The notes under the pieces: model-generated
Seen by the model: the letters and a program-made list of their open reading frames with translations, nothing else
The model's database searches: none
Told to the model about the DNA's origin: nothing
Translations under genes and position numbers: made by a program
Assembly (NCBI RefSeq): GCF_024508295.1
Contig: NZ_CP101990.1
Span: forward strand, 1,426,001-1,490,000
Length of the DNA: 64,000 nucleotides
Direction: 5' to 3'
DNA from: Aeromicrobium duanguangcaii
Lineage (GTDB): Bacteria; Actinomycetota; Actinomycetes; Propionibacteriales; Nocardioidaceae
In this document: positions 1-64,000 of the stretch, piece after piece
How the letters are laid out: every line of letters starts with the position of its first letter
How positions within the stretch are numbered: position 1 is the stretch's first letter

Positions 1-327
1 GTGACCACCGCGTGCGGCGCGCTCGCGAAGGCGACGGGTGTCGACTTCGAGATCCCCGACGGCGGCGAGTCCATCCCCACCGGTGCCTTCGCGACCGTGA
101 CCGCCGGCTTCTCGCTGGTGGGTGTCGTCCTCGCGGTCGCCCTGGCTCGGTGGAGTGCTCGCCCGGCCCGGCGGTTCCTGCAGATCACGGTCACGCTGAC
201 AGCGGTGTCCTTGGTCCCGCCCTTCACGGTCGGAGGGAACGGAGCCACCACGGCCACGCTGGTCGGACTGCACCTGCTCGCCGCCGCCGTCGTGATCCCG
301 GCCTTCATGCGGAGCCTGCGGGGCTGA
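1..327 (+). CDS. DUF6069-like membrane protein, 5' end cut by window
   Basis: The frame is open from the first base to a TGA at 325-327, so the 5' end probably lies outside the window; the GTG at base 1 is not necessarily the start. The 108 visible residues show three hydrophobic segments (about residues 30-50, 60-77 and 84-102). The GVD.E.PDGGE.IPTGAF stretch and the LTAVSLVPP motif resemble DUF6069 integral membrane proteins of actinobacteria. Function is unknown. The downstream aldo/keto reductase has its own leader, so the two are probably separate transcription units. Confidence 0.6.
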
Positions 328-370
328 GAACGGCCGACTCGCACGCCGTCGCATCGGACGTAGCGTGGAG

Positions 371-398
371 ACAGGCGCCCGTCACCGCGGGCGCCTGT
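371..398. promoter_or_regulatory. Perfect 10-bp inverted repeat in leader of the aldo/keto reductase
   Basis: ACAGGCGCCC (371-380) and GGGCGCCTGT (389-398) are exact reverse complements separated by 8 nt. The element ends 17 nt before the ATG at 416 and includes none of the ribosome binding site (AGAGAGG, 402-408). A TAGCGT box at 361-366 could be its -10, which would place the hairpin at the very 5' end of the mRNA. There is no U-tract, so a simple terminator is unlikely. An operator or an mRNA-stabilising hairpin are the alternatives. Confidence 0.5.
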
Positions 399-415
399 CG
401 CAGAGAGGCCCCGCC

Positions 416-2265
<1,850 letters not shown>

Positions 2266-2388
2266 GCCCGGCCAGCGGCCCATGGCGTCAGCGTAGGTCG
2301 GCGTCACCGCAGGGGAATGGTCGTCGACGGCATCCGGTTGGAACCTGTGTCACCCGGACCAGCCGGGGTCACGCGGCGGAGGTCCGAC

Positions 2389-3033
2389 ATGTCACGAGTG
2401 GTCATCTTCGGAGGAACCGGCTACGCCGGCGGGAACATCGCGCGTGAGGCGTCGTCTCGCGGTCACGAGGTCATCTCGTACACCCGCAGCGCTCCATCAG
2501 AGCCGCTCGAGGGCGTCGAGTACCGGACCGGCTCCTTGGCCTCGCCGGAGGTCCTGGCGACCGCAGCCGCCGATGCCGACGTCCTGGTCGTGGCCGTCCA
2601 CGGCGCCGATGTCGACGGCGCCCCGCTCGTCTCCTACGTGCCGCAGCTGATCGAGGCCGCGCGCGAGAACGGCGCCCGCCTGTCGTTCGTCGGCGGCGCC
2701 GGCTCGTCCCTGGTCGCGCCCGACGGCCCGCGCCTGGTCGACACGCCGGACTTCCACGAGGACTGGAAGCCCGAGGCGCTGTCCCACGCCGAGGTGCTGG
2801 AGGCGCTGCGTCAGGCGCCTGAGGACCTCGACTGGTTCTACGTGAGCCCGGCTGCCCTGTTCGGCTCCTACTCGCCGGGCGAGACCACCGGCTCGTACCG
2901 CACCGGCGGCGACGTCCTCGTCACGAAGGAGGACGGCTCGTCGGAGATCTCGGGCAGCGACTTCGCGCTGGCGTACGTCGACGAGATCGAGAAGCCGGCG
3001 CACTCGCGTCAGCGGTTCACCGTCGGCCACTGA
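2389..3033 (+). CDS. NAD(P)-binding Rossmann-fold oxidoreductase (COG2910-like)
   Basis: A 214-residue protein with an N-terminal dinucleotide-binding motif GGTGYAGGNIA (about residues 7-17) and the NAD(P)H-binding/NmrA-like architecture of YwnB-type proteins, including the DADVLVVAVHG strand and WFYVSPAALF near the C-terminal third. The ATG at 2389 is preceded by GGCGGAGGT; the upstream in-frame ATG at 2317 lacks such a site and adds a non-conserved extension. No catalytic Tyr-Lys pair of classical SDRs is obvious, so it may be a redox sensor or an atypical reductase. Confidence 0.8.
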   Translation: MSRVVIFGGTGYAGGNIAREASSRGHEVISYTRSAPSEPLEGVEYRTGSLASPEVLATAAADADVLVVAVHGADVDGAPLVSYVPQLIEAARENGARLSFVGGAGSSLVAPDGPRLVDTPDFHEDWKPEALSHAEVLEALRQAPEDLDWFYVSPAALFGSYSPGETTGSYRTGGDVLVTKEDGSSEISGSDFALAYVDEIEKPAHSRQRFTVGH

Positions 3034-3075
3034 CGCGGGCAGCGGCGGGTCTGGTCAAGGTCCTCCGCGCAGGCT

Positions 3076-3081
3076 TACCGT
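3076..3081 (+). promoter_or_regulatory. -10 box of leaderless transcript (DUF2231 gene)
   Basis: TACCGT is followed by exactly 6 nt (GAGGAC) and then the ATG at 3088, the spacing expected when transcription starts at the start codon. Confidence 0.45.
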
Positions 3082-3087
3082 GAGGAC

Positions 3088-3624
3088 ATGGCCACGACGG
3101 CGTCTGCACGACGACTGTTCCAGGCGGTGGGTGAGAGTCCCGCCTCGGAGCGGCTCGCGGTCGCCCAGGAGAGGTTGTACCGGCCCTTGCTCGACTGGGC
3201 TCGTGACAGTCCGCTGCACACCGACGCGCTCGGTCATTCGGTGCACCCGCCGCTGACCGACGTGGTGACCGGCTGCTGGCTCAGTGCCTCCCTGCTCGAC
3301 ATCTTCGCCGGACGGGACGCCCGTGGTGCAGCGACGCTGCTGGCGGCGGCCGGGCTGGTGGCTTCGGTGCCCACGGCGCTCGCCGGGGCGGGGGACTGGA
3401 CCGAGCTCGAGGGTGACGACCGCCGGATCGGGGCCGTGCACTCCCTCGCGACCGATGTGGCGACGTTCCTGTTCGCCGGCTCCCTCATCGCGCGGTTCCG
3501 GGGACGGCACGGCCCCGGTGTCGCGCTCGGGCTGGCCGGGAACGTGGTCGTGGCGGGCGCGGGCCTGCTGGGCGGGCACTTGGCGTTGAGCCGTGGCGCG
3601 GCCGACCGCTCCGACCTCGGCTGA
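3088..3624 (+). CDS. DUF2231 membrane protein
   Basis: A 178-residue integral membrane protein. The GHSVHPPLTDVVTGCW segment (about residues 49-64) matches the His-containing signature of DUF2231, and three further hydrophobic helices follow. The conserved histidines are thought to coordinate a cofactor in related proteins, but no function is established. The transcript looks leaderless. It is separated from the downstream alcohol dehydrogenase by only 33 nt. Confidence 0.75.
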   Translation: MATTASARRLFQAVGESPASERLAVAQERLYRPLLDWARDSPLHTDALGHSVHPPLTDVVTGCWLSASLLDIFAGRDARGAATLLAAAGLVASVPTALAGAGDWTELEGDDRRIGAVHSLATDVATFLFAGSLIARFRGRHGPGVALGLAGNVVVAGAGLLGGHLALSRGAADRSDLG

Positions 3625-3657
3625 CCGTCGCTGCCGGCGCCTTGGCACGATGTGCGC

Positions 3658-4695
3658 ATGCGCGCTCTCGTCCTCGATTCCGCTCGGTCTCAGCCGGAGA
3701 TCCGCGAGGTCCCCGAGCCGACGGCCCCGGACGGTGGCGTCGTCGTCCGGGTGGTCGCCACGGGCCTGTGCCGCAGCGACTGGCACGCCTGGGCGGGCCA
3801 CGACGACGGCGTCGCCTTCCCGCACGTGCCGGGTCACGAGCTGGCCGGAGAGATCAGCGAGGTCGGTGCCGGCGTCACGCAGTGGAAGGTCGGCGACCGG
3901 GTCACGGTCCCGTTCGTGGCCGGCTGCGGCACGTGCGAGTGGTGCCTGGCCGGGGACGCGCAGGTGTGCCCGGACCAGGAGCAGCCGGGCTTCACGTACT
4001 GGGGCTCGTTCGCCGAGTACGTCGCGGTCCACGCCGCCGACACCAACCTGGTGGCGATCCCGGAGTCGGTCGACTTCGCGACGGCCGCCAGTCTGGGCTG
4101 TCGGTTCGCCACCGCGTACCGGGCGCTGGTCGGCCGGGCCCGCGTCGCCGAGGGTGAGTGGGTCACGGTGATCGGCGCCGGGGGAGTGGGCCTCAGCTCG
4201 GTCATGATCGCCCGCGCTCTGGCTGCCCGGGTGATCGCGGTGGACCGGAACGCCGAGGCACTCGCCGTCGCCGCCGAGCTCGGTGCCGAGCACACGCTCC
4301 CGGCGGACCGGCGCGACATCCCCGCAGCGGTCACCGAGCTCACCGGCGGCAGCCACGTCGCCGTGGACGCGGTCGGCAGCGAGCAGACCTGCGCCGACGC
4401 GATCCTCAGCCTGCGCCGCCGTGGTCGCCTCGCCCAGGTGGGCCTGCTGCCGGCGCTCGACGGGAACCCGCGCGTGCCGATGGGCCGCGTCATCGGCTGG
4501 GAGCTGGACGTGCTCGGCAGTCACGGCATGGCCGCGGCGGACTACCCGGGGATGATGGCGCTGATCGAGTCCGGTGCGCTGCGGCCCGACCGTCTGATCG
4601 AGCGGACGATCGGGCTCGCCGAGGCGGCGGAGCTGCTGCCGGTCTTCGACGGCGCGACGCTCGCGGGGATGACCATCATCGACCCGCGTCGCTGA
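3658..4695 (+). CDS. Zinc-dependent alcohol dehydrogenase
   Basis: A 345-residue medium-chain dehydrogenase. Catalytic-zinc ligands appear as Cys in GLCRSDWH and His-Glu in VPGHELAGE. The four structural-zinc cysteines lie in GCGTCEWCLAGDAQVC. The Rossmann glycine motif is GAGGVGLSSV. The ATG at 3658 is preferred over the GTG at 3652 because a CACGAT box lies 6 nt before it, consistent with a leaderless start. Substrate specificity cannot be assigned; the sequence lies within the threonine/alcohol dehydrogenase-like group. Confidence 0.88.
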   Translation: MRALVLDSARSQPEIREVPEPTAPDGGVVVRVVATGLCRSDWHAWAGHDDGVAFPHVPGHELAGEISEVGAGVTQWKVGDRVTVPFVAGCGTCEWCLAGDAQVCPDQEQPGFTYWGSFAEYVAVHAADTNLVAIPESVDFATAASLGCRFATAYRALVGRARVAEGEWVTVIGAGGVGLSSVMIARALAARVIAVDRNAEALAVAAELGAEHTLPADRRDIPAAVTELTGGSHVAVDAVGSEQTCADAILSLRRRGRLAQVGLLPALDGNPRVPMGRVIGWELDVLGSHGMAAADYPGMMALIESGALRPDRLIERTIGLAEAAELLPVFDGATLAGMTIIDPRR

Positions 4696-4817
4696 GGGAA
4701 CTAGGTCCGACGAACCCGCCCGAACCCCTCCGATGAGTGGTCCCGGGCGCGGCCCGACCCTGCCTACGGTGATGGGGTCCACGTCTCGGGAACCCCTCTG
4801 GAACCGGAGTGTTCGAG

Positions 4818-5921
4818 ATGCGCACCACCTTCAGAACGATCACCGCCATCGGCATCGCAGCCGGCGTGGCCCTGGGGCTGGCTCCCTCGGCGTCAGCCCA
4901 CGGCAAGCACCGCCCGCCTGCTCCCGTCACCGTCGTCGCCAGCGGCTTGGCCGGTCCCTATCAGGTCTCGTCGTCGGGTCGAGATCTGATCGTCACGGAG
5001 GCCGACGCCGGTCGCGTGATCGCGATCAACCGGCACCGGCGAGGATCGGTGAGAACACTCGTCAGCGGCTTGGGCGAAGGTGCCGCGGCGGGCGCGGTTC
5101 GGATCGGGAACCGGGTGTTCATCGCGACAGCCGAGGCGGGCGGACCTCCGGATGCTCCGCCGCGGCCGCCGTCGCCGTATCCCGGGTCCTCGGTGCTGGT
5201 GGCGTCGAAGGGTCGGATCAGCCAGTTCGCCGACCTGCTCGCGTACGAGTTGAGGAACAACCCCGACGGTCAGACGCAGTTCGGACCCGACGGGGCGCCG
5301 CTCGATGCGCTGTCCAACCCGTTCAGCCTGCTGGCCGCCCGGGGCGGGGGAGTCCTGGTGGCCGATGGCGGCGCGAACGTCGTCCTGCGGGTCAGCGCGA
5401 GCGGACGGGTGTCGACGTTCTTCGTCCCGCCGGTCGTCACGACCGGTGCGTGCGCGGGCCGACCGAACAACGACGCCGCCTCGACGGGCTGTGACCCCGT
5501 GCCGACGGGACTGGCGTACGGACCTCGCAACACGCTCTACGTCTCGACGCTCTCGGGTGAGGCACCCGGGCAAGGACGTGTCTACGTCCTCGATGCCCGT
5601 CGCGGCACCGTGAAGAAGGTCATCGGCGGCTTCACCTCGCCGACCGGCGTCGCGGTCGCTCCCGACGGAACCGTCTACGTGACCGAGGCGCTCGAGGGCC
5701 AGCCGACATCGGAGCCGGGTCCGGACTTCGATCCCTCGACCGTGGGTCAGGTCGTGAAGGTCAGCCCGCGCGGTCAGCGCACCTACGCGCAGATCACGAC
5801 GCCGACCGGCATCGTCTGGACGGGTGGAAAGCTCTACTCCACCGCCTGGTCGCTCGGCAGCTTCTTCGGCCAGTTCGGCACCGGCCAGATCGTCGCGCTG
5901 AGCCCTCGGGCGTTCCGTTGA
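4818..5921 (+). CDS. Secreted ScyD/ScyE-family beta-propeller protein
   Basis: A 367-residue protein with a Sec signal peptide (basic MRTTFR, hydrophobic core to about residue 25, cleavage after ASA). The mature part contains repeated NHL/SMP-30-like strands (LAGPYQVSSSG, NPFSLLAARGGGVLVADGG, PTGLAYGPRNTLYVST, PTGVAVAPDGTVYVTE, PTGIVWTGGKLYST), as in the ScyD/ScyE family. The ATG at 4818 has GGAG at 4806-4809; the GTG at 4809 overlaps that site. A TACGGT box at 4764-4769 may be its -10. An extracellular ligand-binding or scaffold role is likely. Homologues outside scytonemin clusters have no known job. Confidence 0.75.
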   Translation: MRTTFRTITAIGIAAGVALGLAPSASAHGKHRPPAPVTVVASGLAGPYQVSSSGRDLIVTEADAGRVIAINRHRRGSVRTLVSGLGEGAAAGAVRIGNRVFIATAEAGGPPDAPPRPPSPYPGSSVLVASKGRISQFADLLAYELRNNPDGQTQFGPDGAPLDALSNPFSLLAARGGGVLVADGGANVVLRVSASGRVSTFFVPPVVTTGACAGRPNNDAASTGCDPVPTGLAYGPRNTLYVSTLSGEAPGQGRVYVLDARRGTVKKVIGGFTSPTGVAVAPDGTVYVTEALEGQPTSEPGPDFDPSTVGQVVKVSPRGQRTYAQITTPTGIVWTGGKLYSTAWSLGSFFGQFGTGQIVALSPRAFR

Positions 5922-5936
5922 CGGGACCTCACCGAC

Positions 5937-7628
5937 TCAGCGCCGGCGGTCCCAGAGGAAGACGTCCTCACGTCGGTTGTCGTCACCGCTGACCAAGTCG
6001 GTCGCGTAGCTGGTGTAGACGATGTGGCGGCCGTTGCGGGAGGTGCGGGCGTACCAGCCGGACTGCTGGTTGCCCGCCTTCCCCGCGGCGCCCGCGCTGA
6101 TCAGTGACGAGGTGGCGGCGGGCGAGGTGCGGTCCCAGAGGAAGATGTCGCTGGCCCCGTTCTCGTCGCCGGGGGCGATGTCGCTGGCCCAGCTGACGTA
6201 CGAGACGTAGCGTCCGTCGCCCGAGATGTCGCCATGCCTCGACCGTTCGTCAGCCGCTCCGCCGCCCATCCGCCGGGAGACCAGGACGGCCGCCGTGGAG
6301 GGAGCCAGCCGGTCCCACACGAAGACGTCGTGGTGTCCGCCGGTGTGACCTGCTGAGATGTCGTCGGCGCTGCTGCTGAAGGTGATGAAGCGACCGTCGT
6401 CGGAGAGCGACTCGGCCGCGGAATCCCCGTCGGGTTGGCCACCGGTGGCGGCCCGCGAGACCAGGACGGGGCTCGTCGTCGCAGCGGACAGGTCGATCAC
6501 GTAGGCCGAGGGGGTCGCGGAGCTCTCCCTCGCCAGGAGATTGGTCGCCGACGAGGTGAAGGCGACGAACCGGCCGTTGCCGGAGATCACCGGGTTGACC
6601 GAGTCCCCGTCGGCGCTGCCACCGCCCGACGCGCGCGTCAGCACGGTGACGCCTTCGCCGCGTGTCCACAGGAACGCGTTCGACCGGCCTCCCGTGTCTT
6701 CATCGACGAGGTTGGTGGCCGAGGTGCTCCACACGACGCGGTTGCCGTCATCGGAGATGGAGGGCACTCCCGACTCGTGACTCGACGACCAGCCCGGCTG
6801 CTTCGAACTGATCAGCTGCGTGGCGTCGGGGTTCTCGCGATCCCACAGGAACACCTGGAAGTGGTCGGGACCGCGGCCACCTGCCGCCATCTCCATGGCT
6901 CTCGACCGGTACGCGATCCAGCGTCCGTCCGCCGAGATGGAGGGCGCCTCGGAGCGGCCCGATCCGTATCCCCCGCTCGGGGGACGGCTGACCCGGACGG
7001 TGGCGCCTGTCGCGTTGTTGGTCGCGTAGACGTCGCCGGCCGCCTGGGTCGCCCCGGTCACCAGGTTCGAGGAGTCGGACACGTAGGCGGTCCAGGTGCC
7101 GTCCGCGGCGACGGCCGGAAACCCTGACCCCCCGTCGGCGCCGGCGCCCGACGGCGACCGGCTGATCAGCGTCGTGCGGGGCTGGGGAGCGGGCGGCTTG
7201 GGTGCCGGCGTCGCCCTGGGCCTGGGTCGTGCCGTGACGGTGCGGGTCCTGGAGGCCTTGGCCTTCAGTCGGCCGGTCTTCGGGGCGAGGACCCGGAACT
7301 TCGTCCGGCCCGCCGCCGTGAGCGTGATCGAGAGCTTGTAGGTGCCCGTGCGCTGGGTGCGCACCGTGCGGACGGTGCGCCACTTCTTGCCGGTCTGCTT
7401 CTGGACTCTGACCTTGATGCGCTTCTTGGTGCGAGTGACCTTGCCCGACAACGAGACCTTGCTGCCGACGTGGACGGTGGTCGCCGACGTCTTGAGGCTG
7501 ACCTTCCGCTGCGGGGCCGCCTCGGCGGGCGCGGAGACGGCGATGAGGCACGTGAGGGCGACGGCGAGCGCGGCGAGGATCGCGATGGTGGTGCGAGGGA
7601 CGCTGATGGCGCGCGGAGGTCGGGTCAC
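5937..7628 (-). CDS. Secreted seven-repeat TolB-like beta-propeller protein
   Basis: A 563-residue protein starting at GTG with an N-terminal signal sequence (hydrophobic about residues 12-32, then AEA). Residues about 40-130 form a Lys/Thr-rich beta-sandwich-like region, followed by a Pro-rich linker (TPAPKPPAPQP). The rest contains seven repeats of 50-60 residues, each of the form LVSR..GG..DG.S....S.DGR.V.Y.S.ATDLV, with inter-repeat VFLWDR segments, so a closed seven-bladed PD40/WD40-like propeller is predicted. It converges on the ScyD/E gene. No catalytic motif is visible; binding to envelope or matrix is the likely role. Confidence 0.7.
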   Translation of the reverse strand: MTRPPRAISVPRTTIAILAALAVALTCLIAVSAPAEAAPQRKVSLKTSATTVHVGSKVSLSGKVTRTKKRIKVRVQKQTGKKWRTVRTVRTQRTGTYKLSITLTAAGRTKFRVLAPKTGRLKAKASRTRTVTARPRPRATPAPKPPAPQPRTTLISRSPSGAGADGGSGFPAVAADGTWTAYVSDSSNLVTGATQAAGDVYATNNATGATVRVSRPPSGGYGSGRSEAPSISADGRWIAYRSRAMEMAAGGRGPDHFQVFLWDRENPDATQLISSKQPGWSSSHESGVPSISDDGNRVVWSTSATNLVDEDTGGRSNAFLWTRGEGVTVLTRASGGGSADGDSVNPVISGNGRFVAFTSSATNLLARESSATPSAYVIDLSAATTSPVLVSRAATGGQPDGDSAAESLSDDGRFITFSSSADDISAGHTGGHHDVFVWDRLAPSTAAVLVSRRMGGGAADERSRHGDISGDGRYVSYVSWASDIAPGDENGASDIFLWDRTSPAATSSLISAGAAGKAGNQQSGWYARTSRNGRHIVYTSYATDLVSGDDNRREDVFLWDRRR

Positions 7629-7700
7629 CGGCCAAGGCTAGGGGTCCGATCACCTGCTGTCCGACGTTTGGTACAGCCGGTGGACTATTCTCCCGGATCC

Positions 7701-7791
7701 ATGACCGTGGCGGACCGGGACGAGTTCGACGGGGTGGCCCTGGCCGCCGAGCCGCGGGAGAAGTGGCGCTACTGGCAGACCTCGGCTGACG
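7701..7791 (+). pseudogene. 5' fragment of a gene, cut at the end of the sigma-factor gene
   Basis: An ATG at 7701, preceded by a TATTCT box at 7686-7691, opens a coding-like stretch of about 30 codons (MTVADRDEFDGVALAAEP at its start, ending WRYWQTSAD). Directly after it the frame runs into the 3' end of the convergent sigma gene and loses protein-like character. It looks like the promoter and N terminus of a gene whose remainder was removed. A soluble start with paired tryptophans is typical before a first membrane helix, possibly of a channel, but the family cannot be named with confidence. Confidence 0.4.
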
Positions 7792-8325
7792 TCACCGACG
7801 AATCGGAACCCTTGACATCTCCTCGTCAGGGGTGCCGTCCAGCGCGACGCGCAGGGTGTCCCGGGCCCGTTGCAGGCGCTTGCGTGCGGCCGACTCCCCG
7901 ATGCCGAGCACGGTGGCGGCGGCTCGGAGCGGCAGGTCGTCCCAATAGACGAGCCGGATCAACTCCTGGTCGTCGTCCGACAACCGATCCAGCAACTGTC
8001 GGATCAGCAGCCCCGTGTCGTCGAGCGCGGGTGCGATCGCCGACGTGGGCAGGGCCCGCAGGCGATCGCCCAAAGCGGTGCGCCGGACGATCCCGCGACG
8101 ATGGTTCGCCGCTGAACGGCGACCGATGGACAGAAGCCACCAGAACGCCTGCTCGTCGTCATCTGGCATCACGCGGACACGCCGCCACGCCGTCATGAGG
8201 GTGTCGGCGGCGACGTCCGCGGCGTCCTCGGCCGGCACTCGCCGCAGGAGGTACGCGAGCAGGCGGTCGCCATAGCGCTCGACGAGTCCTTCGAACCTGG
8301 CGGCCAACTGGTCGCGGCTGCGCAT
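7792..8325 (-). CDS. RNA polymerase sigma-70 family factor (ECF-like)
   Basis: A 177-residue protein with sigma region 2 (LVERYGDRLLAYLLRRV...DAADVAADTLMTAWRR, about residues 14-46) and region 4 (LSDDDQELIRLVYWDDLPLRAAATVLGIGESAARKRLQRAR, about residues 115-160). There is no C-terminal extension. Its ATG overlaps the TGA of the gene upstream (8325-9032) by one base, so it is translationally coupled to it. Sigma-before-regulator is the more common order, so this reversed order is unusual. The stop abuts the truncated gene at 7701-7791. Confidence 0.85.
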   Translation of the reverse strand: MRSRDQLAARFEGLVERYGDRLLAYLLRRVPAEDAADVAADTLMTAWRRVRVMPDDDEQAFWWLLSIGRRSAANHRRGIVRRTALGDRLRALPTSAIAPALDDTGLLIRQLLDRLSDDDQELIRLVYWDDLPLRAAATVLGIGESAARKRLQRARDTLRVALDGTPDEEMSRVPIRR

Positions 8326-9032
8326 CAGCGGGCCCCCGGCGCATCGCCGAACCCGTGCGAGCAGTTGGTCTCGAAGTCGCGCCGCACCGCTTCGGTGTCG
8401 GCGGGTACGGCTCCGACTCCTTCGTGCTCGACCGCGTGCACGCCCATGTCGTCGGCGGCGAAGGCAGCGGAGTCCGCGAGTCGGTCGAGCGCCGCCATGC
8501 CGGTGTCGGAATCGACCTGACCGTCGAGCATCACACGCTGCCATTGGCACCGCGCATAGAAGACGTAGGAGGCCGAGACTCCCGTCTCCTCGGCGGGAAC
8601 CGACAGCTGGGAGCCGACGGAACCGACGATGCCGCGGTCGAGGACGTAGGAGCCCTTCGACTCGAGAGCGGGGTTCGCCTTGAGCAGGCCGGCGACATGC
8701 GCCGTCGCGTCGTCCATCGTCACTCCATCGGGCAGGGGGAGCGACGAGGGGGCCAGCTTCTCGGCGACCAACCTGAGGTCCGTTGCACGCACCACATCGG
8801 TCTCGGGTGTGGAACCCGGGTCGGTGGTGCCCAGCCACGCCGTTCCGGCGCAGACCGCCGCGAGACCGCCGGCGAGCACGACGCGACGTGCGCGGCGTGT
8901 CGAGCGCAGCGGTCGACGCTCACCGTTCGTGATCGATCGGGCGGTCGCGGCCATGGCGGGACCCGCGGCGGAGGGGACCTGCACCTCCGGTGACGTCTGG
9001 CGCAGCAGGTGGTCGAGGTCGGTACTGGGCAT
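8325..9032 (-). CDS. Single-pass membrane protein, putative sigma partner
   Basis: A 235-residue protein with a soluble N terminus (DLDHLLRQTSPEVQVPSAAG), one transmembrane segment (about residues 48-68, RRVVLAGGLAAVCAGTAWLG) and an extracytoplasmic C-terminal domain with two cysteines. It lacks a recognisable HXXXCXXC zinc anti-sigma motif. The layout resembles actinobacterial proteins paired with ECF sigma factors (CU044_5270-like). AAGGAG lies 6 nt before the ATG. A TAGCGT box on the minus strand (9094-9099) may be the promoter of both genes. An anti-sigma or sensor role is inference from position. Confidence 0.55.
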   Translation of the reverse strand: MPSTDLDHLLRQTSPEVQVPSAAGPAMAATARSITNGERRPLRSTRRARRVVLAGGLAAVCAGTAWLGTTDPGSTPETDVVRATDLRLVAEKLAPSSLPLPDGVTMDDATAHVAGLLKANPALESKGSYVLDRGIVGSVGSQLSVPAEETGVSASYVFYARCQWQRVMLDGQVDSDTGMAALDRLADSAAFAADDMGVHAVEHEGVGAVPADTEAVRRDFETNCSHGFGDAPGAR

Positions 9033-9207
9033 GTGTGCTCCTTCGGGTGGTGTCCTTCAGGAAGGAAATGTCCAGACGCTCGAGAAATGTGACGCTACGC
9101 GTCCCACTCTTTCAGTCGTGCGTGAGGCGCGGCGACCTCGGGCGTGGTCATCCAGCGACATTGACCGGATCAGACTTTCGGACGGTCCGCTGACGGCGTT
9201 CCCTCTC

Positions 9208-9213
9208 TACGCT
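9208..9213 (+). promoter_or_regulatory. -10 box of leaderless transcript (histidine kinase operon)
   Basis: TACGCT is followed by 6 nt (GAGGGC) and then the GTG at 9220. This both suggests leaderless transcription and fixes the kinase start. Confidence 0.45.
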
Positions 9214-9219
9214 GAGGGC

Positions 9220-10365
9220 GTGAGCAACCTGCTGCGCTCCTTCCTGGAGGAACCCCGGCCTCCGGACCCGCCGGTGCGCCTCTGGCGCGACTGGGCGCTG
9301 GTGGCGCTCGTGGTGGTCGCTGGGGTGCTGGAGGGCGTTCTGCGCACGGACATGCCGCTACCGGTGCTGTCGGTAATCCTGGTGGTCGCACTGGCGCCGC
9401 TGCTGCTGTGGCGACGCACCCATCCGCTGGCCGTGGTGGCGACCGTCTTCGGCGTGATCGCGCTGGTCGACATCGCCTTGCTCGTGGCAGGTGCGCCGGC
9501 TCTCGACGTGAACACCTTGCTCTTCGTGCTGCTGCTGGCCTACTCCCTGTTCCGCTGGGGTTCAGGGCGCGAGGTCGTGGCGGGGCTGGCGATCATCGCC
9601 GTTCCGGCCACCCTGGCCATCGTCGTCGGCTGGACCGGGTTCGCGGAGGCGATCGGCGGGGTCGCCGTCCTGTTCTCCGCGTTCGCCCTGGGCTGGGCCG
9701 TGCGTGCCCAGCACGGGGCCCGCGAGCGATGGCTGGAACAGGTGAAGTCGCAGGAGAGGGTCCTGTTGGCCCGGGAGCTGCACGACACGGTGGCCCACCA
9801 CGTCTCGGCCATCGCCATCCACGCCCAGGCTGGACGAGTCCTCGCGGCGACCAGTCCGTCCGCGTCACTCGAAGCGCTGGAGGTGATCGAGGTGGAGGCG
9901 TCGCGGACCCTGGCCGAGATGCGGACGATGGTCCGCGTCCTGCGCAACGAGGCGCCCGCCGACTACGCGCCGCAACGCGGTGTGGCAGACCTCGAGCTGT
10001 TGTCCGGCGCCTCGCCCGCCGGGCCGCGGGTGGAGGTGACGGTCTCGGGCGACCTGGTCACCCTCCCGGCGGCGATCGACGCCGCCATCTTCCGGATCGC
10101 CCAGGAGGCGGTCACCAACGCCCTGCGGCATGCCCGGAACGCCACACTGATTGAGGTGCGCGTCATCGGCCAGCCGACGACGGTGAGCCTCGTGGTCCGC
10201 GACGACGGCGACCCGGGAGGACCCGACCCCGTGCCCGATGCGGGGTTCGGGCTCACCGGGATGATGGAACGCGCGTTGCTCCTGGGCGGCGCCTGCCAGG
10301 CCGGACCCTGCCCCCATCGTGGCTGGGCCGTCAGCGCCACCCTGCCGCGGGAGGTGCCGGCGTGA
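9220..10365 (+). CDS. Two-component sensor histidine kinase (NarL/DesK type)
   Basis: A 381-residue membrane kinase. Five or so hydrophobic helices occupy residues 25-160, then a HisKA_3 dimerisation/phosphoacceptor segment with ARELHDTVAHHVS (His188) and a C-terminal HATPase with FRIAQEAVTNALRHA (N box) and FGLTGMMERALLLGG. The GTG at 9220 is selected from the leaderless promoter; the open frame extends upstream only through the intergenic region. The stop overlaps the response regulator start by 4 nt (GTGA), so the two form a pair. The signal is unknown, probably membrane stress given the adjacent ABC exporter. Confidence 0.9.
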   Translation: MSNLLRSFLEEPRPPDPPVRLWRDWALVALVVVAGVLEGVLRTDMPLPVLSVILVVALAPLLLWRRTHPLAVVATVFGVIALVDIALLVAGAPALDVNTLLFVLLLAYSLFRWGSGREVVAGLAIIAVPATLAIVVGWTGFAEAIGGVAVLFSAFALGWAVRAQHGARERWLEQVKSQERVLLARELHDTVAHHVSAIAIHAQAGRVLAATSPSASLEALEVIEVEASRTLAEMRTMVRVLRNEAPADYAPQRGVADLELLSGASPAGPRVEVTVSGDLVTLPAAIDAAIFRIAQEAVTNALRHARNATLIEVRVIGQPTTVSLVVRDDGDPGGPDPVPDAGFGLTGMMERALLLGGACQAGPCPHRGWAVSATLPREVPA

Positions 10366-11018
10366 GCATCCGGGTGCTGGTCGCCGATGACCAGGATCTC
10401 GTGCGGACCGGGCTGCGGCTGATCCTGGGCACCTTGGAGGGCATCGAGGTCGTGGGCGAGGCGCGCGACGGTCAGGAGGCGGTCCGGCTGACCCGCGAAC
10501 TGCGCCCCGACGTGTGCCTGATGGACATCCGGATGCCCGTCCTCGACGGCGTCGAGGCGACCCGCCTCCTGGCCGGGCCAGGCGTCGTGGATCCGGTCGC
10601 GGTCGTCGTGATCACCACCTTCGACCTCGACGAGTACGTGCACGGTGCGCTGGCGGCCGGCGCCACCGGCTTCCTGCTGAAGGACGCCGGGCCCGAACTG
10701 CTGGGCGAGGCGATCCGGGCGGCCACCCGAGGGGACTCGCTCATCTCGCCGAGCATCACCCGCCGACTGCTGTCGACCTTCGCGCGCACGGGTCGGGCAG
10801 CACCTCCCGCGCAGCCCATCGACCCGCTCACCGAACGCGAGGAGCAGGTGCTGCTCACCCTCGCGCGCGGCAGTACCAACGCCGAGATCGCCGCCGAACT
10901 GCACATCAGCCTCAGCACCGTGAAGACCCACATCGGCAGCCTCATGGCCAAGCTCGGCGCCCGGAACCGGGTGGAGGTCGCGATGTGGGGGTACGAGACC
11001 GGCCGGATCCGGGAGTAG
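10362..11018 (+). CDS. LuxR/NarL-family response regulator
   Basis: A 218-residue regulator with a receiver domain (DDQ acidic pocket at residues 9-11, phosphoacceptor Asp55 in LMDIRMP, Lys in FLLKDAG) and a LuxR-type helix-turn-helix (LTEREEQVLLTLARGSTNAEIA through TVKTHIGSLMAKLGARNR). It is the partner of the overlapping kinase. Kinase/regulator/ABC-2 transporter sets of this kind usually control their adjacent transporter, so the genes at 11112-12772 are its likely target. Confidence 0.93.
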   Translation: MSIRVLVADDQDLVRTGLRLILGTLEGIEVVGEARDGQEAVRLTRELRPDVCLMDIRMPVLDGVEATRLLAGPGVVDPVAVVVITTFDLDEYVHGALAAGATGFLLKDAGPELLGEAIRAATRGDSLISPSITRRLLSTFARTGRAAPPAQPIDPLTEREEQVLLTLARGSTNAEIAAELHISLSTVKTHIGSLMAKLGARNRVEVAMWGYETGRIRE

Positions 11019-11111
11019 GCGCGACCCGGGCCCGGCCTCGTACTTTCGGTCAGGACAGGACGGGCCGTCAGACCGATCCGCGACCGCCGCGTTGCCGCGA
11101 GCGTGGAACCC

Positions 11112-12011
11112 ATGATCACTGTCGAGTCACTGACCCGGAGGTACGCCGGCTTCACCGCCGTCGACGACGTCTCCTTCACTGCCCAGCCCGGCCGCGTGAC
11201 CGGATTCCTCGGTCCGAACGGCGCCGGCAAGTCCACCACGATGCGCGTCATGGTGGGACTGACCGCCCCGACGTCCGGCTCGGCCACCATCGACGGGGTC
11301 CGGTTCACCGACCTGCCCAACCCCGGGCTCGAGGTCGGCGTCCTCCTCGACGCCTCGGCACAGCACGCCGGCCGCACGGGACGCGAGATCCTCGCCGTCG
11401 CCGCCGACACGATGGGGCTGCCCCGAGCCCGCGTCGACGAGATGATCGAGCTGGTGAGCCTGACGCCCACCGAGGCCCGGCGCCGCGTGCGCCACTACTC
11501 CCTCGGGATGCGTCAACGCCTCGGCATCGCCACCGCACTGCTCGGGGATCCCCGGGTGCTGATCCTCGACGAGCCCGCCAATGGGCTCGACCCCGCGGGG
11601 ATCCGGTGGATGCGCGACCTGCTGACGGACTTCGCCGGCCGCGGCGGCACCGTGCTGCTGTCCTCCCACCTGCTCCACGAGATCGAGGTCATCGCCGACG
11701 ACCTGGTCGTGATCGGCCACGGCAGGATCGTCGCGTCCGGTACGAAGGAGGAACTCCTCGCGGCGGCCGGGACGCTCGCCCGCTCGACCTCACCCCTCGA
11801 TCTCGCCCACGCCCTCGAGCAGGCCGGGATCGCCAGCACACTCGCCGGCGACGGCTCGGTCCGCACGGAAGCCGGCCCCGCACGCGTGGGAGCCGTCGCC
11901 CTGACCGCCGGCATCGCCCTGACCGAGCTTCGATCGGCCGATGGTGCCGGTCTCGAAGAGATGTTCCTGTCGCTCACCGCCGACACCCAGCGCGAAGGAG
12001 TCGCAGCATGA
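11112..12011 (+). CDS. ABC transporter ATP-binding protein
   Basis: A 299-residue ABC-2 type ATPase. Walker A is GPNGAGKST (about residues 36-44), the signature is YSLGMRQRL, and Walker B is VLILDEPANGLDP, followed by the H-loop SSHLLHE. The C-terminal 80 residues form the accessory domain of drug/bacteriocin exporters. The ATG at 11112 is preferred to the in-frame GTG at 11103, which only adds three residues. A TACTTT box at 11041-11046 suggests its own promoter. It overlaps the permease by 4 nt (ATGA). Confidence 0.92.
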   Translation: MITVESLTRRYAGFTAVDDVSFTAQPGRVTGFLGPNGAGKSTTMRVMVGLTAPTSGSATIDGVRFTDLPNPGLEVGVLLDASAQHAGRTGREILAVAADTMGLPRARVDEMIELVSLTPTEARRRVRHYSLGMRQRLGIATALLGDPRVLILDEPANGLDPAGIRWMRDLLTDFAGRGGTVLLSSHLLHEIEVIADDLVVIGHGRIVASGTKEELLAAAGTLARSTSPLDLAHALEQAGIASTLAGDGSVRTEAGPARVGAVALTAGIALTELRSADGAGLEEMFLSLTADTQREGVAA

Positions 12012-12772
12012 CCACCACGATCACCATCCCGATCACTCGACTCGTCCGAGTCGAGTTGCGCAAGATGTTCGACACCCGCTTGGGGTTCTGGCTGCTCGTC
12101 AGCATCGGCGTCCTGGCGGTCGGCTCCACCGTGGCGGTCGTCGTCGTCGCTCCTGACGCCAACATCACCTACTGGAGCTTCGGGACCGCGATCGGGTTCC
12201 CGATGTCCGTGATCCTGCCGATCATCGCGATCCTGGCCGTCACGAGCGAGTGGAGCCAGCGCAGTGGGCTCACGACCTTCACCCTGGTGCCGAGCCGCGG
12301 GCGCGTGATCGGCGCCAAGGCGATCGCAGCGCTCCTGGTGGGCGTCGGCTCCATGGTGGTCGCCTTCGCGGTGGGTGCCCTCGGGAACCTCGTCGGACCC
12401 GGACTCGCCGGCGTCGACACCGTCTGGGATGTCTCGCTTGCCGCCGCACCCCAGATCGTGCTCGGCAACCTCGTCGGCATGGGCATCGGCTTCACCCTCG
12501 GCGTGGTCCTGCGCAACTCCGCGGCCGCGATCGTGGGCTACTTCGTCGTCTCGTTCGTCCTGTCGGGGATCCTCGTCGTCTTGGCACAGGTGCGCCCGTG
12601 GTTCGAGGACCTGCAGCCGTGGATCGACTGGAACGAGACGCAGGTGGCGCTCTTCGAGGGCACCACCAACACCGCTGAGGAGTGGGCCATGCTCGCCTCG
12701 ACGACGATGATCTGGATCGTCACGCCCCTCGTCCTCGGACTGCTGTCCCTGCGCCATGGCGAGGTCAAGTGA
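12008..12772 (+). CDS. ABC-2 type transporter permease
   Basis: A 254-residue integral membrane protein with six predicted helices: about residues 30-50, 58-80, 105-128, 142-168, 176-198 and 228-248. The EWSQRSGLTTFTLVPSRGRV loop is typical of ABC-2 permeases in exporters. It starts inside the ATPase stop codon (ATGA). With the ATPase it would form a heteromeric exporter. The substrate is unknown; resistance to a membrane-active compound is a common role of this operon type. Confidence 0.88.
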   Translation: MTTTITIPITRLVRVELRKMFDTRLGFWLLVSIGVLAVGSTVAVVVVAPDANITYWSFGTAIGFPMSVILPIIAILAVTSEWSQRSGLTTFTLVPSRGRVIGAKAIAALLVGVGSMVVAFAVGALGNLVGPGLAGVDTVWDVSLAAAPQIVLGNLVGMGIGFTLGVVLRNSAAAIVGYFVVSFVLSGILVVLAQVRPWFEDLQPWIDWNETQVALFEGTTNTAEEWAMLASTTMIWIVTPLVLGLLSLRHGEVK

Positions 12773-12914
12773 CCGGACTCGCCCACCAGCGTGTGGGCAT
12801 GCCTGTCGTCGAAGCGAAGCTGAGGGTGGTGTTCAGCATCGTCCGAGGCTTCGTGGCCATCCGGCGCCGCGACGTCCGCAGCCACCCCCGCCGCGCTGTT
12901 CGAGCCCGTGATCT

Positions 12915-12933
12915 CCGGTGACCTGATCACCGG
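12915..12933. repeat. Inverted repeat inside an 11-bp direct repeat, intergenic
   Basis: CCGGTGA (12915-12921) and TCACCGG (12927-12933) form a perfect 7-bp inverted repeat with a 5-nt loop, and CCGGTGACCTG occurs twice (12915-12925 and 12930-12940). It lies in the 275-nt gap between the ABC permease and the amidotransferase, about 110 nt upstream of the latter. It could be an operator. The rest of the gap shows no convincing gene. Confidence 0.3.
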
Positions 12934-13047
12934 TGACCTGGCCCTGGGTCTGTCGTCCTCAGCGGCCGCAGCGGATCGGCCCTAGGCTCGGGAGGCTCGC
13001 GTCGTCACCACGTCGCGTACCCACGACCCCCCCAGTGAAGGAAGCCC

Positions 13048-13998
13048 ATGTGCCGCGTTCTCGCCTATCTCGGGTCCGAAGTTCCGCTTGAGGATCTGCT
13101 CATCAAGCCCGAGAACAGCCTGATCAACCAGTCCCTCGACCCGGAGCGCCACCCGCAGTTGCAACTGGCCGGATGGGGCTTCGGGGCGTGGGGCGAGCAT
13201 CTGCTCAAGCCGGACAAGCCCTTCCTCTACCACCGGCCGATGGCTGCCTTCTACGACGACAACGTCGCCGGAATCGTGCCCAGCCTCCAGGTCAGCACGA
13301 TGCTCGCCCATGTCAGGGCGGCGGACTACAACGCCAAGACCGTGCTGGCCGACGAGAACTGCCACCCGTTCTCCTTCGAGGGAACCCCGTGGATCGTCGC
13401 GCAGAACGGCGACGTGCCGAACTGGCAGCTCCTGCAGCGCGAGCTGCTGCAGCACTGCAAGGACGAGTACCTCGAGCAGATGGTGGGCACCACGGACACG
13501 GAGTTCCTCTACGTGCTCCTGCTCTCGGTGCTCGAGAGCAACAGCGACGAGGACGTGAAGCGCGCCTTCGAGGAGGTCATCCGACTCCTCGTGCAGGCGA
13601 TGGAGGATCTCGATCTGCCGGCGCTGGCCAAGCTGAAGATGGCGCTGGTCTCGCCGAACCGGATCATCGGCGTCAACGTCGGCACCGGGCACCAGGGAGA
13701 GCCTGATCCGGAAGGCGACTGGCGCGAGCTGCGCAAGTCCGGGCCGGGCACGGACGACTACGCCCTCTCGATGCTCCTGGAGCCGATGTACCTGCTGATG
13801 GGTCGCAACTTCGACTACGACGGTCCGACGTACGACTTCGAGGAGACCACCGACGCCGAGGCGACCTCGGTCATCTTCGCCTCCGAGCCGCTGACCGAGA
13901 GCACCGAGGACTGGTCGACGTTGGAGTTCGGCGAGATCGTGTTCCTGGAGAGGGACGGCGAGAAGATCACCAAGACCGTCGACCGGCTGAAGGTGTAG
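13048..13998 (+). CDS. Class II glutamine amidotransferase
   Basis: A 316-residue protein beginning MCRVLAYLG, where Cys2 becomes the N-terminal nucleophile after Met removal. HVRAADYNA and the WIVAQNGDVPNW stretch carry the glutamine-binding and oxyanion residues (usually R and NG.D) of Ntn-type GATases of the YafJ/EgtC-like group. AAGGAA (13038-13043) precedes the ATG. It stands alone, with no synthase domain, so the ammonia acceptor is unknown. It converges with the TrmO-like gene with only 6 nt between the stops. Confidence 0.82.
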   Translation: MCRVLAYLGSEVPLEDLLIKPENSLINQSLDPERHPQLQLAGWGFGAWGEHLLKPDKPFLYHRPMAAFYDDNVAGIVPSLQVSTMLAHVRAADYNAKTVLADENCHPFSFEGTPWIVAQNGDVPNWQLLQRELLQHCKDEYLEQMVGTTDTEFLYVLLLSVLESNSDEDVKRAFEEVIRLLVQAMEDLDLPALAKLKMALVSPNRIIGVNVGTGHQGEPDPEGDWRELRKSGPGTDDYALSMLLEPMYLLMGRNFDYDGPTYDFEETTDAEATSVIFASEPLTESTEDWSTLEFGEIVFLERDGEKITKTVDRLKV

Positions 13999-14004
13999 AC
14001 CGCC

Positions 14005-14472
14005 TCAGGGCTCGAAGTACTCGGACATGACGTCGCCAACCCATTCGGGTTGGCGCACGTCTGTCGGGAGGAACTCGCGCATCACCGGTTTGAGGTCGAC
14101 GACCGGGGTGCCGTCGACGGCGTCGAGGCCGATCACGGTCAGCTCGCGACCGTCGACCGACTCGATCACGCAGCAGGTCACCCCGATGCGATTCGGCCGA
14201 CGGGGCGCGCGGCCTGCGAAGACGCCGAGTGCCGGCAGGTCGGTGCGCCCGCGATAGGGCTTCGGCTCGCGGTAGTCGTCGAGCTCCTCGAACTGGTCGA
14301 AGATGAAGAGCACCTCGACGTGCGAGAACCCCTCCAGGCCTTGGAGGCACCTGTCGCCGAACCGCTCATCGACGGTGATGGTGCTGCGAACCGCACCCCA
14401 CTGGTCTGAGTGCTGGACGTCGGTGCGGTCGTTGCGGACCGAGCCGATGGCGGTGATGGTGAAAGGGTCCAT
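14005..14472 (-). CDS. TrmO/TsaA-family SAM-dependent tRNA methyltransferase-like protein
   Basis: A 155-residue single-domain TsaA-like protein. The family hallmarks are visible: IGSVRND near the N terminus, GLEGFSHVEVLFIFDQF, and GVFAGRAPRRPNRIGVTCC, which carries the conserved R..RPN.IG motif. TrmO in Escherichia coli N6-methylates t6A37 of tRNA-Thr. This protein lacks the long C-terminal domain, so another substrate is possible. The ATG at 14472 is favoured over the GTG at 14478 because a TACAAC box lies 6 nt before it. Confidence 0.78.
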   Translation of the reverse strand: MDPFTITAIGSVRNDRTDVQHSDQWGAVRSTITVDERFGDRCLQGLEGFSHVEVLFIFDQFEELDDYREPKPYRGRTDLPALGVFAGRAPRRPNRIGVTCCVIESVDGRELTVIGLDAVDGTPVVDLKPVMREFLPTDVRQPEWVGDVMSEYFEP

Positions 14473-14504
14473 ACCCACGTTGTAACTGATGACGTGACAC
14501 TCGC

Positions 14505-14989
14505 CTATCCCTCGGCGGGATGCTCGGTGAGGCTCGTCGTGATGTTCCTGACCTCAGCCAGGACCGTCTGCACGGTGACGCGCTCGAGCGTCTCGGGTCG
14601 AGCGAGGCAGTCGATGTAACGACCCACGCCGGGATGGGCCAGCGGGCGCAGCACCAGGCCCGGGTGGCTGCTCAGGTCGCTCGTGTATCGGGGCATCAGC
14701 GCGACGCAGTCGCCGGCTGACACGACGGCGGCAGCCACCTGGAACTCGTTGATCCGGTGCTCGATGCGCACCTCGTTGCCGCCGAGGCCCGCGATCAGGG
14801 AGATGGCCTGTTCGAGGGGAAGTCCTCCTGGGCCACGTCGAAGTCGGTCAACCGGACGTCCGGCTGGTCGGCGCCGTTGAGGGCCATGATCAGCGGCGCG
14901 AAGATCGCGAGCCCGGCACTGTGGAAGGCCGCCACCGACACCGTGCCCGAGCGATCATCTTGGAACCGGGCCACCGCCTCGCCGCTCAC
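14505..14989 (-). pseudogene. Decayed LysR-family regulator (substrate-binding part only)
   Basis: Two adjacent minus-strand reading frames reconstruct a LysR effector-binding domain. The first (14989 down to about 14816) begins near SGTVSVAAFHSAGLAIFAPL. The second (about 14815 to 14505) contains LEQAISLIAGLGGNEVRIEH and VSAGDCVALMPRY. They join by adding one C in a CCCC run (GGGG at 14816-14819 on the plus strand). The helix-turn-helix domain is missing, apart from a possible ELTEMTARGL remnant further upstream in a third frame. The joined product is also some 30-40 residues shorter than usual between the two motifs. Confidence 0.7.
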
Positions 14990-15060
14990 GCACCAGACCG
15001 CGAGCCGTCATCTCAGTCAATTCGGCATCAATCGACGGCCGCGCGTGGGACGCTCGCCTG

Positions 15061-16008
15061 ATGACGAACGGCGCCCTGCCCCCTGCCGGCTGGTATCCAG
15101 ATGCGGAGGGCGAGCTGCGCTACTGGGACGGTGCGGCCTGGACCGATCACACGGCGAGCAACTATCGGTACGCACAGGGCGCAGACCGGCAGACACCCAC
15201 GAGCCTTGCGCGCGAGAACCCTTCGGCGAGAGCGAAGGTTCCATGGGCTCGTCGGTGGAAGGTCTGGCTGGTGGCAGGCTGCGCGGTCCTCCTCGGGATC
15301 GGGGCTCTCGGAGCTGCCGCCACCCCGGACAACGCCGACGACCCCAAGCCGCAGTCCGTCCAGGCAACCGAATCTGCTCCGACGGCGGAGCAGACCACGC
15401 CCAGCCCCGAACCGTCTCCCACGCCCACCGAGGAACCAGCGGAAGAGCCCGTTGTCCTTCTGGTCATGAAGGACCAGAAGGACGGCGATTCCTGGGTGGG
15501 ATCAGATGGCAAGGAGTACCGCCTGGGGCTCGTCAACACGCCGGAGCGGAACGAGAAGTGCGGCCCTGAGGCGACCGCTTTCACGCGCGACTTCCTCAGC
15601 GACGGATTCACGGCCGATGCGTACGCGACTGACACGTACGGTCGCGAGGTCGCGGAGGTGTTTGACCCGAAGGGCAGGTCGCTCAATGTCGAGCTCGCCA
15701 AGAGCGGACTCGGCGATGGCCGCTACCTCGATCAGTTCCGCCATGAGAACCCGGACCTGGCTCGTCGTCTCGACCGTGCCTTGGCGTCGGCTGCCAAGCC
15801 GGGCTGCCGGAAGTCTGCGGCACCGGTGCCCCTCGTCCAGAAGCCCCGCAAGACCAAGGCCCCAGCGAAGGACTGCATGGCCGGGTACTCACCATGCTTG
15901 CCGATCGTTGACGACCTCGACTGCGGCGAGATCGGCCACCCCGTCACGGTGACCGGCAACGATCCGTACCGGCTGGACCGGGACGGCGACGGCACTGGGT
16001 GCGACTAG
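15061..16008 (+). CDS. DUF2510 - TM - nuclease-like - excalibur protein
   Basis: A 315-residue multidomain protein. Residues 8-38 are a DUF2510 motif (PAGWYPDAEGELRYWDGAAW); 67-88 a membrane helix; 95-135 a Ser/Pro/Thr/Glu-rich linker; 135-245 a thermonuclease (SNase)-like fold retaining YRLGLVNTPE and DTYGREVAEVF, which carry the Arg/Glu and Arg expected of the active site; and the C terminus an excalibur-type calcium site with DRDGDGTGCD and paired cysteines. The topology places the nuclease outside the membrane. The GACGCT box 6 nt before the ATG suggests leaderless transcription. Confidence 0.8.
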   Translation: MTNGALPPAGWYPDAEGELRYWDGAAWTDHTASNYRYAQGADRQTPTSLARENPSARAKVPWARRWKVWLVAGCAVLLGIGALGAAATPDNADDPKPQSVQATESAPTAEQTTPSPEPSPTPTEEPAEEPVVLLVMKDQKDGDSWVGSDGKEYRLGLVNTPERNEKCGPEATAFTRDFLSDGFTADAYATDTYGREVAEVFDPKGRSLNVELAKSGLGDGRYLDQFRHENPDLARRLDRALASAAKPGCRKSAAPVPLVQKPRKTKAPAKDCMAGYSPCLPIVDDLDCGEIGHPVTVTGNDPYRLDRDGDGTGCD

Positions 16009-16174
16009 ACGCCACGCAACCCGGGTGCCCTGGAACCTCCTCTTCCCGCGCGTCACTGGCGGTGACATGACGCGGCTTCGGGGTTGGTCCGGAGACATGT
16101 TTGCCTGGCACGGCGTGTGCGGGCTATGACTGCGATCGGTACCGATAGGGGACTAGTGGATCGACGGCTGTGTC

Positions 16175-17215
16175 TCAGCTGAGGTCCGTGAGGTCCAGGA
16201 CGAATCGATAGCGGACGTCGTTGCGGGCGAGCCGGTCCAGCGCGGTCGCGACCGCGCTGGACGGCAGCACTTCGACGTCGGCAGTGATGCCGTGTCGGCC
16301 GCAGAAGTCGAGGAGGTCCTGGGTGGCTGGCCTGCCTCCGCTGCCGCCGGATGACAGGCTCTTGCGACCGACCAGGAGCGCCATGGTTTCGATGGTCACC
16401 GTGCCGAGGTGTCCGAGGGAGCACAGAGTGCCGTCGAGCGCGACGGTCGCAAGGTAAGGCGTCAGGTCGTGGGCGGCCGAGACGGTGTCAATGAGCAGGT
16501 CGTGGGAGTTGGCGACTGCGGCCATCGCCGCCTCGTCAGTTGAGACAACGACGTGGTGAGCGCCCAGTTCGCGCGCGTCCTCCGACTTGCTCGGCGAGGT
16601 GGTGAAGACCGTGACCTCGGCGCCGAGCGCGTGCGCGAGCTTGACCGCGACGTGGCCGAGCCCGCCCAGGCCGACCACGCCGACCCGGGTTCCGGGGCCG
16701 ACCTGCCAGCGGCGTAGCGGCTCCCAGACGGTGATGCCGGCACACATCAGCGGTGCGACGGCGGCGGGGTCCAGGCCGGGCGGACGGTGGTAGACGAACC
16801 GATCGCGCACGACGTACTCCGCGGCGTACGCGCCGTGGGTCAACGTGCCGTCGAGGCGATCGCGTCCGCCGTAGGTGAGGGTAGGGAACTCCTGGCAGAA
16901 GTTCTCCTGGCCGGCCCGGCACATCGGGCAGGAGCCGCAGGAGTCCACGATGTTGCCGACCGCGACCGGGTCTCCGACGGCGAACGCCGTCACCGCGGCA
17001 CCGATAGCAGTGACCTCCCCGACGAACTCATGACCGGGCACGACCGGAAAGGCACTCGACTCCGAGGCCCCGAGCGCGTGCAAGTCGCTGTGGCAGACCC
17101 CGCAGTGCGTCACCCGCACCGCCACGTCGTCGGATCGCAGGTCGCGTCGCTCGATCGTCACCCGCTCAAGGGTCGAGCCGGGTGTTGTCGCCTGGTAGGC
17201 GGTGGTGCTTCGCAT
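16175..17215 (-). CDS. NAD(P)-dependent zinc alcohol dehydrogenase (AdhC/YahK group)
   Basis: A 346-residue zinc dehydrogenase of the cinnamyl-alcohol/aldehyde reductase group. Catalytic zinc residues are Cys in THCGVCHSDLH and His-Glu in VPGHEFVGE; the structural cysteines are in DSCGSCPMCRAGQENFC; the nucleotide motif is VGLGGLGHVAVKLA. It is divergent from a TetR regulator with 94 nt between starts, and two TetR-type operator motifs occupy that gap. A TTGGCA/TAACCT promoter with an 18-nt spacer (minus strand, between 17278 and 17249) drives it. It is probably an aldehyde reductase induced by its substrate. Confidence 0.9.
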   Translation of the reverse strand: MRSTTAYQATTPGSTLERVTIERRDLRSDDVAVRVTHCGVCHSDLHALGASESSAFPVVPGHEFVGEVTAIGAAVTAFAVGDPVAVGNIVDSCGSCPMCRAGQENFCQEFPTLTYGGRDRLDGTLTHGAYAAEYVVRDRFVYHRPPGLDPAAVAPLMCAGITVWEPLRRWQVGPGTRVGVVGLGGLGHVAVKLAHALGAEVTVFTTSPSKSEDARELGAHHVVVSTDEAAMAAVANSHDLLIDTVSAAHDLTPYLATVALDGTLCSLGHLGTVTIETMALLVGRKSLSSGGSGGRPATQDLLDFCGRHGITADVEVLPSSAVATALDRLARNDVRYRFVLDLTDLS

Positions 17216-17230
17216 CTCGCGCTCCTAAAA

Positions 17231-17248
17231 ACCAACTGGTTAGTCTGT
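17231..17248. promoter_or_regulatory. Putative TetR operator 1 (adh side)
   Basis: ACCAACTGGTTAGTCTGT contains a near-palindromic AACCAACTGGTT core and shares ACTGGTTRGT with the second site. It lies just downstream of the proposed adh -10, so binding would block that transcript. Confidence 0.6.
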
Positions 17249-17282
17249 CTCTGGAGGTTAGCAACACGAAGTCGCGGTTGCC

Positions 17283-17298
17283 AAACAGACTGGTTGGT
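17283..17298. promoter_or_regulatory. Putative TetR operator 2 (autoregulatory)
   Basis: AAACAGACTGGTTGGT shares ACTGGTTRGT with operator 1 and ends at the first base of the regulator's own TACTCT -10 box (17298-17303), so binding would be autorepressive. Confidence 0.6.
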
Positions 17299-17303
17299 AC
17301 TCT
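17298..17303 (+). promoter_or_regulatory. -10 box of leaderless TetR transcript
   Basis: TACTCT is followed by 6 nt (CAGACT) and the GTG at 17310. Confidence 0.45.
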
Positions 17304-17309
17304 CAGACT

Positions 17310-17954
17310 GTGAGCGCGCCACGATCCGCGGGTCCCTCCCTGACGAGCAAGGGTGAGGCCACCCGCCAACGAATCCTCGAGGCCGCGACCGACGAGTTCG
17401 CCCGGCACGGGATCGCCGGGGCTCGGGTCGACCGGATCGCCGCCGCCGCTGCCACGAACAAGGCCCAGCTCTACTCCTACTTCGGAAGCAAGGACCAACT
17501 CTTCGACACCGTCTTCGCGGCGTCGCTGGAGCGGATCATGGAGGTCGTACCGATCTCCGCCGACGACCTCGCCGACTGGGCGGTGCGGTTGTACGACGAG
17601 TACCTCGACCGCCCCGACCTGATCCGGCTCGCGACCTGGGCCCGGCTCGAACGACAGCCGACGGGGCACCTTACGGGCGACGACAGCATCGATGAGCCCA
17701 AGCTCACGGCGATCGCGTCGGCACAGCGGTCAGGCGCCATCAGCGACGTCGCCGGCCGGGCTGACCCGTTCGACGTGATGGCGATGGTGATCGCGATGTC
17801 GATGGCGTGGTCACCCGTGAGCAACGTCTACGCCGCGACCGCGGACGAGCCGGCCGCCGTCCACGAACGGCGCCGCGATCTGCTCCGCGAGACGGTACGG
17901 CGCGCCTTCGAACCACAGGACCATGAGCCGCGGCCCGTTGCTGTACGTCGGTGA
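17310..17954 (+). CDS. TetR/AcrR-family transcriptional regulator
   Basis: A 214-residue repressor. The N-terminal helix-turn-helix is EATRQRILEAATDEFARHGI followed by GARVDRIAAAAATNKAQLYSYFGSKDQLF, the classic TetR signature (about residues 14-60). The remaining helices form the ligand-binding domain. It starts at GTG from a leaderless promoter overlapped by operator 2, and diverges from the alcohol dehydrogenase. Local regulation of that gene and of itself is the straightforward inference; the inducer is unknown. Confidence 0.92.
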   Translation: MSAPRSAGPSLTSKGEATRQRILEAATDEFARHGIAGARVDRIAAAAATNKAQLYSYFGSKDQLFDTVFAASLERIMEVVPISADDLADWAVRLYDEYLDRPDLIRLATWARLERQPTGHLTGDDSIDEPKLTAIASAQRSGAISDVAGRADPFDVMAMVIAMSMAWSPVSNVYAATADEPAAVHERRRDLLRETVRRAFEPQDHEPRPVAVRR

Positions 17955-18180
17955 GCCGGTTGGTGCTGCCATAGCGGCGGTAAGACGCAGATCCTGGAGT
18001 GCGCGACTTGCGGCAGATGCGGGCGCGCCACTGAGCCTGGGCCTCGGGACATGTCTGCGCACATCCGTCTTGCGGTTCCGCGCGGCTGAAGGGGCGACAT
18101 CTGCTTGCTTCGTCGACTCGGATAGTTGATGGTCGAAGTCACAGCAGATAGCCGCCGCTTCGGTGGCGGAGGAGTACACG

Positions 18181-18759
18181 ATGACCGCGACCTACACCTG
18201 GGACGTCTTCTCCACACTGGACGGCTATGGCTCGTTCGGCCCGGAGGGCGACTGGGGCGGCTACTGGGGCAAGCAGGGACCTGAGCTGCTCGAACACCGC
18301 GCCGCTCTCTTCGACACCGAGCAACGGATGATCTTTGGAGCCACCACTTTCCGGGAGAACGCCGAGGTTCTGTGTCGCACCGACGACCCGAACAATCAGG
18401 ACGAGTGGAACCTTCGGATGCTGCGAATGCCCGCCACCGTCATCTCCTCCACCCTGCATGACACCCTCGGCTGGCCGAACGCGACCATCGTCAGCGGCGA
18501 CGCTGTCAGCATTGTCTCCAGGCTGAAGGACGAATCAGACATCCCTCTGCGCTCACAGGCCAGCTTGTCGCTGAACTGGTCGCTGATGGCCGCAGGTCTG
18601 GTCGACCGCCTTAAAGTCACGATCTTCCCTGTGATCTCAGGGCGGACCGGAACCAGCCCCATCCTCAAGGGAGCGGGCGATTTCGACCTGGAGCTGCTGG
18701 AGAGCCGCACCTTCGACCGGCGCACCCAAGAGCTGGTCTACCGACCTAGTCGCCGCTAA
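18181..18759 (+). CDS. Dihydrofolate reductase/RibD-C family protein
   Basis: A 192-residue protein of the RibD C-terminal (dihydrofolate reductase-like) superfamily. Visible features are WDVFSTLDGYGSFGPEGDWGGYWG at the N terminus (split here from the start MTATYT), MIFGATTFRE, and LVDRLKVTIFPVISGRTG, the typical last strand. GGCGGAGGAG (18167-18176) places the ATG at 18181; the GTG at 18163 lies before that site. Many such proteins are stand-alone reductases of unknown substrate. It lies 53 nt upstream of the multi-stop pseudogene, and 226 nt without an evident gene separate it from tetR. Confidence 0.8.
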   Translation: MTATYTWDVFSTLDGYGSFGPEGDWGGYWGKQGPELLEHRAALFDTEQRMIFGATTFRENAEVLCRTDDPNNQDEWNLRMLRMPATVISSTLHDTLGWPNATIVSGDAVSIVSRLKDESDIPLRSQASLSLNWSLMAAGLVDRLKVTIFPVISGRTGTSPILKGAGDFDLELLESRTFDRRTQELVYRPSRR

Positions 18760-18812
18760 CCAGATACAACCCACGCAACTTCCGCCAACTCCGTCAGTGA
18801 GAGGTGATGAAC

Positions 18813-19259
18813 ATGTCTGACAATGACGAGATCGGAAAGCTCTCGGCTACGCAGCCGAACACCAATCTGAAGACGCTCGACAAACTGGTCGGCACCTGGA
18901 CCGTGTCGGGTGGGGCTGAGGGCACGGTCATCTACGAGTGAACCGAGGGAGGGTTCTTCCTGCTGCAGCACGTCGACCTGGGCGGCAACTAGGGCCTCGA
19001 AGTCATCGGTCACGAATCCAAGTACGGCGAGGAACCGAGCGTCGACATCCGGTCTCGTTACTACGGATTCTCGGAGGGAGAGACCCTCGACTACACCTAT
19101 GAGGTCCTCGACGACACGCTCACGATCCGGATGGGCGAACGCTAATCGCTGGCGTACTACCAAGGCACGTTCGATCAGGAGGGAAACACCCTCACGGGCG
19201 CGTGGCACTATCCGGGCGGTGGCGGATACTCGACGACCTCGACCCGCGTGGTCGACTGA
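18813..19259 (+). pseudogene. Gene with three in-frame stop codons in an otherwise intact frame
   Basis: A GAGAGGTGA site (18801-18807) and an ATG at 18813 (or 18807) start a 148-codon frame ending at TGA 19257-19259. The frame is interrupted at codon 43 by TGA (18939), codon 60 by TAG (18990) and codon 111 by TAA (19143), with no length change anywhere. The encoded blocks (KTLDKLVGTWTVSGGAEGTV, EGGFFLLQHVDLGGN, GLEVIGHESKYGEEPSVDI, GNTLTGAWHYPGGGGYSTT) look like an intact lipocalin/DUF1579-like protein. The first stop sits where a Trp would fit (TGG to TGA) and the second where a Lys would fit (AAG to TAG). Confidence 0.7.
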
Positions 19260-19473
19260 AGATCGAATCTCGGCAGGAGCGGATGTGCACCTGGCGTGCG
19301 TGCCCATAAACGGCGAAATGCCGCAGCTGCCCTGCCGAACGCGAATCGGTTCGGCGCTTCAGCGCGTCGATTGAGCGGGAGCGGATCTGAACGGAAGTAT
19401 TTCCGTCGCAATAGCCAACGGCCACGCGTCAGCCGTCCCGCGGGTGCGGAGGAGTCCAACGCAAGCCCACTGG

Positions 19474-19479
19474 TAACCT
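19474..19479 (+). promoter_or_regulatory. Extended -10 of the pyr operon promoter
   Basis: TGGTAACCT contains TAACCT at 19474-19479 with an upstream TG. Initiation about 7 nt later would leave a leader of roughly 48 nt that is almost entirely the PyrR-type hairpin. The region 19260-19470 shows no gene. Confidence 0.4.
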
Positions 19480-19491
19480 GACGAAGAACCA

Positions 19492-19527
19492 TCCTTTAAC
19501 CACCGTCCTGTGAGGCGGAGAAGGAGG
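19492..19527 (+). promoter_or_regulatory. PyrR-binding hairpin overlapping the ribosome binding site
   Basis: CCGTC (19503-19507) pairs with GGCGG (19514-19518) around the hexaloop CTGTGA, which fits the CNGNGA loop of known PyrR-binding RNAs. A lower stem TCCTT (19492-19496) with AAGGA (19521-19525) sequesters the Shine-Dalgarno AAGGAGG (19521-19527) of pyrR. No terminator follows, so control should be translational: UMP-bound PyrR stabilises the hairpin and blocks translation of the operon's first gene. Confidence 0.75.
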
Positions 19528-19533
19528 TCGGCT

Positions 19534-20063
19534 TTGAGCACCGTCATGGATGCCACCGACATCTCGCGTGCGCTGACACGCATCACCCACGAGATCCTTG
19601 AGCGCAATCGCGACGCCGAAGGCGTGGTGATCCTGGGGATTCCCACCCGCGGCGTCGAACTCGCCGAGCGCATCGCCGCGAAGATGGCCGAGGTCGAGGG
19701 GACCACCATCAAGCCCGGCGCTCTCGACGTCACGATGTACCGCGACGACCTGCGACTGAAGGCTCCGCGCGCGCTGGAGCGCACCAACGTCCCCGAGGAC
19801 ATCGACGGTCGCGTCGTCGTCCTGGTCGACGACGTGCTGATGAGCGGCCGCACGATCCGCGCCGCGCTCGACGCGCTCAGCGACCTCGGCCGCCCGAAGG
19901 CCGTGCAGTTGGCCGTCCTGGTCGACCGCGGCCACCGCGAGCTGCCGATCCGGGCCGACTTCGTGGGCAAGAACCTGCCCACCTCGAAGAGCGAGAAGGT
20001 CCGCGTCCGGCTCACCGAGACCGACGGCGCCGATGACTCCGTCTCGATCGAGGGGAGTGACGC

Positions 20064-20067
<4 letters not shown>
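19534..20067 (+). CDS. pyrR: Bifunctional pyr operon regulator / uracil phosphoribosyltransferase
   Basis: A 177-residue PyrR. The PRPP-binding loop is [19 protein letters not shown] (about residues 98-116), and the [20 protein letters not shown] segment is the RNA-binding/PyrR signature. The start is placed at TTG 19534, 6 nt after AAGGAGG; the ATG at 19546 would be 18 nt away. It binds its own mRNA leader in response to UMP. It overlaps pyrB by 4 nt (ATGA) as the first gene of a fully overlapping six-gene operon. Confidence 0.93.
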
Positions 20068-20992
<925 letters not shown>

Positions 20993-20996
<4 letters not shown>

Positions 20997-22270
20997 GCAC
21001 CGTCATCAAGGGCGCCCGCATCCTGGGCGACGAGGTGGCCGACATCCTCATCGAGGGCGGTGTCATCACCCAGATCGGCACCGACCTGAACGGTGACGAG
21101 ACCGTCGACGCCGAGGGCCTCATCGCCCTGCCCGGCCTCGTCGACCTGCACACCCACCTGCGCGAGCCCGGCCGCGAGGACGCCGAGACCGTCCTCACCG
21201 GAACCCAGGCCGCCGCGCGCGGCGGCTTCACCTGCGTCTTCGCGATGGCCAACACCGAGCCCGTCGCCGACACCGCCGGTGTCGTCGAGCAGGTCTGGCG
21301 CCTGGGCCGCGAGCACGGCTACGCCGACGTCCAGCCCATCGGCGCCGTCACCGTCGGCCTGGCGGGGGAGCACCTCGCCGAGCTGGGCGCGATGGCCGAT
21401 TCGGCCGCCCAGGTCCGCGTCTTCAGCGACGACGGCAAGTGCGTCAGCGACGCCGTCCTCATGCGACGCGCCCTGGAGTACGTCAAGGCGTTCGACGGCG
21501 TCATCGCCCAGCACGCGCAGGAGCCGCGCCTCACCGAAGGCGCCCAGATGAACGAGGGTCCGCTCTCGGGCGAGCTCGGCCTCACCGGCTGGCCCGCCGT
21601 CGCCGAGGAGGCGATCATCGCCCGCGACGTGCTGCTGGCCGAGCACGTCGGCAGCCGCCTGCACGTGTGCCACCTGTCCACGCGCGGCTCGGTCGAGATC
21701 GTCCGCTGGGCCAAGAGCCGAGGCATCGACGTCACCGCCGAGGTCACGCCCCACCACCTGCTGCTCGACGACGAGCTGGTCCGCAGCTACGACCCGATCT
21801 ACAAGGTCAACCCGCCGCTGCGCAGCAAGGACGATGTCCTGGCCGTCCGCGAGGGCCTGGCCGACGGCACGATCGACATCGTCGCCACCGACCACGCTCC
21901 GCACCCCATGGAGGACAAGGAGTGCGAGTGGCAGGCCGCGGCCTTCGGCATGATCGGCCTCGAGACCGCCCTGTCGATCGTGCAGCAGACCATGGTCGAC
22001 ACCGGCGCCCTGACCTGGGCCCGCGTCGCCGAGGTCATGAGCGCCAACCCGGCTCGCATCGGCCGCGCCACCACCCACGGCCGCCCGCTGGCGGTCGGCG
22101 AACCCGCCCACGTGGTGCTCTACGACCCGACGGCGAAGCGTACGATCGAACCCGCCGACACCGCGAGTCTCTCGCGCAACACGCCGTACGCCGGAAGGGA
22201 ACTTCCCGGCCGCGTGGTCGCGACGTTCCTCGCCGGCAAGCCCACCGTCCTGGAAGGAAAGCTGCAGTGA
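20993..22270 (+). CDS. pyrC: Dihydroorotase
   Basis: A 425-residue class I amidohydrolase. Metal ligands are in [10 protein letters not shown] (His-X-His), HVCHLS and the Asp of ATDHAPH. The [14 protein letters not shown] terminus is typical of the long PyrC form partnered with PyrB. It cyclises carbamoyl-aspartate to dihydroorotate. The ATG overlaps the pyrB stop by 4 nt and its stop overlaps the carA GTG. No pyrD follows in this operon, so dihydroorotate oxidation must be encoded elsewhere. Confidence 0.96.
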
Positions 22271-23374
22271 CGTTCACCCCCGCCATCCTCGTGCTCGAGG
22301 ACGGACGCACCTTCCGCGGTCGTTCGTACGGCGCGACCGGCACCACCATCGCCGAGATCGTCTTCAACACCGGCATGACCGGCTACCAGGAGACGCTCAC
22401 CGACCCGTCGTACCGCGGCCAGATCGTCGTCATGACGGCCCCGCACATCGGCAACACCGGCGCCAACCCCGAGGACTTCGAGTCCGGCCGGGTCTGGGTC
22501 GACGGCTACGTCGTGCGCGACCCCGCCCGCCAGCGCTCCAACTGGCGCTCCGACCGCACCCTCGACGAGCTGCTCGCCGAGCAGGGCGTCGTCGGCATCA
22601 GCGGCATCGACACCCGCGCCCTGACCCGCCACCTGCGCGAGCGCGGCTCCATGCGCGCCGGCATCAGCACCGAGGTCCTCGACCCCGAGAAGCTGCTCGA
22701 GCAGGTGCAGCAGGCGCCCGCCATGACCGGCTCGAACTACCTCGCCGACGTCACCGTTCCCGAGGCGCACGTCGTCCCGGCCGAGGGCGAGAAGAAGTAC
22801 ACCGTCGTCGCGCTCGACCTGGGCATCAAGGGCATGACCCCCAAGCTCATGGCCAAGCGCGGCATCGAGGTGCACGTGCTGCCCGCCACCGCGACGCTCG
22901 ACGAGGTGCTCGCTGTCGAGCCCGACGGCGTCTTCATGTCGAACGGCCCCGGCGACCCGGCCACCGCCGACCACCAGGTCGAGCTGGTTCAGGGCGTCCT
23001 CGAGCGCGGCACGCCGTACTTCGGCATCTGCCTGGGCAACCAGATCTTCGGCCGCGCCCTCGGACGCGGCACCTACAAGCTCAAGTACGGACACCGCGGC
23101 GTCAACCAGCCGGTGCAGGACCGCACGACCGGCAAGGTCGAGATCACCGCGCACAACCACGGGTTCGCCGTGGACGCGCCGCTCGACGAGGACTTCGAGA
23201 CGCCCTTCGGGCCGGCCCGGGTCACCCACGTGTGCCTGAACGACGACGTCGTCGAGGGCATCGCGCTGCTGAACCAGCCCGGCTTCAGCGTCCAGTACCA
23301 CCCCGAGGCCGCCGCGGGTCCGCACGACGCCGGCTACCTCTTCGACCGCTTCACCGACCTCATGGAGGCAGCTC

Positions 23375-23391
<17 letters not shown>
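22267..23391 (+). CDS. carA: Carbamoyl-phosphate synthase small subunit
   Basis: A 374-residue glutaminase subunit. The N-terminal domain has [16 protein letters not shown] and NTGMTGYQE; the C-terminal class I GATase contains the nucleophile Cys in FGICLGNQI and His in VQYHPEA. It supplies ammonia to CarB. The start is the GTG at 22267 overlapping the pyrC TGA (GTGA); the frame upstream is only the shadow of pyrC. It overlaps carB by 17 nt. Confidence 0.97.
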
Positions 23392-26685
<3,294 letters not shown>

Positions 26686-26689
<4 letters not shown>

Positions 26690-27507
26690 GCTTCGGCAGC
26701 CGCGCCCAGGTGGCGATGCAGGCGTACGGTCCGCTGTGCGTCGGCATCGATCCGCACCCCCACCTGTTGGAGGAGTGGGGGCTGGAGGACTCGGTCGAGG
26801 GACTCGACCGGTTCGCCGCCACCTGCGTCGAGGCGTTCGCCGGCAAGGTCGCGTTCGTGAAGCCGCAGTCGGCGTTCTTCGAGCGCTTCGGCGCCCGCGG
26901 CGTCGCCATCCTGGAGCGCACGCTGCAGGACCTGCGGCACACCGGGTCGCTGACGATCCTGGACGTCAAGCGCGGGGACATCGGCAGCACCACCGAGGCC
27001 TACGCCGACGCCTACCTCGACGACGACGCGCCGATGGCCGCCGACGCGATCACCGTCAGCCCGTACCTGGGCTTCGGCTCGCTGACGCCGTTCTTCGCGG
27101 CTGCCGAGAAGAACGACGCCGGCGTGTTCGTGTTGGCGTTCACCTCGAACCCCGAGGCCATCCGGTTGCAGACCGCGAAGACCTCGTCGGGGATGACGGT
27201 GGGCGACCAGGTCCTGGCCCAGTTGGCCCTGGCCAACGAGGGTGCCGAGCCGATGGGCTCCTTCGGCGCCGTCATCGGCGCACGGGTGGCCCACGTGGAC
27301 ACGCGCAGGCTCGACATCAACGGCCCGATCCTGGTGCCCGGGTTCGGCGCCCAGGGCGGCACGGTCGAGCACCTGCGCGAGCTGTTCGGACCGGTGCGCG
27401 ACTCGATCGTCCCCAGCACCTCGCGCGAGGTGCTGGCGAAGGGCCCCGACGTCATCGCGCTGCGCGCCGCCGCGGCCGCCGCGAACGACTCGCTGTCGCT
27501 CCTCTAG
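26686..27507 (+). CDS. pyrF: Orotidine-5'-phosphate decarboxylase (type 2)
   Basis: A 273-residue class 2 OMP decarboxylase. The active-site [19 protein letters not shown] contains the Asp-Lys-Asp residues. [15 protein letters not shown] and [12 protein letters not shown]-like strands (here [10 protein letters not shown]) are typical. It forms UMP, the PyrR effector, so the last gene's product feeds back on the operon leader. It overlaps carB by 4 nt and is followed by a long AT-rich hairpin. Confidence 0.95.
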
Positions 27508-27514
27508 TCCGAAT

Positions 27515-27567
27515 TTTGCTCCCATTTCCACTTTTCAGAGGGTTTGAAAGGTCGAAATGGGAGCAAA
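27515..27567. terminator. Long inverted repeat after pyrF, bidirectional terminator candidate
   Basis: TTTGCTCCCATTTC (27515-27528) and GAAATGGGAGCAAA (27554-27567) are perfect 14-bp complements. The inner CACTTTTCA and TTGAAAGGT can extend the stem imperfectly around GAGGGT. It is AT-rich in a 70% G+C setting and lies between convergent stops (27507 and 27585). Short T- and A-runs flank both sides, but there is no long U-tract. Confidence 0.6.
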
Positions 27568-27584
27568 TCTCGGGGCGGCGCGAG

Positions 27585-30023
27585 TCACCAACCGGCGCCG
27601 AAGCAGACGAACGAGGTCGGCCGGTCGGCGGTGGCCTCGGCCAGCGCGACGCCTGGGGGAGTGCCGCCGGCCATGAGCCGGTGCACGTCCTGCAGCACCT
27701 CGCAGGCCTCGTCGTCGGCGACGGCCGCGGGCGAGGCGATCACGCAGCGGGCCCCGGCGTGGAGCCACGCGTTCACCATCCCGAGCGACTCCTCGGCCCA
27801 GCGCTGGGTCGAGCGACCGACCTCGCAGGCCGAGAGGATCACGACGTCCGGGACCTGGGCCAGTCGATCGAGGTCGTAGCCGAAGAGTGGTCCGTCGGCG
27901 AGGAGCACGCCCGAGAACAGGGGGTTCTCGACCGCGTGCCTGCCGTGGGCCGAGACGTGGAGCAGATCGGCTCCATCGGCTGCATGGAGCGTGGCCGCGA
28001 CGGTGGCCGCGTCGTCGGTGAGGGTCACCGCTCCCGGCCATCGGGCTGCCGACTGCTTGACCTCCTCGATGGCACGCGCGACGTCGGGTCCGGCCACGAA
28101 CGCGGCCTCCTGGGGGACCGGCACGCCGCGCGTGGCGAGCCAGCGGGTGGCGGTCACGGGGACCGTCACGGGGCGCCCGATGAAGCCGGGCAGCATCGAC
28201 CACGGCAACCCCGAGAGCAGCCCGGCCGGAGTGATCACCAGGCGGCGATCGCCCACGGAGGACAGGACCGGGTCGACCAGCATCCTCGCGAGCTCGGTCA
28301 GGCGGCGGTCGCGTGAGGCACGCACCGCGTTCGCCAGGGCCGGGTTCCACCTCGATGCCGCCATGTCGAGGTCGGCCTGCAGCCCGGCGAGCCGCTCGAC
28401 CAACGGCTCCTGCGGACCGAGTTCGATCACGACGCGGGTGTCGTCGGTGATCACGAGGGCGTGGAGGCGGCGCCGGTCCCACACGTAGCTGACCAGGGCG
28501 TCCTCGGCGCCGAGGGAGGAGACGAGGTCCGAGGGCTCGACGACCTCGCCGATCTGGCCAGACCCCCGCGACAGCCAGACCCGGTGGCGCACCCGGCCGC
28601 GCAGCCGGGACAGCTCATCGGCCTCCGGCGATCCCTCCTCGGGCTCGGTGATCGTCAGTCGTCGGATGCGGCTGAGGTCGGCCGCCAGTTCCGGGTCGTG
28701 CGGGGGCCGGACCGGGACGACCCGACTGCTCAGCTCACGGGTTCGCTCGGACCACTCGAACACCAGCGCCGGGTCCTGGGACGCCAACGCCACCCTGATC
28801 CCGGTCAGCGCGAGCGCGCGCCCACTGCCGGCGACGCCGGACGCGAGGTCGAGACTGCCGAACGTCGACTGCCAGTGGTGGAGCAGGTCCAACCCACGGC
28901 GCAGGTCCGCGAGAGCCTGGCGCCGCCGACCGCGCGCCAGCGAGCGCGCCGCCAACGCGACGGACTCCAGGAGTCGTTCGGTCAGGGAGTCACGCTCGGT
29001 GGTCCGCCCCCGGCGCAACAGCGCGGTGGCCCGGTTGAGGTCCCCGGTCGTCACCGCCTGCCGCGCGGCGAGCAGGTCCAGCAGCTGTGCCGGATGGTCG
29101 AGTCCGAGCTGTCGCAGCGCACGGGACGTCTCGTCGGCCCGATCGAGCCACGCCTTGTCGGGAGGGAACAACGAGGCCTCGGCGGCCAGGGCGACGGTGT
29201 CGGCGCGCAGCGCCCACCACTCACTGCCGGTGCCCCGCAGGCGTCGTGCCGCCTGCCGGGCCAGGCGCCGTGCCCGCCGTGGGTCGCTGAACAGCAGCAC
29301 CCGGGCGGCCGTCGCCTCGCACTCGCCCTGGTGCTGGCGCAGGCGTGACTGGGCGAAGACCCGGGCGGCGCCGAGAATCAGCCCAACCGCCTCACGGGTC
29401 TGCCCAGCCGCCAGCAGGGCCTCGGCGATGTCCTGGTCGCAGACAGCGGCGGCGACGGGGGAGAGGTCCGCGAGGTGGCCGCGTGCGGTGTCCATCGCCT
29501 CCAGCGCGACGACGAGCTCGCCGGCCTGCAACGCCGCGTAGCCGTCGTTGTGCATGGCCTGGGCCCACCCGGTCTCGTCGGCGCCCGCGTCGTACAGCCG
29601 GGCCGCCTCCTGGAAGTCGCGGCGCGCCAGGTCGTTGCGCCACTGCTGCAGGTGCAGCACGCCGCGGTTCATCAGCGCGTTGGCCCGCGCCGAGCCGGTC
29701 AGGGCCGGCACCGCGAGGTCGTAGAGCGCGGCGGCGCGCTCGGCGTCGCCGTTGTTCAGGTGCAGGGTGGCGCGCTGGCTGTGCACGAGGGCACGGGTCG
29801 GAGGCGTGTCCGCGAGTCTCGCCGCCTCGTCACACCACCGCAGGGCGGCCAGCTGATCCCCCAGCGCCGATTCGACGTGCGACAGGTTCAGCATGATGCG
29901 CACGGCCAGATCGGGTTCGGTGTTGCGCTCCAAGGCGGTCGCCAGCAGACGAAGCGCCGTGCGGAACCGGCCCGCATCCATGGCTGCCCGGCCCCGCCGA
30001 TGGAGTTCAACGGCCGAGAGCAT
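27585..30023 (-). CDS. TPR - CHAT domain protein (caspase-like protease)
   Basis: An 812-residue cytosolic protein. Residues about 1-400 are TPR-like helical repeats (for example AERAAALYDLAVPALTGSAR, ARRDFQEAARLYDAGA). The C-terminal CHAT peptidase domain (about 510-812) carries the catalytic His693 in LLHVSAHGRH and Cys733 in VVILSACEVGRS, so both dyad residues are intact. CHAT proteins belong to clan CD with separases, metacaspases, gingipains and clostripain. It is the last gene of the sigma-145aa-S8-CHAT operon, 6 nt after the S8 stop. The TPR half is the likely substrate or trigger receptor. Confidence 0.9.
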   Translation of the reverse strand: MLSAVELHRRGRAAMDAGRFRTALRLLATALERNTEPDLAVRIMLNLSHVESALGDQLAALRWCDEAARLADTPPTRALVHSQRATLHLNNGDAERAAALYDLAVPALTGSARANALMNRGVLHLQQWRNDLARRDFQEAARLYDAGADETGWAQAMHNDGYAALQAGELVVALEAMDTARGHLADLSPVAAAVCDQDIAEALLAAGQTREAVGLILGAARVFAQSRLRQHQGECEATAARVLLFSDPRRARRLARQAARRLRGTGSEWWALRADTVALAAEASLFPPDKAWLDRADETSRALRQLGLDHPAQLLDLLAARQAVTTGDLNRATALLRRGRTTERDSLTERLLESVALAARSLARGRRRQALADLRRGLDLLHHWQSTFGSLDLASGVAGSGRALALTGIRVALASQDPALVFEWSERTRELSSRVVPVRPPHDPELAADLSRIRRLTITEPEEGSPEADELSRLRGRVRHRVWLSRGSGQIGEVVEPSDLVSSLGAEDALVSYVWDRRRLHALVITDDTRVVIELGPQEPLVERLAGLQADLDMAASRWNPALANAVRASRDRRLTELARMLVDPVLSSVGDRRLVITPAGLLSGLPWSMLPGFIGRPVTVPVTATRWLATRGVPVPQEAAFVAGPDVARAIEEVKQSAARWPGAVTLTDDAATVAATLHAADGADLLHVSAHGRHAVENPLFSGVLLADGPLFGYDLDRLAQVPDVVILSACEVGRSTQRWAEESLGMVNAWLHAGARCVIASPAAVADDEACEVLQDVHRLMAGGTPPGVALAEATADRPTSFVCFGAGW

Positions 30024-30029
30024 GCCTCG

Positions 30030-31700
30030 TCACCGGGGCTCGGTCAGACGCCGGATGGCGTCGCTCGCGCGCTCGATCGCGACGTCGTGGTCCTCGGTCG
30101 CTTCCACGGCGGGCAGGTTCTTCGCGAGCTCGGTGGCCAGCTCGGCCGCGAAGACGGGCGCCGCGAACGACGAGCCGCTCCACACGGCGAAGCCGCTGGA
30201 GAAGTCGTCCGGGTCGATGGTCTCGCGGACCCGACCTTGGAAGGTCGCCCTCGCGATGGCCTGCAGCCCACCCTCGAACGGCGGAATGGTGCTGACCAGG
30301 GACGCCCCCGGTCGGTAGGCGTGCACCCAGGGGCCGGTGTTGGTGAACATGGCATCGGTCCGGCCGTTCGGGTTCAGCGCGCCGACGGCCACGATGGGGG
30401 TGGCCCGCGGGTCACGCAGGATCACCTCGTCGCGCACATCAGCCCAGGGCCCGAAGGCGGCGGGGAACAGCGGTCGCGACGTGGCGTCGTTGCCGGCCGC
30501 GCACACGACGGCCGTTCCCGTGCGACCGATCAGGGCCAGCAGCTCGTAGAGCGTCGGATCGAACTCCAGGTCGTACGGGGTCTCGTGGTAGTAGCCGAAG
30601 GACAGGTTCAGCACGTCCAGGTCCTTCCCGCCTCCCTCGTCGCCGGCACGGACGAGCTGGACGATCCGGGCGAGGGCGACGACGAAGTCGGACTCGGCCA
30701 GCGTCCCGTCGGAGTCCATCACCCGCCACCAGTGGATGTCGGCGTCGGCGCAGCCCTGGTGGAGCAGTCCCACGACGAAGGTGCCGTGGCCGGACGCGTC
30801 GTCGATGGAGCCGTCGAGCGGGCCAGAGACGTTGCCGAGGGTCTCGGGGTCGGTGCGGGGGTCGGTCTTGCCGATCACGACACCCTGCATGAGCCCCGAT
30901 CCGTCCTTGACGGCGCCGTTCGTGAACCACGGGTGCTGGCCGCACCCGGAGTCGAGCACGCCGATCCGCGGCCGCCGTGGCCCGTTCGGCTTGTCGGCGG
31001 AGCGGTGCGGCGGAGGACCGACCCAAGCCACGGGCTGGCGACCGCCGGAGCCCTGCTCGCCGTAGGAGTCGACGGCCACACTGGCGCCGCGGGTGAACGG
31101 AGCGCCGCGGGTGAAGGGCGCACCCCGGGTGAACGGCGCGCCGCGCGTGAAGGGCGCGCCGCGGGTGAAGGGCGCACCCCGGGTGAACGGCGCGCCGCGC
31201 GTGAACGGGCTGCTCTGCATCACGTGGTCGAGGCCGATGCCCTGCAGCAGGTCGATCCCGGCCCCGAGAGCACGGGCCGCCTGCAACAGCGTCCAGGCGT
31301 CCGGCGGCCGCGCGAGCGACTCGGCGGTCGCGGAGATGACGACGCGCGCCATGCCGACGTAGCCCGTGGCCCACGGGTACCGCTCGGTCCGCTCGCGGCG
31401 TTCCTCCTCGGACTCCTCGATCACGATCCGGGGATACGTCGGGTCCTCCTCGACGAGCCAGTTGAACGTGCCCGCCGCCGCCTGCAACAGCTCGATCGCC
31501 GCGTCGACGTCGACGAGGGTCGAGATCAGCAGCTTGGTGGAGAGGTACGCCGTCGGATGCGTCTCGGCGCCGTTGGGGCTGACTGTCGCTCGGGACGGGT
31601 CGAGGGTCGCACCCTCACGGGCGGCCGCACTCTCGAGCTCATCGTCCCGCTCCCAGGGGTCCTGCTCCTCCCACGGTGGCTCGTTGCCAGTCGGACGCAT
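30030..31700 (-). CDS. Intracellular S8 (subtilisin) peptidase with seven-copy PFTRGA linker
   Basis: A 556-residue protein with no signal peptide, so presumably cytoplasmic. Residues 1-160 form an acidic N-terminal domain; 165-206 are seven exact PFTRGA hexapeptides; 245-535 the peptidase with Asp250 (GVLDSGCG), His305 (DASGHGTFV) and Ser511 (SGSSFAAP), a complete catalytic triad. GAGGAG precedes the ATG. The repeat sits exactly between N-terminal domain and protease, where a pro-region cleavage site would be expected. The clustering with a CHAT protease suggests one protease activates the other, which is inference. Confidence 0.88.
   Translation of the reverse strand: MRPTGNEPPWEEQDPWERDDELESAAAREGATLDPSRATVSPNGAETHPTAYLSTKLLISTLVDVDAAIELLQAAAGTFNWLVEEDPTYPRIVIEESEEERRERTERYPWATGYVGMARVVISATAESLARPPDAWTLLQAARALGAGIDLLQGIGLDHVMQSSPFTRGAPFTRGAPFTRGAPFTRGAPFTRGAPFTRGAPFTRGASVAVDSYGEQGSGGRQPVAWVGPPPHRSADKPNGPRRPRIGVLDSGCGQHPWFTNGAVKDGSGLMQGVVIGKTDPRTDPETLGNVSGPLDGSIDDASGHGTFVVGLLHQGCADADIHWWRVMDSDGTLAESDFVVALARIVQLVRAGDEGGGKDLDVLNLSFGYYHETPYDLEFDPTLYELLALIGRTGTAVVCAAGNDATSRPLFPAAFGPWADVRDEVILRDPRATPIVAVGALNPNGRTDAMFTNTGPWVHAYRPGASLVSTIPPFEGGLQAIARATFQGRVRETIDPDDFSSGFAVWSGSSFAAPVFAAELATELAKNLPAVEATEDHDVAIERASDAIRRLTEPR
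31083..31208 (-). repeat. 18-nt tandem repeat x7 encoding (PFTRGA)7
   Basis: Seven perfect-length 18-nt units (126 nt) inside the S8 peptidase gene. Synonymous differences reveal a higher order. Units 1-3 and 4-6 are near copies of each other (52 of 54 nt), with units 2 and 5 identical, so the array grew by duplication of a 54-nt block. Amino-acid sequence is invariant in all seven while codons vary, which indicates selection on the peptide. Confidence 0.95.
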
Positions 31701-31710
31701 CCGGTGCTCC

Positions 31711-32148
31711 TCAGATCTCGAAGGTGGGGGTTGCGAGCTCGGCGTCGCCGAGGAAGTAGATGCGGATCAGCCCGGCCGGCAGGGCGTCGAACTCGAACCG
31801 CCCGTCCGTCACGTCGCCGGTCCAGGTGCGATCACCCGCGGTCAGCCGCGCCTGGGTCGGCGCGGCGCCGGTGACCCAGCCGTCGATCCGGCGGATCGAC
31901 TCGTCGACCGTCGCGATCCGCAGCAGCACCGAGGTCTCGTCGTGCGAGAACTCGATGGTCATCACGCCCGATCCGCGCGTGCCCACGAGCTCGCTGGTGC
32001 GGCTCATCAGGCTCAGGAGCTCGTACTCGGAGTCGAGATCCTCGGCGGCGACGACGGCGATCATCGCGTCGACCAGGTGCGCGGGCGGCGGGTCGACGGC
32101 CTCGTACATGGCCCGCAGGTCGGTGAAGACCGGTTCACGTTCAGTCAT
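31711..32148 (-). CDS. Sigma-linked 145-residue protein of the CHAT/S8 module
   Basis: A 145-residue protein whose N-terminal half (LRAMYEAVDPPPAHLVDAMI, EDLDSEYELLSL) is helical and resembles short proteins following sigma factors in actinobacterial CHAT loci. The C-terminal half (TWTGDVTDGRFEFDALPAGLIRIYFL) looks like a carboxypeptidase-regulatory-like beta sandwich. It has no membrane segment. The ATG overlaps the sigma stop by 4 nt, and the next gene begins 10 nt after its stop. It could bind and control the sigma factor or present a substrate to the proteases. Confidence 0.7.
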   Translation of the reverse strand: MTEREPVFTDLRAMYEAVDPPPAHLVDAMIAVVAAEDLDSEYELLSLMSRTSELVGTRGSGVMTIEFSHDETSVLLRIATVDESIRRIDGWVTGAAPTQARLTAGDRTWTGDVTDGRFEFDALPAGLIRIYFLGDAELATPTFEI

Positions 32149-32750
32149 GACGAGGCCCCCTTGGCGATGACGGACTTGAGCTTCTCGAGGCAGCGCCGGC
32201 GCGTCGGGCCGATGCTGCCCACCGGCATCCCGAGGTCCTCGGAGATGTGGTGGTAGTCGGGCCGGTCGTCGAAGGCGATCACCCGCAACAGCCGCTGGCA
32301 CCGCTCGTTCAGCTGTGCGACCGCGGCCCACAGCCGGTGGTTCTCGTCGGCCTCGACCGCCTCGGACTCGGCGGCGCGCGTGGTCGGCAGGACCGGCGCC
32401 AGGGCCTCGTCGTCGGTGGCGTCCTCGCGTCGGTTCCGCGAGGCCACCCGCCACGCCTGCCGGCGCGCGGTGATGATGAGCCACGAGGCCACGGCGCGGG
32501 GGTTCTCGACCGCGTCGGCCTTGCGGACCAGGGTCAGCCAGGTGAACTGGATGACGTCCTCACAGACGTCCTCATCGAGCCGGTAGGCGCGGACCACGTG
32601 CCACAGCACCGGGGTCATCTCACGCACCAGCTCGTCGATCGCCGCTCGGTCCCCGTCACGCCAGCGTGCGAAGGCCTCGCCGGATCGGATCCAGGGGCCG
32701 TCGTCGTCTTCTGCTGGTTCGTGTGACTTGCTGTCGGTCACAGGTTTCAT
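32145..32750 (-). CDS. RNA polymerase sigma-70 family factor of the CHAT/S8 module
   Basis: A 201-residue sigma factor with an acidic N terminus (EPAEDDDGPW). Region 2 is about residues 35-100 (AIDELVREMTPVLWHVVRAY, EDVIQFTWLTLVRKA, AVASWLIITARRQAWR) and region 4 about 140-195 (LWAAVAQLNERCQRLLRVI, ISEDLGMPVGSIGPTRRRCL). The ATG at 32750 is immediately preceded on the minus strand by a perfect TGTGCGCACA palindrome. It heads the four-gene operon, so it probably autoregulates it. The lipoprotein gene is divergent, 94 nt away. Confidence 0.88.
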   Translation of the reverse strand: MKPVTDSKSHEPAEDDDGPWIRSGEAFARWRDGDRAAIDELVREMTPVLWHVVRAYRLDEDVCEDVIQFTWLTLVRKADAVENPRAVASWLIITARRQAWRVASRNRREDATDDEALAPVLPTTRAAESEAVEADENHRLWAAVAQLNERCQRLLRVIAFDDRPDYHHISEDLGMPVGSIGPTRRRCLEKLKSVIAKGASS

Positions 32751-32760
32751 TGTGCGCACA
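32751..32760. promoter_or_regulatory. Perfect 10-bp palindrome abutting the sigma start codon
   Basis: TGTGCGCACA directly adjoins the sigma ATG (32748-32750) of the CHAT/S8 operon. It could be a repressor or autoregulatory site; a chance palindrome is possible at this length. Confidence 0.3.
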
Positions 32761-32832
32761 TCCGGGACGAGCCGAGAAGGGTTTCGGCTGATACATGCGG
32801 ACCGGGAGCATCGTCCGGCCAGCCCGCACCGG

Positions 32833-32838
32833 TAGCCT
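32833..32838 (+). promoter_or_regulatory. -10 box of leaderless lipoprotein transcript
   Basis: TAGCCT is followed by 6 nt (GTCGGG) and the GTG at 32845. Confidence 0.45.
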
Positions 32839-32844
32839 GTCGGG

Positions 32845-33276
32845 GTGCGACGACCCATCCTGCTGCTCTGTCTGGTCCTCGGTCTGGGCACGCTGACGGG
32901 GTGTTCCGGCGGTGGTCCGTACTGCGACGCGATCGACGACGCGAAGGAGCCACTGACCTCCTTCGGCAAGCAGACCGACGCCGCCTTCGCCTCGTACGCC
33001 AAGGTCACGAAGGACATCGCCGAGGTCGCGCCGGAGGACGTCAAGAAGGAGTGGCAGGCCATCGCCAAGGCCACCCGCAAGGTCGTCGTCGCGCACCGCA
33101 AGGCCGATTTCCGTCTGCAGGACATGAAGGACGAGGTCAAGGTGAACGCGCTGTCCCAGCAGGACATCGACCGCATCACCGCCGCCCACGAGGCCTTCAA
33201 CGACACCCGGTCCCAGCGGGTCGCGGTCGTCGAGAACGTGGACGACGAGTGCGGCATCGACCTGTCCGAGAAGTGA
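32845..33276 (+). CDS. Putative lipoprotein, helical
   Basis: A 143-residue protein with a type II signal peptide: MRRPILLLCLVLGLG then lipobox LTGC (Cys20). The mature part is mostly charged amphipathic helix (residues 30-125) with two further cysteines (YCDAI and DDECGI) that may form a disulphide. No family assignment is possible. It is divergent from the CHAT/S8 operon and lies 10 nt upstream of mihF, so it may be co-transcribed with the mihF-gmk block. Confidence 0.7.
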   Translation: MRRPILLLCLVLGLGTLTGCSGGGPYCDAIDDAKEPLTSFGKQTDAAFASYAKVTKDIAEVAPEDVKKEWQAIAKATRKVVVAHRKADFRLQDMKDEVKVNALSQQDIDRITAAHEAFNDTRSQRVAVVENVDDECGIDLSEK

Positions 33277-33286
33277 GGAGTTGATC

Positions 33287-33607
33287 GTGGCCCTGCCCGA
33301 ACTGACCGACGAACAGCGCCGCCAGGCGCTGGCCAAGGCCGCCGAGGCGCGCCAGGTGCGTGCCGAGGTGAAGAACCGGCTGCGCCACTCCGGCGCCACG
33401 GTCGCCCAGGTGCTGGCCGAGGCAAAGCGCAACGAGGCGATCGCCAAGATCAAGGTGCTCGACCTGCTGCAGAGCATCCCGGGCATCGGCAAGCTGACCG
33501 CCCAGCAGATCATGGACGACCTCAAGATCGCCCAGAGCCGCCGTCTGCGCGGGCTCGGCGCCAACCAGGCCAAGGTCCTCATCGCCGAGATCGCCCGCCG
33601 TGGCTGA
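33287..33607 (+). CDS. mihF: Integration host factor, actinobacterial type
   Basis: A 106-residue nucleoid-associated protein of the mIHF/sIHF family, unrelated to IhfAB. It has the helix-two-turn-helix DNA-binding segment ([19 protein letters not shown], then [19 protein letters not shown]). GAGGAG (33275-33280) lies 6 nt before the GTG at 33287, which is therefore preferred to the TTG at 33281 that directly follows it. It overlaps gmk by 8 nt. The mihF-gmk-rpoZ order is conserved in actinobacteria, where pyrF is often next; here the CHAT/S8 module intervenes. Confidence 0.92.
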
Positions 33608-34196
33608 TCCGCAGCGTCCGGCGCGCGGCCGGCTGATCGTGCTGGCCGGCCCCACCGCCGTCGGCAAGGGCACGGTGGCGGCCTGGGTCCGCGAGCACCA
33701 CCCCGAGATCTGGATGTCGGTCTCGGCCACGACGCGTCCGCCGCGTCCCGGCGAGATCGAGGGCGAGCACTACCACTTCGTCTCGAACGAGGAGTTCGAC
33801 CGGCTGGTCGCCCACGACGGGCTGCTCGAGTGGGCCGTTGTCCACGGGGTCAACCGCTACGGCACTCCGCGCGCCGCGGTGGAGGAGAAGCTGGCGCAGG
33901 GCGAGTCCGTCCTGCTCGAGATCGATCTGCAGGGCGCGCGTCAGGTGCGCGCGCACATGCCGGAGGCCTATCTGGTGTTCCTGGCGCCGCCCAGCTGGGA
34001 GGAACTGGTGAACCGCCTCGTCGGGCGCGGCACCGAGACCGAGGCCGAGCGCGAGCGGCGCCTGGAGACGGCGCGCGAGGAGCTGGCGGCGGTCTCGGAG
34101 TTCGACACCACCATCGTCAACACCGAAGTCGATGAAGCAGGGCGCGAGTTGGTAGACTTGTTCAGATCCCACCCGACGGCCGACCCTGCCGGGTGA
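33600..34196 (+). CDS. gmk: Guanylate kinase
   Basis: A 198-residue kinase converting GMP and ATP to GDP and ADP. The P-loop is GPTAVGKGT (residues 17-25); the GMP-binding segment is [20 protein letters not shown]; and the lid contains [17 protein letters not shown]. It starts at GTG overlapping mihF by 8 nt. rpoZ follows after 26 nt. Confidence 0.96.
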
Positions 34197-34222
34197 CCCC
34201 ACCACACTTCTGGAGATTCTGA

Positions 34223-34516
34223 GTGTCCACGACACGTTCTGCCGCCGAAGGCATCACCAACCCGCCGATCGACGACCTGCTCGAGAAGGCGGACTCCAAG
34301 TACAAGCTGGTCCTGTACAGCGCCAAGCGCGCCCGTCAGATCAACGCCTACTACTCCCAGCTGGGCGAGGGCCTGCTCGAGTACGTCGGCCCGCTGCTCG
34401 AGACGCAGGTCCAGGAGAAGCCCCTGTCGATCGCCCTGCGCGAGATCAACGCCGGCCTGCTGACCGTCGAGGACATCCCGTCCGAGACCGCCGCGGCGTC
34501 CACCGACGAGGCCTGA
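34223..34516 (+). CDS. rpoZ: DNA-directed RNA polymerase omega subunit
   Basis: A 97-residue omega subunit: [29 protein letters not shown] is the RpoZ signature (split: [19 protein letters not shown] then [10 protein letters not shown]), followed by [14 protein letters not shown]. It assists assembly of RNA polymerase. It starts at GTG following TGGAGAT, and its position between gmk and coaBC is conserved. Confidence 0.95.
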
Positions 34517-34526
34517 GCCTGTCGCG

Positions 34527-35729
34527 ATGAGCCGCATCGTCCTCGGCGTCACCGGAGGCGTCGCCGTGTACAAGGCGGCGCTGCTGCTGCGGCTCTTCAC
34601 CGAGGCGGGGCACGACGTCCGCGTCGTCCCCACCGACGCCGCGCTCGAGTTCGTCGGAGCCCCGACGTGGGAGGCGCTCTCGGGCCACCCGGTCCAGACC
34701 GGCGTCTTCGAGAACGTCCCCGAGGTCCCGCACGTCAAGCTCGGCCAGACCGCCGACCTCGTCGTCGTGGTGCCGGCCACCGCCAACACGCTGGCGCGGG
34801 CCGCCCACGGCCTGGCCGACGACCTGCTGACCAACACCCTGCTGACGGCACGGTGCCCGGTGGTCATGGCTCCGGCCATGCACACCGAGATGTGGCAGCA
34901 CCCGGCCACGGTCGCCAACGTCGAGACGCTGCGTGACCGCGGCGTCCTGGTGATCGATCCCGACTCCGGCCGCCTCACCGGTGCCGACACCGGACCGGGA
35001 CGGCTGCCCGATCCCGAGGCGATCTTCGCCTTCTGCCTGCAGGTCCTGCAGGGTCGCCCGCGCGACCTCGCCGGACGGCACGTCGTCGTCTCGGCCGGCG
35101 GCACCCGCGAGTTCCTCGATCCGGTGCGCTTCCTGGGCAACCGGTCCTCGGGCCGCCAGGGGATCGCCCTGGCCGAGGCCGCGCTGGCCCGTGGCGCCTC
35201 CGTGACTCTCGTGGCCGCCAACGTCAGCCTCGATCTGCCGGCCGGCGCCGAGGTCGTGCGCGTCGTCACGACCGCCGAGCTGCGCGAGGCGATGCGCAAG
35301 GCCTCCGCCTCGGCCGACGCCATCGTCATGGCGGCCGCCCCGGCCGACTTCCGGCCCGTCTCGATGGCCGACGCCAAGATCAAGAAGCAGGCCGACGGCG
35401 TCGCGCCCACCATCGAGCTGACCGAGAACCCCGACATCCTCGTCGAGCTCGTGCGCACCCGCACGAGCCGGTCGCCGGTCATCGCCGGCTTCGCCGCCGA
35501 GACCGGTGACGCCAACGGCACGGTGCTCGACCACGCCCGGGCCAAGCTGGCCCGCAAGGGCTGCGATCTGCTCGTGGTCAACGACGTCGGGTCCGAGCAG
35601 GTCTTCGGCCGCCCCGACAACGAGGTCACCATCTTGTCCGCCGACGGATCCGAGCACCCCGTGCCCCGCGCGGCGAAGGGCGAAATCGCCCACGCCATCT
35701 GGGACGCGATCGTCCAACGGGTGGAATGA
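34527..35729 (+). CDS. coaBC: Bifunctional phosphopantothenoylcysteine decarboxylase / phosphopantothenate-cysteine ligase
   Basis: A 400-residue fusion. The N-terminal CoaC flavoprotein domain has GVTGGVAVYKA (FMN site), the active-site His in VPHVKLG, PATANTLA and MAPAMHTEMW. The C-terminal CoaB ligase begins near VVVSAGGTREFLDPVRFLGN (about residue 188), with AAPADF and KIKK. It converts phosphopantothenate plus cysteine to phosphopantetheine in CoA synthesis. It starts 10 nt after rpoZ. Confidence 0.96.
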   Translation: MSRIVLGVTGGVAVYKAALLLRLFTEAGHDVRVVPTDAALEFVGAPTWEALSGHPVQTGVFENVPEVPHVKLGQTADLVVVVPATANTLARAAHGLADDLLTNTLLTARCPVVMAPAMHTEMWQHPATVANVETLRDRGVLVIDPDSGRLTGADTGPGRLPDPEAIFAFCLQVLQGRPRDLAGRHVVVSAGGTREFLDPVRFLGNRSSGRQGIALAEAALARGASVTLVAANVSLDLPAGAEVVRVVTTAELREAMRKASASADAIVMAAAPADFRPVSMADAKIKKQADGVAPTIELTENPDILVELVRTRTSRSPVIAGFAAETGDANGTVLDHARAKLARKGCDLLVVNDVGSEQVFGRPDNEVTILSADGSEHPVPRAAKGEIAHAIWDAIVQRVE

Positions 35730-35754
35730 ACCAAGGGCGTCACCGTACGCCCAC

Positions 35755-35783
35755 TACAGTCGACACGACGTCCGCGACGTCGT
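35755..35783 (+). promoter_or_regulatory. metK promoter and leader hairpin
   Basis: TACAGT (35755-35760) is a likely -10. ACGACGT (35765-35771) and ACGTCGT (35777-35783) form a 7-bp hairpin with loop CCGCG in the first bases of the leader. The 78-nt intergenic region is too short and lacks the conserved core for any known SAM riboswitch. Confidence 0.35.
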
Positions 35784-35807
35784 AGCCCAACAGCCAGAGA
35801 GGTAACC

Positions 35808-36995
<1,188 letters not shown>

Positions 36996-37000
36996 CCGGA

Positions 37001-38896
37001 GTGAGTCCCGCCCAGCGGCGTGTCGCGAGAATCCTCGTCGACACGCCGCTGTCGCATCTGGACCGCCCGTTCGACTACGTCGTCCCCGACGACCTGGCTG
37101 ACTCCGTCGTCCCGGGGTGCCGCATCAAGGTGCGCTTCGCGGGGCGCCTCGTCGACGGCTACGTGCTCGAGCTCGCGGACGACAGTGATCACGAGGGCAA
37201 GCTCGCGCCGATCGCCAAGGTCGTCTCGTCCGAGCCGGTCCTGACGCCGGAGATCGCGAAGCTCGCGCGCGATGTCGCCGACCGGTACGCCGGAACGGCC
37301 GGCGACGTGCTGCGCCTGGCGATCCCGCCGCGGCATGCCCGCGCCGAGGCCCACCCGGGCGGCGCGACGCCGCCCGAGCCGCCTGCGATCGGCGACGCGT
37401 CCTGGCACGCCTACCTGCACGGTGCCGCGTTCGTGCGCGCGCTGGGAGCGGGGGAGTCACCCCGGGCGGTCCTGAACGTCCTGCCGCGCCACGAGCCCGA
37501 GCGCGCCGTCGCCGAGGCGGTCTCCGCGGCCGTCCGCGCAGGCCGTGGCGCCGTCGTCTGCGTGCCCGACGTGCGCGACGTGGCGCGCTGGGACGCGGTC
37601 TTCGCCGAGGCCCTCGGTCCCGATGCCCACGTCACCCTCACGGCGGCCGACAAGCCCGCCGCGCGCTACCGCAACTTCCTGCGCGTCTCCCGTGGCGAGG
37701 TCCAGGTGGTCCTCGGAACGCGGGGCGCTGCCTACGCGCCGGTGCACCACCTCGGACTGGTGGCGATCTGGGACGACGGCGACGATCTGCACGCCGAGCC
37801 GCGCGCGCCCTACCCCCACACCCGCGAGGTGCTGCTGACCCGGGCCGTCGAGACCGGCGCCGCGGTGCTGATCGCCGGCCACGCACGCACGGCCGAGGCA
37901 CAGTCCCTCGTCGAGCAGGGCTGGTGTGCCGAGATCGTGGGCGACCAGCCGGCCCGGCGCCGCGAGTGGCCCGTCGTCGACGTCACCGACGGCACCGAGC
38001 ACGGCGCCGCGCCCGCACGGCTCCCGGCGGCTGTCTTCGAGACCGTCCGCGGGGCCGAGGGCCCGGTGCTGGTGCAGGTGCCGCGACGGGGCTATCGCAC
38101 CTCGCTGGTGTGCGACCAGTGCCGGACCCCGGCCCAGTGCCCCGCGTGTGCCGGTCCGCTGGTCCAGCATCGCGCCGATGCGCCCCTGGTCTGCCGCTGG
38201 TGCGCCACCACGGTCGCGCAGTGGCAGTGCGGCGAGTGCCACGGCACCCGGCTGCGCGCGCCCGTCGTGGGCCAGCTGCGCACCGCCGAGGAGTTCGCCG
38301 CGGCGTTTCCCGGTCGCGCGATCGTGACGTCCGGTGGCCAGACGGTGCTCGATCGGATCGAGCGCGACGAGTCTGCTCTGGTTTTGGCCACGCCGGGCGC
38401 CGAGCCCGTGGTGCCCGGTGGCTACGCCGTGGTCGTGCTGCTCGACACCTGGCTGATGCTGGCGCGCGACGACGTCCGGGTCTTCGAGGAGTCGCACCGG
38501 CGCTGGTTCAACGCCCTCGCGCTGGCCGCGTACGGCGCCCGCGCGGTTGCGGTGGGGGACAGCGGCACGTTGCAGGGCCTCGTGCGAGCCGACCCGGCCG
38601 GCGTCGCCGCCCGCGAGCTGGCCGACCGCGCCCAGACCCACCTGCCCCCGGTGGGCCGCCTGGCCACGGTCGACGGACCCGAGGCCGTCATCACCGGACT
38701 CTCGACGCGTGAGTGGCCGCCGTTCGTCGACGTGCTCGGGCCGGTCCCGGTCGAGCCGGGCAGGGATCGGCTGATCCTGCGCGTGCCCCGACGCGAGGGT
38801 CTGGCCCTGGCGAAGGTGCTCAAGGGCATCGCCGCCGAGCGCAGCGCGGCCAAGGAACCGCCGGTGCGGATCCAGATCGACCCCGTCGCCTTCTGA
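37001..38896 (+). CDS. priA: PriA-like primosomal protein, helicase motifs degenerate
   Basis: A 631-residue protein in the conserved metK-priA-fmt position. The N-terminal 3'-DNA-end binding domain (ILVDTPLSHLDRPFDYVVPD) is present. The zinc-binding insert keeps all eight cysteines (CDQCRTPAQCPAC and CRWCATTVAQWQCGECHG). The usual Walker A (GxTGSGKT) is absent and the DEEH box reads WDDGDDLH, so ATP hydrolysis is unlikely. This ATPase-dead form is typical of actinobacterial PriA homologues. The GTG at 37001 is 6 nt after the metK stop. Confidence 0.9.
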   Translation: MSPAQRRVARILVDTPLSHLDRPFDYVVPDDLADSVVPGCRIKVRFAGRLVDGYVLELADDSDHEGKLAPIAKVVSSEPVLTPEIAKLARDVADRYAGTAGDVLRLAIPPRHARAEAHPGGATPPEPPAIGDASWHAYLHGAAFVRALGAGESPRAVLNVLPRHEPERAVAEAVSAAVRAGRGAVVCVPDVRDVARWDAVFAEALGPDAHVTLTAADKPAARYRNFLRVSRGEVQVVLGTRGAAYAPVHHLGLVAIWDDGDDLHAEPRAPYPHTREVLLTRAVETGAAVLIAGHARTAEAQSLVEQGWCAEIVGDQPARRREWPVVDVTDGTEHGAAPARLPAAVFETVRGAEGPVLVQVPRRGYRTSLVCDQCRTPAQCPACAGPLVQHRADAPLVCRWCATTVAQWQCGECHGTRLRAPVVGQLRTAEEFAAAFPGRAIVTSGGQTVLDRIERDESALVLATPGAEPVVPGGYAVVVLLDTWLMLARDDVRVFEESHRRWFNALALAAYGARAVAVGDSGTLQGLVRADPAGVAARELADRAQTHLPPVGRLATVDGPEAVITGLSTREWPPFVDVLGPVPVEPGRDRLILRVPRREGLALAKVLKGIAAERSAAKEPPVRIQIDPVAF

Positions 38897-38915
38897 GCCT
38901 CGGGTGACCACGACC

Positions 38916-38921
38916 TAGACT
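38916..38921 (+). promoter_or_regulatory. -10 box of leaderless fmt transcript
   Basis: TAGACT is followed by 6 nt (CGGCGG) and the GTG at 38928. Confidence 0.45.
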
Positions 38922-38927
38922 CGGCGG

Positions 38928-39851
38928 GTGAAGATCGTGTTCGCCGGCACCCCGGCCACCGCTGTACCGACCCTCGAGGCGCTCGTCGCCAGCCGCCACG
39001 AGGTCGCCGCCGTCATCACCCGTCCCGACGCCCGCGTCGGCCGGGGGCGGTCGCTGCAGCCGTCGCCGGTCGCGGTCGCCGCCGAGGCCCACGGCATCGA
39101 GGTCCTCAAGCCGAGCTCGACGTCCGACCCGGAGTTCCTCGAGGCGCTCGCCGCCACGGGCGCCCGCGTCGGCGTGATCGTCGCCTACGGGGCCCTGCTG
39201 CGCCGCGACGTCCTCGACGCGCTGGAGTTCGGCTGGATCAACCTGCACTACTCGGTGCTGCCGTCCTGGCGTGGTGCGGCGCCCGTCCAGCGCTCGATCA
39301 TGGCCGGCGACGAGGTCACCGGCGCCACCGTGTTCAGCCTCGTCGAGGCGCTCGACGCCGGCCCGGTGCTGGGCACGATCACCGAGCGGATCCGCGAGGA
39401 CGACACGACCGGCACGCTGCTGGACCGACTCTCCGACCAGGGCGCCCGCCTCGTCGTCGACGTGGTCGACCACATCGAGGACGGCGACATCGGCGCCGTC
39501 AGCCAGCCCGAGGACGGCGTCTCGTACGCCCACAAGCTCACCACCGAGGACGCCCGCATCGACTGGCGTCGTCCGGCCTTCGCCATCGACCGGCAGGTGC
39601 GCGGGTGCACTCCGGCACCCGGCGCCTGGACCGAGGTGGGCGGGGCCCGGCTCAAGGTCGGCCCGCTCACCATCGCCGAGGAGTCGACTCTCGAGCCCGG
39701 CGTCGTCTCGATCGCGAAGCGCGAGGTCCGGGTCGGCACCGCCACCACGGACGTCGTCCTGGGTGAGGTGCAGCCGCACGGCAAGAAGGCCATGGCCGCC
39801 GCCGACTGGGGCCGAGGTCTCGGCGGCGCCACGGAGGTGGTGTTCGCATGA
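38928..39851 (+). CDS. fmt: Methionyl-tRNA formyltransferase
   Basis: A 307-residue enzyme formylating initiator Met-tRNA with 10-formyl-THF. VFAGTPATAVPTLEALV is at the N terminus and NLHYSVLPSWRGAAPVQRSI contains the SWRG active loop with Asn/His. The C-terminal OB-like domain binds tRNA. It overlaps rsmB by 4 nt (ATGA). No peptide deformylase gene is adjacent, unlike in many bacteria. Confidence 0.95.
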   Translation: MKIVFAGTPATAVPTLEALVASRHEVAAVITRPDARVGRGRSLQPSPVAVAAEAHGIEVLKPSSTSDPEFLEALAATGARVGVIVAYGALLRRDVLDALEFGWINLHYSVLPSWRGAAPVQRSIMAGDEVTGATVFSLVEALDAGPVLGTITERIREDDTTGTLLDRLSDQGARLVVDVVDHIEDGDIGAVSQPEDGVSYAHKLTTEDARIDWRRPAFAIDRQVRGCTPAPGAWTEVGGARLKVGPLTIAEESTLEPGVVSIAKREVRVGTATTDVVLGEVQPHGKKAMAAADWGRGLGGATEVVFA

Positions 39852-41119
39852 GCAACGCCATCACCGATCCCCGCGAGGTCGCGTTCGACGTCATGTCCGC
39901 CGTCCGCACGCGTGAGGTGTACGTCAATCTGCTGCTGCCGACGCTGCTCGGTGGACTGTCCGATCGCGACGCCGCGCTGGCGACCGAGCTGACCCACAAC
40001 ACGATTCGCAACCAGGGCACGTACGACGCGATCATCGACCGCGTCGCGACCGGCACGGTCCACCCGGCGGTCCGTGACGCGCTGCGGCTCGGCGCCCACC
40101 AGCTGCTCGCGATGCGCGTGCCCCCGCACGCGGCCGTCGACACGACCGTGAACCTCGTGCGTCGCCGGATCGGGCACCGCCCGGTCGGCTTCACCAACGC
40201 GGTGCTGCGCAAGATCGGCCAGAAGGACCTCGGGATGTGGTTGAACGAGGTCACCGCCGGTCTGAGCCGCCTCGACGCGCTCGCCGTGCGGTACTCGCAC
40301 CCGAAGTGGGTCGTCGAGGCACTCGAGAAGGCCGTCGGCGCCGACGAGCTCGAGGACCTGCTCGAGGCCGACAACCTGCCGCCGTACGTCACGCTCGTCG
40401 CCCGCCCGGGCCTCGTCGACCCGCGATCGCTGCCCGGCGAGACCGGCCGGCTCAGCCCGTACGCCCGGGTGATGACCGGCGGCGGCGATCCCGGCGCCGT
40501 GCCGGCCGTGCGCGACGGCCGCGCCGGCGTGCAGGACGAGGGGTCGCAGATGGTCGCGATCACCACCGCCGAGGCACCCCTCGAGGGGTACGACACCCAC
40601 TGGCTCGACCTCGCCGCCGGTCCCGGTGGCAAGGCCGCCCTGCTCGGCGCCCTCGCGGCCCAACGCGGCGCCACCCTCGTCGCCAACGAGATGCAGCCGC
40701 ACCGGGCCGACCTGGTGCGCCAGTCGGTCAAGGCGCTGAACAACGTCGAGGTCACCGTCTTCGACGGCCGTGAGGGCCCGTGGGAGGAGGAGTCCTTCGA
40801 CCGCGTGCTGCTCGACGCGCCCTGCACCGGGCTCGGCGCGCTCCGCCGGCGTCCGGAGGCCCGCTGGCGTCGCAAGCCCGAGGACATCCCCGAGCTCGTG
40901 ACGCTGCAGCGCGAGCTGCTGGGCCGCGCCGTCGACCTCGTCCGCCCGGGTGGCGTCGTCGGCTACGCGACGTGCTCGCCGCTGCTGGCCGAGACCCGCG
41001 AGGTCGTGGACGCGGTCCTCACGGACCGTCCCGACCTGAAGCTCGAGTCCGAGCACCACTGGTGGCCGCACACCGACGGCACCGACGCGATGTACCTCGC
41101 CATCGTCCGACGCTCCTGA
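39848..41119 (+). CDS. rsmB: 16S rRNA (cytosine967-C5)-methyltransferase
   Basis: A 423-residue enzyme. The N-terminal NusB-like RNA-binding domain (residues 8-140, DPREVAFDVMSAVRTREVYVN at its start) is followed by a SAM-dependent methyltransferase with DLAAGPGGKAALLG (motif I), DAPCTGLGALRRRPEARWR (motif IV) and GYATCSPLLAETREVV (motif VI). Both catalytic cysteines are present. It is coupled to fmt. Confidence 0.94.
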   Translation: MSNAITDPREVAFDVMSAVRTREVYVNLLLPTLLGGLSDRDAALATELTHNTIRNQGTYDAIIDRVATGTVHPAVRDALRLGAHQLLAMRVPPHAAVDTTVNLVRRRIGHRPVGFTNAVLRKIGQKDLGMWLNEVTAGLSRLDALAVRYSHPKWVVEALEKAVGADELEDLLEADNLPPYVTLVARPGLVDPRSLPGETGRLSPYARVMTGGGDPGAVPAVRDGRAGVQDEGSQMVAITTAEAPLEGYDTHWLDLAAGPGGKAALLGALAAQRGATLVANEMQPHRADLVRQSVKALNNVEVTVFDGREGPWEEESFDRVLLDAPCTGLGALRRRPEARWRRKPEDIPELVTLQRELLGRAVDLVRPGGVVGYATCSPLLAETREVVDAVLTDRPDLKLESEHHWWPHTDGTDAMYLAIVRRS

Positions 41120-41125
41120 TCTCGG

Positions 41126-41131
41126 TACCCT
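41126..41131 (+). promoter_or_regulatory. -10 box of leaderless rpe transcript
   Basis: TACCCT is followed by 6 nt (CGCCCC) and the ATG at 41138. Confidence 0.45.
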
Positions 41132-41137
41132 CGCCCC

Positions 41138-41794
41138 ATGCGCATCACGCCGAGCCTGCTGAACGCCGACTTCGCGAACCTGGCGGGGGAGGCGGCCCGG
41201 ATTCCCAGTGCCGACTACCTGCACATGGACGTGATGGACAACCACTTCGTGCCGAACCTGACGCTCGGCGCGCCGGTGATCGAGGCGCTCGCGAAGGCGG
41301 CGCCGCAGCCGATCGACGCGCATCTGATGATCGAGGAGCCCGACCGCTGGGCGCCGCAGTTCGTCGAGGCGGGAGCGTCCAGCGTGACGTTCCACGTCGA
41401 GGCCGCGAAGGCCCCGGTCCGGCTGGCCCGTGAGATCCGCGCCCAGGGGGCTCGCGCCTCGATGGCGCTCAAGCCCGCGACGCCGATCGAGCCCTACGAG
41501 GACCTGCTGCCCGAGCTCGACATGGTGCTGATCATGACCGTCGAGCCCGGTTTCGGCGGCCAGAAGTTCCTCGACCTGTGCCTGCCCAAGATCCGCCGCA
41601 CGCGCGCGCTGCTCGACAAGGTCGGCGGTGACATCTGGCTGCAGGTCGACGGGGGAGTGTCGCTGGAGACGATCGAGCGCTGCGCCGAGGCCGGCGCGGA
41701 CACGTTCGTGGCGGGCTCCGCGGTCTACGGCGCGGACGACCCGGGCGCCATGGTCGAGCGTCTGCGTGAGACGGCCGCCGGCGCCTGCCACTGA
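41138..41794 (+). CDS. rpe: Ribulose-phosphate 3-epimerase
   Basis: A 218-residue TIM-barrel enzyme interconverting ribulose-5-P and xylulose-5-[14 protein letters not shown], the metal-binding [31 protein letters not shown] and VDGGV are all present. The position directly upstream of the riboflavin operon is metabolically apt, since ribulose-5-P is the RibBA substrate. Confidence 0.96.
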
Positions 41795-41828
41795 GCCGGT
41801 AGACTTCCCGCAGAACGAGCTAACGCTC

Positions 41829-41955
41829 GCGTGCTCCGGGGTCGGTGAAAGTCCGAACCGGCGGTGACAGTCCGCGACCCGAGGCCCTCCGGGGCTGAGG
41901 TTGAACCGGTGGAACTCCGGTACCGACGGTTAAAGTCCGGATGGAAGGTGCACGC
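41829..41955 (+). promoter_or_regulatory. FMN riboswitch (RFN element)
   Basis: The conserved RFN core is visible: closing stem GCGTGC (41829-41834) with GCACGC (41950-41955), then GGTCGGTGAAAGTCCGAACC, GGCGGTGACAGTCCGCGACC, and ACGGTTAAAGTCCGGATGG. A TAGACT -10 at 41800-41805 would start the leader about 20 nt upstream. It controls ribD-ribE-ribBA-ribH. Confidence 0.96.
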
Positions 41956-41956
41956 T

Positions 41957-41979
41957 GCTCGGGCGCGACGCGTCCGAGC
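41957..41979 (+). promoter_or_regulatory. Expression-platform hairpin of the FMN riboswitch
   Basis: GCTCGGGCGC (41957-41966) pairs with GCGTCCGAGC (41970-41979) over 10 bp with one G-U and a GAC triloop, beginning one base after the aptamer. No U-tract follows, so it is either a Rho-linked or translational platform. The ribD ribosome binding site (AGGGGG, 42009-42014) lies 30 nt downstream. Confidence 0.55.
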
Positions 41980-42018
41980 CGTCCCCGGTGTGTCGTGAGC
42001 CCGACCGCAGGGGGCCCG

Positions 42019-43053
42019 GTGGCCAGTCAGACCGAGATCGACGCGATGCGTCGAGCGATCGACGCCGCACGCACGGCGGGCCGCACGCTGCCCAATCCGC
42101 CGGTCGGGTGCGTTCTCCTCGCGCCTGACGGCACCGAGATCGCCGTCGGCCACCACCGCGGCGCCGGCACCGATCACGCCGAGGTCGACGCCCTCAAGCA
42201 GGCCGGTGACCGAGCCCGGGGCGCCACCGCCGTCGTGACCCTCGAGCCCTGCGACCACACTGGCCGGACCGGACCCTGCACCCGCGCGCTGCTCGAGGCG
42301 GGCGTCGCGCGCGTCGTCCACGGCTCCAGCGATCCCGCCGAGGGCGCCGGCGGAGCGAAGGCGCTCATCGACGCCGGCGTCGACGTCGAGAGCGGCGTCC
42401 TGGCCGAGGAGACCGACGAGCTGATCCGGTTCTGGGCGTTCCGCCACGTCAACGGCCGCCCGTTCGTGACCTGGAAGTACGCCGCCACGCTCGACGGGCT
42501 CAGCGCGGCGCCGGACGGCACGAGCCAGTGGATCACCAGCCAGACCGCGCGCCGCGACGTGCAGCAGTTCCGGGCCGAGTGCGACGCCATCATGGCGGGC
42601 ACGAACTCGGTGCTCACCGACGATCCGCGCCTGACGGTGCGCGACGACGACGACCGGCCCCTCCCGTACGACCGCCAGCCGCTGCGGGTCGTGGTGGGGG
42701 AGTCGAAGATCCCGCAGTACTACCGCGTGCTCGACCGCGTGGCTCCCACGCGCCTGATCCAGTCGCGCGACCCGCACGAGGTGCTGGGCGTGCTGAACGA
42801 CGAGGGCATCCACCACGTGTGGCTCGAGGGCGGACCCCGCCTGGCGGGCGCCTTCTGGGGAGCAGGGCTGATCGACCGCGTCATCGGCTACCTGGCGCCG
42901 GCGATGCTCGGCTCCGGCCGCGCCGCGCTGGAGGGCGAGGCCACCACGCTGGCCGACATCCGCCCCATCGACATCACCGACCTGACCATGGTCGGCCCCG
43001 ACATCCGCATCATCGGCACGCCCGGCCGGGCGCCCAGAGAGGACATGGACTGA
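42019..43053 (+). CDS. ribD: Bifunctional riboflavin deaminase/reductase
   Basis: A 344-residue fusion. The N-terminal deaminase holds the zinc site HAEVDAL and PCDHTGRTGPCTRALL. The C-terminal reductase (from about residue 150) has FVTWKYAATLDG, GTNSVLTDDPRLTVR and VWLEGGPRLAGAF. It converts the pyrimidinone after GTP cyclohydrolase II to 5-amino-6-ribitylamino-uracil phosphate. GTG 42019 is chosen because AGGGGG lies 4 nt before it; an in-frame GTG at 41995 has no such site. It overlaps ribE by one base. Confidence 0.93.
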   Translation: MASQTEIDAMRRAIDAARTAGRTLPNPPVGCVLLAPDGTEIAVGHHRGAGTDHAEVDALKQAGDRARGATAVVTLEPCDHTGRTGPCTRALLEAGVARVVHGSSDPAEGAGGAKALIDAGVDVESGVLAEETDELIRFWAFRHVNGRPFVTWKYAATLDGLSAAPDGTSQWITSQTARRDVQQFRAECDAIMAGTNSVLTDDPRLTVRDDDDRPLPYDRQPLRVVVGESKIPQYYRVLDRVAPTRLIQSRDPHEVLGVLNDEGIHHVWLEGGPRLAGAFWGAGLIDRVIGYLAPAMLGSGRAALEGEATTLADIRPIDITDLTMVGPDIRIIGTPGRAPREDMD

Positions 43054-43652
43054 TGTTCACCGGACTGGTGGAGGAGAAGGGCACGGTCGTGTCCCTGGAC
43101 GACCTCGGCGACTCCGTGCGGATCACGATCCGCGGACCTGTCGTCACGTCGGACGCCGCGCACGGCGACTCGATCGCCGTCAACGGCTGCTGCCTGACGG
43201 TCGTCGACCCCACCGACGACACGTTCAGCGCCGACGTCATGCGCGAGTCGCTCGACCGCACCAGCCTGGGTGACCTGACAGAGGGCGCCGAGGTGAACCT
43301 CGAGCGCGCGATGCAGGCCGGCGCTCGCATGGGCGGTCACATCGTCCAGGGCCACGTCGACGGCACCGCCACGCTGCTCGCCCGCACCCCCAGCGAGCAC
43401 TGGGAGGTTGTCCGCTTCAGCCTGCCGTCCGAGCTGGCCCGCTATGTCGTCGACAAGGGATCGATCACCGTCGACGGCACGTCGCTGACGGTCGTCGAGG
43501 CCGGCGACGACTGGTTCAGCGTCTCGCTGATCCCCACCACCTTGGCCGACACCGTGCTCGGCACCCGTCAACCCGGCGACCGCGTCAACCTCGAGGTGGA
43601 CGTCATCGCCAAGTACGTCGAGCGGCTGCTCGAGAAGGGAGCTCACGCATGA
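43053..43652 (+). CDS. ribE: Riboflavin synthase alpha chain
   Basis: A 199-residue enzyme of two tandem lumazine-binding barrels: [12 protein letters not shown], then [10 protein letters not shown] in the first, and [14 protein letters not shown] with [12 protein letters not shown] in the second. It dismutates two lumazines to riboflavin. The start overlaps the ribD stop by one base and the stop overlaps ribBA by 4 nt. Confidence 0.95.
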
Positions 43653-44890
43653 GTGAGCAGTACTCCGGGGTCCGCCTCGACAGCATCGAGCGCGCGATCG
43701 ACGACATCCGCGAGGGCAAGGCGATCGTCGTCGTCGACGACGAGGGCCGCGAGAACGAGGGCGACATCATCTTCGCCGCCTCCAAGGCCACGCCCGAGCT
43801 GATGGCCTTCCTGGTCCGCTACTCCAGCGGCCTGGTCTGCGCGCCGGTCACCGGCGAGATCCTCGACCGGCTCGCGATCCCGCTGATGACGCCGCACAAC
43901 CGCGACCGCCTGCGCACGGCGTACACGGTGTCGATCGACGCCCGCGACGGCGTCACGACCGGCATCTCGGCGTCCGACCGTGCCCGCACCTGCCGCGTCC
44001 TGGCGGACTCGGCGACCGAGCCGTTCGAGATCACCCAGCCCGGTCACATCGTGCCGCTGCGCGCGAAGCCCGGTGGCGTGCTCGAGCGCCCCGGCCACAC
44101 CGAGGCCGCGGTCGACTTCGCCCGCCTGGCCGGGCTGACGCCCGCCGGCGTGATCGGCGAGGTCATGAACGACGACGGCACGCTCAAGCGCGCTCCCGAG
44201 CTGCGCGAGTTCGCCGACGAGCACGGGCTGGCGCTCGTCTCGATCGCCGACCTGCAGGTGCACCTGCGGCTGCACGAGTCGCAGGTCGACCGTCTCGCCG
44301 AGACGCGCCTGCCCACCGAGTTCGGCCAGTTCCGGGCGCTCGGGTACCGCGACCGGATCGAGGGCGCCGAGCACGTCGCTCTGGTCCACGGCGAGCCCGG
44401 CACCGAGGACGTGCTGGTGCGCCTGCACTCGGAGTGCCTGACCGGGGACGTCTTCGGGTCGCGGCGCTGCGACTGCGGACCGCAGTTCGAGGCCGCGATG
44501 GCCGCCGTCGTCGCCGAGGGCGCCGGCATCGTCGTCTACCTGCGCGGCCACGAGGGCCGGGGGATCGGCCTGCTGCACAAGCTGCAGGCCTACGAGCTGC
44601 AGGACGAGGGCCAGGACACCGTCGACGCGAACCTCGCCCTCGGCTTCGGTGAGGACGAGCGAGACTACGCCGCGGGCGCCCAGATCCTGCGCGACCTGGG
44701 CATCACCTCGGTGCGGCTCCTGACGAACAACCCCGACAAGGCGACCCAGCTGGAGCAGTACGGCGTCAAGGTCGCCGAGCGGCTCCCGGTGGTCATCGCG
44801 CCCACGCCCGACAACCTGCGGTACCTGCAGACCAAGGCCGCGCGGATGGGCCACGACCTGCCCGATCTGCACATCGACGAGGAGAGCTGA
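43649..44890 (+). CDS. ribBA: Bifunctional DHBP synthase / GTP cyclohydrolase II
   Basis: A 413-residue fusion. The RibB half has [19 protein letters not shown] and [15 protein letters not shown]. The RibA half (from about residue 208) carries the three zinc cysteines in [19 protein letters not shown], and [17 protein letters not shown]. It provides both committed precursors of riboflavin, from ribulose-5-P and GTP. Confidence 0.96.
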
Positions 44891-44891
44891 C

Positions 44892-45371
44892 ATGGCCGGA
44901 CACGGCGCCCCCGAACTGACGGTCGACGGCACCGGCGCGAAGGTCGCCATCGTGGCGTCCAGCTGGCACACCGAGGTCATGGACGGCCTCGTCGCCGGGG
45001 CCGAGCGCGCGCTCAAGGAGGCCGGCGTCAGCGACCCGACGCTCGTGCGGGCCGCCGGCTCGTTCGAGCTGCCGATCATCGCGCAGGGCTGCGCGAAGGC
45101 CGGCTACGACGTGGTGGTGGCGCTCGGCGTCATCATCCGTGGCGGCACGCCGCACTTCGAGTACGTGTCCGCCGCGACCACCGACGGACTGTCGCGCGTC
45201 GCGCTCGACACGGGCGTCCCGGTGGGCTTCGGACTGCTCACGTGCGACGACGAGCAGCAGGCGCTGGACCGCGCCGGACTGCCCGGTTCGAACGAGGACA
45301 AGGGCCGCGAGGCCGCCGAGGCCGCGCTCGCGGCATGGGTGACCCTCCGGGGTCTGGCACCCCGCCGATAG
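44892..45371 (+). CDS. ribH: 6,7-dimethyl-8-ribityllumazine synthase
   Basis: A 159-residue lumazine synthase. [43 protein letters not shown] and the [12 protein letters not shown]-terminal helix are family features. It condenses the RibB and RibD products; it usually forms a 60-mer or pentamer. ATG is 1 nt after the ribBA stop. Confidence 0.96.
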
Positions 45372-45374
45372 GAT
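45369..45374 (+). promoter_or_regulatory. -10 box of leaderless hisE transcript
   Basis: TAGGAT, which overlaps the ribH stop, is followed by 7 nt (CGACTCG) and the ATG at 45382. Confidence 0.4.
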
Positions 45375-45381
45375 CGACTCG

Positions 45382-45645
45382 ATGAAGACGTTCGATGGCC
45401 TGTTCGCGGAACTGTCCGAGAAGGCCGCAACCCGCCCCGAGGGCTCCCGCACGGTCGAGGAGCTCGACGCGGGCGTGCACGCGATCGGCAAGAAGCTCGT
45501 CGAGGAGGCCGCCGAGTCGTGGATGGCCGCCGAGCACGAGGGACCTGCGCGTGCGGCCGAGGAGATCAGCCAGCTGCTGTACCACGCGCAGGTGATGATG
45601 ATCGCCGCTGGCATCTCCCTCGATGACGTCTACTCACACCTCTAG
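45382..45645 (+). CDS. hisE: Phosphoribosyl-ATP diphosphatase
   Basis: An 87-residue all-helical MazG-fold enzyme for the second step of histidine synthesis. [20 protein letters not shown] and [19 protein letters not shown] (metal-binding acidic residues) match the family. hisG follows after 7 nt, the usual actinobacterial hisEG pair. Confidence 0.95.
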
Positions 45646-45652
45646 GAACCAC

Positions 45653-46498
45653 ATGCTCAAGGTCGCCGTCCCCAACAAGGGGGCCCTGTCCGAGGCTGCT
45701 GCCGAGATGCTGGCCGAGGCCGGCTACCGCCAGCGCCGCAACGCCAAGGACCTCGTCTGCGTCGATGCCGACAACGAGGTCGAGTTCTTCTACCTGCGAC
45801 CGCGCGACATCGCGATCTACGTCGGCGAGGGCACCCTCGACGCCGGGATCACCGGCCGGGACCTGCTGCTGGACTCCGGCGCCAAGGCCGACGAGGCCAT
45901 GACGCTGGGCTTCGCCGGCTCGACGTTCCGCTTCGCCGCGCCCCGGGGCACGCTGACGTCCGAGGCCGAGCTGGCCGGACGCCGCATCGCCACCTCGTAC
46001 CCGGGCATCGTCCGGGCGCACCTGGAGACCCTCGGCATCGACGCCCAGGTCGTGCGCCTCGACGGCGCGGTCGAGACCTCGATCCGGCTGGGCGTCGCCG
46101 ACGCGATCGCCGACGTCGTCGAGACCGGCACCACGCTGCGTCAGGCGGGGCTCGAGGTCTTCGGCGAGCCGATCCTGCAGTCCGAGGCGCTGATGATCAC
46201 GCGCTCGGCCTCCGAGGCTCCCGCCGGCCTGGAGGTCTTCCGTCGCCGGCTCGAGAGCGTCATCGTCGCTCGCACCTACGTGATGATGGACTACGACATC
46301 CGCGTCGAGAACGTCGAGAAGGCCGTCAACCTGACGCCCGGCATCGAGTCGCCCACGGTCTCGCCGCTGCATCGTGAGGGCTGGGTCGCGGTGCGGGCGA
46401 TGGTTCCGCGCGACGCCAGCCAGCGGATCATGGACGACCTCTACGCCCTCGGCGGTCGCGGCATCCTCGTCACCGACATCCTGTCGTGCCGGATCTGA
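45653..46498 (+). CDS. hisG: ATP phosphoribosyltransferase (long form)
   Basis: A 281-residue first enzyme of histidine synthesis with the C-terminal ACT-like regulatory domain (from about residue 210), so allosteric inhibition by histidine is expected and no HisZ is needed. VAVPNKGALSEAAAEML is at the N terminus, and DAIADVVETGTTLRQAGLEV carries the PRPP-binding loop. The ATG at 45653 is chosen by alignment of the N terminus. Confidence 0.95.
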   Translation: MLKVAVPNKGALSEAAAEMLAEAGYRQRRNAKDLVCVDADNEVEFFYLRPRDIAIYVGEGTLDAGITGRDLLLDSGAKADEAMTLGFAGSTFRFAAPRGTLTSEAELAGRRIATSYPGIVRAHLETLGIDAQVVRLDGAVETSIRLGVADAIADVVETGTTLRQAGLEVFGEPILQSEALMITRSASEAPAGLEVFRRRLESVIVARTYVMMDYDIRVENVEKAVNLTPGIESPTVSPLHREGWVAVRAMVPRDASQRIMDDLYALGGRGILVTDILSCRI

Positions 46499-46917
46499 TG
46501 GATATGACCACTCGCCGCACCTTCCGTCCCACCGGCGTCATCGTCGTGATGTGGGCGATGGTGGTCGTGCTGACCGTCATGGCCTTCGTCATCGGCACCC
46601 GACTGCCCGAGGACTACCAGTTCCGCACCTCCGAGACCGCGACGATCGGCGTGTTGATCGGCGCCGTGGCGATCTTCGCGCTGGCCTGCACCCTGAGCCG
46701 GGCCAGCGGCGACGAGGAGTCGCTGACCTTCGTCAACGGGTTCCGCAAGCACGTCCTGCGCTGGGACGAGATCGCCGTCATCTCGATGCGCGCCGGTGCG
46801 CCGTGGCCCACCGTCGAGACCAAGGACGGCCGGCGGCTGCCGGTGTTCGCGATCCAGGGCAGCGAGGGCGGCTCCGCGCGCGACGCGGTGTCGTGGCTCG
46901 TCGGGCACATGCGATGA
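46498..46917 (+). CDS. Membrane protein with bacterial PH domain
   Basis: A 139-residue protein with two transmembrane helices (about residues 15-36 and 48-68) followed by a bPH_6-like domain (LTFVNGFRKHVLRWDEIAVI and WPTVETKDGRRLPVFAIQG). The ATG at 46498 overlaps the hisG stop by one base; a GTG at 46486 is an alternative. It overlaps the SseB gene by 4 nt. Function is unknown. Confidence 0.75.
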   Translation: MDMTTRRTFRPTGVIVVMWAMVVVLTVMAFVIGTRLPEDYQFRTSETATIGVLIGAVAIFALACTLSRASGDEESLTFVNGFRKHVLRWDEIAVISMRAGAPWPTVETKDGRRLPVFAIQGSEGGSARDAVSWLVGHMR

Positions 46918-47384
46918 GCGTCCACGGCGGAGGCCGTTCGCTCGCCTCGCCGGCGTTCCCGGACGACGACGGCTCGACCGATCCCACGCTGGACCTCACG
47001 GACGACACGACGGTGCTGGCGACCCTCGGCACGGCCCGGGTGTTCGTCCCCGTGGTCGCGGTGCTGGGGGAGCAGGCCACCGACGGCAGTGACAAGAACT
47101 CCGACATGGCCGCGGTGCTGATGACCGGCGCCGACGGCCGCACCGCCCTGCTGGCGTTCAGCTCGATCGAGACGATGACGCGCTGGAACCCGAACTCGCG
47201 CCCCGTCCCGGTCTACGGTCGTGACGCCGCGCGTTCCGCGATCGCTGAGGGCGCCTCGGCCCTGCTGCTCGACCTGGCCCAGCCGTCGTTCAGTGTCGTC
47301 GAGACCGAGGACCTCGAGCACCTCGCCGCCGAGCACGTCCTCGTCAGGACGCCCGCCGGCACCGCCTGGGTCGAGCCGGCCTAG
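46914..47384 (+). CDS. SseB-family protein
   Basis: A 156-residue soluble protein. LATLGTARVFVPVVAVLGE, ALLAFSSIETMTRWNPNSRP and VYGRDAARSAIAEGASALLLD match the N-terminal SseB domain (PF07179). The gene is commonly found between hisG/PH-domain and infC loci in actinobacteria. The stop overlaps that of the convergent secreted protein gene by a few bases. Confidence 0.8.
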   Translation: MSVHGGGRSLASPAFPDDDGSTDPTLDLTDDTTVLATLGTARVFVPVVAVLGEQATDGSDKNSDMAAVLMTGADGRTALLAFSSIETMTRWNPNSRPVPVYGRDAARSAIAEGASALLLDLAQPSFSVVETEDLEHLAAEHVLVRTPAGTAWVEPA

Positions 47385-47923
47385 TCCTGATCGATGCGCG
47401 TGGCCGGCAGATTGACGAGGTTCACGTCGGCTTCGTACGTGATCGCCGAGGGCGGCAGACCCGCGAACCGCGCGAGCTCGCGCTGCTCGTCCTGACTCGG
47501 CACATCGGCGGTCACGCCGGCCCGCACGCCGGATCCGTCCGAGTGCACCGAGACCTCCGTGAGGCCGAGGGCTCGGCCCTCCGCCGAGCCGGCCAGCTTC
47601 CGTGCCACCACCTGCAGCTCGGCGCGGGTGTAGGCGGCCTGGGACGTCGCGACGATCCGGATGCCCTCGGGAGTCTCGGCCGCGTACTCCGCCACCTTGG
47701 CCGGCACCGAACCGTGCCATCTGGCGGTGATGACCTTCTTGTCGGGGTCCACCTCCAGGCCGGCGAACGAGTCGCCGCCCATCGCTCGAACGTGGTCGGC
47801 GATCTCGGCGATGCTGGGGGGAGGTGACGCAGGAGAGGCGCCCGCTCGGGCAACGCCGAACCCGCCGGCCGCCACGGCGAGAGCGCCGACGGCGAGCGAT
47901 GTCATCGTGCGAAGAGCGCTCAT
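47381..47923 (-). CDS. Secreted protein of unknown function
   Basis: A 180-residue protein with a Sec signal (hydrophobic residues 7-22, AGA about residue 28). The mature region has an alternating alpha/beta pattern (VITARWHGSVPAKVAEYAAE, RIVATSQAAYTRAELQVVAR), reminiscent of the propeptide domain of streptogrisin-type proteases but without a protease. The stop codon overlaps the SseB stop on the other strand. Confidence 0.6.
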   Translation of the reverse strand: MSALRTMTSLAVGALAVAAGGFGVARAGASPASPPPSIAEIADHVRAMGGDSFAGLEVDPDKKVITARWHGSVPAKVAEYAAETPEGIRIVATSQAAYTRAELQVVARKLAGSAEGRALGLTEVSVHSDGSGVRAGVTADVPSQDEQRELARFAGLPPSAITYEADVNLVNLPATRIDQD

Positions 47924-47930
47924 GGTCAGG

Positions 47931-48647
47931 TCAGCTGAACAGGTCGCCGATGATGCCGCCGCCGCCGGAGGACCCGCCGGAGGAGCCGCTGGCGCCGCTG
48001 TCCCACTCGCTCGGCTGGACGACCACGAAGCCCTGACCGTGGTAGCGGTACTGGAACGCCTCGCCCGATCCGCCGCGCAGCATGGAGCGCACGTTCATCG
48101 AGTTGACCAGCTGCGGCTGCAGGTGCGACGACCAGGCCACCGCCGCGTTCACGTCGACGTGGGTGGCCTGCTGGGCGCAGTCGAGCACCACGGGCTGGCC
48201 GACGGCGTGCAGCGCCACGGTCCCGGTGCCCGAGAGCTCCATGTTGAACAGGCCGCCGGCCATCATGCTGCCGGCCTTGACCCGCTTGATGTCCCACTTC
48301 AGGGACGAGTCGAACGCCAGCAGGTTGCGGCCGCTGACGCTGAGCGCGTCGCCGGTCAGCTGCACGAGGAACACGTAGCCGGCCGTGTCGGCGAAGAAGA
48401 CCTCGCCCTGACCGGAGACGCGCATGAGCGGCACGTCGTCGCCGCTGACGGCCTTCTTCAGCAGGCGGCCCATCGAGCCGGCGCTCTCGTGGTTGAACGT
48501 GACGGCGCCCTGGTACGCGACCATCGCGCCCTTGACGGCCAGCACGTCGTCGCCGAGCGAGACGCGCAGCATCTGGGGGTTCTGGACGACGAAGCGCTCG
48601 TTCGTCTGCTTCTCGAGGTTGGCCTGGCCGAACAGCTCACTCTGCAT
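47931..48647 (-). CDS. AIM24-family protein
   Basis: A 238-residue soluble protein of the AIM24/TRAP-like beta-sandwich family: GAMVAYQGAVTFNHES, GEVFFADTAGYVFLVQL and GLFNMELSGTGTVALHA. The C terminus is a Gly/Ser-rich tail (ASGSSGGSSGGGGIIGDLFS). The ATG at 48647 is preferred over the GTG at 48653 since a TAGGCT box ends 6 nt before it. Function in bacteria is unknown. Confidence 0.82.
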   Translation of the reverse strand: MQSELFGQANLEKQTNERFVVQNPQMLRVSLGDDVLAVKGAMVAYQGAVTFNHESAGSMGRLLKKAVSGDDVPLMRVSGQGEVFFADTAGYVFLVQLTGDALSVSGRNLLAFDSSLKWDIKRVKAGSMMAGGLFNMELSGTGTVALHAVGQPVVLDCAQQATHVDVNAAVAWSSHLQPQLVNSMNVRSMLRGGSGEAFQYRYHGQGFVVVQPSEWDSGASGSSGGSSGGGGIIGDLFS

Positions 48648-48653
48648 GGGCAC

Positions 48654-48659
48654 AGCCTA
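48654..48659 (-). promoter_or_regulatory. -10 box of leaderless AIM24 transcript
   Basis: TAGGCT on the minus strand, 6 nt before the ATG at 48647. Confidence 0.45.
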
Positions 48660-48666
48660 GGGGGCG

Positions 48667-50019
48667 TCAGCCGTCGAAGTGATGCATGTCGGAGCGTCCG
48701 TACGACCACCGGAAGCCGTGCTTGCGCATGAGCTTCACGACCGGGTCCGACGAGCTGCGCCACGTCACCCGCGCCGGGCTGGCGTGCGTGACGAACCAGC
48801 GGTTCGGCACCCATCCGCCGGAGGAGTGGAACGGGTTCTCCCACGGGTTCACGTCGATGGCGCGACCGTAGGCGTGCGGGCTGCGCACCGACCGGCCGAC
48901 GACCTTGCGGCAGTTGAACCCCGAGGTGTTGTCCGCCCGCATCGACTTGCGGTCGTCGGCGCCCTTCAGCGACTTCGACCAGCCGAAGCGGTCGACCCGG
49001 TACATGTTCCGGATCGGGTGCTTGCCCTTGAACATCGCAGTGAAGGCGCGGGCTGTCTTGCCGGCGACCTTGCGGTGGACGACGATCTCGCCGCGGCGCA
49101 CGTATCCGTCGAACGCCCAGTAATTGACCCGCACGATGCGCAGATCCTTGCGCCCGACGGGGCAGCCGGAGTGCCAGCTGCGGCCCTTCATCGACTTCCA
49201 CACCGAGTCCGAGAGCTTGGAGATCTTCGCGTCGGCGGCCTTCCGCGATGCGCGCGGCTGGGCCGGCAGGCTGCTGGGGCGGGGAGCGCCCTTGGGCAGG
49301 ACGACCCGCGTGCCGGGCGGGAGGTTGTCGAGGGCGCGGGTCGCCGAGGTCGCCTTGGCGTACGTGCGCGTGCCGGTGAACCGGAGGCGGTACCGGCCGT
49401 CGTTGCGAGGCGCGAACGCGACCGCTCCGGTGCCGTTGCGGACGCTGATGGTGCGGGCCTTGCGCCAGGTCTTCGTGCCGGCCTTGCGGAACTCGAGCCG
49501 CACCGAGCCCGTGGGCGCCGGGCCGTGCGCGGCCTTCCACGACGCGACGAAGCGCGCCTTGCGGTAGTCGACGACGCGCGACGGGCTCTGCAGCCGCAGG
49601 GACGTCGCGATGCGGGTGCCCGTCACGGTGGCCGCGCCCGAGGTCGCGAGGACCGTCCCGGCGGCGTCGACGGCCTGCAGACGGACCCGGATCGGATCGA
49701 CGGCGGTGCGCAGGCGGACGGTGAGGCGCGGCCCGTCGACGCTCAGGCCGCCGGCGTTGGTCCAGTCCTTCCCGAGTCGCTGCAGTCGGACCGTCGCGCC
49801 CTGCGGGAGGTCTGCGGCGGCGCCGGTCAGGGTGACCTGGGTGCCGATGGGACCCGAGGCCGATGCACGGCTCCACGCCACCGACGGCGGCGGAGCCGGC
49901 GGCTCCTCAGGCGCCGAGGGCTCGTCGGCTCGCGCCATGGCTGCCGACCCCAAGACCAGCGCCGTGACCACCACGGGCACCACGAGCCGACCTGACCACC
50001 GCACGATTCCCCGAGTCAC
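48667..50019 (-). CDS. Secreted M15-family metallopeptidase (D-Ala-D-Ala carboxypeptidase-like)
   Basis: A 450-residue exported protein: signal peptide (hydrophobic about residues 10-30, ARA), two Ig-like beta domains (about 45-250), then a C-terminal peptidase. The VanY/Ply-type zinc motifs are SPHAYGRAIDVNPWENP (His and Asp ligands) and the terminal DMHHFDG (His ligand). Peptidoglycan peptide cleavage is the likely activity. It begins at GTG. Confidence 0.82.
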   Translation of the reverse strand: MTRGIVRWSGRLVVPVVVTALVLGSAAMARADEPSAPEEPPAPPPSVAWSRASASGPIGTQVTLTGAAADLPQGATVRLQRLGKDWTNAGGLSVDGPRLTVRLRTAVDPIRVRLQAVDAAGTVLATSGAATVTGTRIATSLRLQSPSRVVDYRKARFVASWKAAHGPAPTGSVRLEFRKAGTKTWRKARTISVRNGTGAVAFAPRNDGRYRLRFTGTRTYAKATSATRALDNLPPGTRVVLPKGAPRPSSLPAQPRASRKAADAKISKLSDSVWKSMKGRSWHSGCPVGRKDLRIVRVNYWAFDGYVRRGEIVVHRKVAGKTARAFTAMFKGKHPIRNMYRVDRFGWSKSLKGADDRKSMRADNTSGFNCRKVVGRSVRSPHAYGRAIDVNPWENPFHSSGGWVPNRWFVTHASPARVTWRSSSDPVVKLMRKHGFRWSYGRSDMHHFDG

Positions 50020-50079
50020 GTGCTCAGGCTAGCCAGACGCGCGGGGGAGTGCGATTTCCGTTGGGAAGGATCTGGCTGC

Positions 50080-50085
50080 TAGCAT
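50080..50085 (+). promoter_or_regulatory. -10 of the infC operon
   Basis: TGCTAGCAT is an extended -10 with TAGCAT at 50080-50085. Initiation near 50092 gives a leader of about 170 nt that contains the attenuator. Confidence 0.4.
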
Positions 50086-50195
50086 GGTTGATCGAAGTGG
50101 AGGTCACTCCCACCTGCCGGGTTTCTGATCCGGGGGTCACCCATTGCGGGTCGTCTCTGGCGATCGCGCGGTGTGCGGCACCGTAGGGTGCGTGT

Positions 50196-50229
50196 GGTGA
50201 CTTTCGCTTCGACGGAGGTCACCTTTTTT
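50196..50229 (+). terminator. Attenuator-like intrinsic terminator in infC leader
   Basis: GGTGAC (50196-50201) pairs with GTCACC (50218-50223), followed immediately by six T (50224-50229). It lies 31 nt upstream of the infC start and within the leader, so transcription of infC-rpmI-rplT is probably attenuated. The upstream leader is C/G-rich with several further stems. Confidence 0.75.
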
Positions 50230-50260
50230 GTGTCCTCCACCACCGATCTCAGGAGGATCC

Positions 50261-50950
50261 ATCAGCACAGATCTGCGCGTCAACGAGCGCATTCGCGTAC
50301 CCGAGGTCCGGCTCGTCGGACCCAGCGGTGAACAGGTCGGCATCGTTCGTATCGAAGATGCCATGCGCCTGGCTGCAGAAGCCGATCTCGACCTGGTCGA
50401 GATCGCGCCCCACGAGCGTCCCCCGGTGTGCCGTCTCATGGACTTCGGAAAGTTCAAGTACGAGTCGGCGCAGAAGGCTCGTGAGTCCCGTCGCAACCAG
50501 ACGAACACGGTCATCAAGGAGATGAAGCTCCGCCCGAAGATCGACCAGCACGACTACGCCACGAAGAAGGGCCACGTCGTGCGGTTCCTCCAGGCAGGCG
50601 ACAAGGTCAAGATCACGATCATGTTCCGTGGCCGCGAGCAGCACCGTCCCGAGCTCGGGTACCGGCTGCTGCAGAAGCTGGCCGCCGACGTCGAGGATCT
50701 GGGCTTCATCGAGTCCAATGCGCGCCAGGACGGCCGCAACATGACGATGGTGCTCGCTCCGCACAAGAAGAAGTCCGAGGCGCAGGCCGAGGTCAAGGCC
50801 GCCAAGGCCGTGACCACCGCCGCGCGTGAGGCTGAGCGCGAGGCCGAGGCCGAGGCCGAGAAGGCGCATCGCGAAGAACACAAGAAGACAGCGACGGCGA
50901 AGAAGCCTCGTCGCCGCTCCGAGAACCTCGACCCAGACATGGAGGCATAA
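50261..50950 (+). CDS. infC: Translation initiation factor IF-3
   Basis: A 229-residue IF-3. The N domain is [12 protein letters not shown]-like (here [20 protein letters not shown]), followed by [10 protein letters not shown] and the C domain ([29 protein letters not shown]). A 50-residue Lys/Ala/Glu tail is typical of actinobacteria. No ATG/GTG/TTG fits: AGGAGG (50251-50256) lies 4 nt before ATC at 50261, which encodes the first conserved residue, so an AUC start is called. Such rare starts allow IF-3 to control its own translation. Confidence 0.92.
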
Positions 50951-50952
50951 CC

Positions 50953-51147
50953 GTGCCGAAGTTCAAGCCCCACTCGGGCATGAAGAAGCGCATCAAGATC
51001 ACCGGCAAGGGCAAGCTCCGCCGCGAGCAGACCAACCGCCGCCACCTCCTTGAGGTCAAGTCCTCGACCCGGAAGCGCCGTCTCGCCGGCACGACCCAGG
51101 TGTCGAAGGCCGACACCAAGGCGGTCAAGAAGCTGCTCGGTCTCTGA
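50953..51147 (+). CDS. rpmI: 50S ribosomal protein L35
   Basis: A 64-residue basic protein: KFKPHSGMKKRIKITGKGK and RRHLLEVKSSTRKRRLAGT. It starts at GTG 2 nt after infC. Confidence 0.96.
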   Translation: MPKFKPHSGMKKRIKITGKGKLRREQTNRRHLLEVKSSTRKRRLAGTTQVSKADTKAVKKLLGL

Positions 51148-51183
51148 GCGCCCCACCCCCCAAAGATTTGAAGGAGTAACACT

Positions 51184-51576
51184 GTGGCACGCGTCAAGCG
51201 TTCAGTGAACGCGCAGAAGAAGCGCCGCGAAGTCCTCGAGCGGGCGTCCGGCTACCGGGGCCAGCGCTCGCGGTTGTACCGCAAGGCCAAGGAGCAGGTC
51301 ACCCACTCGCTGGTCTACTCGTACAACGACCGCAAGGCTCGCAAGGGCGACTTCCGTCGTCTCTGGATCCAGCGAATCAATGCCGCGGCTCGCGCCCAGG
51401 GCATGACGTACAACCGCTTCATCCAGGGCCTCAAGGCCGCCGAGGTCGAGGTCGACCGCAAGATCCTCGCGGATCTGGCCGTCAACGACATCGCCGCGTT
51501 CAACGCTCTCGTCGAGGTCGCCAAGGCGAACCTGCCCGAGGACGTCAACGCCCCCAAGGCCGACCAGGCCGTCTGA
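51184..51576 (+). CDS. rplT: 50S ribosomal protein L20
   Basis: A 130-residue protein with [37 protein letters not shown] and the globular C domain ([20 protein letters not shown]). L20 represses its own operon in other bacteria. AAGGAG (51170-51175) precedes the GTG. Confidence 0.97.
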
Positions 51577-51598
51577 GCTCCGGCTCAAACTCTCACTC

Positions 51599-52387
51599 GT
51601 GGCGAGCCCCGGCGATCTCACCGTCCGTTCCGGACGGGTCAAGGTCGCGCGGCGGCTCGCCACGCGTGCGTTCCGGGTCAAGACCGGCGAGTTCCTCGCC
51701 GAGGGACCCCAGGCGGTTCGAGAGGCTCTCGCTGAGCCGGGCGTGGTGATCGAGGTCTTCGCGACCGTCGACGCCACCGAGCGGTACCCCGAGCTCGCGG
51801 ATCAGGCCGAGACGTGGCACGTCGTCACCGACGACGTCGTCGCCGAGATCGCCGACTCCGTCACGCCCCAGGGCCTCGTGGCCCGCTGTCACTCGGTGCT
51901 GACCACGATCGAGGACATCCCCGAGGACGCGCGTCTCGTGCTGGTCTGCGCCGAGATCCGCGACCCGGGCAACCTCGGCGCGGTCATCCGCTGCGCCGAC
52001 GCGGCCGGGGCCGCCGGCGTCATCGTCGCCGGCGAGAGTGTCGACCCGCTCAATCCCAAGGTCGTTCGCGCCACGGCCGGCTCGCTGTTCCATCTGCCCA
52101 TCGCGGTCGAGGACGACGTGGACGCCGTCATCGCCGAGCTGCAGTCGCGCGGCGTCCAGGTGCTCGCGGCCGACGGCGCGGGGGAGACGGGCCTGTTCGA
52201 CCCCGACCTCGACCTGGCGGCGCCCACCGCCTGGATGATGGGCAACGAGGCCCACGGACTGCCCGACGCGTGGTCCGCGCTGGCCGACCGGGTCGTCCAC
52301 GTGCCGATCCTGGGCCGGGCCGAGAGCCTGAACCTGGCCACCGCCGCAGCGGTCTGCCTCTACTCCTCGGCGCGCGAGCAGGGTTAG
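51599..52387 (+). CDS. TrmH/SpoU-family RNA 2'-O-methyltransferase
   Basis: A 262-residue SPOUT enzyme. The N-terminal substrate-binding domain (VKVARRLATRAFRVKTGEFL) is followed by the knotted domain with EIRDPGNLGAVIRCADAAGA (motif 1), MMGNEAHGLP (motif 2) and VPILGRAESLNLATAAAV (motif 3). The position between rplT and pheS is conserved in actinobacteria. rRNA is the likely substrate; the exact nucleotide is unknown. Confidence 0.9.
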   Translation: MASPGDLTVRSGRVKVARRLATRAFRVKTGEFLAEGPQAVREALAEPGVVIEVFATVDATERYPELADQAETWHVVTDDVVAEIADSVTPQGLVARCHSVLTTIEDIPEDARLVLVCAEIRDPGNLGAVIRCADAAGAAGVIVAGESVDPLNPKVVRATAGSLFHLPIAVEDDVDAVIAELQSRGVQVLAADGAGETGLFDPDLDLAAPTAWMMGNEAHGLPDAWSALADRVVHVPILGRAESLNLATAAAVCLYSSAREQG

Positions 52388-52390
52388 GCT
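52385..52390 (+). promoter_or_regulatory. -10 box of leaderless PAS-kinase transcript
   Basis: TAGGCT is followed by 7 nt (CTGGCTC) and the GTG at 52398; its first bases are the stop codon of the methyltransferase. Confidence 0.45.
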
Positions 52391-52397
52391 CTGGCTC

Positions 52398-53435
52398 GTG
52401 CCCTCAGACGAATACCCCGACGGCATCATCGTCGCCGACGCCGATGGGCGCGTGACGTTCGTCAACGAATGGATCAAGTACTGGGCCCGCGCCAAGGGCG
52501 ACGAGATGCTCGGGATGCATCTGAACGACGCCGTCCCCTTCGACGATCTGGCGGGCAACAGCTGGTTCGACTCGGTGCACCCGTACGACGGTCTCGCGAT
52601 CCGCACCCGCATCAGCGAGGCGTCCTGGTACTCCCCGCGCGGCAGTGAGTACCTGATCACCGCCGCCCTCGTGCGCGACCGGCCGGCCGGCAAGGTCATC
52701 AAGGTCGTCGTCTCGGTGCGCAACGCCCGCGTCCGCCTGCAGCGCGACCGCGAGAAGTCCGACATGGTCGCCACGGTCGCCCACGAGCTGCGGTCGCCGC
52801 TGACCGGCATCAAGGGGTTCACCGCGACCCTGCTGAGTCGCTGGGACGCGTTCACCGAGGAGCAGCGCCTCTTCATGCTGCAGACGATCGACGCGGACGC
52901 CGACCGGTTGAGCCGCCTCATCACCGAGCTGCTCGACGCCGCCCGGATCGACGCGGGCCGGCTCTCGCTGCGCACCGAGCCGGTGCGTCTCGAGGAGGTG
53001 GCCGATCGGGTGCTGAAGTCGGTCTTCTCCACCACCGACGAGCCGCCGGAGCCGCGGGTCACCGGTGAGATCCCGGTGGTCTGGGGCGACTCCGACCGGG
53101 TGACCCAGGTGCTGACCAACCTCGTCGAGAACGCGATCCGCCACGGCGAGGGCCTGCGCGAGCTGGTGCTGTCGCTCGAGGACCGTGGCTCGCAGCCGGG
53201 CGTGGCCGTCCGCATCGTCGACAACGGCCCGGGCATCCCGGAGGAGTCGCGCGTGCGCATCTTCAGCCGGTTCTGGCGCTCCGGCCCGGGGGCCGGAAGC
53301 GGCCTGGGCATGTTCATCGTGCGCGGTGTCGTGGACCAGCACGGCGGCTCGATCTCGATCGAGGACGCCGACGGCGGGGGAGCCTCGATCTGCGTGTGGT
53401 TCCCGGTCAACGAGCCGGACTCCCTGACCTCCTGA
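52398..53435 (+). CDS. Soluble PAS-domain sensor histidine kinase, orphan
   Basis: A 345-residue kinase with no membrane segment. A PAS domain (residues 5-110, DGIIVADADGRVTFVNEW) is followed by HisKA with ATVAHELRSPLTGIKGF (His129) and HATPase (QVLTNLVENAIRHG, DNGPGIPEE, GSGLGMFIVRG). No response regulator is adjacent. The gene is embedded between a ribosomal block and pheST, so it may monitor an intracellular signal linked to translation. Confidence 0.9.
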   Translation: MPSDEYPDGIIVADADGRVTFVNEWIKYWARAKGDEMLGMHLNDAVPFDDLAGNSWFDSVHPYDGLAIRTRISEASWYSPRGSEYLITAALVRDRPAGKVIKVVVSVRNARVRLQRDREKSDMVATVAHELRSPLTGIKGFTATLLSRWDAFTEEQRLFMLQTIDADADRLSRLITELLDAARIDAGRLSLRTEPVRLEEVADRVLKSVFSTTDEPPEPRVTGEIPVVWGDSDRVTQVLTNLVENAIRHGEGLRELVLSLEDRGSQPGVAVRIVDNGPGIPEESRVRIFSRFWRSGPGAGSGLGMFIVRGVVDQHGGSISIEDADGGGASICVWFPVNEPDSLTS

Positions 53436-53443
53436 CCCGCCGA

Positions 53444-53449
53444 TAGACT
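53444..53449 (+). promoter_or_regulatory. -10 box of leaderless pheS transcript
   Basis: TAGACT is followed by 7 nt and the GTG at 53457, so no room exists for a T-box or leader peptide in front of pheS. Confidence 0.45.
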
Positions 53450-53456
53450 CGAGGGC

Positions 53457-54560
53457 GTGTCTGCGCCCAATTCCGACTACGACCCGGTCGAGGTGACGCC
53501 TCTGCGCGCCGACGAGGTCGAACGCATGCGTGACGAGGCCCTCGCGGCCATCGCCGCGGCCGACTCCCTCGACGCCATCAAGCAGGTGCGCATCGACCAC
53601 ACCGGCGACCGCTCGCCGCTGGCGTTGGCCAACCGCGAGATCGGTGCGCTGCCGCCTGCCGCCCGCAAGGAGGCCGGCAAGCGCGTCGGCCAGGCCCGTG
53701 GCGCCGTCAACCAGGCGCTGGCCGCCCGCACCGCCGAGGTCGAGGCCGTCGAGTTCGAGCGTCGCCTGGCCGCCGAGACGGTCGACGTCACGCTGCCGAC
53801 CGACGTCGAGCCCGTGGGCGCCCGTCACCCGATCACCACGATCCAGGAGCACGTCGCCGACATCTTCGTCGCGATGGGCTGGGAGGTCGCCGAGGGCCCC
53901 GAGGTCGAGGCCGAGTGGCTGAACTTCGACGCGCTCAACCTGGGCCCGGATCATCCGGCCCGCACGATGCAGGACACCTTCTGGCTCTCGCCGGAGTCCG
54001 CCGCGATGGTCCTGCGCACGCACACGTCGCCGGTCCAGGCCCGCACGATGCTCACCAACGAGCCGCCGATCTACGTCGTCTGCCCCGGGCGGGTCTACCG
54101 CACCGACGAGGCCGACGCGACCCACATGCCCGTCTTCCACCAGGTCGAGGGCCTGGCGATCGACAAGGGCCTGTCGATGGCCCACCTCAAGGGCACGCTC
54201 GACCACTTCGCGCGCGCCATCTACGGCACCGAGATCACCACCCGGTTCCGCCCGTCGTACTTCCCGTTCACCGAGCCCAGCGCCGAGGTGGACCTGCTCT
54301 GCTACGTCTGCCACAACGATCCGGCCGAGGTCGCCTCGTGCCGCACGTGCGGCGGGGAGGGCTGGGTCGAGTGGGGCGGCTGCGGAGTCGTCAACCCGCG
54401 CGTCCTGATCGCCTGCGGCGTCGATCCCGAGGAGTACTCGGGCTTCGCGTTCGGCATGGGCCTGGACCGCACCATCACCAGTCGTTACGACATCGCCGAC
54501 CTGCGTGACCTGTGGGACGGCGACGTTCGCTTCACCGAGCCCTTCGGAGTTGGTCTCTGA
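53457..54560 (+). CDS. pheS: Phenylalanine-tRNA ligase alpha subunit
   Basis: A 367-residue class II synthetase subunit. The N-terminal coiled coil binds tRNA. Motif 2 and 3 regions are visible as RTHTSPVQARTM, RVYRTDEADATHMPVFHQVE and GFAFGMGLDRTI. A short Cys-rich insert (CYVCHNDPAEVASCRTCGG) is common in this family. pheT starts 1 nt after its stop. Confidence 0.97.
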   Translation: MSAPNSDYDPVEVTPLRADEVERMRDEALAAIAAADSLDAIKQVRIDHTGDRSPLALANREIGALPPAARKEAGKRVGQARGAVNQALAARTAEVEAVEFERRLAAETVDVTLPTDVEPVGARHPITTIQEHVADIFVAMGWEVAEGPEVEAEWLNFDALNLGPDHPARTMQDTFWLSPESAAMVLRTHTSPVQARTMLTNEPPIYVVCPGRVYRTDEADATHMPVFHQVEGLAIDKGLSMAHLKGTLDHFARAIYGTEITTRFRPSYFPFTEPSAEVDLLCYVCHNDPAEVASCRTCGGEGWVEWGGCGVVNPRVLIACGVDPEEYSGFAFGMGLDRTITSRYDIADLRDLWDGDVRFTEPFGVGL

Positions 54561-54561
54561 C

Positions 54562-57072
54562 ATGCGTGTCCCCGTGGAGTGGCTGCGGTCACTCGTCGAA
54601 CTTCCCGACGCCGTCACGACGGAGCAGTTGGCCGATCGCCTGACCATGTACGACCTCAAGCTCGAGGAGATCCTCGGCGGCGGCCTGTCCGGACCGCTGA
54701 CGGTCGGCCGCGTGCTGGCGATCTCGCCCGAGGAGCAGAAGAACGGCAAGACGATCAACTGGTGCCGCGTCGACGTCGGCGACCAGAACGTGCCGTCCGT
54801 GCCCGATGCTCCCGGTGAGGACGTGCCCTCGCGCGGCATCATCTGCGGCGCGCACAACTTCGGCGTCGGCGACCTCGTCGTCGTGTCGCTGCCGGGCACG
54901 TACCTGCCGGCCCTCGGCTTCGAGATCGGCTCGCGCAAGACCTACGGTCACGTGTCCGACGGCATGATCTGCTCGACCACCGAGCTGGGTCTGGCCGAGG
55001 ACGAGTCGACCGCCCACGGCATCGTCGTGCTCGAGCCCGGCTCGGCCGAGCCCGGTGACGACGCGATCGCGCTGCTGGGTCTGGCCGATCAGACCCTCGA
55101 CCTCGAGGTGAACCCCGACCGCGCCTACGCGCTGAGCCTGCGCGGCGTCGCCCGCGACGCGGCCCTGGCGTTCGACGTGCCGTTCACCGACCCGGCCGAC
55201 CGTCCCGTGCCGTCCACCGATGCCGGTGCCTACCCGGTGCGCGTCGAGGACCCGACCGGCTGCCCTGTCTTCACGACGCTCGTCGTCGAGGGCATCGACC
55301 CGGCTGCGAAGACCCCGGCGTGGCTGGCCAAGCGGATCACCGACGCCGGCATGCGTCCCATCTCGCTGACCGTCGACGTCAGCAACTACGTCATGCTCGA
55401 GCTCGGTCAGCCCAACCACTGCTACGACCGCGCCAAGCTGAGCGGCGACATCGTCGTCCGCCGCGCGCACGAGGGCGAGACGCTGCGCACGCTCGACGAC
55501 GTCGACCGCAAGCTGAGCACCGACGACCTGCTGATCACCGACGCCGCGGGCCCTATCGGCCTGGCCGGCGTCATGGGCGGCGACCGCGTCGAGATCGACG
55601 CGACCAGCACCGACGTCGTCATCGAGGCCGCGCACTTCGACCCCGTCACGATCTTCCGCACCCAGAAGCGGCACAAGCTGCCCACCGAGGCCGCCAAGCG
55701 CTTCGAGCGTGGTGTCGACCCCGAGCTGCCGCTGCGCGCCGCCGCCCGGGTCGCCGAGCTGCTGGTCGAGCTGGCCGGCGGCACCCTCGTCGCCGGCGCC
55801 ACCGTCGTCGGCACTGCTCCGTCAAGGCGACCGGTCACGTTCTCGACCGAGCTGCCCGCCCGGATCAGCGGCCTGCCGATCACGACCGAGCAGGCGCGTG
55901 ACACGTACGAGCGCAACGGCTGTGTCGTCGAGGTGACCGGCGACCGGTTCACCGTGACGCCTCCGTCGTGGCGCTTCGACCTCAACGATCCGTACGACTT
56001 CGTCGAGGAGGCGCTGCGCACGGCCGGGTACGAGAACGTGCCCTCCGTGCTGCCCACGCCCACCGGCGGCCGCGGACTCACCCGCTCGCAGGAGCTGCGC
56101 CGCCGCGTCGGCCACGTACTGGCCGGCGCCGGCCTCGTCGAGGTCACGACGCTGCCGTTCGTCGGCGACGCCGACCTCGACCGGCTCGCGCTACCGCAGG
56201 ACGACCCGCGACGCGACCTCGTCCGCCTGGCCAACCCGCTGTCGGCCGAGGAGCCGGGCCTGACCCCGACGCTGCTGATCGGGCTGCTGCGCGCGGCCTC
56301 GCTCAACATCGGTCGCGGTCACGACTCCGTCCAGATCAGCGAGATCGGCCGCGTGTTCCACCCGCGCTCCGGCGACGCCGTCGCACCGATCTACGGCGTC
56401 GACCGTCGTCCGACGGCCGAGGAGCTGGCTGCCCTCGACGCCGCTCTGCCCGAGCAGCCGCGCCACGTCGGCTTCGTCCTGGTGGGCGAGCGCGAGCGCT
56501 CCGGCTGGTCCGGCCCCGGCCGACCCGTCGCCTGGACCGATGCTCTGGCTCTGGCGCGCCTCGTCGCGCAGAACCTGCATGTCGACCTGACGGTCGAGGC
56601 GGCGCAGCTGGCGCCGTTCCACCCCGGCCGCTGCGCGCAGCTGAGCGTGGGGGAGCAGATCGTCGGCCACGTCGGCGAGCTGCACCCGAAGGTCGCCGAG
56701 GCCTACGGCCTGCCCGGCCGGGTCGCCATCGGCGAGCTTGACCTGGACGCCTTGATCGAGGCGGCGCCGCTGGTCGGCCCCAAGCCCGACTTCTCGGCCT
56801 TCCCGGTCGCGAAGGAGGACTTCGCGTTCATCGTCGACGAGGCGCTGCCCGCGGGTGAGCTGGAGTCGGTCATCGCCGGTGCCAGCGACCTGCTGGAGTC
56901 GGTGCGACTGTTCGACGTCTACACCGGCGACCAGGTGGGCGAGGGCCGCAAGTCCTTGGCCTTCAAGGTGCGCCTGCGTGCCGACGACCGGACGCTCACC
57001 GAGGCCGACATCAAGGCCGCGCGCGACCAGATCGTGACGGCCGCCGCGACACTCGGAGCACAGCTGCGCTGA
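54562..57072 (+). CDS. pheT: Phenylalanine-tRNA ligase beta subunit
   Basis: An 836-residue subunit. It has the N-terminal tRNA-binding EMAP-like domain (INWCRVDVGDQN to GMICSTTELGL), B3/B4 editing domain (LTVDVSNYVMLELGQPNHCYD), B5 domain, catalytic-like core and the C-terminal FDX-ACB domain (FPVAKEDFAFIVDE). The ATG at 54562 directly follows pheS. The downstream argCJBDF block seen in many actinobacteria is absent; aspA follows. Confidence 0.96.
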   Translation: MRVPVEWLRSLVELPDAVTTEQLADRLTMYDLKLEEILGGGLSGPLTVGRVLAISPEEQKNGKTINWCRVDVGDQNVPSVPDAPGEDVPSRGIICGAHNFGVGDLVVVSLPGTYLPALGFEIGSRKTYGHVSDGMICSTTELGLAEDESTAHGIVVLEPGSAEPGDDAIALLGLADQTLDLEVNPDRAYALSLRGVARDAALAFDVPFTDPADRPVPSTDAGAYPVRVEDPTGCPVFTTLVVEGIDPAAKTPAWLAKRITDAGMRPISLTVDVSNYVMLELGQPNHCYDRAKLSGDIVVRRAHEGETLRTLDDVDRKLSTDDLLITDAAGPIGLAGVMGGDRVEIDATSTDVVIEAAHFDPVTIFRTQKRHKLPTEAAKRFERGVDPELPLRAAARVAELLVELAGGTLVAGATVVGTAPSRRPVTFSTELPARISGLPITTEQARDTYERNGCVVEVTGDRFTVTPPSWRFDLNDPYDFVEEALRTAGYENVPSVLPTPTGGRGLTRSQELRRRVGHVLAGAGLVEVTTLPFVGDADLDRLALPQDDPRRDLVRLANPLSAEEPGLTPTLLIGLLRAASLNIGRGHDSVQISEIGRVFHPRSGDAVAPIYGVDRRPTAEELAALDAALPEQPRHVGFVLVGERERSGWSGPGRPVAWTDALALARLVAQNLHVDLTVEAAQLAPFHPGRCAQLSVGEQIVGHVGELHPKVAEAYGLPGRVAIGELDLDALIEAAPLVGPKPDFSAFPVAKEDFAFIVDEALPAGELESVIAGASDLLESVRLFDVYTGDQVGEGRKSLAFKVRLRADDRTLTEADIKAARDQIVTAAATLGAQLR

Positions 57073-57108
57073 CCGGCACGGGAGTGGCCGGAGTGGTTAC
57101 ATGTCTGC

Positions 57109-58542
57109 ATGACCGACCACGAGAGCGTTCGGACCGAGCATGACCTGCTGGGGGAGCGCGACGTACCGGCGGACGTCTACTGGGGAGTGCACACCCTGCG
57201 CGCCCTGGAGAACTTTCCGATCACCGGTGTGCCCATTGCCATCAGCCCGTACCTGCCGCAGGCCCTGGCCGCGGTGAAGGAGGCGGCAGCCGAGGCGAAC
57301 CACGACCTCGGCCTGCTGGACGACGACCGCCACGCGGCGATCGTGCAGGCCTGCCGCGAGATCCGGGCCGGCGAGCTGCACGACCAGTTCGTCGTCGACG
57401 TCATCCAGGGTGGCGCCGGCACGTCGACGAACATGAACGCCAACGAGGTCATCGCCAACCGCGCGCTGGAGATCCTCGGGCATCCCTTCGGCGACTACGA
57501 CCGCCTGCATCCGAACGAGCAGGTGAACCTGAGCCAGTCGACCAACGACGTCTACCCCACGGCCGTGAAGATCGCGGTCATCAACGCGACGTACGACCTG
57601 ATCGACTCGATGGGCCGGCTGGAGGACGCTTTCGCCGAGAAGGCGGTCGAGTTCCACGAGGTCCTCAAGATGGGCCGCACCCAGCTGCAGGACGCCGTGC
57701 CGATGACGCTCGGCCAGGAGTTCGGCACGTACGCGCTGATGATCGGTGAGGACCGTGCGCGCCTGCGTGAGGCCGTCCTGCTGCTGCACGAGATCAACCT
57801 CGGCGCCACCGCGATCGGCACCCAGCTCAACGCGCCACAGGGGTACGTCCCGCGCGCCCGCGAGCACCTGTCGCGCATCACCGGACTGCCGCTGCGCACA
57901 GCCGTGGACCTCATCGAGGCGACGCAGGACTGCGGCTCGTTCGTCCAGATGTCCGGCGTGCTCAAGCGCGTCGCGGTGAAGCTCTCGAAGATCTGCAACG
58001 ACCTGCGCCTGCTGTCGTCCGGACCGCGCGCCGGACTCGGCGAGATCAACCTGCCTGCCCGCCAGGCCGGGTCCAGCATCATGCCGGGCAAGGTCAACCC
58101 GGTCATCCCCGAGGTCGTCAACCAGGTGGCCTTCCAGATCATCGGCCACGACGTCACGGTCTCGATGGCCGCCGAGGCCGGGCAGCTGCAGCTCAACGCC
58201 TTCGAGCCGGTGATCTGCTACTCCCTGTCCGCCGGTCTCTACCGTCTGCGCATGGCGATCGAGTCGCTGACCGAGCACTGCGTCCGGGGGATCACCGCCA
58301 ACCGTGAGCACCTCGCCGCCGAGGTCGCCAACTCCGTCGGACTCGTGACCGCACTGAACCCGTACCTGGGCTACCAGACCGCCACCGAGCTGGCCAAGGA
58401 GGCGCTGCTCACGGGGCGCGGTGTCGCCGAGCTCGTGCTGGAGAAGGGCCTGCTGCCCGCGGACGAGCTCGAGCGGATCCTACGGCCCGAGACGCTGGCC
58501 CATCTGGGGCCGAAGCCGGCGGACCGCTCCGGCGGCGTCTGA
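57109..58542 (+). CDS. aspA: Aspartate ammonia-lyase
   Basis: A 477-residue aspartase/fumarase-superfamily enzyme: DLLGERDVPADVYWGVHTLR, GTSTNMNANEVIANRALE, HPNEQVNLSQSTNDVYPTA and the GSSIMPGKVNPVIPE signature. The substrate-binding MGRTQLQDAVPMTLGQEF supports aspartase rather than fumarase. It deaminates aspartate to fumarate. It is the gene immediately upstream of the Ile-leader/cimA unit but has its own region. Confidence 0.92.
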   Translation: MTDHESVRTEHDLLGERDVPADVYWGVHTLRALENFPITGVPIAISPYLPQALAAVKEAAAEANHDLGLLDDDRHAAIVQACREIRAGELHDQFVVDVIQGGAGTSTNMNANEVIANRALEILGHPFGDYDRLHPNEQVNLSQSTNDVYPTAVKIAVINATYDLIDSMGRLEDAFAEKAVEFHEVLKMGRTQLQDAVPMTLGQEFGTYALMIGEDRARLREAVLLLHEINLGATAIGTQLNAPQGYVPRAREHLSRITGLPLRTAVDLIEATQDCGSFVQMSGVLKRVAVKLSKICNDLRLLSSGPRAGLGEINLPARQAGSSIMPGKVNPVIPEVVNQVAFQIIGHDVTVSMAAEAGQLQLNAFEPVICYSLSAGLYRLRMAIESLTEHCVRGITANREHLAAEVANSVGLVTALNPYLGYQTATELAKEALLTGRGVAELVLEKGLLPADELERILRPETLAHLGPKPADRSGGV

Positions 58543-58555
58543 GGTCTGGTCGGGT

Positions 58556-58583
58556 GGCCACAGCGTGCGTGTACGCTGTGGCC
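58556..58583. promoter_or_regulatory. Palindrome covering the cimA leader promoter
   Basis: GGCCACAGCG (58556-58565) and CGCTGTGGCC (58574-58583) are exact complements around TGCGTGTA. The right arm contains part of the -10 TACGCT (58572-58577), and the last base abuts the leader ATG. If transcription starts at that ATG, the palindrome is DNA only, so it is an operator candidate. Confidence 0.6.
58572..58577 (+). promoter_or_regulatory. -10 box of the cimA leader transcript
   Basis: TACGCT is followed by 6 nt (GTGGCC) and the leader-peptide ATG at 58584, so the leader ORF is probably translated from the very first nucleotide. Confidence 0.5.
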
Positions 58584-58622
58584 ATGAACACGTCGGTGAT
58601 CATCATTGGAAAGCGCGTCTGA
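58584..58622 (+). CDS. Ile-rich leader peptide of cimA attenuator
   Basis: A 12-codon ORF encoding MNTSVIIIGKRV, with Val then three consecutive Ile codons (ATC ATC ATT, 58599-58607), ending in TGA. The stop and last codons lie in the left arm of the following hairpin. It precedes citramalate synthase, an isoleucine-pathway enzyme, so isoleucine starvation would stall the ribosome on the Ile run. It is too short for gene finders. Confidence 0.85.
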   Translation: MNTSVIIIGKRV

Positions 58623-58641
58623 AGCATCACCTCAGACGCGC
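58613..58641 (+). promoter_or_regulatory. First hairpin of the cimA attenuator
   Basis: GCGCGTCTGA (58613-58622) pairs perfectly with TCAGACGCGC (58632-58641) around a 9-nt loop. Loop bases ATCACC (58626-58631) are complementary to GGTGAT (58595-58600) in the leader ORF, offering an alternative pairing. A ribosome stalled at Ile would mask the left arm. Confidence 0.7.
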
Positions 58642-58642
58642 C

Positions 58643-58669
58643 GCCTCCCGTACCCGGGGGGCTTTTTTT
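58643..58669 (+). terminator. Intrinsic terminator of the cimA attenuator
   Basis: GCCTCCCG (58643-58650) pairs with CGGGGGGC (58655-58662) around TACC, followed by seven T (58663-58669). It starts one base after the first hairpin and lies 41 nt before the cimA ATG. Confidence 0.85.
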
Positions 58670-58709
58670 GTGAACGGCCAGTGTGTGGAACGAACAGAGC
58701 AGGACGACC

Positions 58710-60317
58710 ATGAGCACGAGCTTCGGCAAGCACGACCCGGCGGACTTCCACGTCTACGACACGACGCTGCGTGACGGCGCCCAGCAGGAGGGCCTGAACC
58801 TGTCGATTCAAGACAAGATGGCCATCTCCCAGCACCTCGACGCGCTGGGTGTGGGTTACATCGAGGGCGGCTGGCCCGGCTCGAACCCCAAGGACACCGA
58901 GTTCTTCGCCCTCGCGGCCAAGGAGCTCGACCTGAAGCACGCGACCCTGGCCGCGTTCGGCTCGACCCGGCGCGCCGGCGCGGTGGCCGCCGACGATCCG
59001 CAGGTCGCCGCGCTGCGTGACTCGGGCGCCTCGGTCGTGACCGTCGTGGCCAAGAGCCACGACCAGCATGTGCTCCGCGCCCTGCGCACCACGCTGGACG
59101 AGAACCTCGCAATGGTCCGCGACACCGTGACGCACCTGCGCGGGGAGGGCCAGCGGGTCTTCCTGGACTGCGAGCACTTCTTCGACGGCTACCGCGAGAA
59201 CCGCGACTACGCCCTCGAGGTCGTGCGCGTCGCGACCGAGGCCGGCGCCGAGGTCGCGGTGCTCTGCGACACGAACGGCGGGATGCTGCCGCACTGGGTG
59301 AACGAGATCGTCGCCGACGTCCTGTCCTCGACGGGCGCCCGCCTGGGCATCCACGCCCACAACGACACCGGGTGCGCCGTGGCGAACTCGATCGCCGCCG
59401 TCCAGGCGGGCGCGACCCACGTGCAGGGTTGCGTCAACGGCTACGGCGAACGCACCGGCAACGCCGACCTCGTCACCTGTGTCGCCAACCTGGAGTTCAA
59501 GCTCGGGATGAGCATCATGCCCGACGGCGTGCTGGCCGATGCCACGCGCATCTCGCACGCGATCAGCGAGATCACGAACTACCCGCCGGTGGCCCGCCAG
59601 CCGTACACGGGCGTGTCGGCGTTCGCGCACAAGGCCGGGCTGCACGCCAGTGCGATCCGCGTCGATCCGGACCTGTACCAGCACATGGATCCGGCGCTGG
59701 TCGGCAATGACATGCGGCTTCTCGTCTCGGAGATGGCCGGTCGCGCGACGATCGAGCTCAAGGGCCGTGAGCTCGGCTTCGACCTGTCGGGCGACAACGA
59801 GCTGCTGACCCGGATCACCGACCAGGTCAAGAAGATGGAGCAGGACGGCTACACGTTCGAGGCGGCCGACGCCTCGTTCGAGCTGCTGCTGACCGAGGCG
59901 GTCACGGGCGTGCGCCCGGCCTACTTCGACGTCGAGTCCTGGCGCGTGATCGCCGGCTCGGCGGGTGACGGTGGCGCCGAGGCGATCGTCAAGGTCGTCG
60001 CGGGTGGTCGCCGGACCGCCGTGGTGGGGGAGGGCAACGGCCCGGTCAACGCCCTCGACCACGCGCTGCGCCAGGCGATCGAGAGGATCTACCCGGATGT
60101 CGCCCAGTTCCACCTGATCGACTTCCGCGTCCGGATCCTCGACCAGGGGCACGGCACGGACGCCGTGACGCGCGTGCTGATCGAGACCACGGACGGCAAG
60201 AGCTCGTGGGTCACGGTCGGCGTGGGCCCGAACATGATCGAGGCCTCCTTCGAGGCGCTCGTGGACGCGCTGACCTACGGCCTGCGCCTGCACGGAGTGG
60301 ACGCGTCACCGAGCTAG
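58710..60317 (+). CDS. cimA: Citramalate synthase
   Basis: A 535-residue HMGL-like enzyme: HVYDTTLRDGAQQEGLNLSI, GVGYIEGGWPGSNPKD, LGIHAHNDTGCAVANS and VQGCVNGYGERTGNADL form the catalytic TIM barrel; the C-terminal LeuA-type regulatory domain (from about residue 400) includes VNALDHALRQAI. It condenses pyruvate and acetyl-CoA to citramalate, a threonine-independent isoleucine route. Family features (WPGSNPKD rather than leuA motifs) favour CimA over 2-isopropylmalate synthase. ATG 58710 is preceded by AGGACGACC, a weak site. Expression is predicted to be Ile-attenuated. Confidence 0.93.
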   Translation: MSTSFGKHDPADFHVYDTTLRDGAQQEGLNLSIQDKMAISQHLDALGVGYIEGGWPGSNPKDTEFFALAAKELDLKHATLAAFGSTRRAGAVAADDPQVAALRDSGASVVTVVAKSHDQHVLRALRTTLDENLAMVRDTVTHLRGEGQRVFLDCEHFFDGYRENRDYALEVVRVATEAGAEVAVLCDTNGGMLPHWVNEIVADVLSSTGARLGIHAHNDTGCAVANSIAAVQAGATHVQGCVNGYGERTGNADLVTCVANLEFKLGMSIMPDGVLADATRISHAISEITNYPPVARQPYTGVSAFAHKAGLHASAIRVDPDLYQHMDPALVGNDMRLLVSEMAGRATIELKGRELGFDLSGDNELLTRITDQVKKMEQDGYTFEAADASFELLLTEAVTGVRPAYFDVESWRVIAGSAGDGGAEAIVKVVAGGRRTAVVGEGNGPVNALDHALRQAIERIYPDVAQFHLIDFRVRILDQGHGTDAVTRVLIETTDGKSSWVTVGVGPNMIEASFEALVDALTYGLRLHGVDASPS

Positions 60318-60351
60318 TCCGACTGCTTGCCGAAGAAAATTCTCTGACCGA

Positions 60352-60378
60352 TGTCGAAGAACCCGGTTCCCGTTCGTC
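60352..60378 (+). promoter_or_regulatory. ECF42-type promoter
   Basis: TGTCGA (60352-60357) and CGTC (60375-60378) with a 17-nt spacer match the ECF42 consensus I recall (TGTCGA at -35, CG(A/T)C at -10). It lies upstream of the YciI-sigma pair, implying autoregulation. Confidence 0.6.
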
Positions 60379-60422
60379 CTGTGTGCGAGGAGACTTTCCG
60401 ACAACCAGGAGGAGTGATCGAG

Positions 60423-60797
60423 ATGCCGCGTTTCATGGGATTCGTGCGGATGGCCGAGGGCGTGGGTACGCCGCCGCAGGAGCTGTTCGAGGCGATGGAT
60501 GCCTACATCGGCAACCAGGTGGAGAAGGGCGTGTTCCTCGACGGGGGCGGGCTCTACGGGACGGAGGACGCGGTGAACTACGTGGTCCGTGAGGGCCAGG
60601 TCACCCGCGTCGACGGCCCCTACGCCGAGGCCAAGGAGGTCGTCGGTGGCTGGGCGATCCTGCAGTACGACACCGTCGAGGAGGCGGCGGCCGAGCAGCA
60701 GGAGTTCGCCGAGCTGCACGCGAAGTACTGGCCCGAGGTCACGGTCATCTCGACCCTGCGCCAGATCTCCAACGGTCCCGACAACCCGGGCGACTGA
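60423..60797 (+). CDS. YciI/DGPF-family protein linked to ECF42 sigma factor
   Basis: A 124-residue alpha-beta barrel protein: FMGFVRMAEGVGTPPQELFE, FLDGGGLYGTEDAV, and RVDGPYAEAKEVVGGWAI, which holds the DGP motif. These proteins are the standard partners and targets of ECF42 sigma factors. AGGAGG (60407-60412) is 10 nt before the ATG at 60423. The TGA overlaps the proposed CTG start of the sigma gene. Confidence 0.85.
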   Translation: MPRFMGFVRMAEGVGTPPQELFEAMDAYIGNQVEKGVFLDGGGLYGTEDAVNYVVREGQVTRVDGPYAEAKEVVGGWAILQYDTVEEAAAEQQEFAELHAKYWPEVTVISTLRQISNGPDNPGD

Positions 60798-62074
60798 GTA
60801 CCGCGTCGCGCCCGCACGAGGCGATCATCACGACGTGGCGGGCCGAGTCGGCCCGCCTCGTCGGAGCGCTCACGCGCCTGACCGGTGACATCGCGCTGGC
60901 AGAGGACCTCGCTCAGGACGCACTCGTGGCCGCTCTCGAGCACTGGCCTGCGACCGGCGTGCCGGACGAGCCGGGCGCGTGGCTCCTGACGACCGCCCGT
61001 CGGCGCGCCATCGACCAGTTCCGCCGCGCCGACGTGCTGCGTCACAAGCTCCGAGAGCTCGCCCGTGATGGCGAGGAGGAGGTCATGCCGCCGATCGACC
61101 ACATCGAGGACGACGCGCTGCGCCTCATGTTCCTGACCTGCCATCCCGCTCTGACGCCCGAGTCCCGGGCGGCACTGACCCTGCGTCTGGTCGGCGGGCT
61201 CACGACGGGCGAGATCGCGCGCGGCTTCCTGGCGTCGGAGCCCGCCATCGGCCAGCGGATCTCACGGGCGAAGGCTAGGCTCTCGGCGGTCCGGGCGGAG
61301 TTCGACCTGCCCACCGGAGCCGAGCGCGAGGCACGCCTCGACGACGTCATGGCGGTCGTCTACCTGATCTTCAACGAGGGGTACACAGCCACGAGCGGCG
61401 TCGACTGGATGCGGCCGGACCTGACGCACGAGGCGATCCGTCTCGCCCGGATGCTGGCGGACCTCGCTCCCCACGAGCCGGAGGTGCTGGGACTGTCATC
61501 CCTCGTGCAGCTGCAGGCCTCGCGCATACCCGCCCGTCTCGACGACTCGGGCGCGCCGGTGCTGTTGGAGGAGCAGGACCGCTCGCGGTGGGACACGGGC
61601 TTGATCCGACGGGGCTTGGCCGACCTCGCGCGGGCCGAGCAGCTGGCGGCGGAGGGGGTCCCGGTGGGCCGTTACTTCCTGCAGGCATCGATCGCTGCCC
61701 AGCATGCGCGTGCCGCGCGGGCGCAGGACACGCACTGGCGGCGGATCGCTGCCCTGTACGACGTGCTGGCGGCGGCGGCACCGGGTCCGGTCGTCGAGGT
61801 GAACCGCGCCGTCGCGCACGGGCGCGCGTTCGGGGCCGCCGCGGGGCTGGCGGTGCTCGACGCGCTGGACGCCGACGCGCTGAGCGGAGCGCCACTCGTG
61901 CCGAGTGTGCGCGCCGACCTGTTGGAGCGAGCGGGCGCGCACGTCGAGGCGGAGGCGGCGTTCATGGAAGCCGCGTCCCTCACGCGGAACGCGAGCGAGC
62001 GGGGCCTGTTGCTCGGCCGGGCCGAGGAGGTCAGGCGAACAGCCGCTCGGGCTCGTCGAGATCGCCCTAGTTGA
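60794..62074 (+). CDS. ECF42-type RNA polymerase sigma factor with C-terminal TPR-like extension
   Basis: A 426-residue protein if it starts at CTG 60794. Region 2 (TWRAESARLVGALTRLTGD, IALAEDLAQDALVAALEHWP) and region 4 (ALTLRLVGGLTTGEIARGFL) are followed by the DUF6596/TPR extension (YLIFNEGYTATSG, DLTHEAIRLARMLADLAPHE, VEVNRAVAHGRAFG). No ATG, GTG or TTG lies between the YciI stop and region 2; the first is GTG 60926, which would remove much of region 2. CTG overlaps the preceding TGA as CTGA, mirroring ATGA coupling elsewhere here. Confidence 0.85.
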   Translation: MSTASRPHEAIITTWRAESARLVGALTRLTGDIALAEDLAQDALVAALEHWPATGVPDEPGAWLLTTARRRAIDQFRRADVLRHKLRELARDGEEEVMPPIDHIEDDALRLMFLTCHPALTPESRAALTLRLVGGLTTGEIARGFLASEPAIGQRISRAKARLSAVRAEFDLPTGAEREARLDDVMAVVYLIFNEGYTATSGVDWMRPDLTHEAIRLARMLADLAPHEPEVLGLSSLVQLQASRIPARLDDSGAPVLLEEQDRSRWDTGLIRRGLADLARAEQLAAEGVPVGRYFLQASIAAQHARAARAQDTHWRRIAALYDVLAAAAPGPVVEVNRAVAHGRAFGAAAGLAVLDALDADALSGAPLVPSVRADLLERAGAHVEAEAAFMEAASLTRNASERGLLLGRAEEVRRTAARARRDRPS

Positions 62075-63239
62075 GCAAGGGGGGAGCACTCGTCACATAT
62101 CGCTCGGTCCAGCTGGCCGGCGGGTCGAGGTGCCGCTCGGCGAGGTGACCGTGCGACTTCATGTTGTGGTGCTTGCGGCACAGGCATCGCAGATTCCGTG
62201 CCGAGGTCTCGCCGCCTGAGTCGTAGTCCTGGGCGTGGTCGAGGTCGGTCTCGAACACCGGTGCTCGGCACCCGGCGACCCGACAGGTGCCGTCCCGCCA
62301 GTGGAGGGCCTGTCTCAGTGACTCGGTGGGGCGGTACGCCAGGACCGTGGTGTCGAGTACCCCACCCATCGGGTCGAGCACCAGTCGACGGAACACGGTG
62401 TGCTCGCTGGCCGCCAGTTCGCGGACCCATTCGTGGCCCAGCGGCTCGCCGTCGCGGGTGATCCCCGGGCCGGTGGTGAGGCCGATCAGATCGGTGGCCG
62501 CGATGCTGATCGCGATCTCGGCGCGGATGTCGGTGGACGTGCCGGTGCAGGACGTGAGCCAGTGCCCGAGGATGTCGGCCTGCTTCTGGTCGCGCGTGCG
62601 GGTGTCGCGGGTGTCGGTCTCGGGGTCGATGCCGGGAAGGGCACGGGCCGCCTTGCGCAGGCGTTCGGCCGCGGCGATGGCCACGCCCGTGGGCAGCAGT
62701 GCGTTGAGCCAGCTGGTGCCGTCGTCGTTGTGGGTGACCGAGACGCGGCGGGTTTCGACGGCGCGTGCCGTCTCGGCGGCCGCCTGCTCGGGCTCGATCC
62801 GGGCGCGGAAGCGGCGCAGCCAGCCCTTCAGCTCGCCGACGGTGTGGGTTGACGCATAGGTGATGGCCGCCCGCTCGAGAGCTTCCCAACTCTCGCGTTC
62901 GGTGAGTCGTTCGGCGGTGTCGGCGATCGCACTGGCACGGGAGGCATCCACATCGCCGACGCGGAACGCCGCCCACACGGCGGGCGTCCGCTCGCGCAGG
63001 GTCTCGGTCTCGAAGACGATCGCCCAGACATGGCGCTCGGTGACCCGCAGAGCCTGGGCGATCTCAAGCGTGACCTCGCGCCGGGCCAGCTCCTTGCTCA
63101 GGACGATGTCGTCGGAGCGATCGATCTCGGCCACTCGGCGGTCATGGTGCCGGGTGATCAACTGCCATTCTGCGAACTCGGCCATCGCCCGGGCGCGACG
63201 GACACCGTCGAACGCGCCAGCCGTGGTTTCGAACTCCAT
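62067..63239 (-). CDS. DUF222 / HNH endonuclease domain protein
   Basis: A 390-residue member of the actinobacterial 13E12/REP family. DUF222 occupies residues 20-290. The C-terminal HNH motif is visible as CRVAGCRAPVFETDLDHAQD and CRKHHNMKSHG (His, Asn, His and paired cysteines). These genes are multicopy in many actinobacteria and may be mobile or defence-related. The ATG at 63239 is 6 nt after a TACGTT box on the minus strand (63246-63251), suggesting leaderless transcription. Its 3' end overlaps the sigma gene by 8 nt, convergent. Confidence 0.85.
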   Translation of the reverse strand: MEFETTAGAFDGVRRARAMAEFAEWQLITRHHDRRVAEIDRSDDIVLSKELARREVTLEIAQALRVTERHVWAIVFETETLRERTPAVWAAFRVGDVDASRASAIADTAERLTERESWEALERAAITYASTHTVGELKGWLRRFRARIEPEQAAAETARAVETRRVSVTHNDDGTSWLNALLPTGVAIAAAERLRKAARALPGIDPETDTRDTRTRDQKQADILGHWLTSCTGTSTDIRAEIAISIAATDLIGLTTGPGITRDGEPLGHEWVRELAASEHTVFRRLVLDPMGGVLDTTVLAYRPTESLRQALHWRDGTCRVAGCRAPVFETDLDHAQDYDSGGETSARNLRCLCRKHHNMKSHGHLAERHLDPPASWTERYVTSAPPLLN

Positions 63240-63245
63240 GCACCC

Positions 63246-63251
63246 AACGTA
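63246..63251 (-). promoter_or_regulatory. -10 box of leaderless HNH transcript
   Basis: TACGTT on the minus strand followed by 6 nt (GGGTGC) and the ATG at 63239. Confidence 0.4.
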
Positions 63252-63351
63252 GTGGGCGCCACCGACAGTTCTTCGAGGGACGCGCGACGGCGCAATCCAT
63301 GGGATCCGCAATCCCGCCTCGGCAGGTCCTCCACTGCGGCAGTATGCGGAT

Positions 63352-64000
63352 ATGACTCACGGGGCGGGCAGCGTGAACGGCGAGGGCATCTTTCAGATCA
63401 GTCCGGGAGGGGAGCTTCTCTCGCTCGAAGTGACGCCCTATGAGGCCGAGGACGTTCTGCAAGCACTTCTCGAAACGCACCCTGACCTGCTCGCAGGGGC
63501 ACAGATGACCCCTGAAGTCCCGCGTCGCTGGGCACTCGTGAAGCGTGAGCAGGGCGTTCCGGATCGTGATGACTCGGGATCGCGCTGGAGTGTCGACCAT
63601 CTGTTCGTCGATCAGGACGCGGTTCCCACCTTGGTGGAGGTCAAGCGATCGACGGACACCCGCATCCGCCGTGAGGTCGTCGGACAGATGTTGGACTACG
63701 CCGCGAACGGGGTCAGGTACTGGCCGGCTGAGAGCCTGCAACTGGCATTCGAAGCGACCCAATCGGCGCTCGGGAACAGTCCACGTGGAACTCTCGCGTC
63801 GCTGTGCGACGACGGCGACGTAAGTGCCGAGGGGTTCTTTGCCCGAGTCGGTGACAACCTCCGCGCCGGGCGCATCAGGATGGTGTTCGTCGCCGATGTC
63901 ATCCCCGATGAACTCATGCGAATCGTCGAGTTCCTCAACGAGCAGATGAACCCGGCGGAGGTCTTCGCTGTCCAGGTCAAGCGGTTCCGGGCGCAAGGGC
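63352..64000 (+). CDS. Putative PD-(D/E)XK nuclease-like protein, 3' end cut by window
   Basis: The frame from ATG 63352 is open to the window end (216 codons). The centre reads RWSVDHLFVDQDAVPTLVEV then KRSTDTRIRREVVGQMLDYA, a D...(E)VK arrangement typical of the PD-(D/E)XK fold (DUF91/Mrr-like stand-alone nucleases). Codons such as CTT, CGA, GAA, TTT and CAA are more frequent than in neighbouring genes, hinting at recent acquisition. It is divergent from the HNH gene. Function unknown; DNA repair or defence are plausible. Confidence 0.65.
   Translation, partial: MTHGAGSVNGEGIFQISPGGELLSLEVTPYEAEDVLQALLETHPDLLAGAQMTPEVPRRWALVKREQGVPDRDDSGSRWSVDHLFVDQDAVPTLVEVKRSTDTRIRREVVGQMLDYAANGVRYWPAESLQLAFEATQSALGNSPRGTLASLCDDGDVSAEGFFARVGDNLRAGRIRMVFVADVIPDELMRIVEFLNEQMNPAEVFAVQVKRFRAQG

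Follow-up and report, generated by a model that had tools for sequence, protein, structure and literature searches.

The window, the whole stretch of 64,000 nucleotides that was analysed, belongs to a genome of 3.13 Mb and carries the citramalate synthase gene cimA, whose start is the ATG at 58710. Citramalate synthase opens the threonine-independent route to isoleucine. An earlier note, made from the letters of the window, had named the gene as cimA and had described in front of it an isoleucine attenuator consisting of a leaderless ORF with three consecutive Ile codons, a perfect 10-bp hairpin and an 8-bp terminator stem with seven U. The gene assignment was confirmed by the TIGR00977 score, and the ORF and both stems were present as described (Table 1).

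Table 1. Features of the cimA leader region (positions within the window).
Feature	Position	Strand	Evidence
-10-like element TACGCT	58572-58577	+	6 nt before leader ATG; hexamer spacing kept in other leaders
Leader ORF MNTSVIIIGKRV, then stop (predicted leaderless)	58584-58622	+	sequence inspection; conserved leaders; codon swap versus ilvB leaders
Three consecutive Ile codons ATC ATC ATT (putative regulatory codons)	58599-58607	+	sequence, register, masked folding
Hairpin A, 10-bp stem, holds leader stop codon	58613-58641	+	folding, covariation, ribosome-mask folding
Intrinsic terminator, 8-bp stem, 4-nt loop, T7	58643-58669	+	terminator scan, covariation
cimA, citramalate synthase, 535 aa, predicted controlled gene	58710-60317	+	TIGR00977 638.8 bits, cut-off 450

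After the ATG at 58584, the leader reads AAC ACG TCG GTG ATC ATC ATT GGA AAG CGC GTC and closes with TGA (58620-58622). The arms of hairpin A, GCGCGTCTGA (58613-58622) and TCAGACGCGC (58632-58641), match at 10 of 10 pairs, while those of the terminator, GCCTCCCG (58643-58650) and CGGGGGGC (58655-58662), form 8 pairs followed by T7 at 58663-58669, 47 nt before cimA. The first Ile codon starts 14 nt 5' of the base of hairpin A. The hairpin had been placed behind the ORF, but the stop codon makes up the last three bases of its 5' arm and the leader ORF therefore overlaps it. The leaderless placement itself held up as a conserved feature predicted from spacing. TACGCT is a hexamer of the TAnnnT type and, given its distance to the ATG, the predicted transcript start coincides with this ATG or directly adjoins it. 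Such a -10-like hexamer was present 6-7 nt 5' of the leader start in 110 of the 121 leaders scored at cimA loci. The promoter and terminator scan of the leader region gave no strong sigma-70 consensus promoter. A 12-bp perfect inverted repeat (TGGCCACAGCGT/ACGCTGTGGCCA, 58555-58566/58573-58584) covers the leader's -10 up to the start codon and is possibly an operator or due to chance. It is near-perfect in the relative L003, and it was set aside as an operator since it is diverged in L005 and not evident in L004. The -10 of other Aeromicrobium leaders often lies itself within a palindrome, CAGTCTAGACTG.

The combination of a short ORF bearing three Ile codons in a row with a terminator is not a product of chance. 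When 58541-58710 was Markov-shuffled 20,000 times, such a run in an ORF of 5-25 codons arose in 3 cases. Folding of 58584-58670 gave an MFE of -39.2 kcal/mol (z = -4.8), which was equalled by none of 200 shuffles. The terminator on the + strand was recovered by the region scan and is one of only two terminators of the hairpin-plus-T5 type found in the window on either strand. The other one, with T6 at 50224 (50060-50230), lies directly 5' of an infC-like (IF3) gene as a possible leader or attenuator, and its region has no Rfam match. The sole match to Rfam at gathering level in the window is an FMN riboswitch (RF00050, 41828-41956, 95.6 bits). Neither the cimA leader nor nine relatives of it matched any Rfam family at this level, T-box and metabolite riboswitches included, and a known riboswitch or T-box was rejected on this ground.

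Conservation was studied at 130 cimA loci (80 named loci among the sources). They comprise the one in the window and some from near-identical strains, and they are related, so that the counts are not independent. The gene was found in 35 of the 36 genomes searched of the same genus and in most genomes searched of the order. Conservation of leader and terminator in front of cimA had been set beforehand as a test that might refute the attenuator; the claim survived it, as 126 of 130 loci, far beyond the genus, have in front of cimA a terminator together with a short ORF that contains one or more Ile codons. Adjacent Ile codons occur in 120 of the 130, and the leaders are spread over Aeromicrobium, Nocardioides, Streptomyces, Kitasatospora, Thermobifida and others. 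Their length and sequence vary, as can be seen from MQSISIIIDRRAGH and VTITAIIIA in Aeromicrobium, MTTSVIIIR in Nocardioides, VLSFAMIIGSRRAGPQ in Streptomyces and MPPQAIIIVRRAG in Thermobifida. The element is absent from four loci, namely L113-L115 (genomes G005, G019 and G029) and that of Nocardioides sp. Root240 (L039), in which a start codon of cimA is preceded at 7-8 nt by a -10-like hexamer. The CimA protein of L113-L115 would start with V(T/I)S, which resembles the leaders of sister genomes and would suggest loss of the attenuator with fusion of its promoter to cimA. All four may be natural constitutive variants of cimA.

The covariation analysis proposed earlier was positive for both stems, with a score of 0.359 compared to 0.163 for shuffled and at most 0.092 for slid controls. 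Hairpin A showed 46 double-change cells compared to 15.2 ± 3.0 after shuffling (0/500), e.g. the compensatory change GCGTTATTGC/GCAATAGCGC in L009. Over both stems jointly, 96.5% of the cells are paired, a figure that is inflated more than the double changes by the fact that the tested pairs were picked by eye from the same sequences.

The codons of the leader were compared to those in front of ilvB. Among 25 paired genomes, the cimA leaders contain 86 Ile, 5 Leu and 15 Val codons and the ilvB leaders 9, 55 and 52, respectively; codon identity thus follows the downstream gene. This agrees with the earlier view that the Ile codons match the pathway, Ile standing before cimA and Leu/Val before ilvB in the same genomes, and it is this swap that speaks most strongly for the codons, beyond the RNA alone, as the sensor. 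The Ile positions alternate between ATC and ATT among loci, a synonymous variation that gives at most indirect support for translation of the leader, and the leaders strongly favour the rare codon ATT. It accounts for 29 of 118 Ile codons in Aeromicrobium leaders compared to 11 of 546 in the cimA genes, and for 104 of 119 compared to 4 of 1094 in the Streptomyces group. Hairpin A has its base 5 nt after the last Ile codon in each of the 34 Aeromicrobium and 12 Nocardioides leaders, a register that is constant despite leader peptides of 8-23 codons. This distance amounts to 6 nt in the 12 leaders of families f3/f4 and usually to 8 nt in the Streptomyces group. At cimA loci, the hairpin base typically lies 11-14 nt from the nucleotide at which the first Ile codon begins.

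A covariance model (R1) was built on the cimA leaders and searched in 396 genomes, of which 72, spread over the phylum, gave matches. From the 29 matching loci that were fetched (L138-L166), 28 contained cimA or ilvB according to tblastn and the remaining one (L166) was truncated by the contig end. Outside the genus, the matches were Ile leaders before cimA and Val/Leu leaders before ilvB. At two loci from other classes (L157 and L158), the Val/Leu leader precedes an extra gene with an isochorismatase-family-like start (LLIVDMQND), and ilvB lies about 600-700 nt further on. The second match in the genome of the window (E = 0.05) was its ilvB leader, MHSLLLVLR followed by a stop (G000:C1, ~2069300-2069376; L132, L167). 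This leader has GTA and CTT codons, which parallel ATT in the cimA leader, and GTA is nearly invariant in the ilvB leaders of Aeromicrobium.

With a probability of roughly 0.8, judged from sequence comparison and folding, the element attenuates transcription of cimA in response to Ile by means of a translating ribosome, as a sister to the Leu/Val leader that this genome has before ilvB. 70S ribosomes would load at the 5' end of the RNA. When Ile-tRNA is scarce, the ribosome would wait at the first Ile codon, where its front would not quite reach hairpin A. The hairpin could then form and oppose the terminator, so that termination would drop and cimA would be made. A ribosome at the stop codon would occlude hairpin A. 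Masked folding, under the assumption that the ribosome covers about 12 nt past the first base of the A-site codon, gave a median MFE of the upstream RNA in Aeromicrobium of about -19 kcal/mol with the ribosome at the first Ile codon compared to -0.3 kcal/mol at the stop codon, and the same trend outside this genus. This agrees with the scheme reported for ilvB1 of M. tuberculosis, in which the antiterminator can form when the ribosome stalls and is proposed to be masked by a ribosome that has reached the stop codon (PMC13236596).

The least certain step is how hairpin A would oppose the adjoining terminator. Both structures do not compete for bases, and the predicted terminator probability was 0.95-1.00 with the ribosome at Ile, at the stop codon or absent; ribosome position was therefore discarded as a thermodynamic switch of the terminator. 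A mutually exclusive antiterminator was not found, and three candidate pairings failed their tests. The attenuator may be a classical one with three strands, whose antiterminator takes terminator bases in an unrecognised form, e.g. a pseudoknot or a lineage-specific pairing. This variant is doubtful, though the ilvB antiterminators of C. glutamicum and C. ulcerans overlap the terminator only slightly (PMC11857589, PMC10272879). Pairing of the hairpin A loop with the terminator 3' arm was no better than for shuffled loops (mean of -4.9 compared to -5.5 kcal/mol). Lengthening hairpin A into the 5' arm of the terminator (AGG:CCT), which looked attractive in several Aeromicrobium and Streptomyces folds, did no better than with shuffled flanks. 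The antiterminator suggested in the earlier note, GGTGAT with ATCACC, had to be abandoned. Its 3' partner is lost in L003 (CACCATC) and L004 (CTTCATCC), and the pairing would involve neither terminator arm. Just as tentatively, the leaders of cimA and ilvB in several actinobacterial classes may share an attenuator of two hairpins without base-pair exclusion, in which the ribosome-gated hairpin would oppose the abutting terminator by its position alone, sterically or kinetically at the RNA exit. For C. glutamicum ilvBNC, an adjacent hairpin that has only three bases in common with the terminator was reported to be sufficient (PMC11857589), which makes a positional or kinetic effect plausible but unproven.

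An explanation in which leader and terminator regulate cimA without stalling at Ile codons, through leader translation as such or a general starvation signal, is improbable. It would be in line with the missing antiterminator and with S. coelicolor ilvB, for which replacement of the candidate regulatory codons was reported to have no effect (PMC1262725). However, it predicts neither codons that track the downstream gene nor the constant hairpin register nor the rare ATT, and codon mutants of the M. tuberculosis ilvB1 leader (LVVI to AAAA) lose induction (PMC13236596). That the terminator merely ends the aspA-like gene, next to a coincidental Ile ORF, can hardly be upheld. This gene has the same orientation and stops at 58542, about 40 nt ahead of the leader, but only L003-L005, the nearest relatives of the window, show the aspA end upstream, whereas 126 of 130 loci retain the element; the Ile run arose by chance in only 3 of 20,000 shuffles.

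The cimA leader can be considered real and conserved, on the grounds of the comparisons above, and is present at nearly every cimA locus examined, Streptomyces included. The leader type is known for branched-chain genes of Actinobacteria; cimA as its target seems, from the papers searched, to be undescribed. Leaders with terminators in front of ilvB were already reported, and a survey from 2005 reported that other pathways lack conserved upstream structures (PMC1262725). RNA-seq of S. lividans yielded eight leaders, none of them for cimA (PMC8079986). The papers searched contained neither a published cimA leader or attenuator nor any regulation of actinobacterial cimA. The pairs of cimA (Ile) and ilvB (Leu/Val) leaders constitute a codon-swap series made by nature. 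As no antiterminator is visible, a long-standing doubt on actinobacterial branched-chain leaders becomes a precise and testable question.

Compared to the enterobacterial trp, his and ilv attenuators, the cimA leader likewise encodes codons for the product of the pathway and has a terminator before the first gene. It differs in being predicted leaderless, in Ile codons that lie 5-8 nt from a hairpin with the stop codon inside or at its base, and in that no mutually exclusive antiterminator was found, in whose place a kinetic or tertiary alternative may act; the end-product codons, another hallmark of a classical ribosome-mediated attenuator, are present. The LEU element or leuA leader of Actinobacteria also precedes a gene of the same synthase family, LeuA (PMC1262725), but has Leu codons and a pseudoknot, and in S. 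lividans it lacks a typical terminator (PMC8079986). The ilvB-II motif is similar in having a uORF with I/L/V codons and two stems, the second being the terminator; unlike the cimA element, it was reported for ilvB of Corynebacterium, and its antiterminator pairs the right shoulder of the terminator with the P1 loop (PMC10272879), a pairing which is unsupported in the cimA leader.

The closest resemblance was to the actinobacterial ilvB and ilvBNC leaders, which also combine a short ORF near the RNA 5' end, branched-chain codons, a hairpin and an intrinsic terminator. The ilvB leader of Streptomyces lividans is leaderless and encodes IlvL with the sequence MRTRILVLGKRVG (PMC8079986), whose GKRV end is common to the cimA leader. 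IlvL of C. glutamicum is MTIIRLVVVTARRLP, and its ORF begins one nucleotide from the start site. The LVVI leader of M. tuberculosis ilvB1 belongs to the same group. The cimA element is distinguished from the ilvB leaders by the gene it is expected to control, its Ile codons and adjoining hairpins without a detectable antiterminator; still, the model built on cimA leaders recovers them. Like the leaderless branched-chain leaders of Actinobacteria, it has a start codon right after the -10 (predicted leaderless), a run of branched-chain codons shortly before the stop codon, and a hairpin followed by a terminator.
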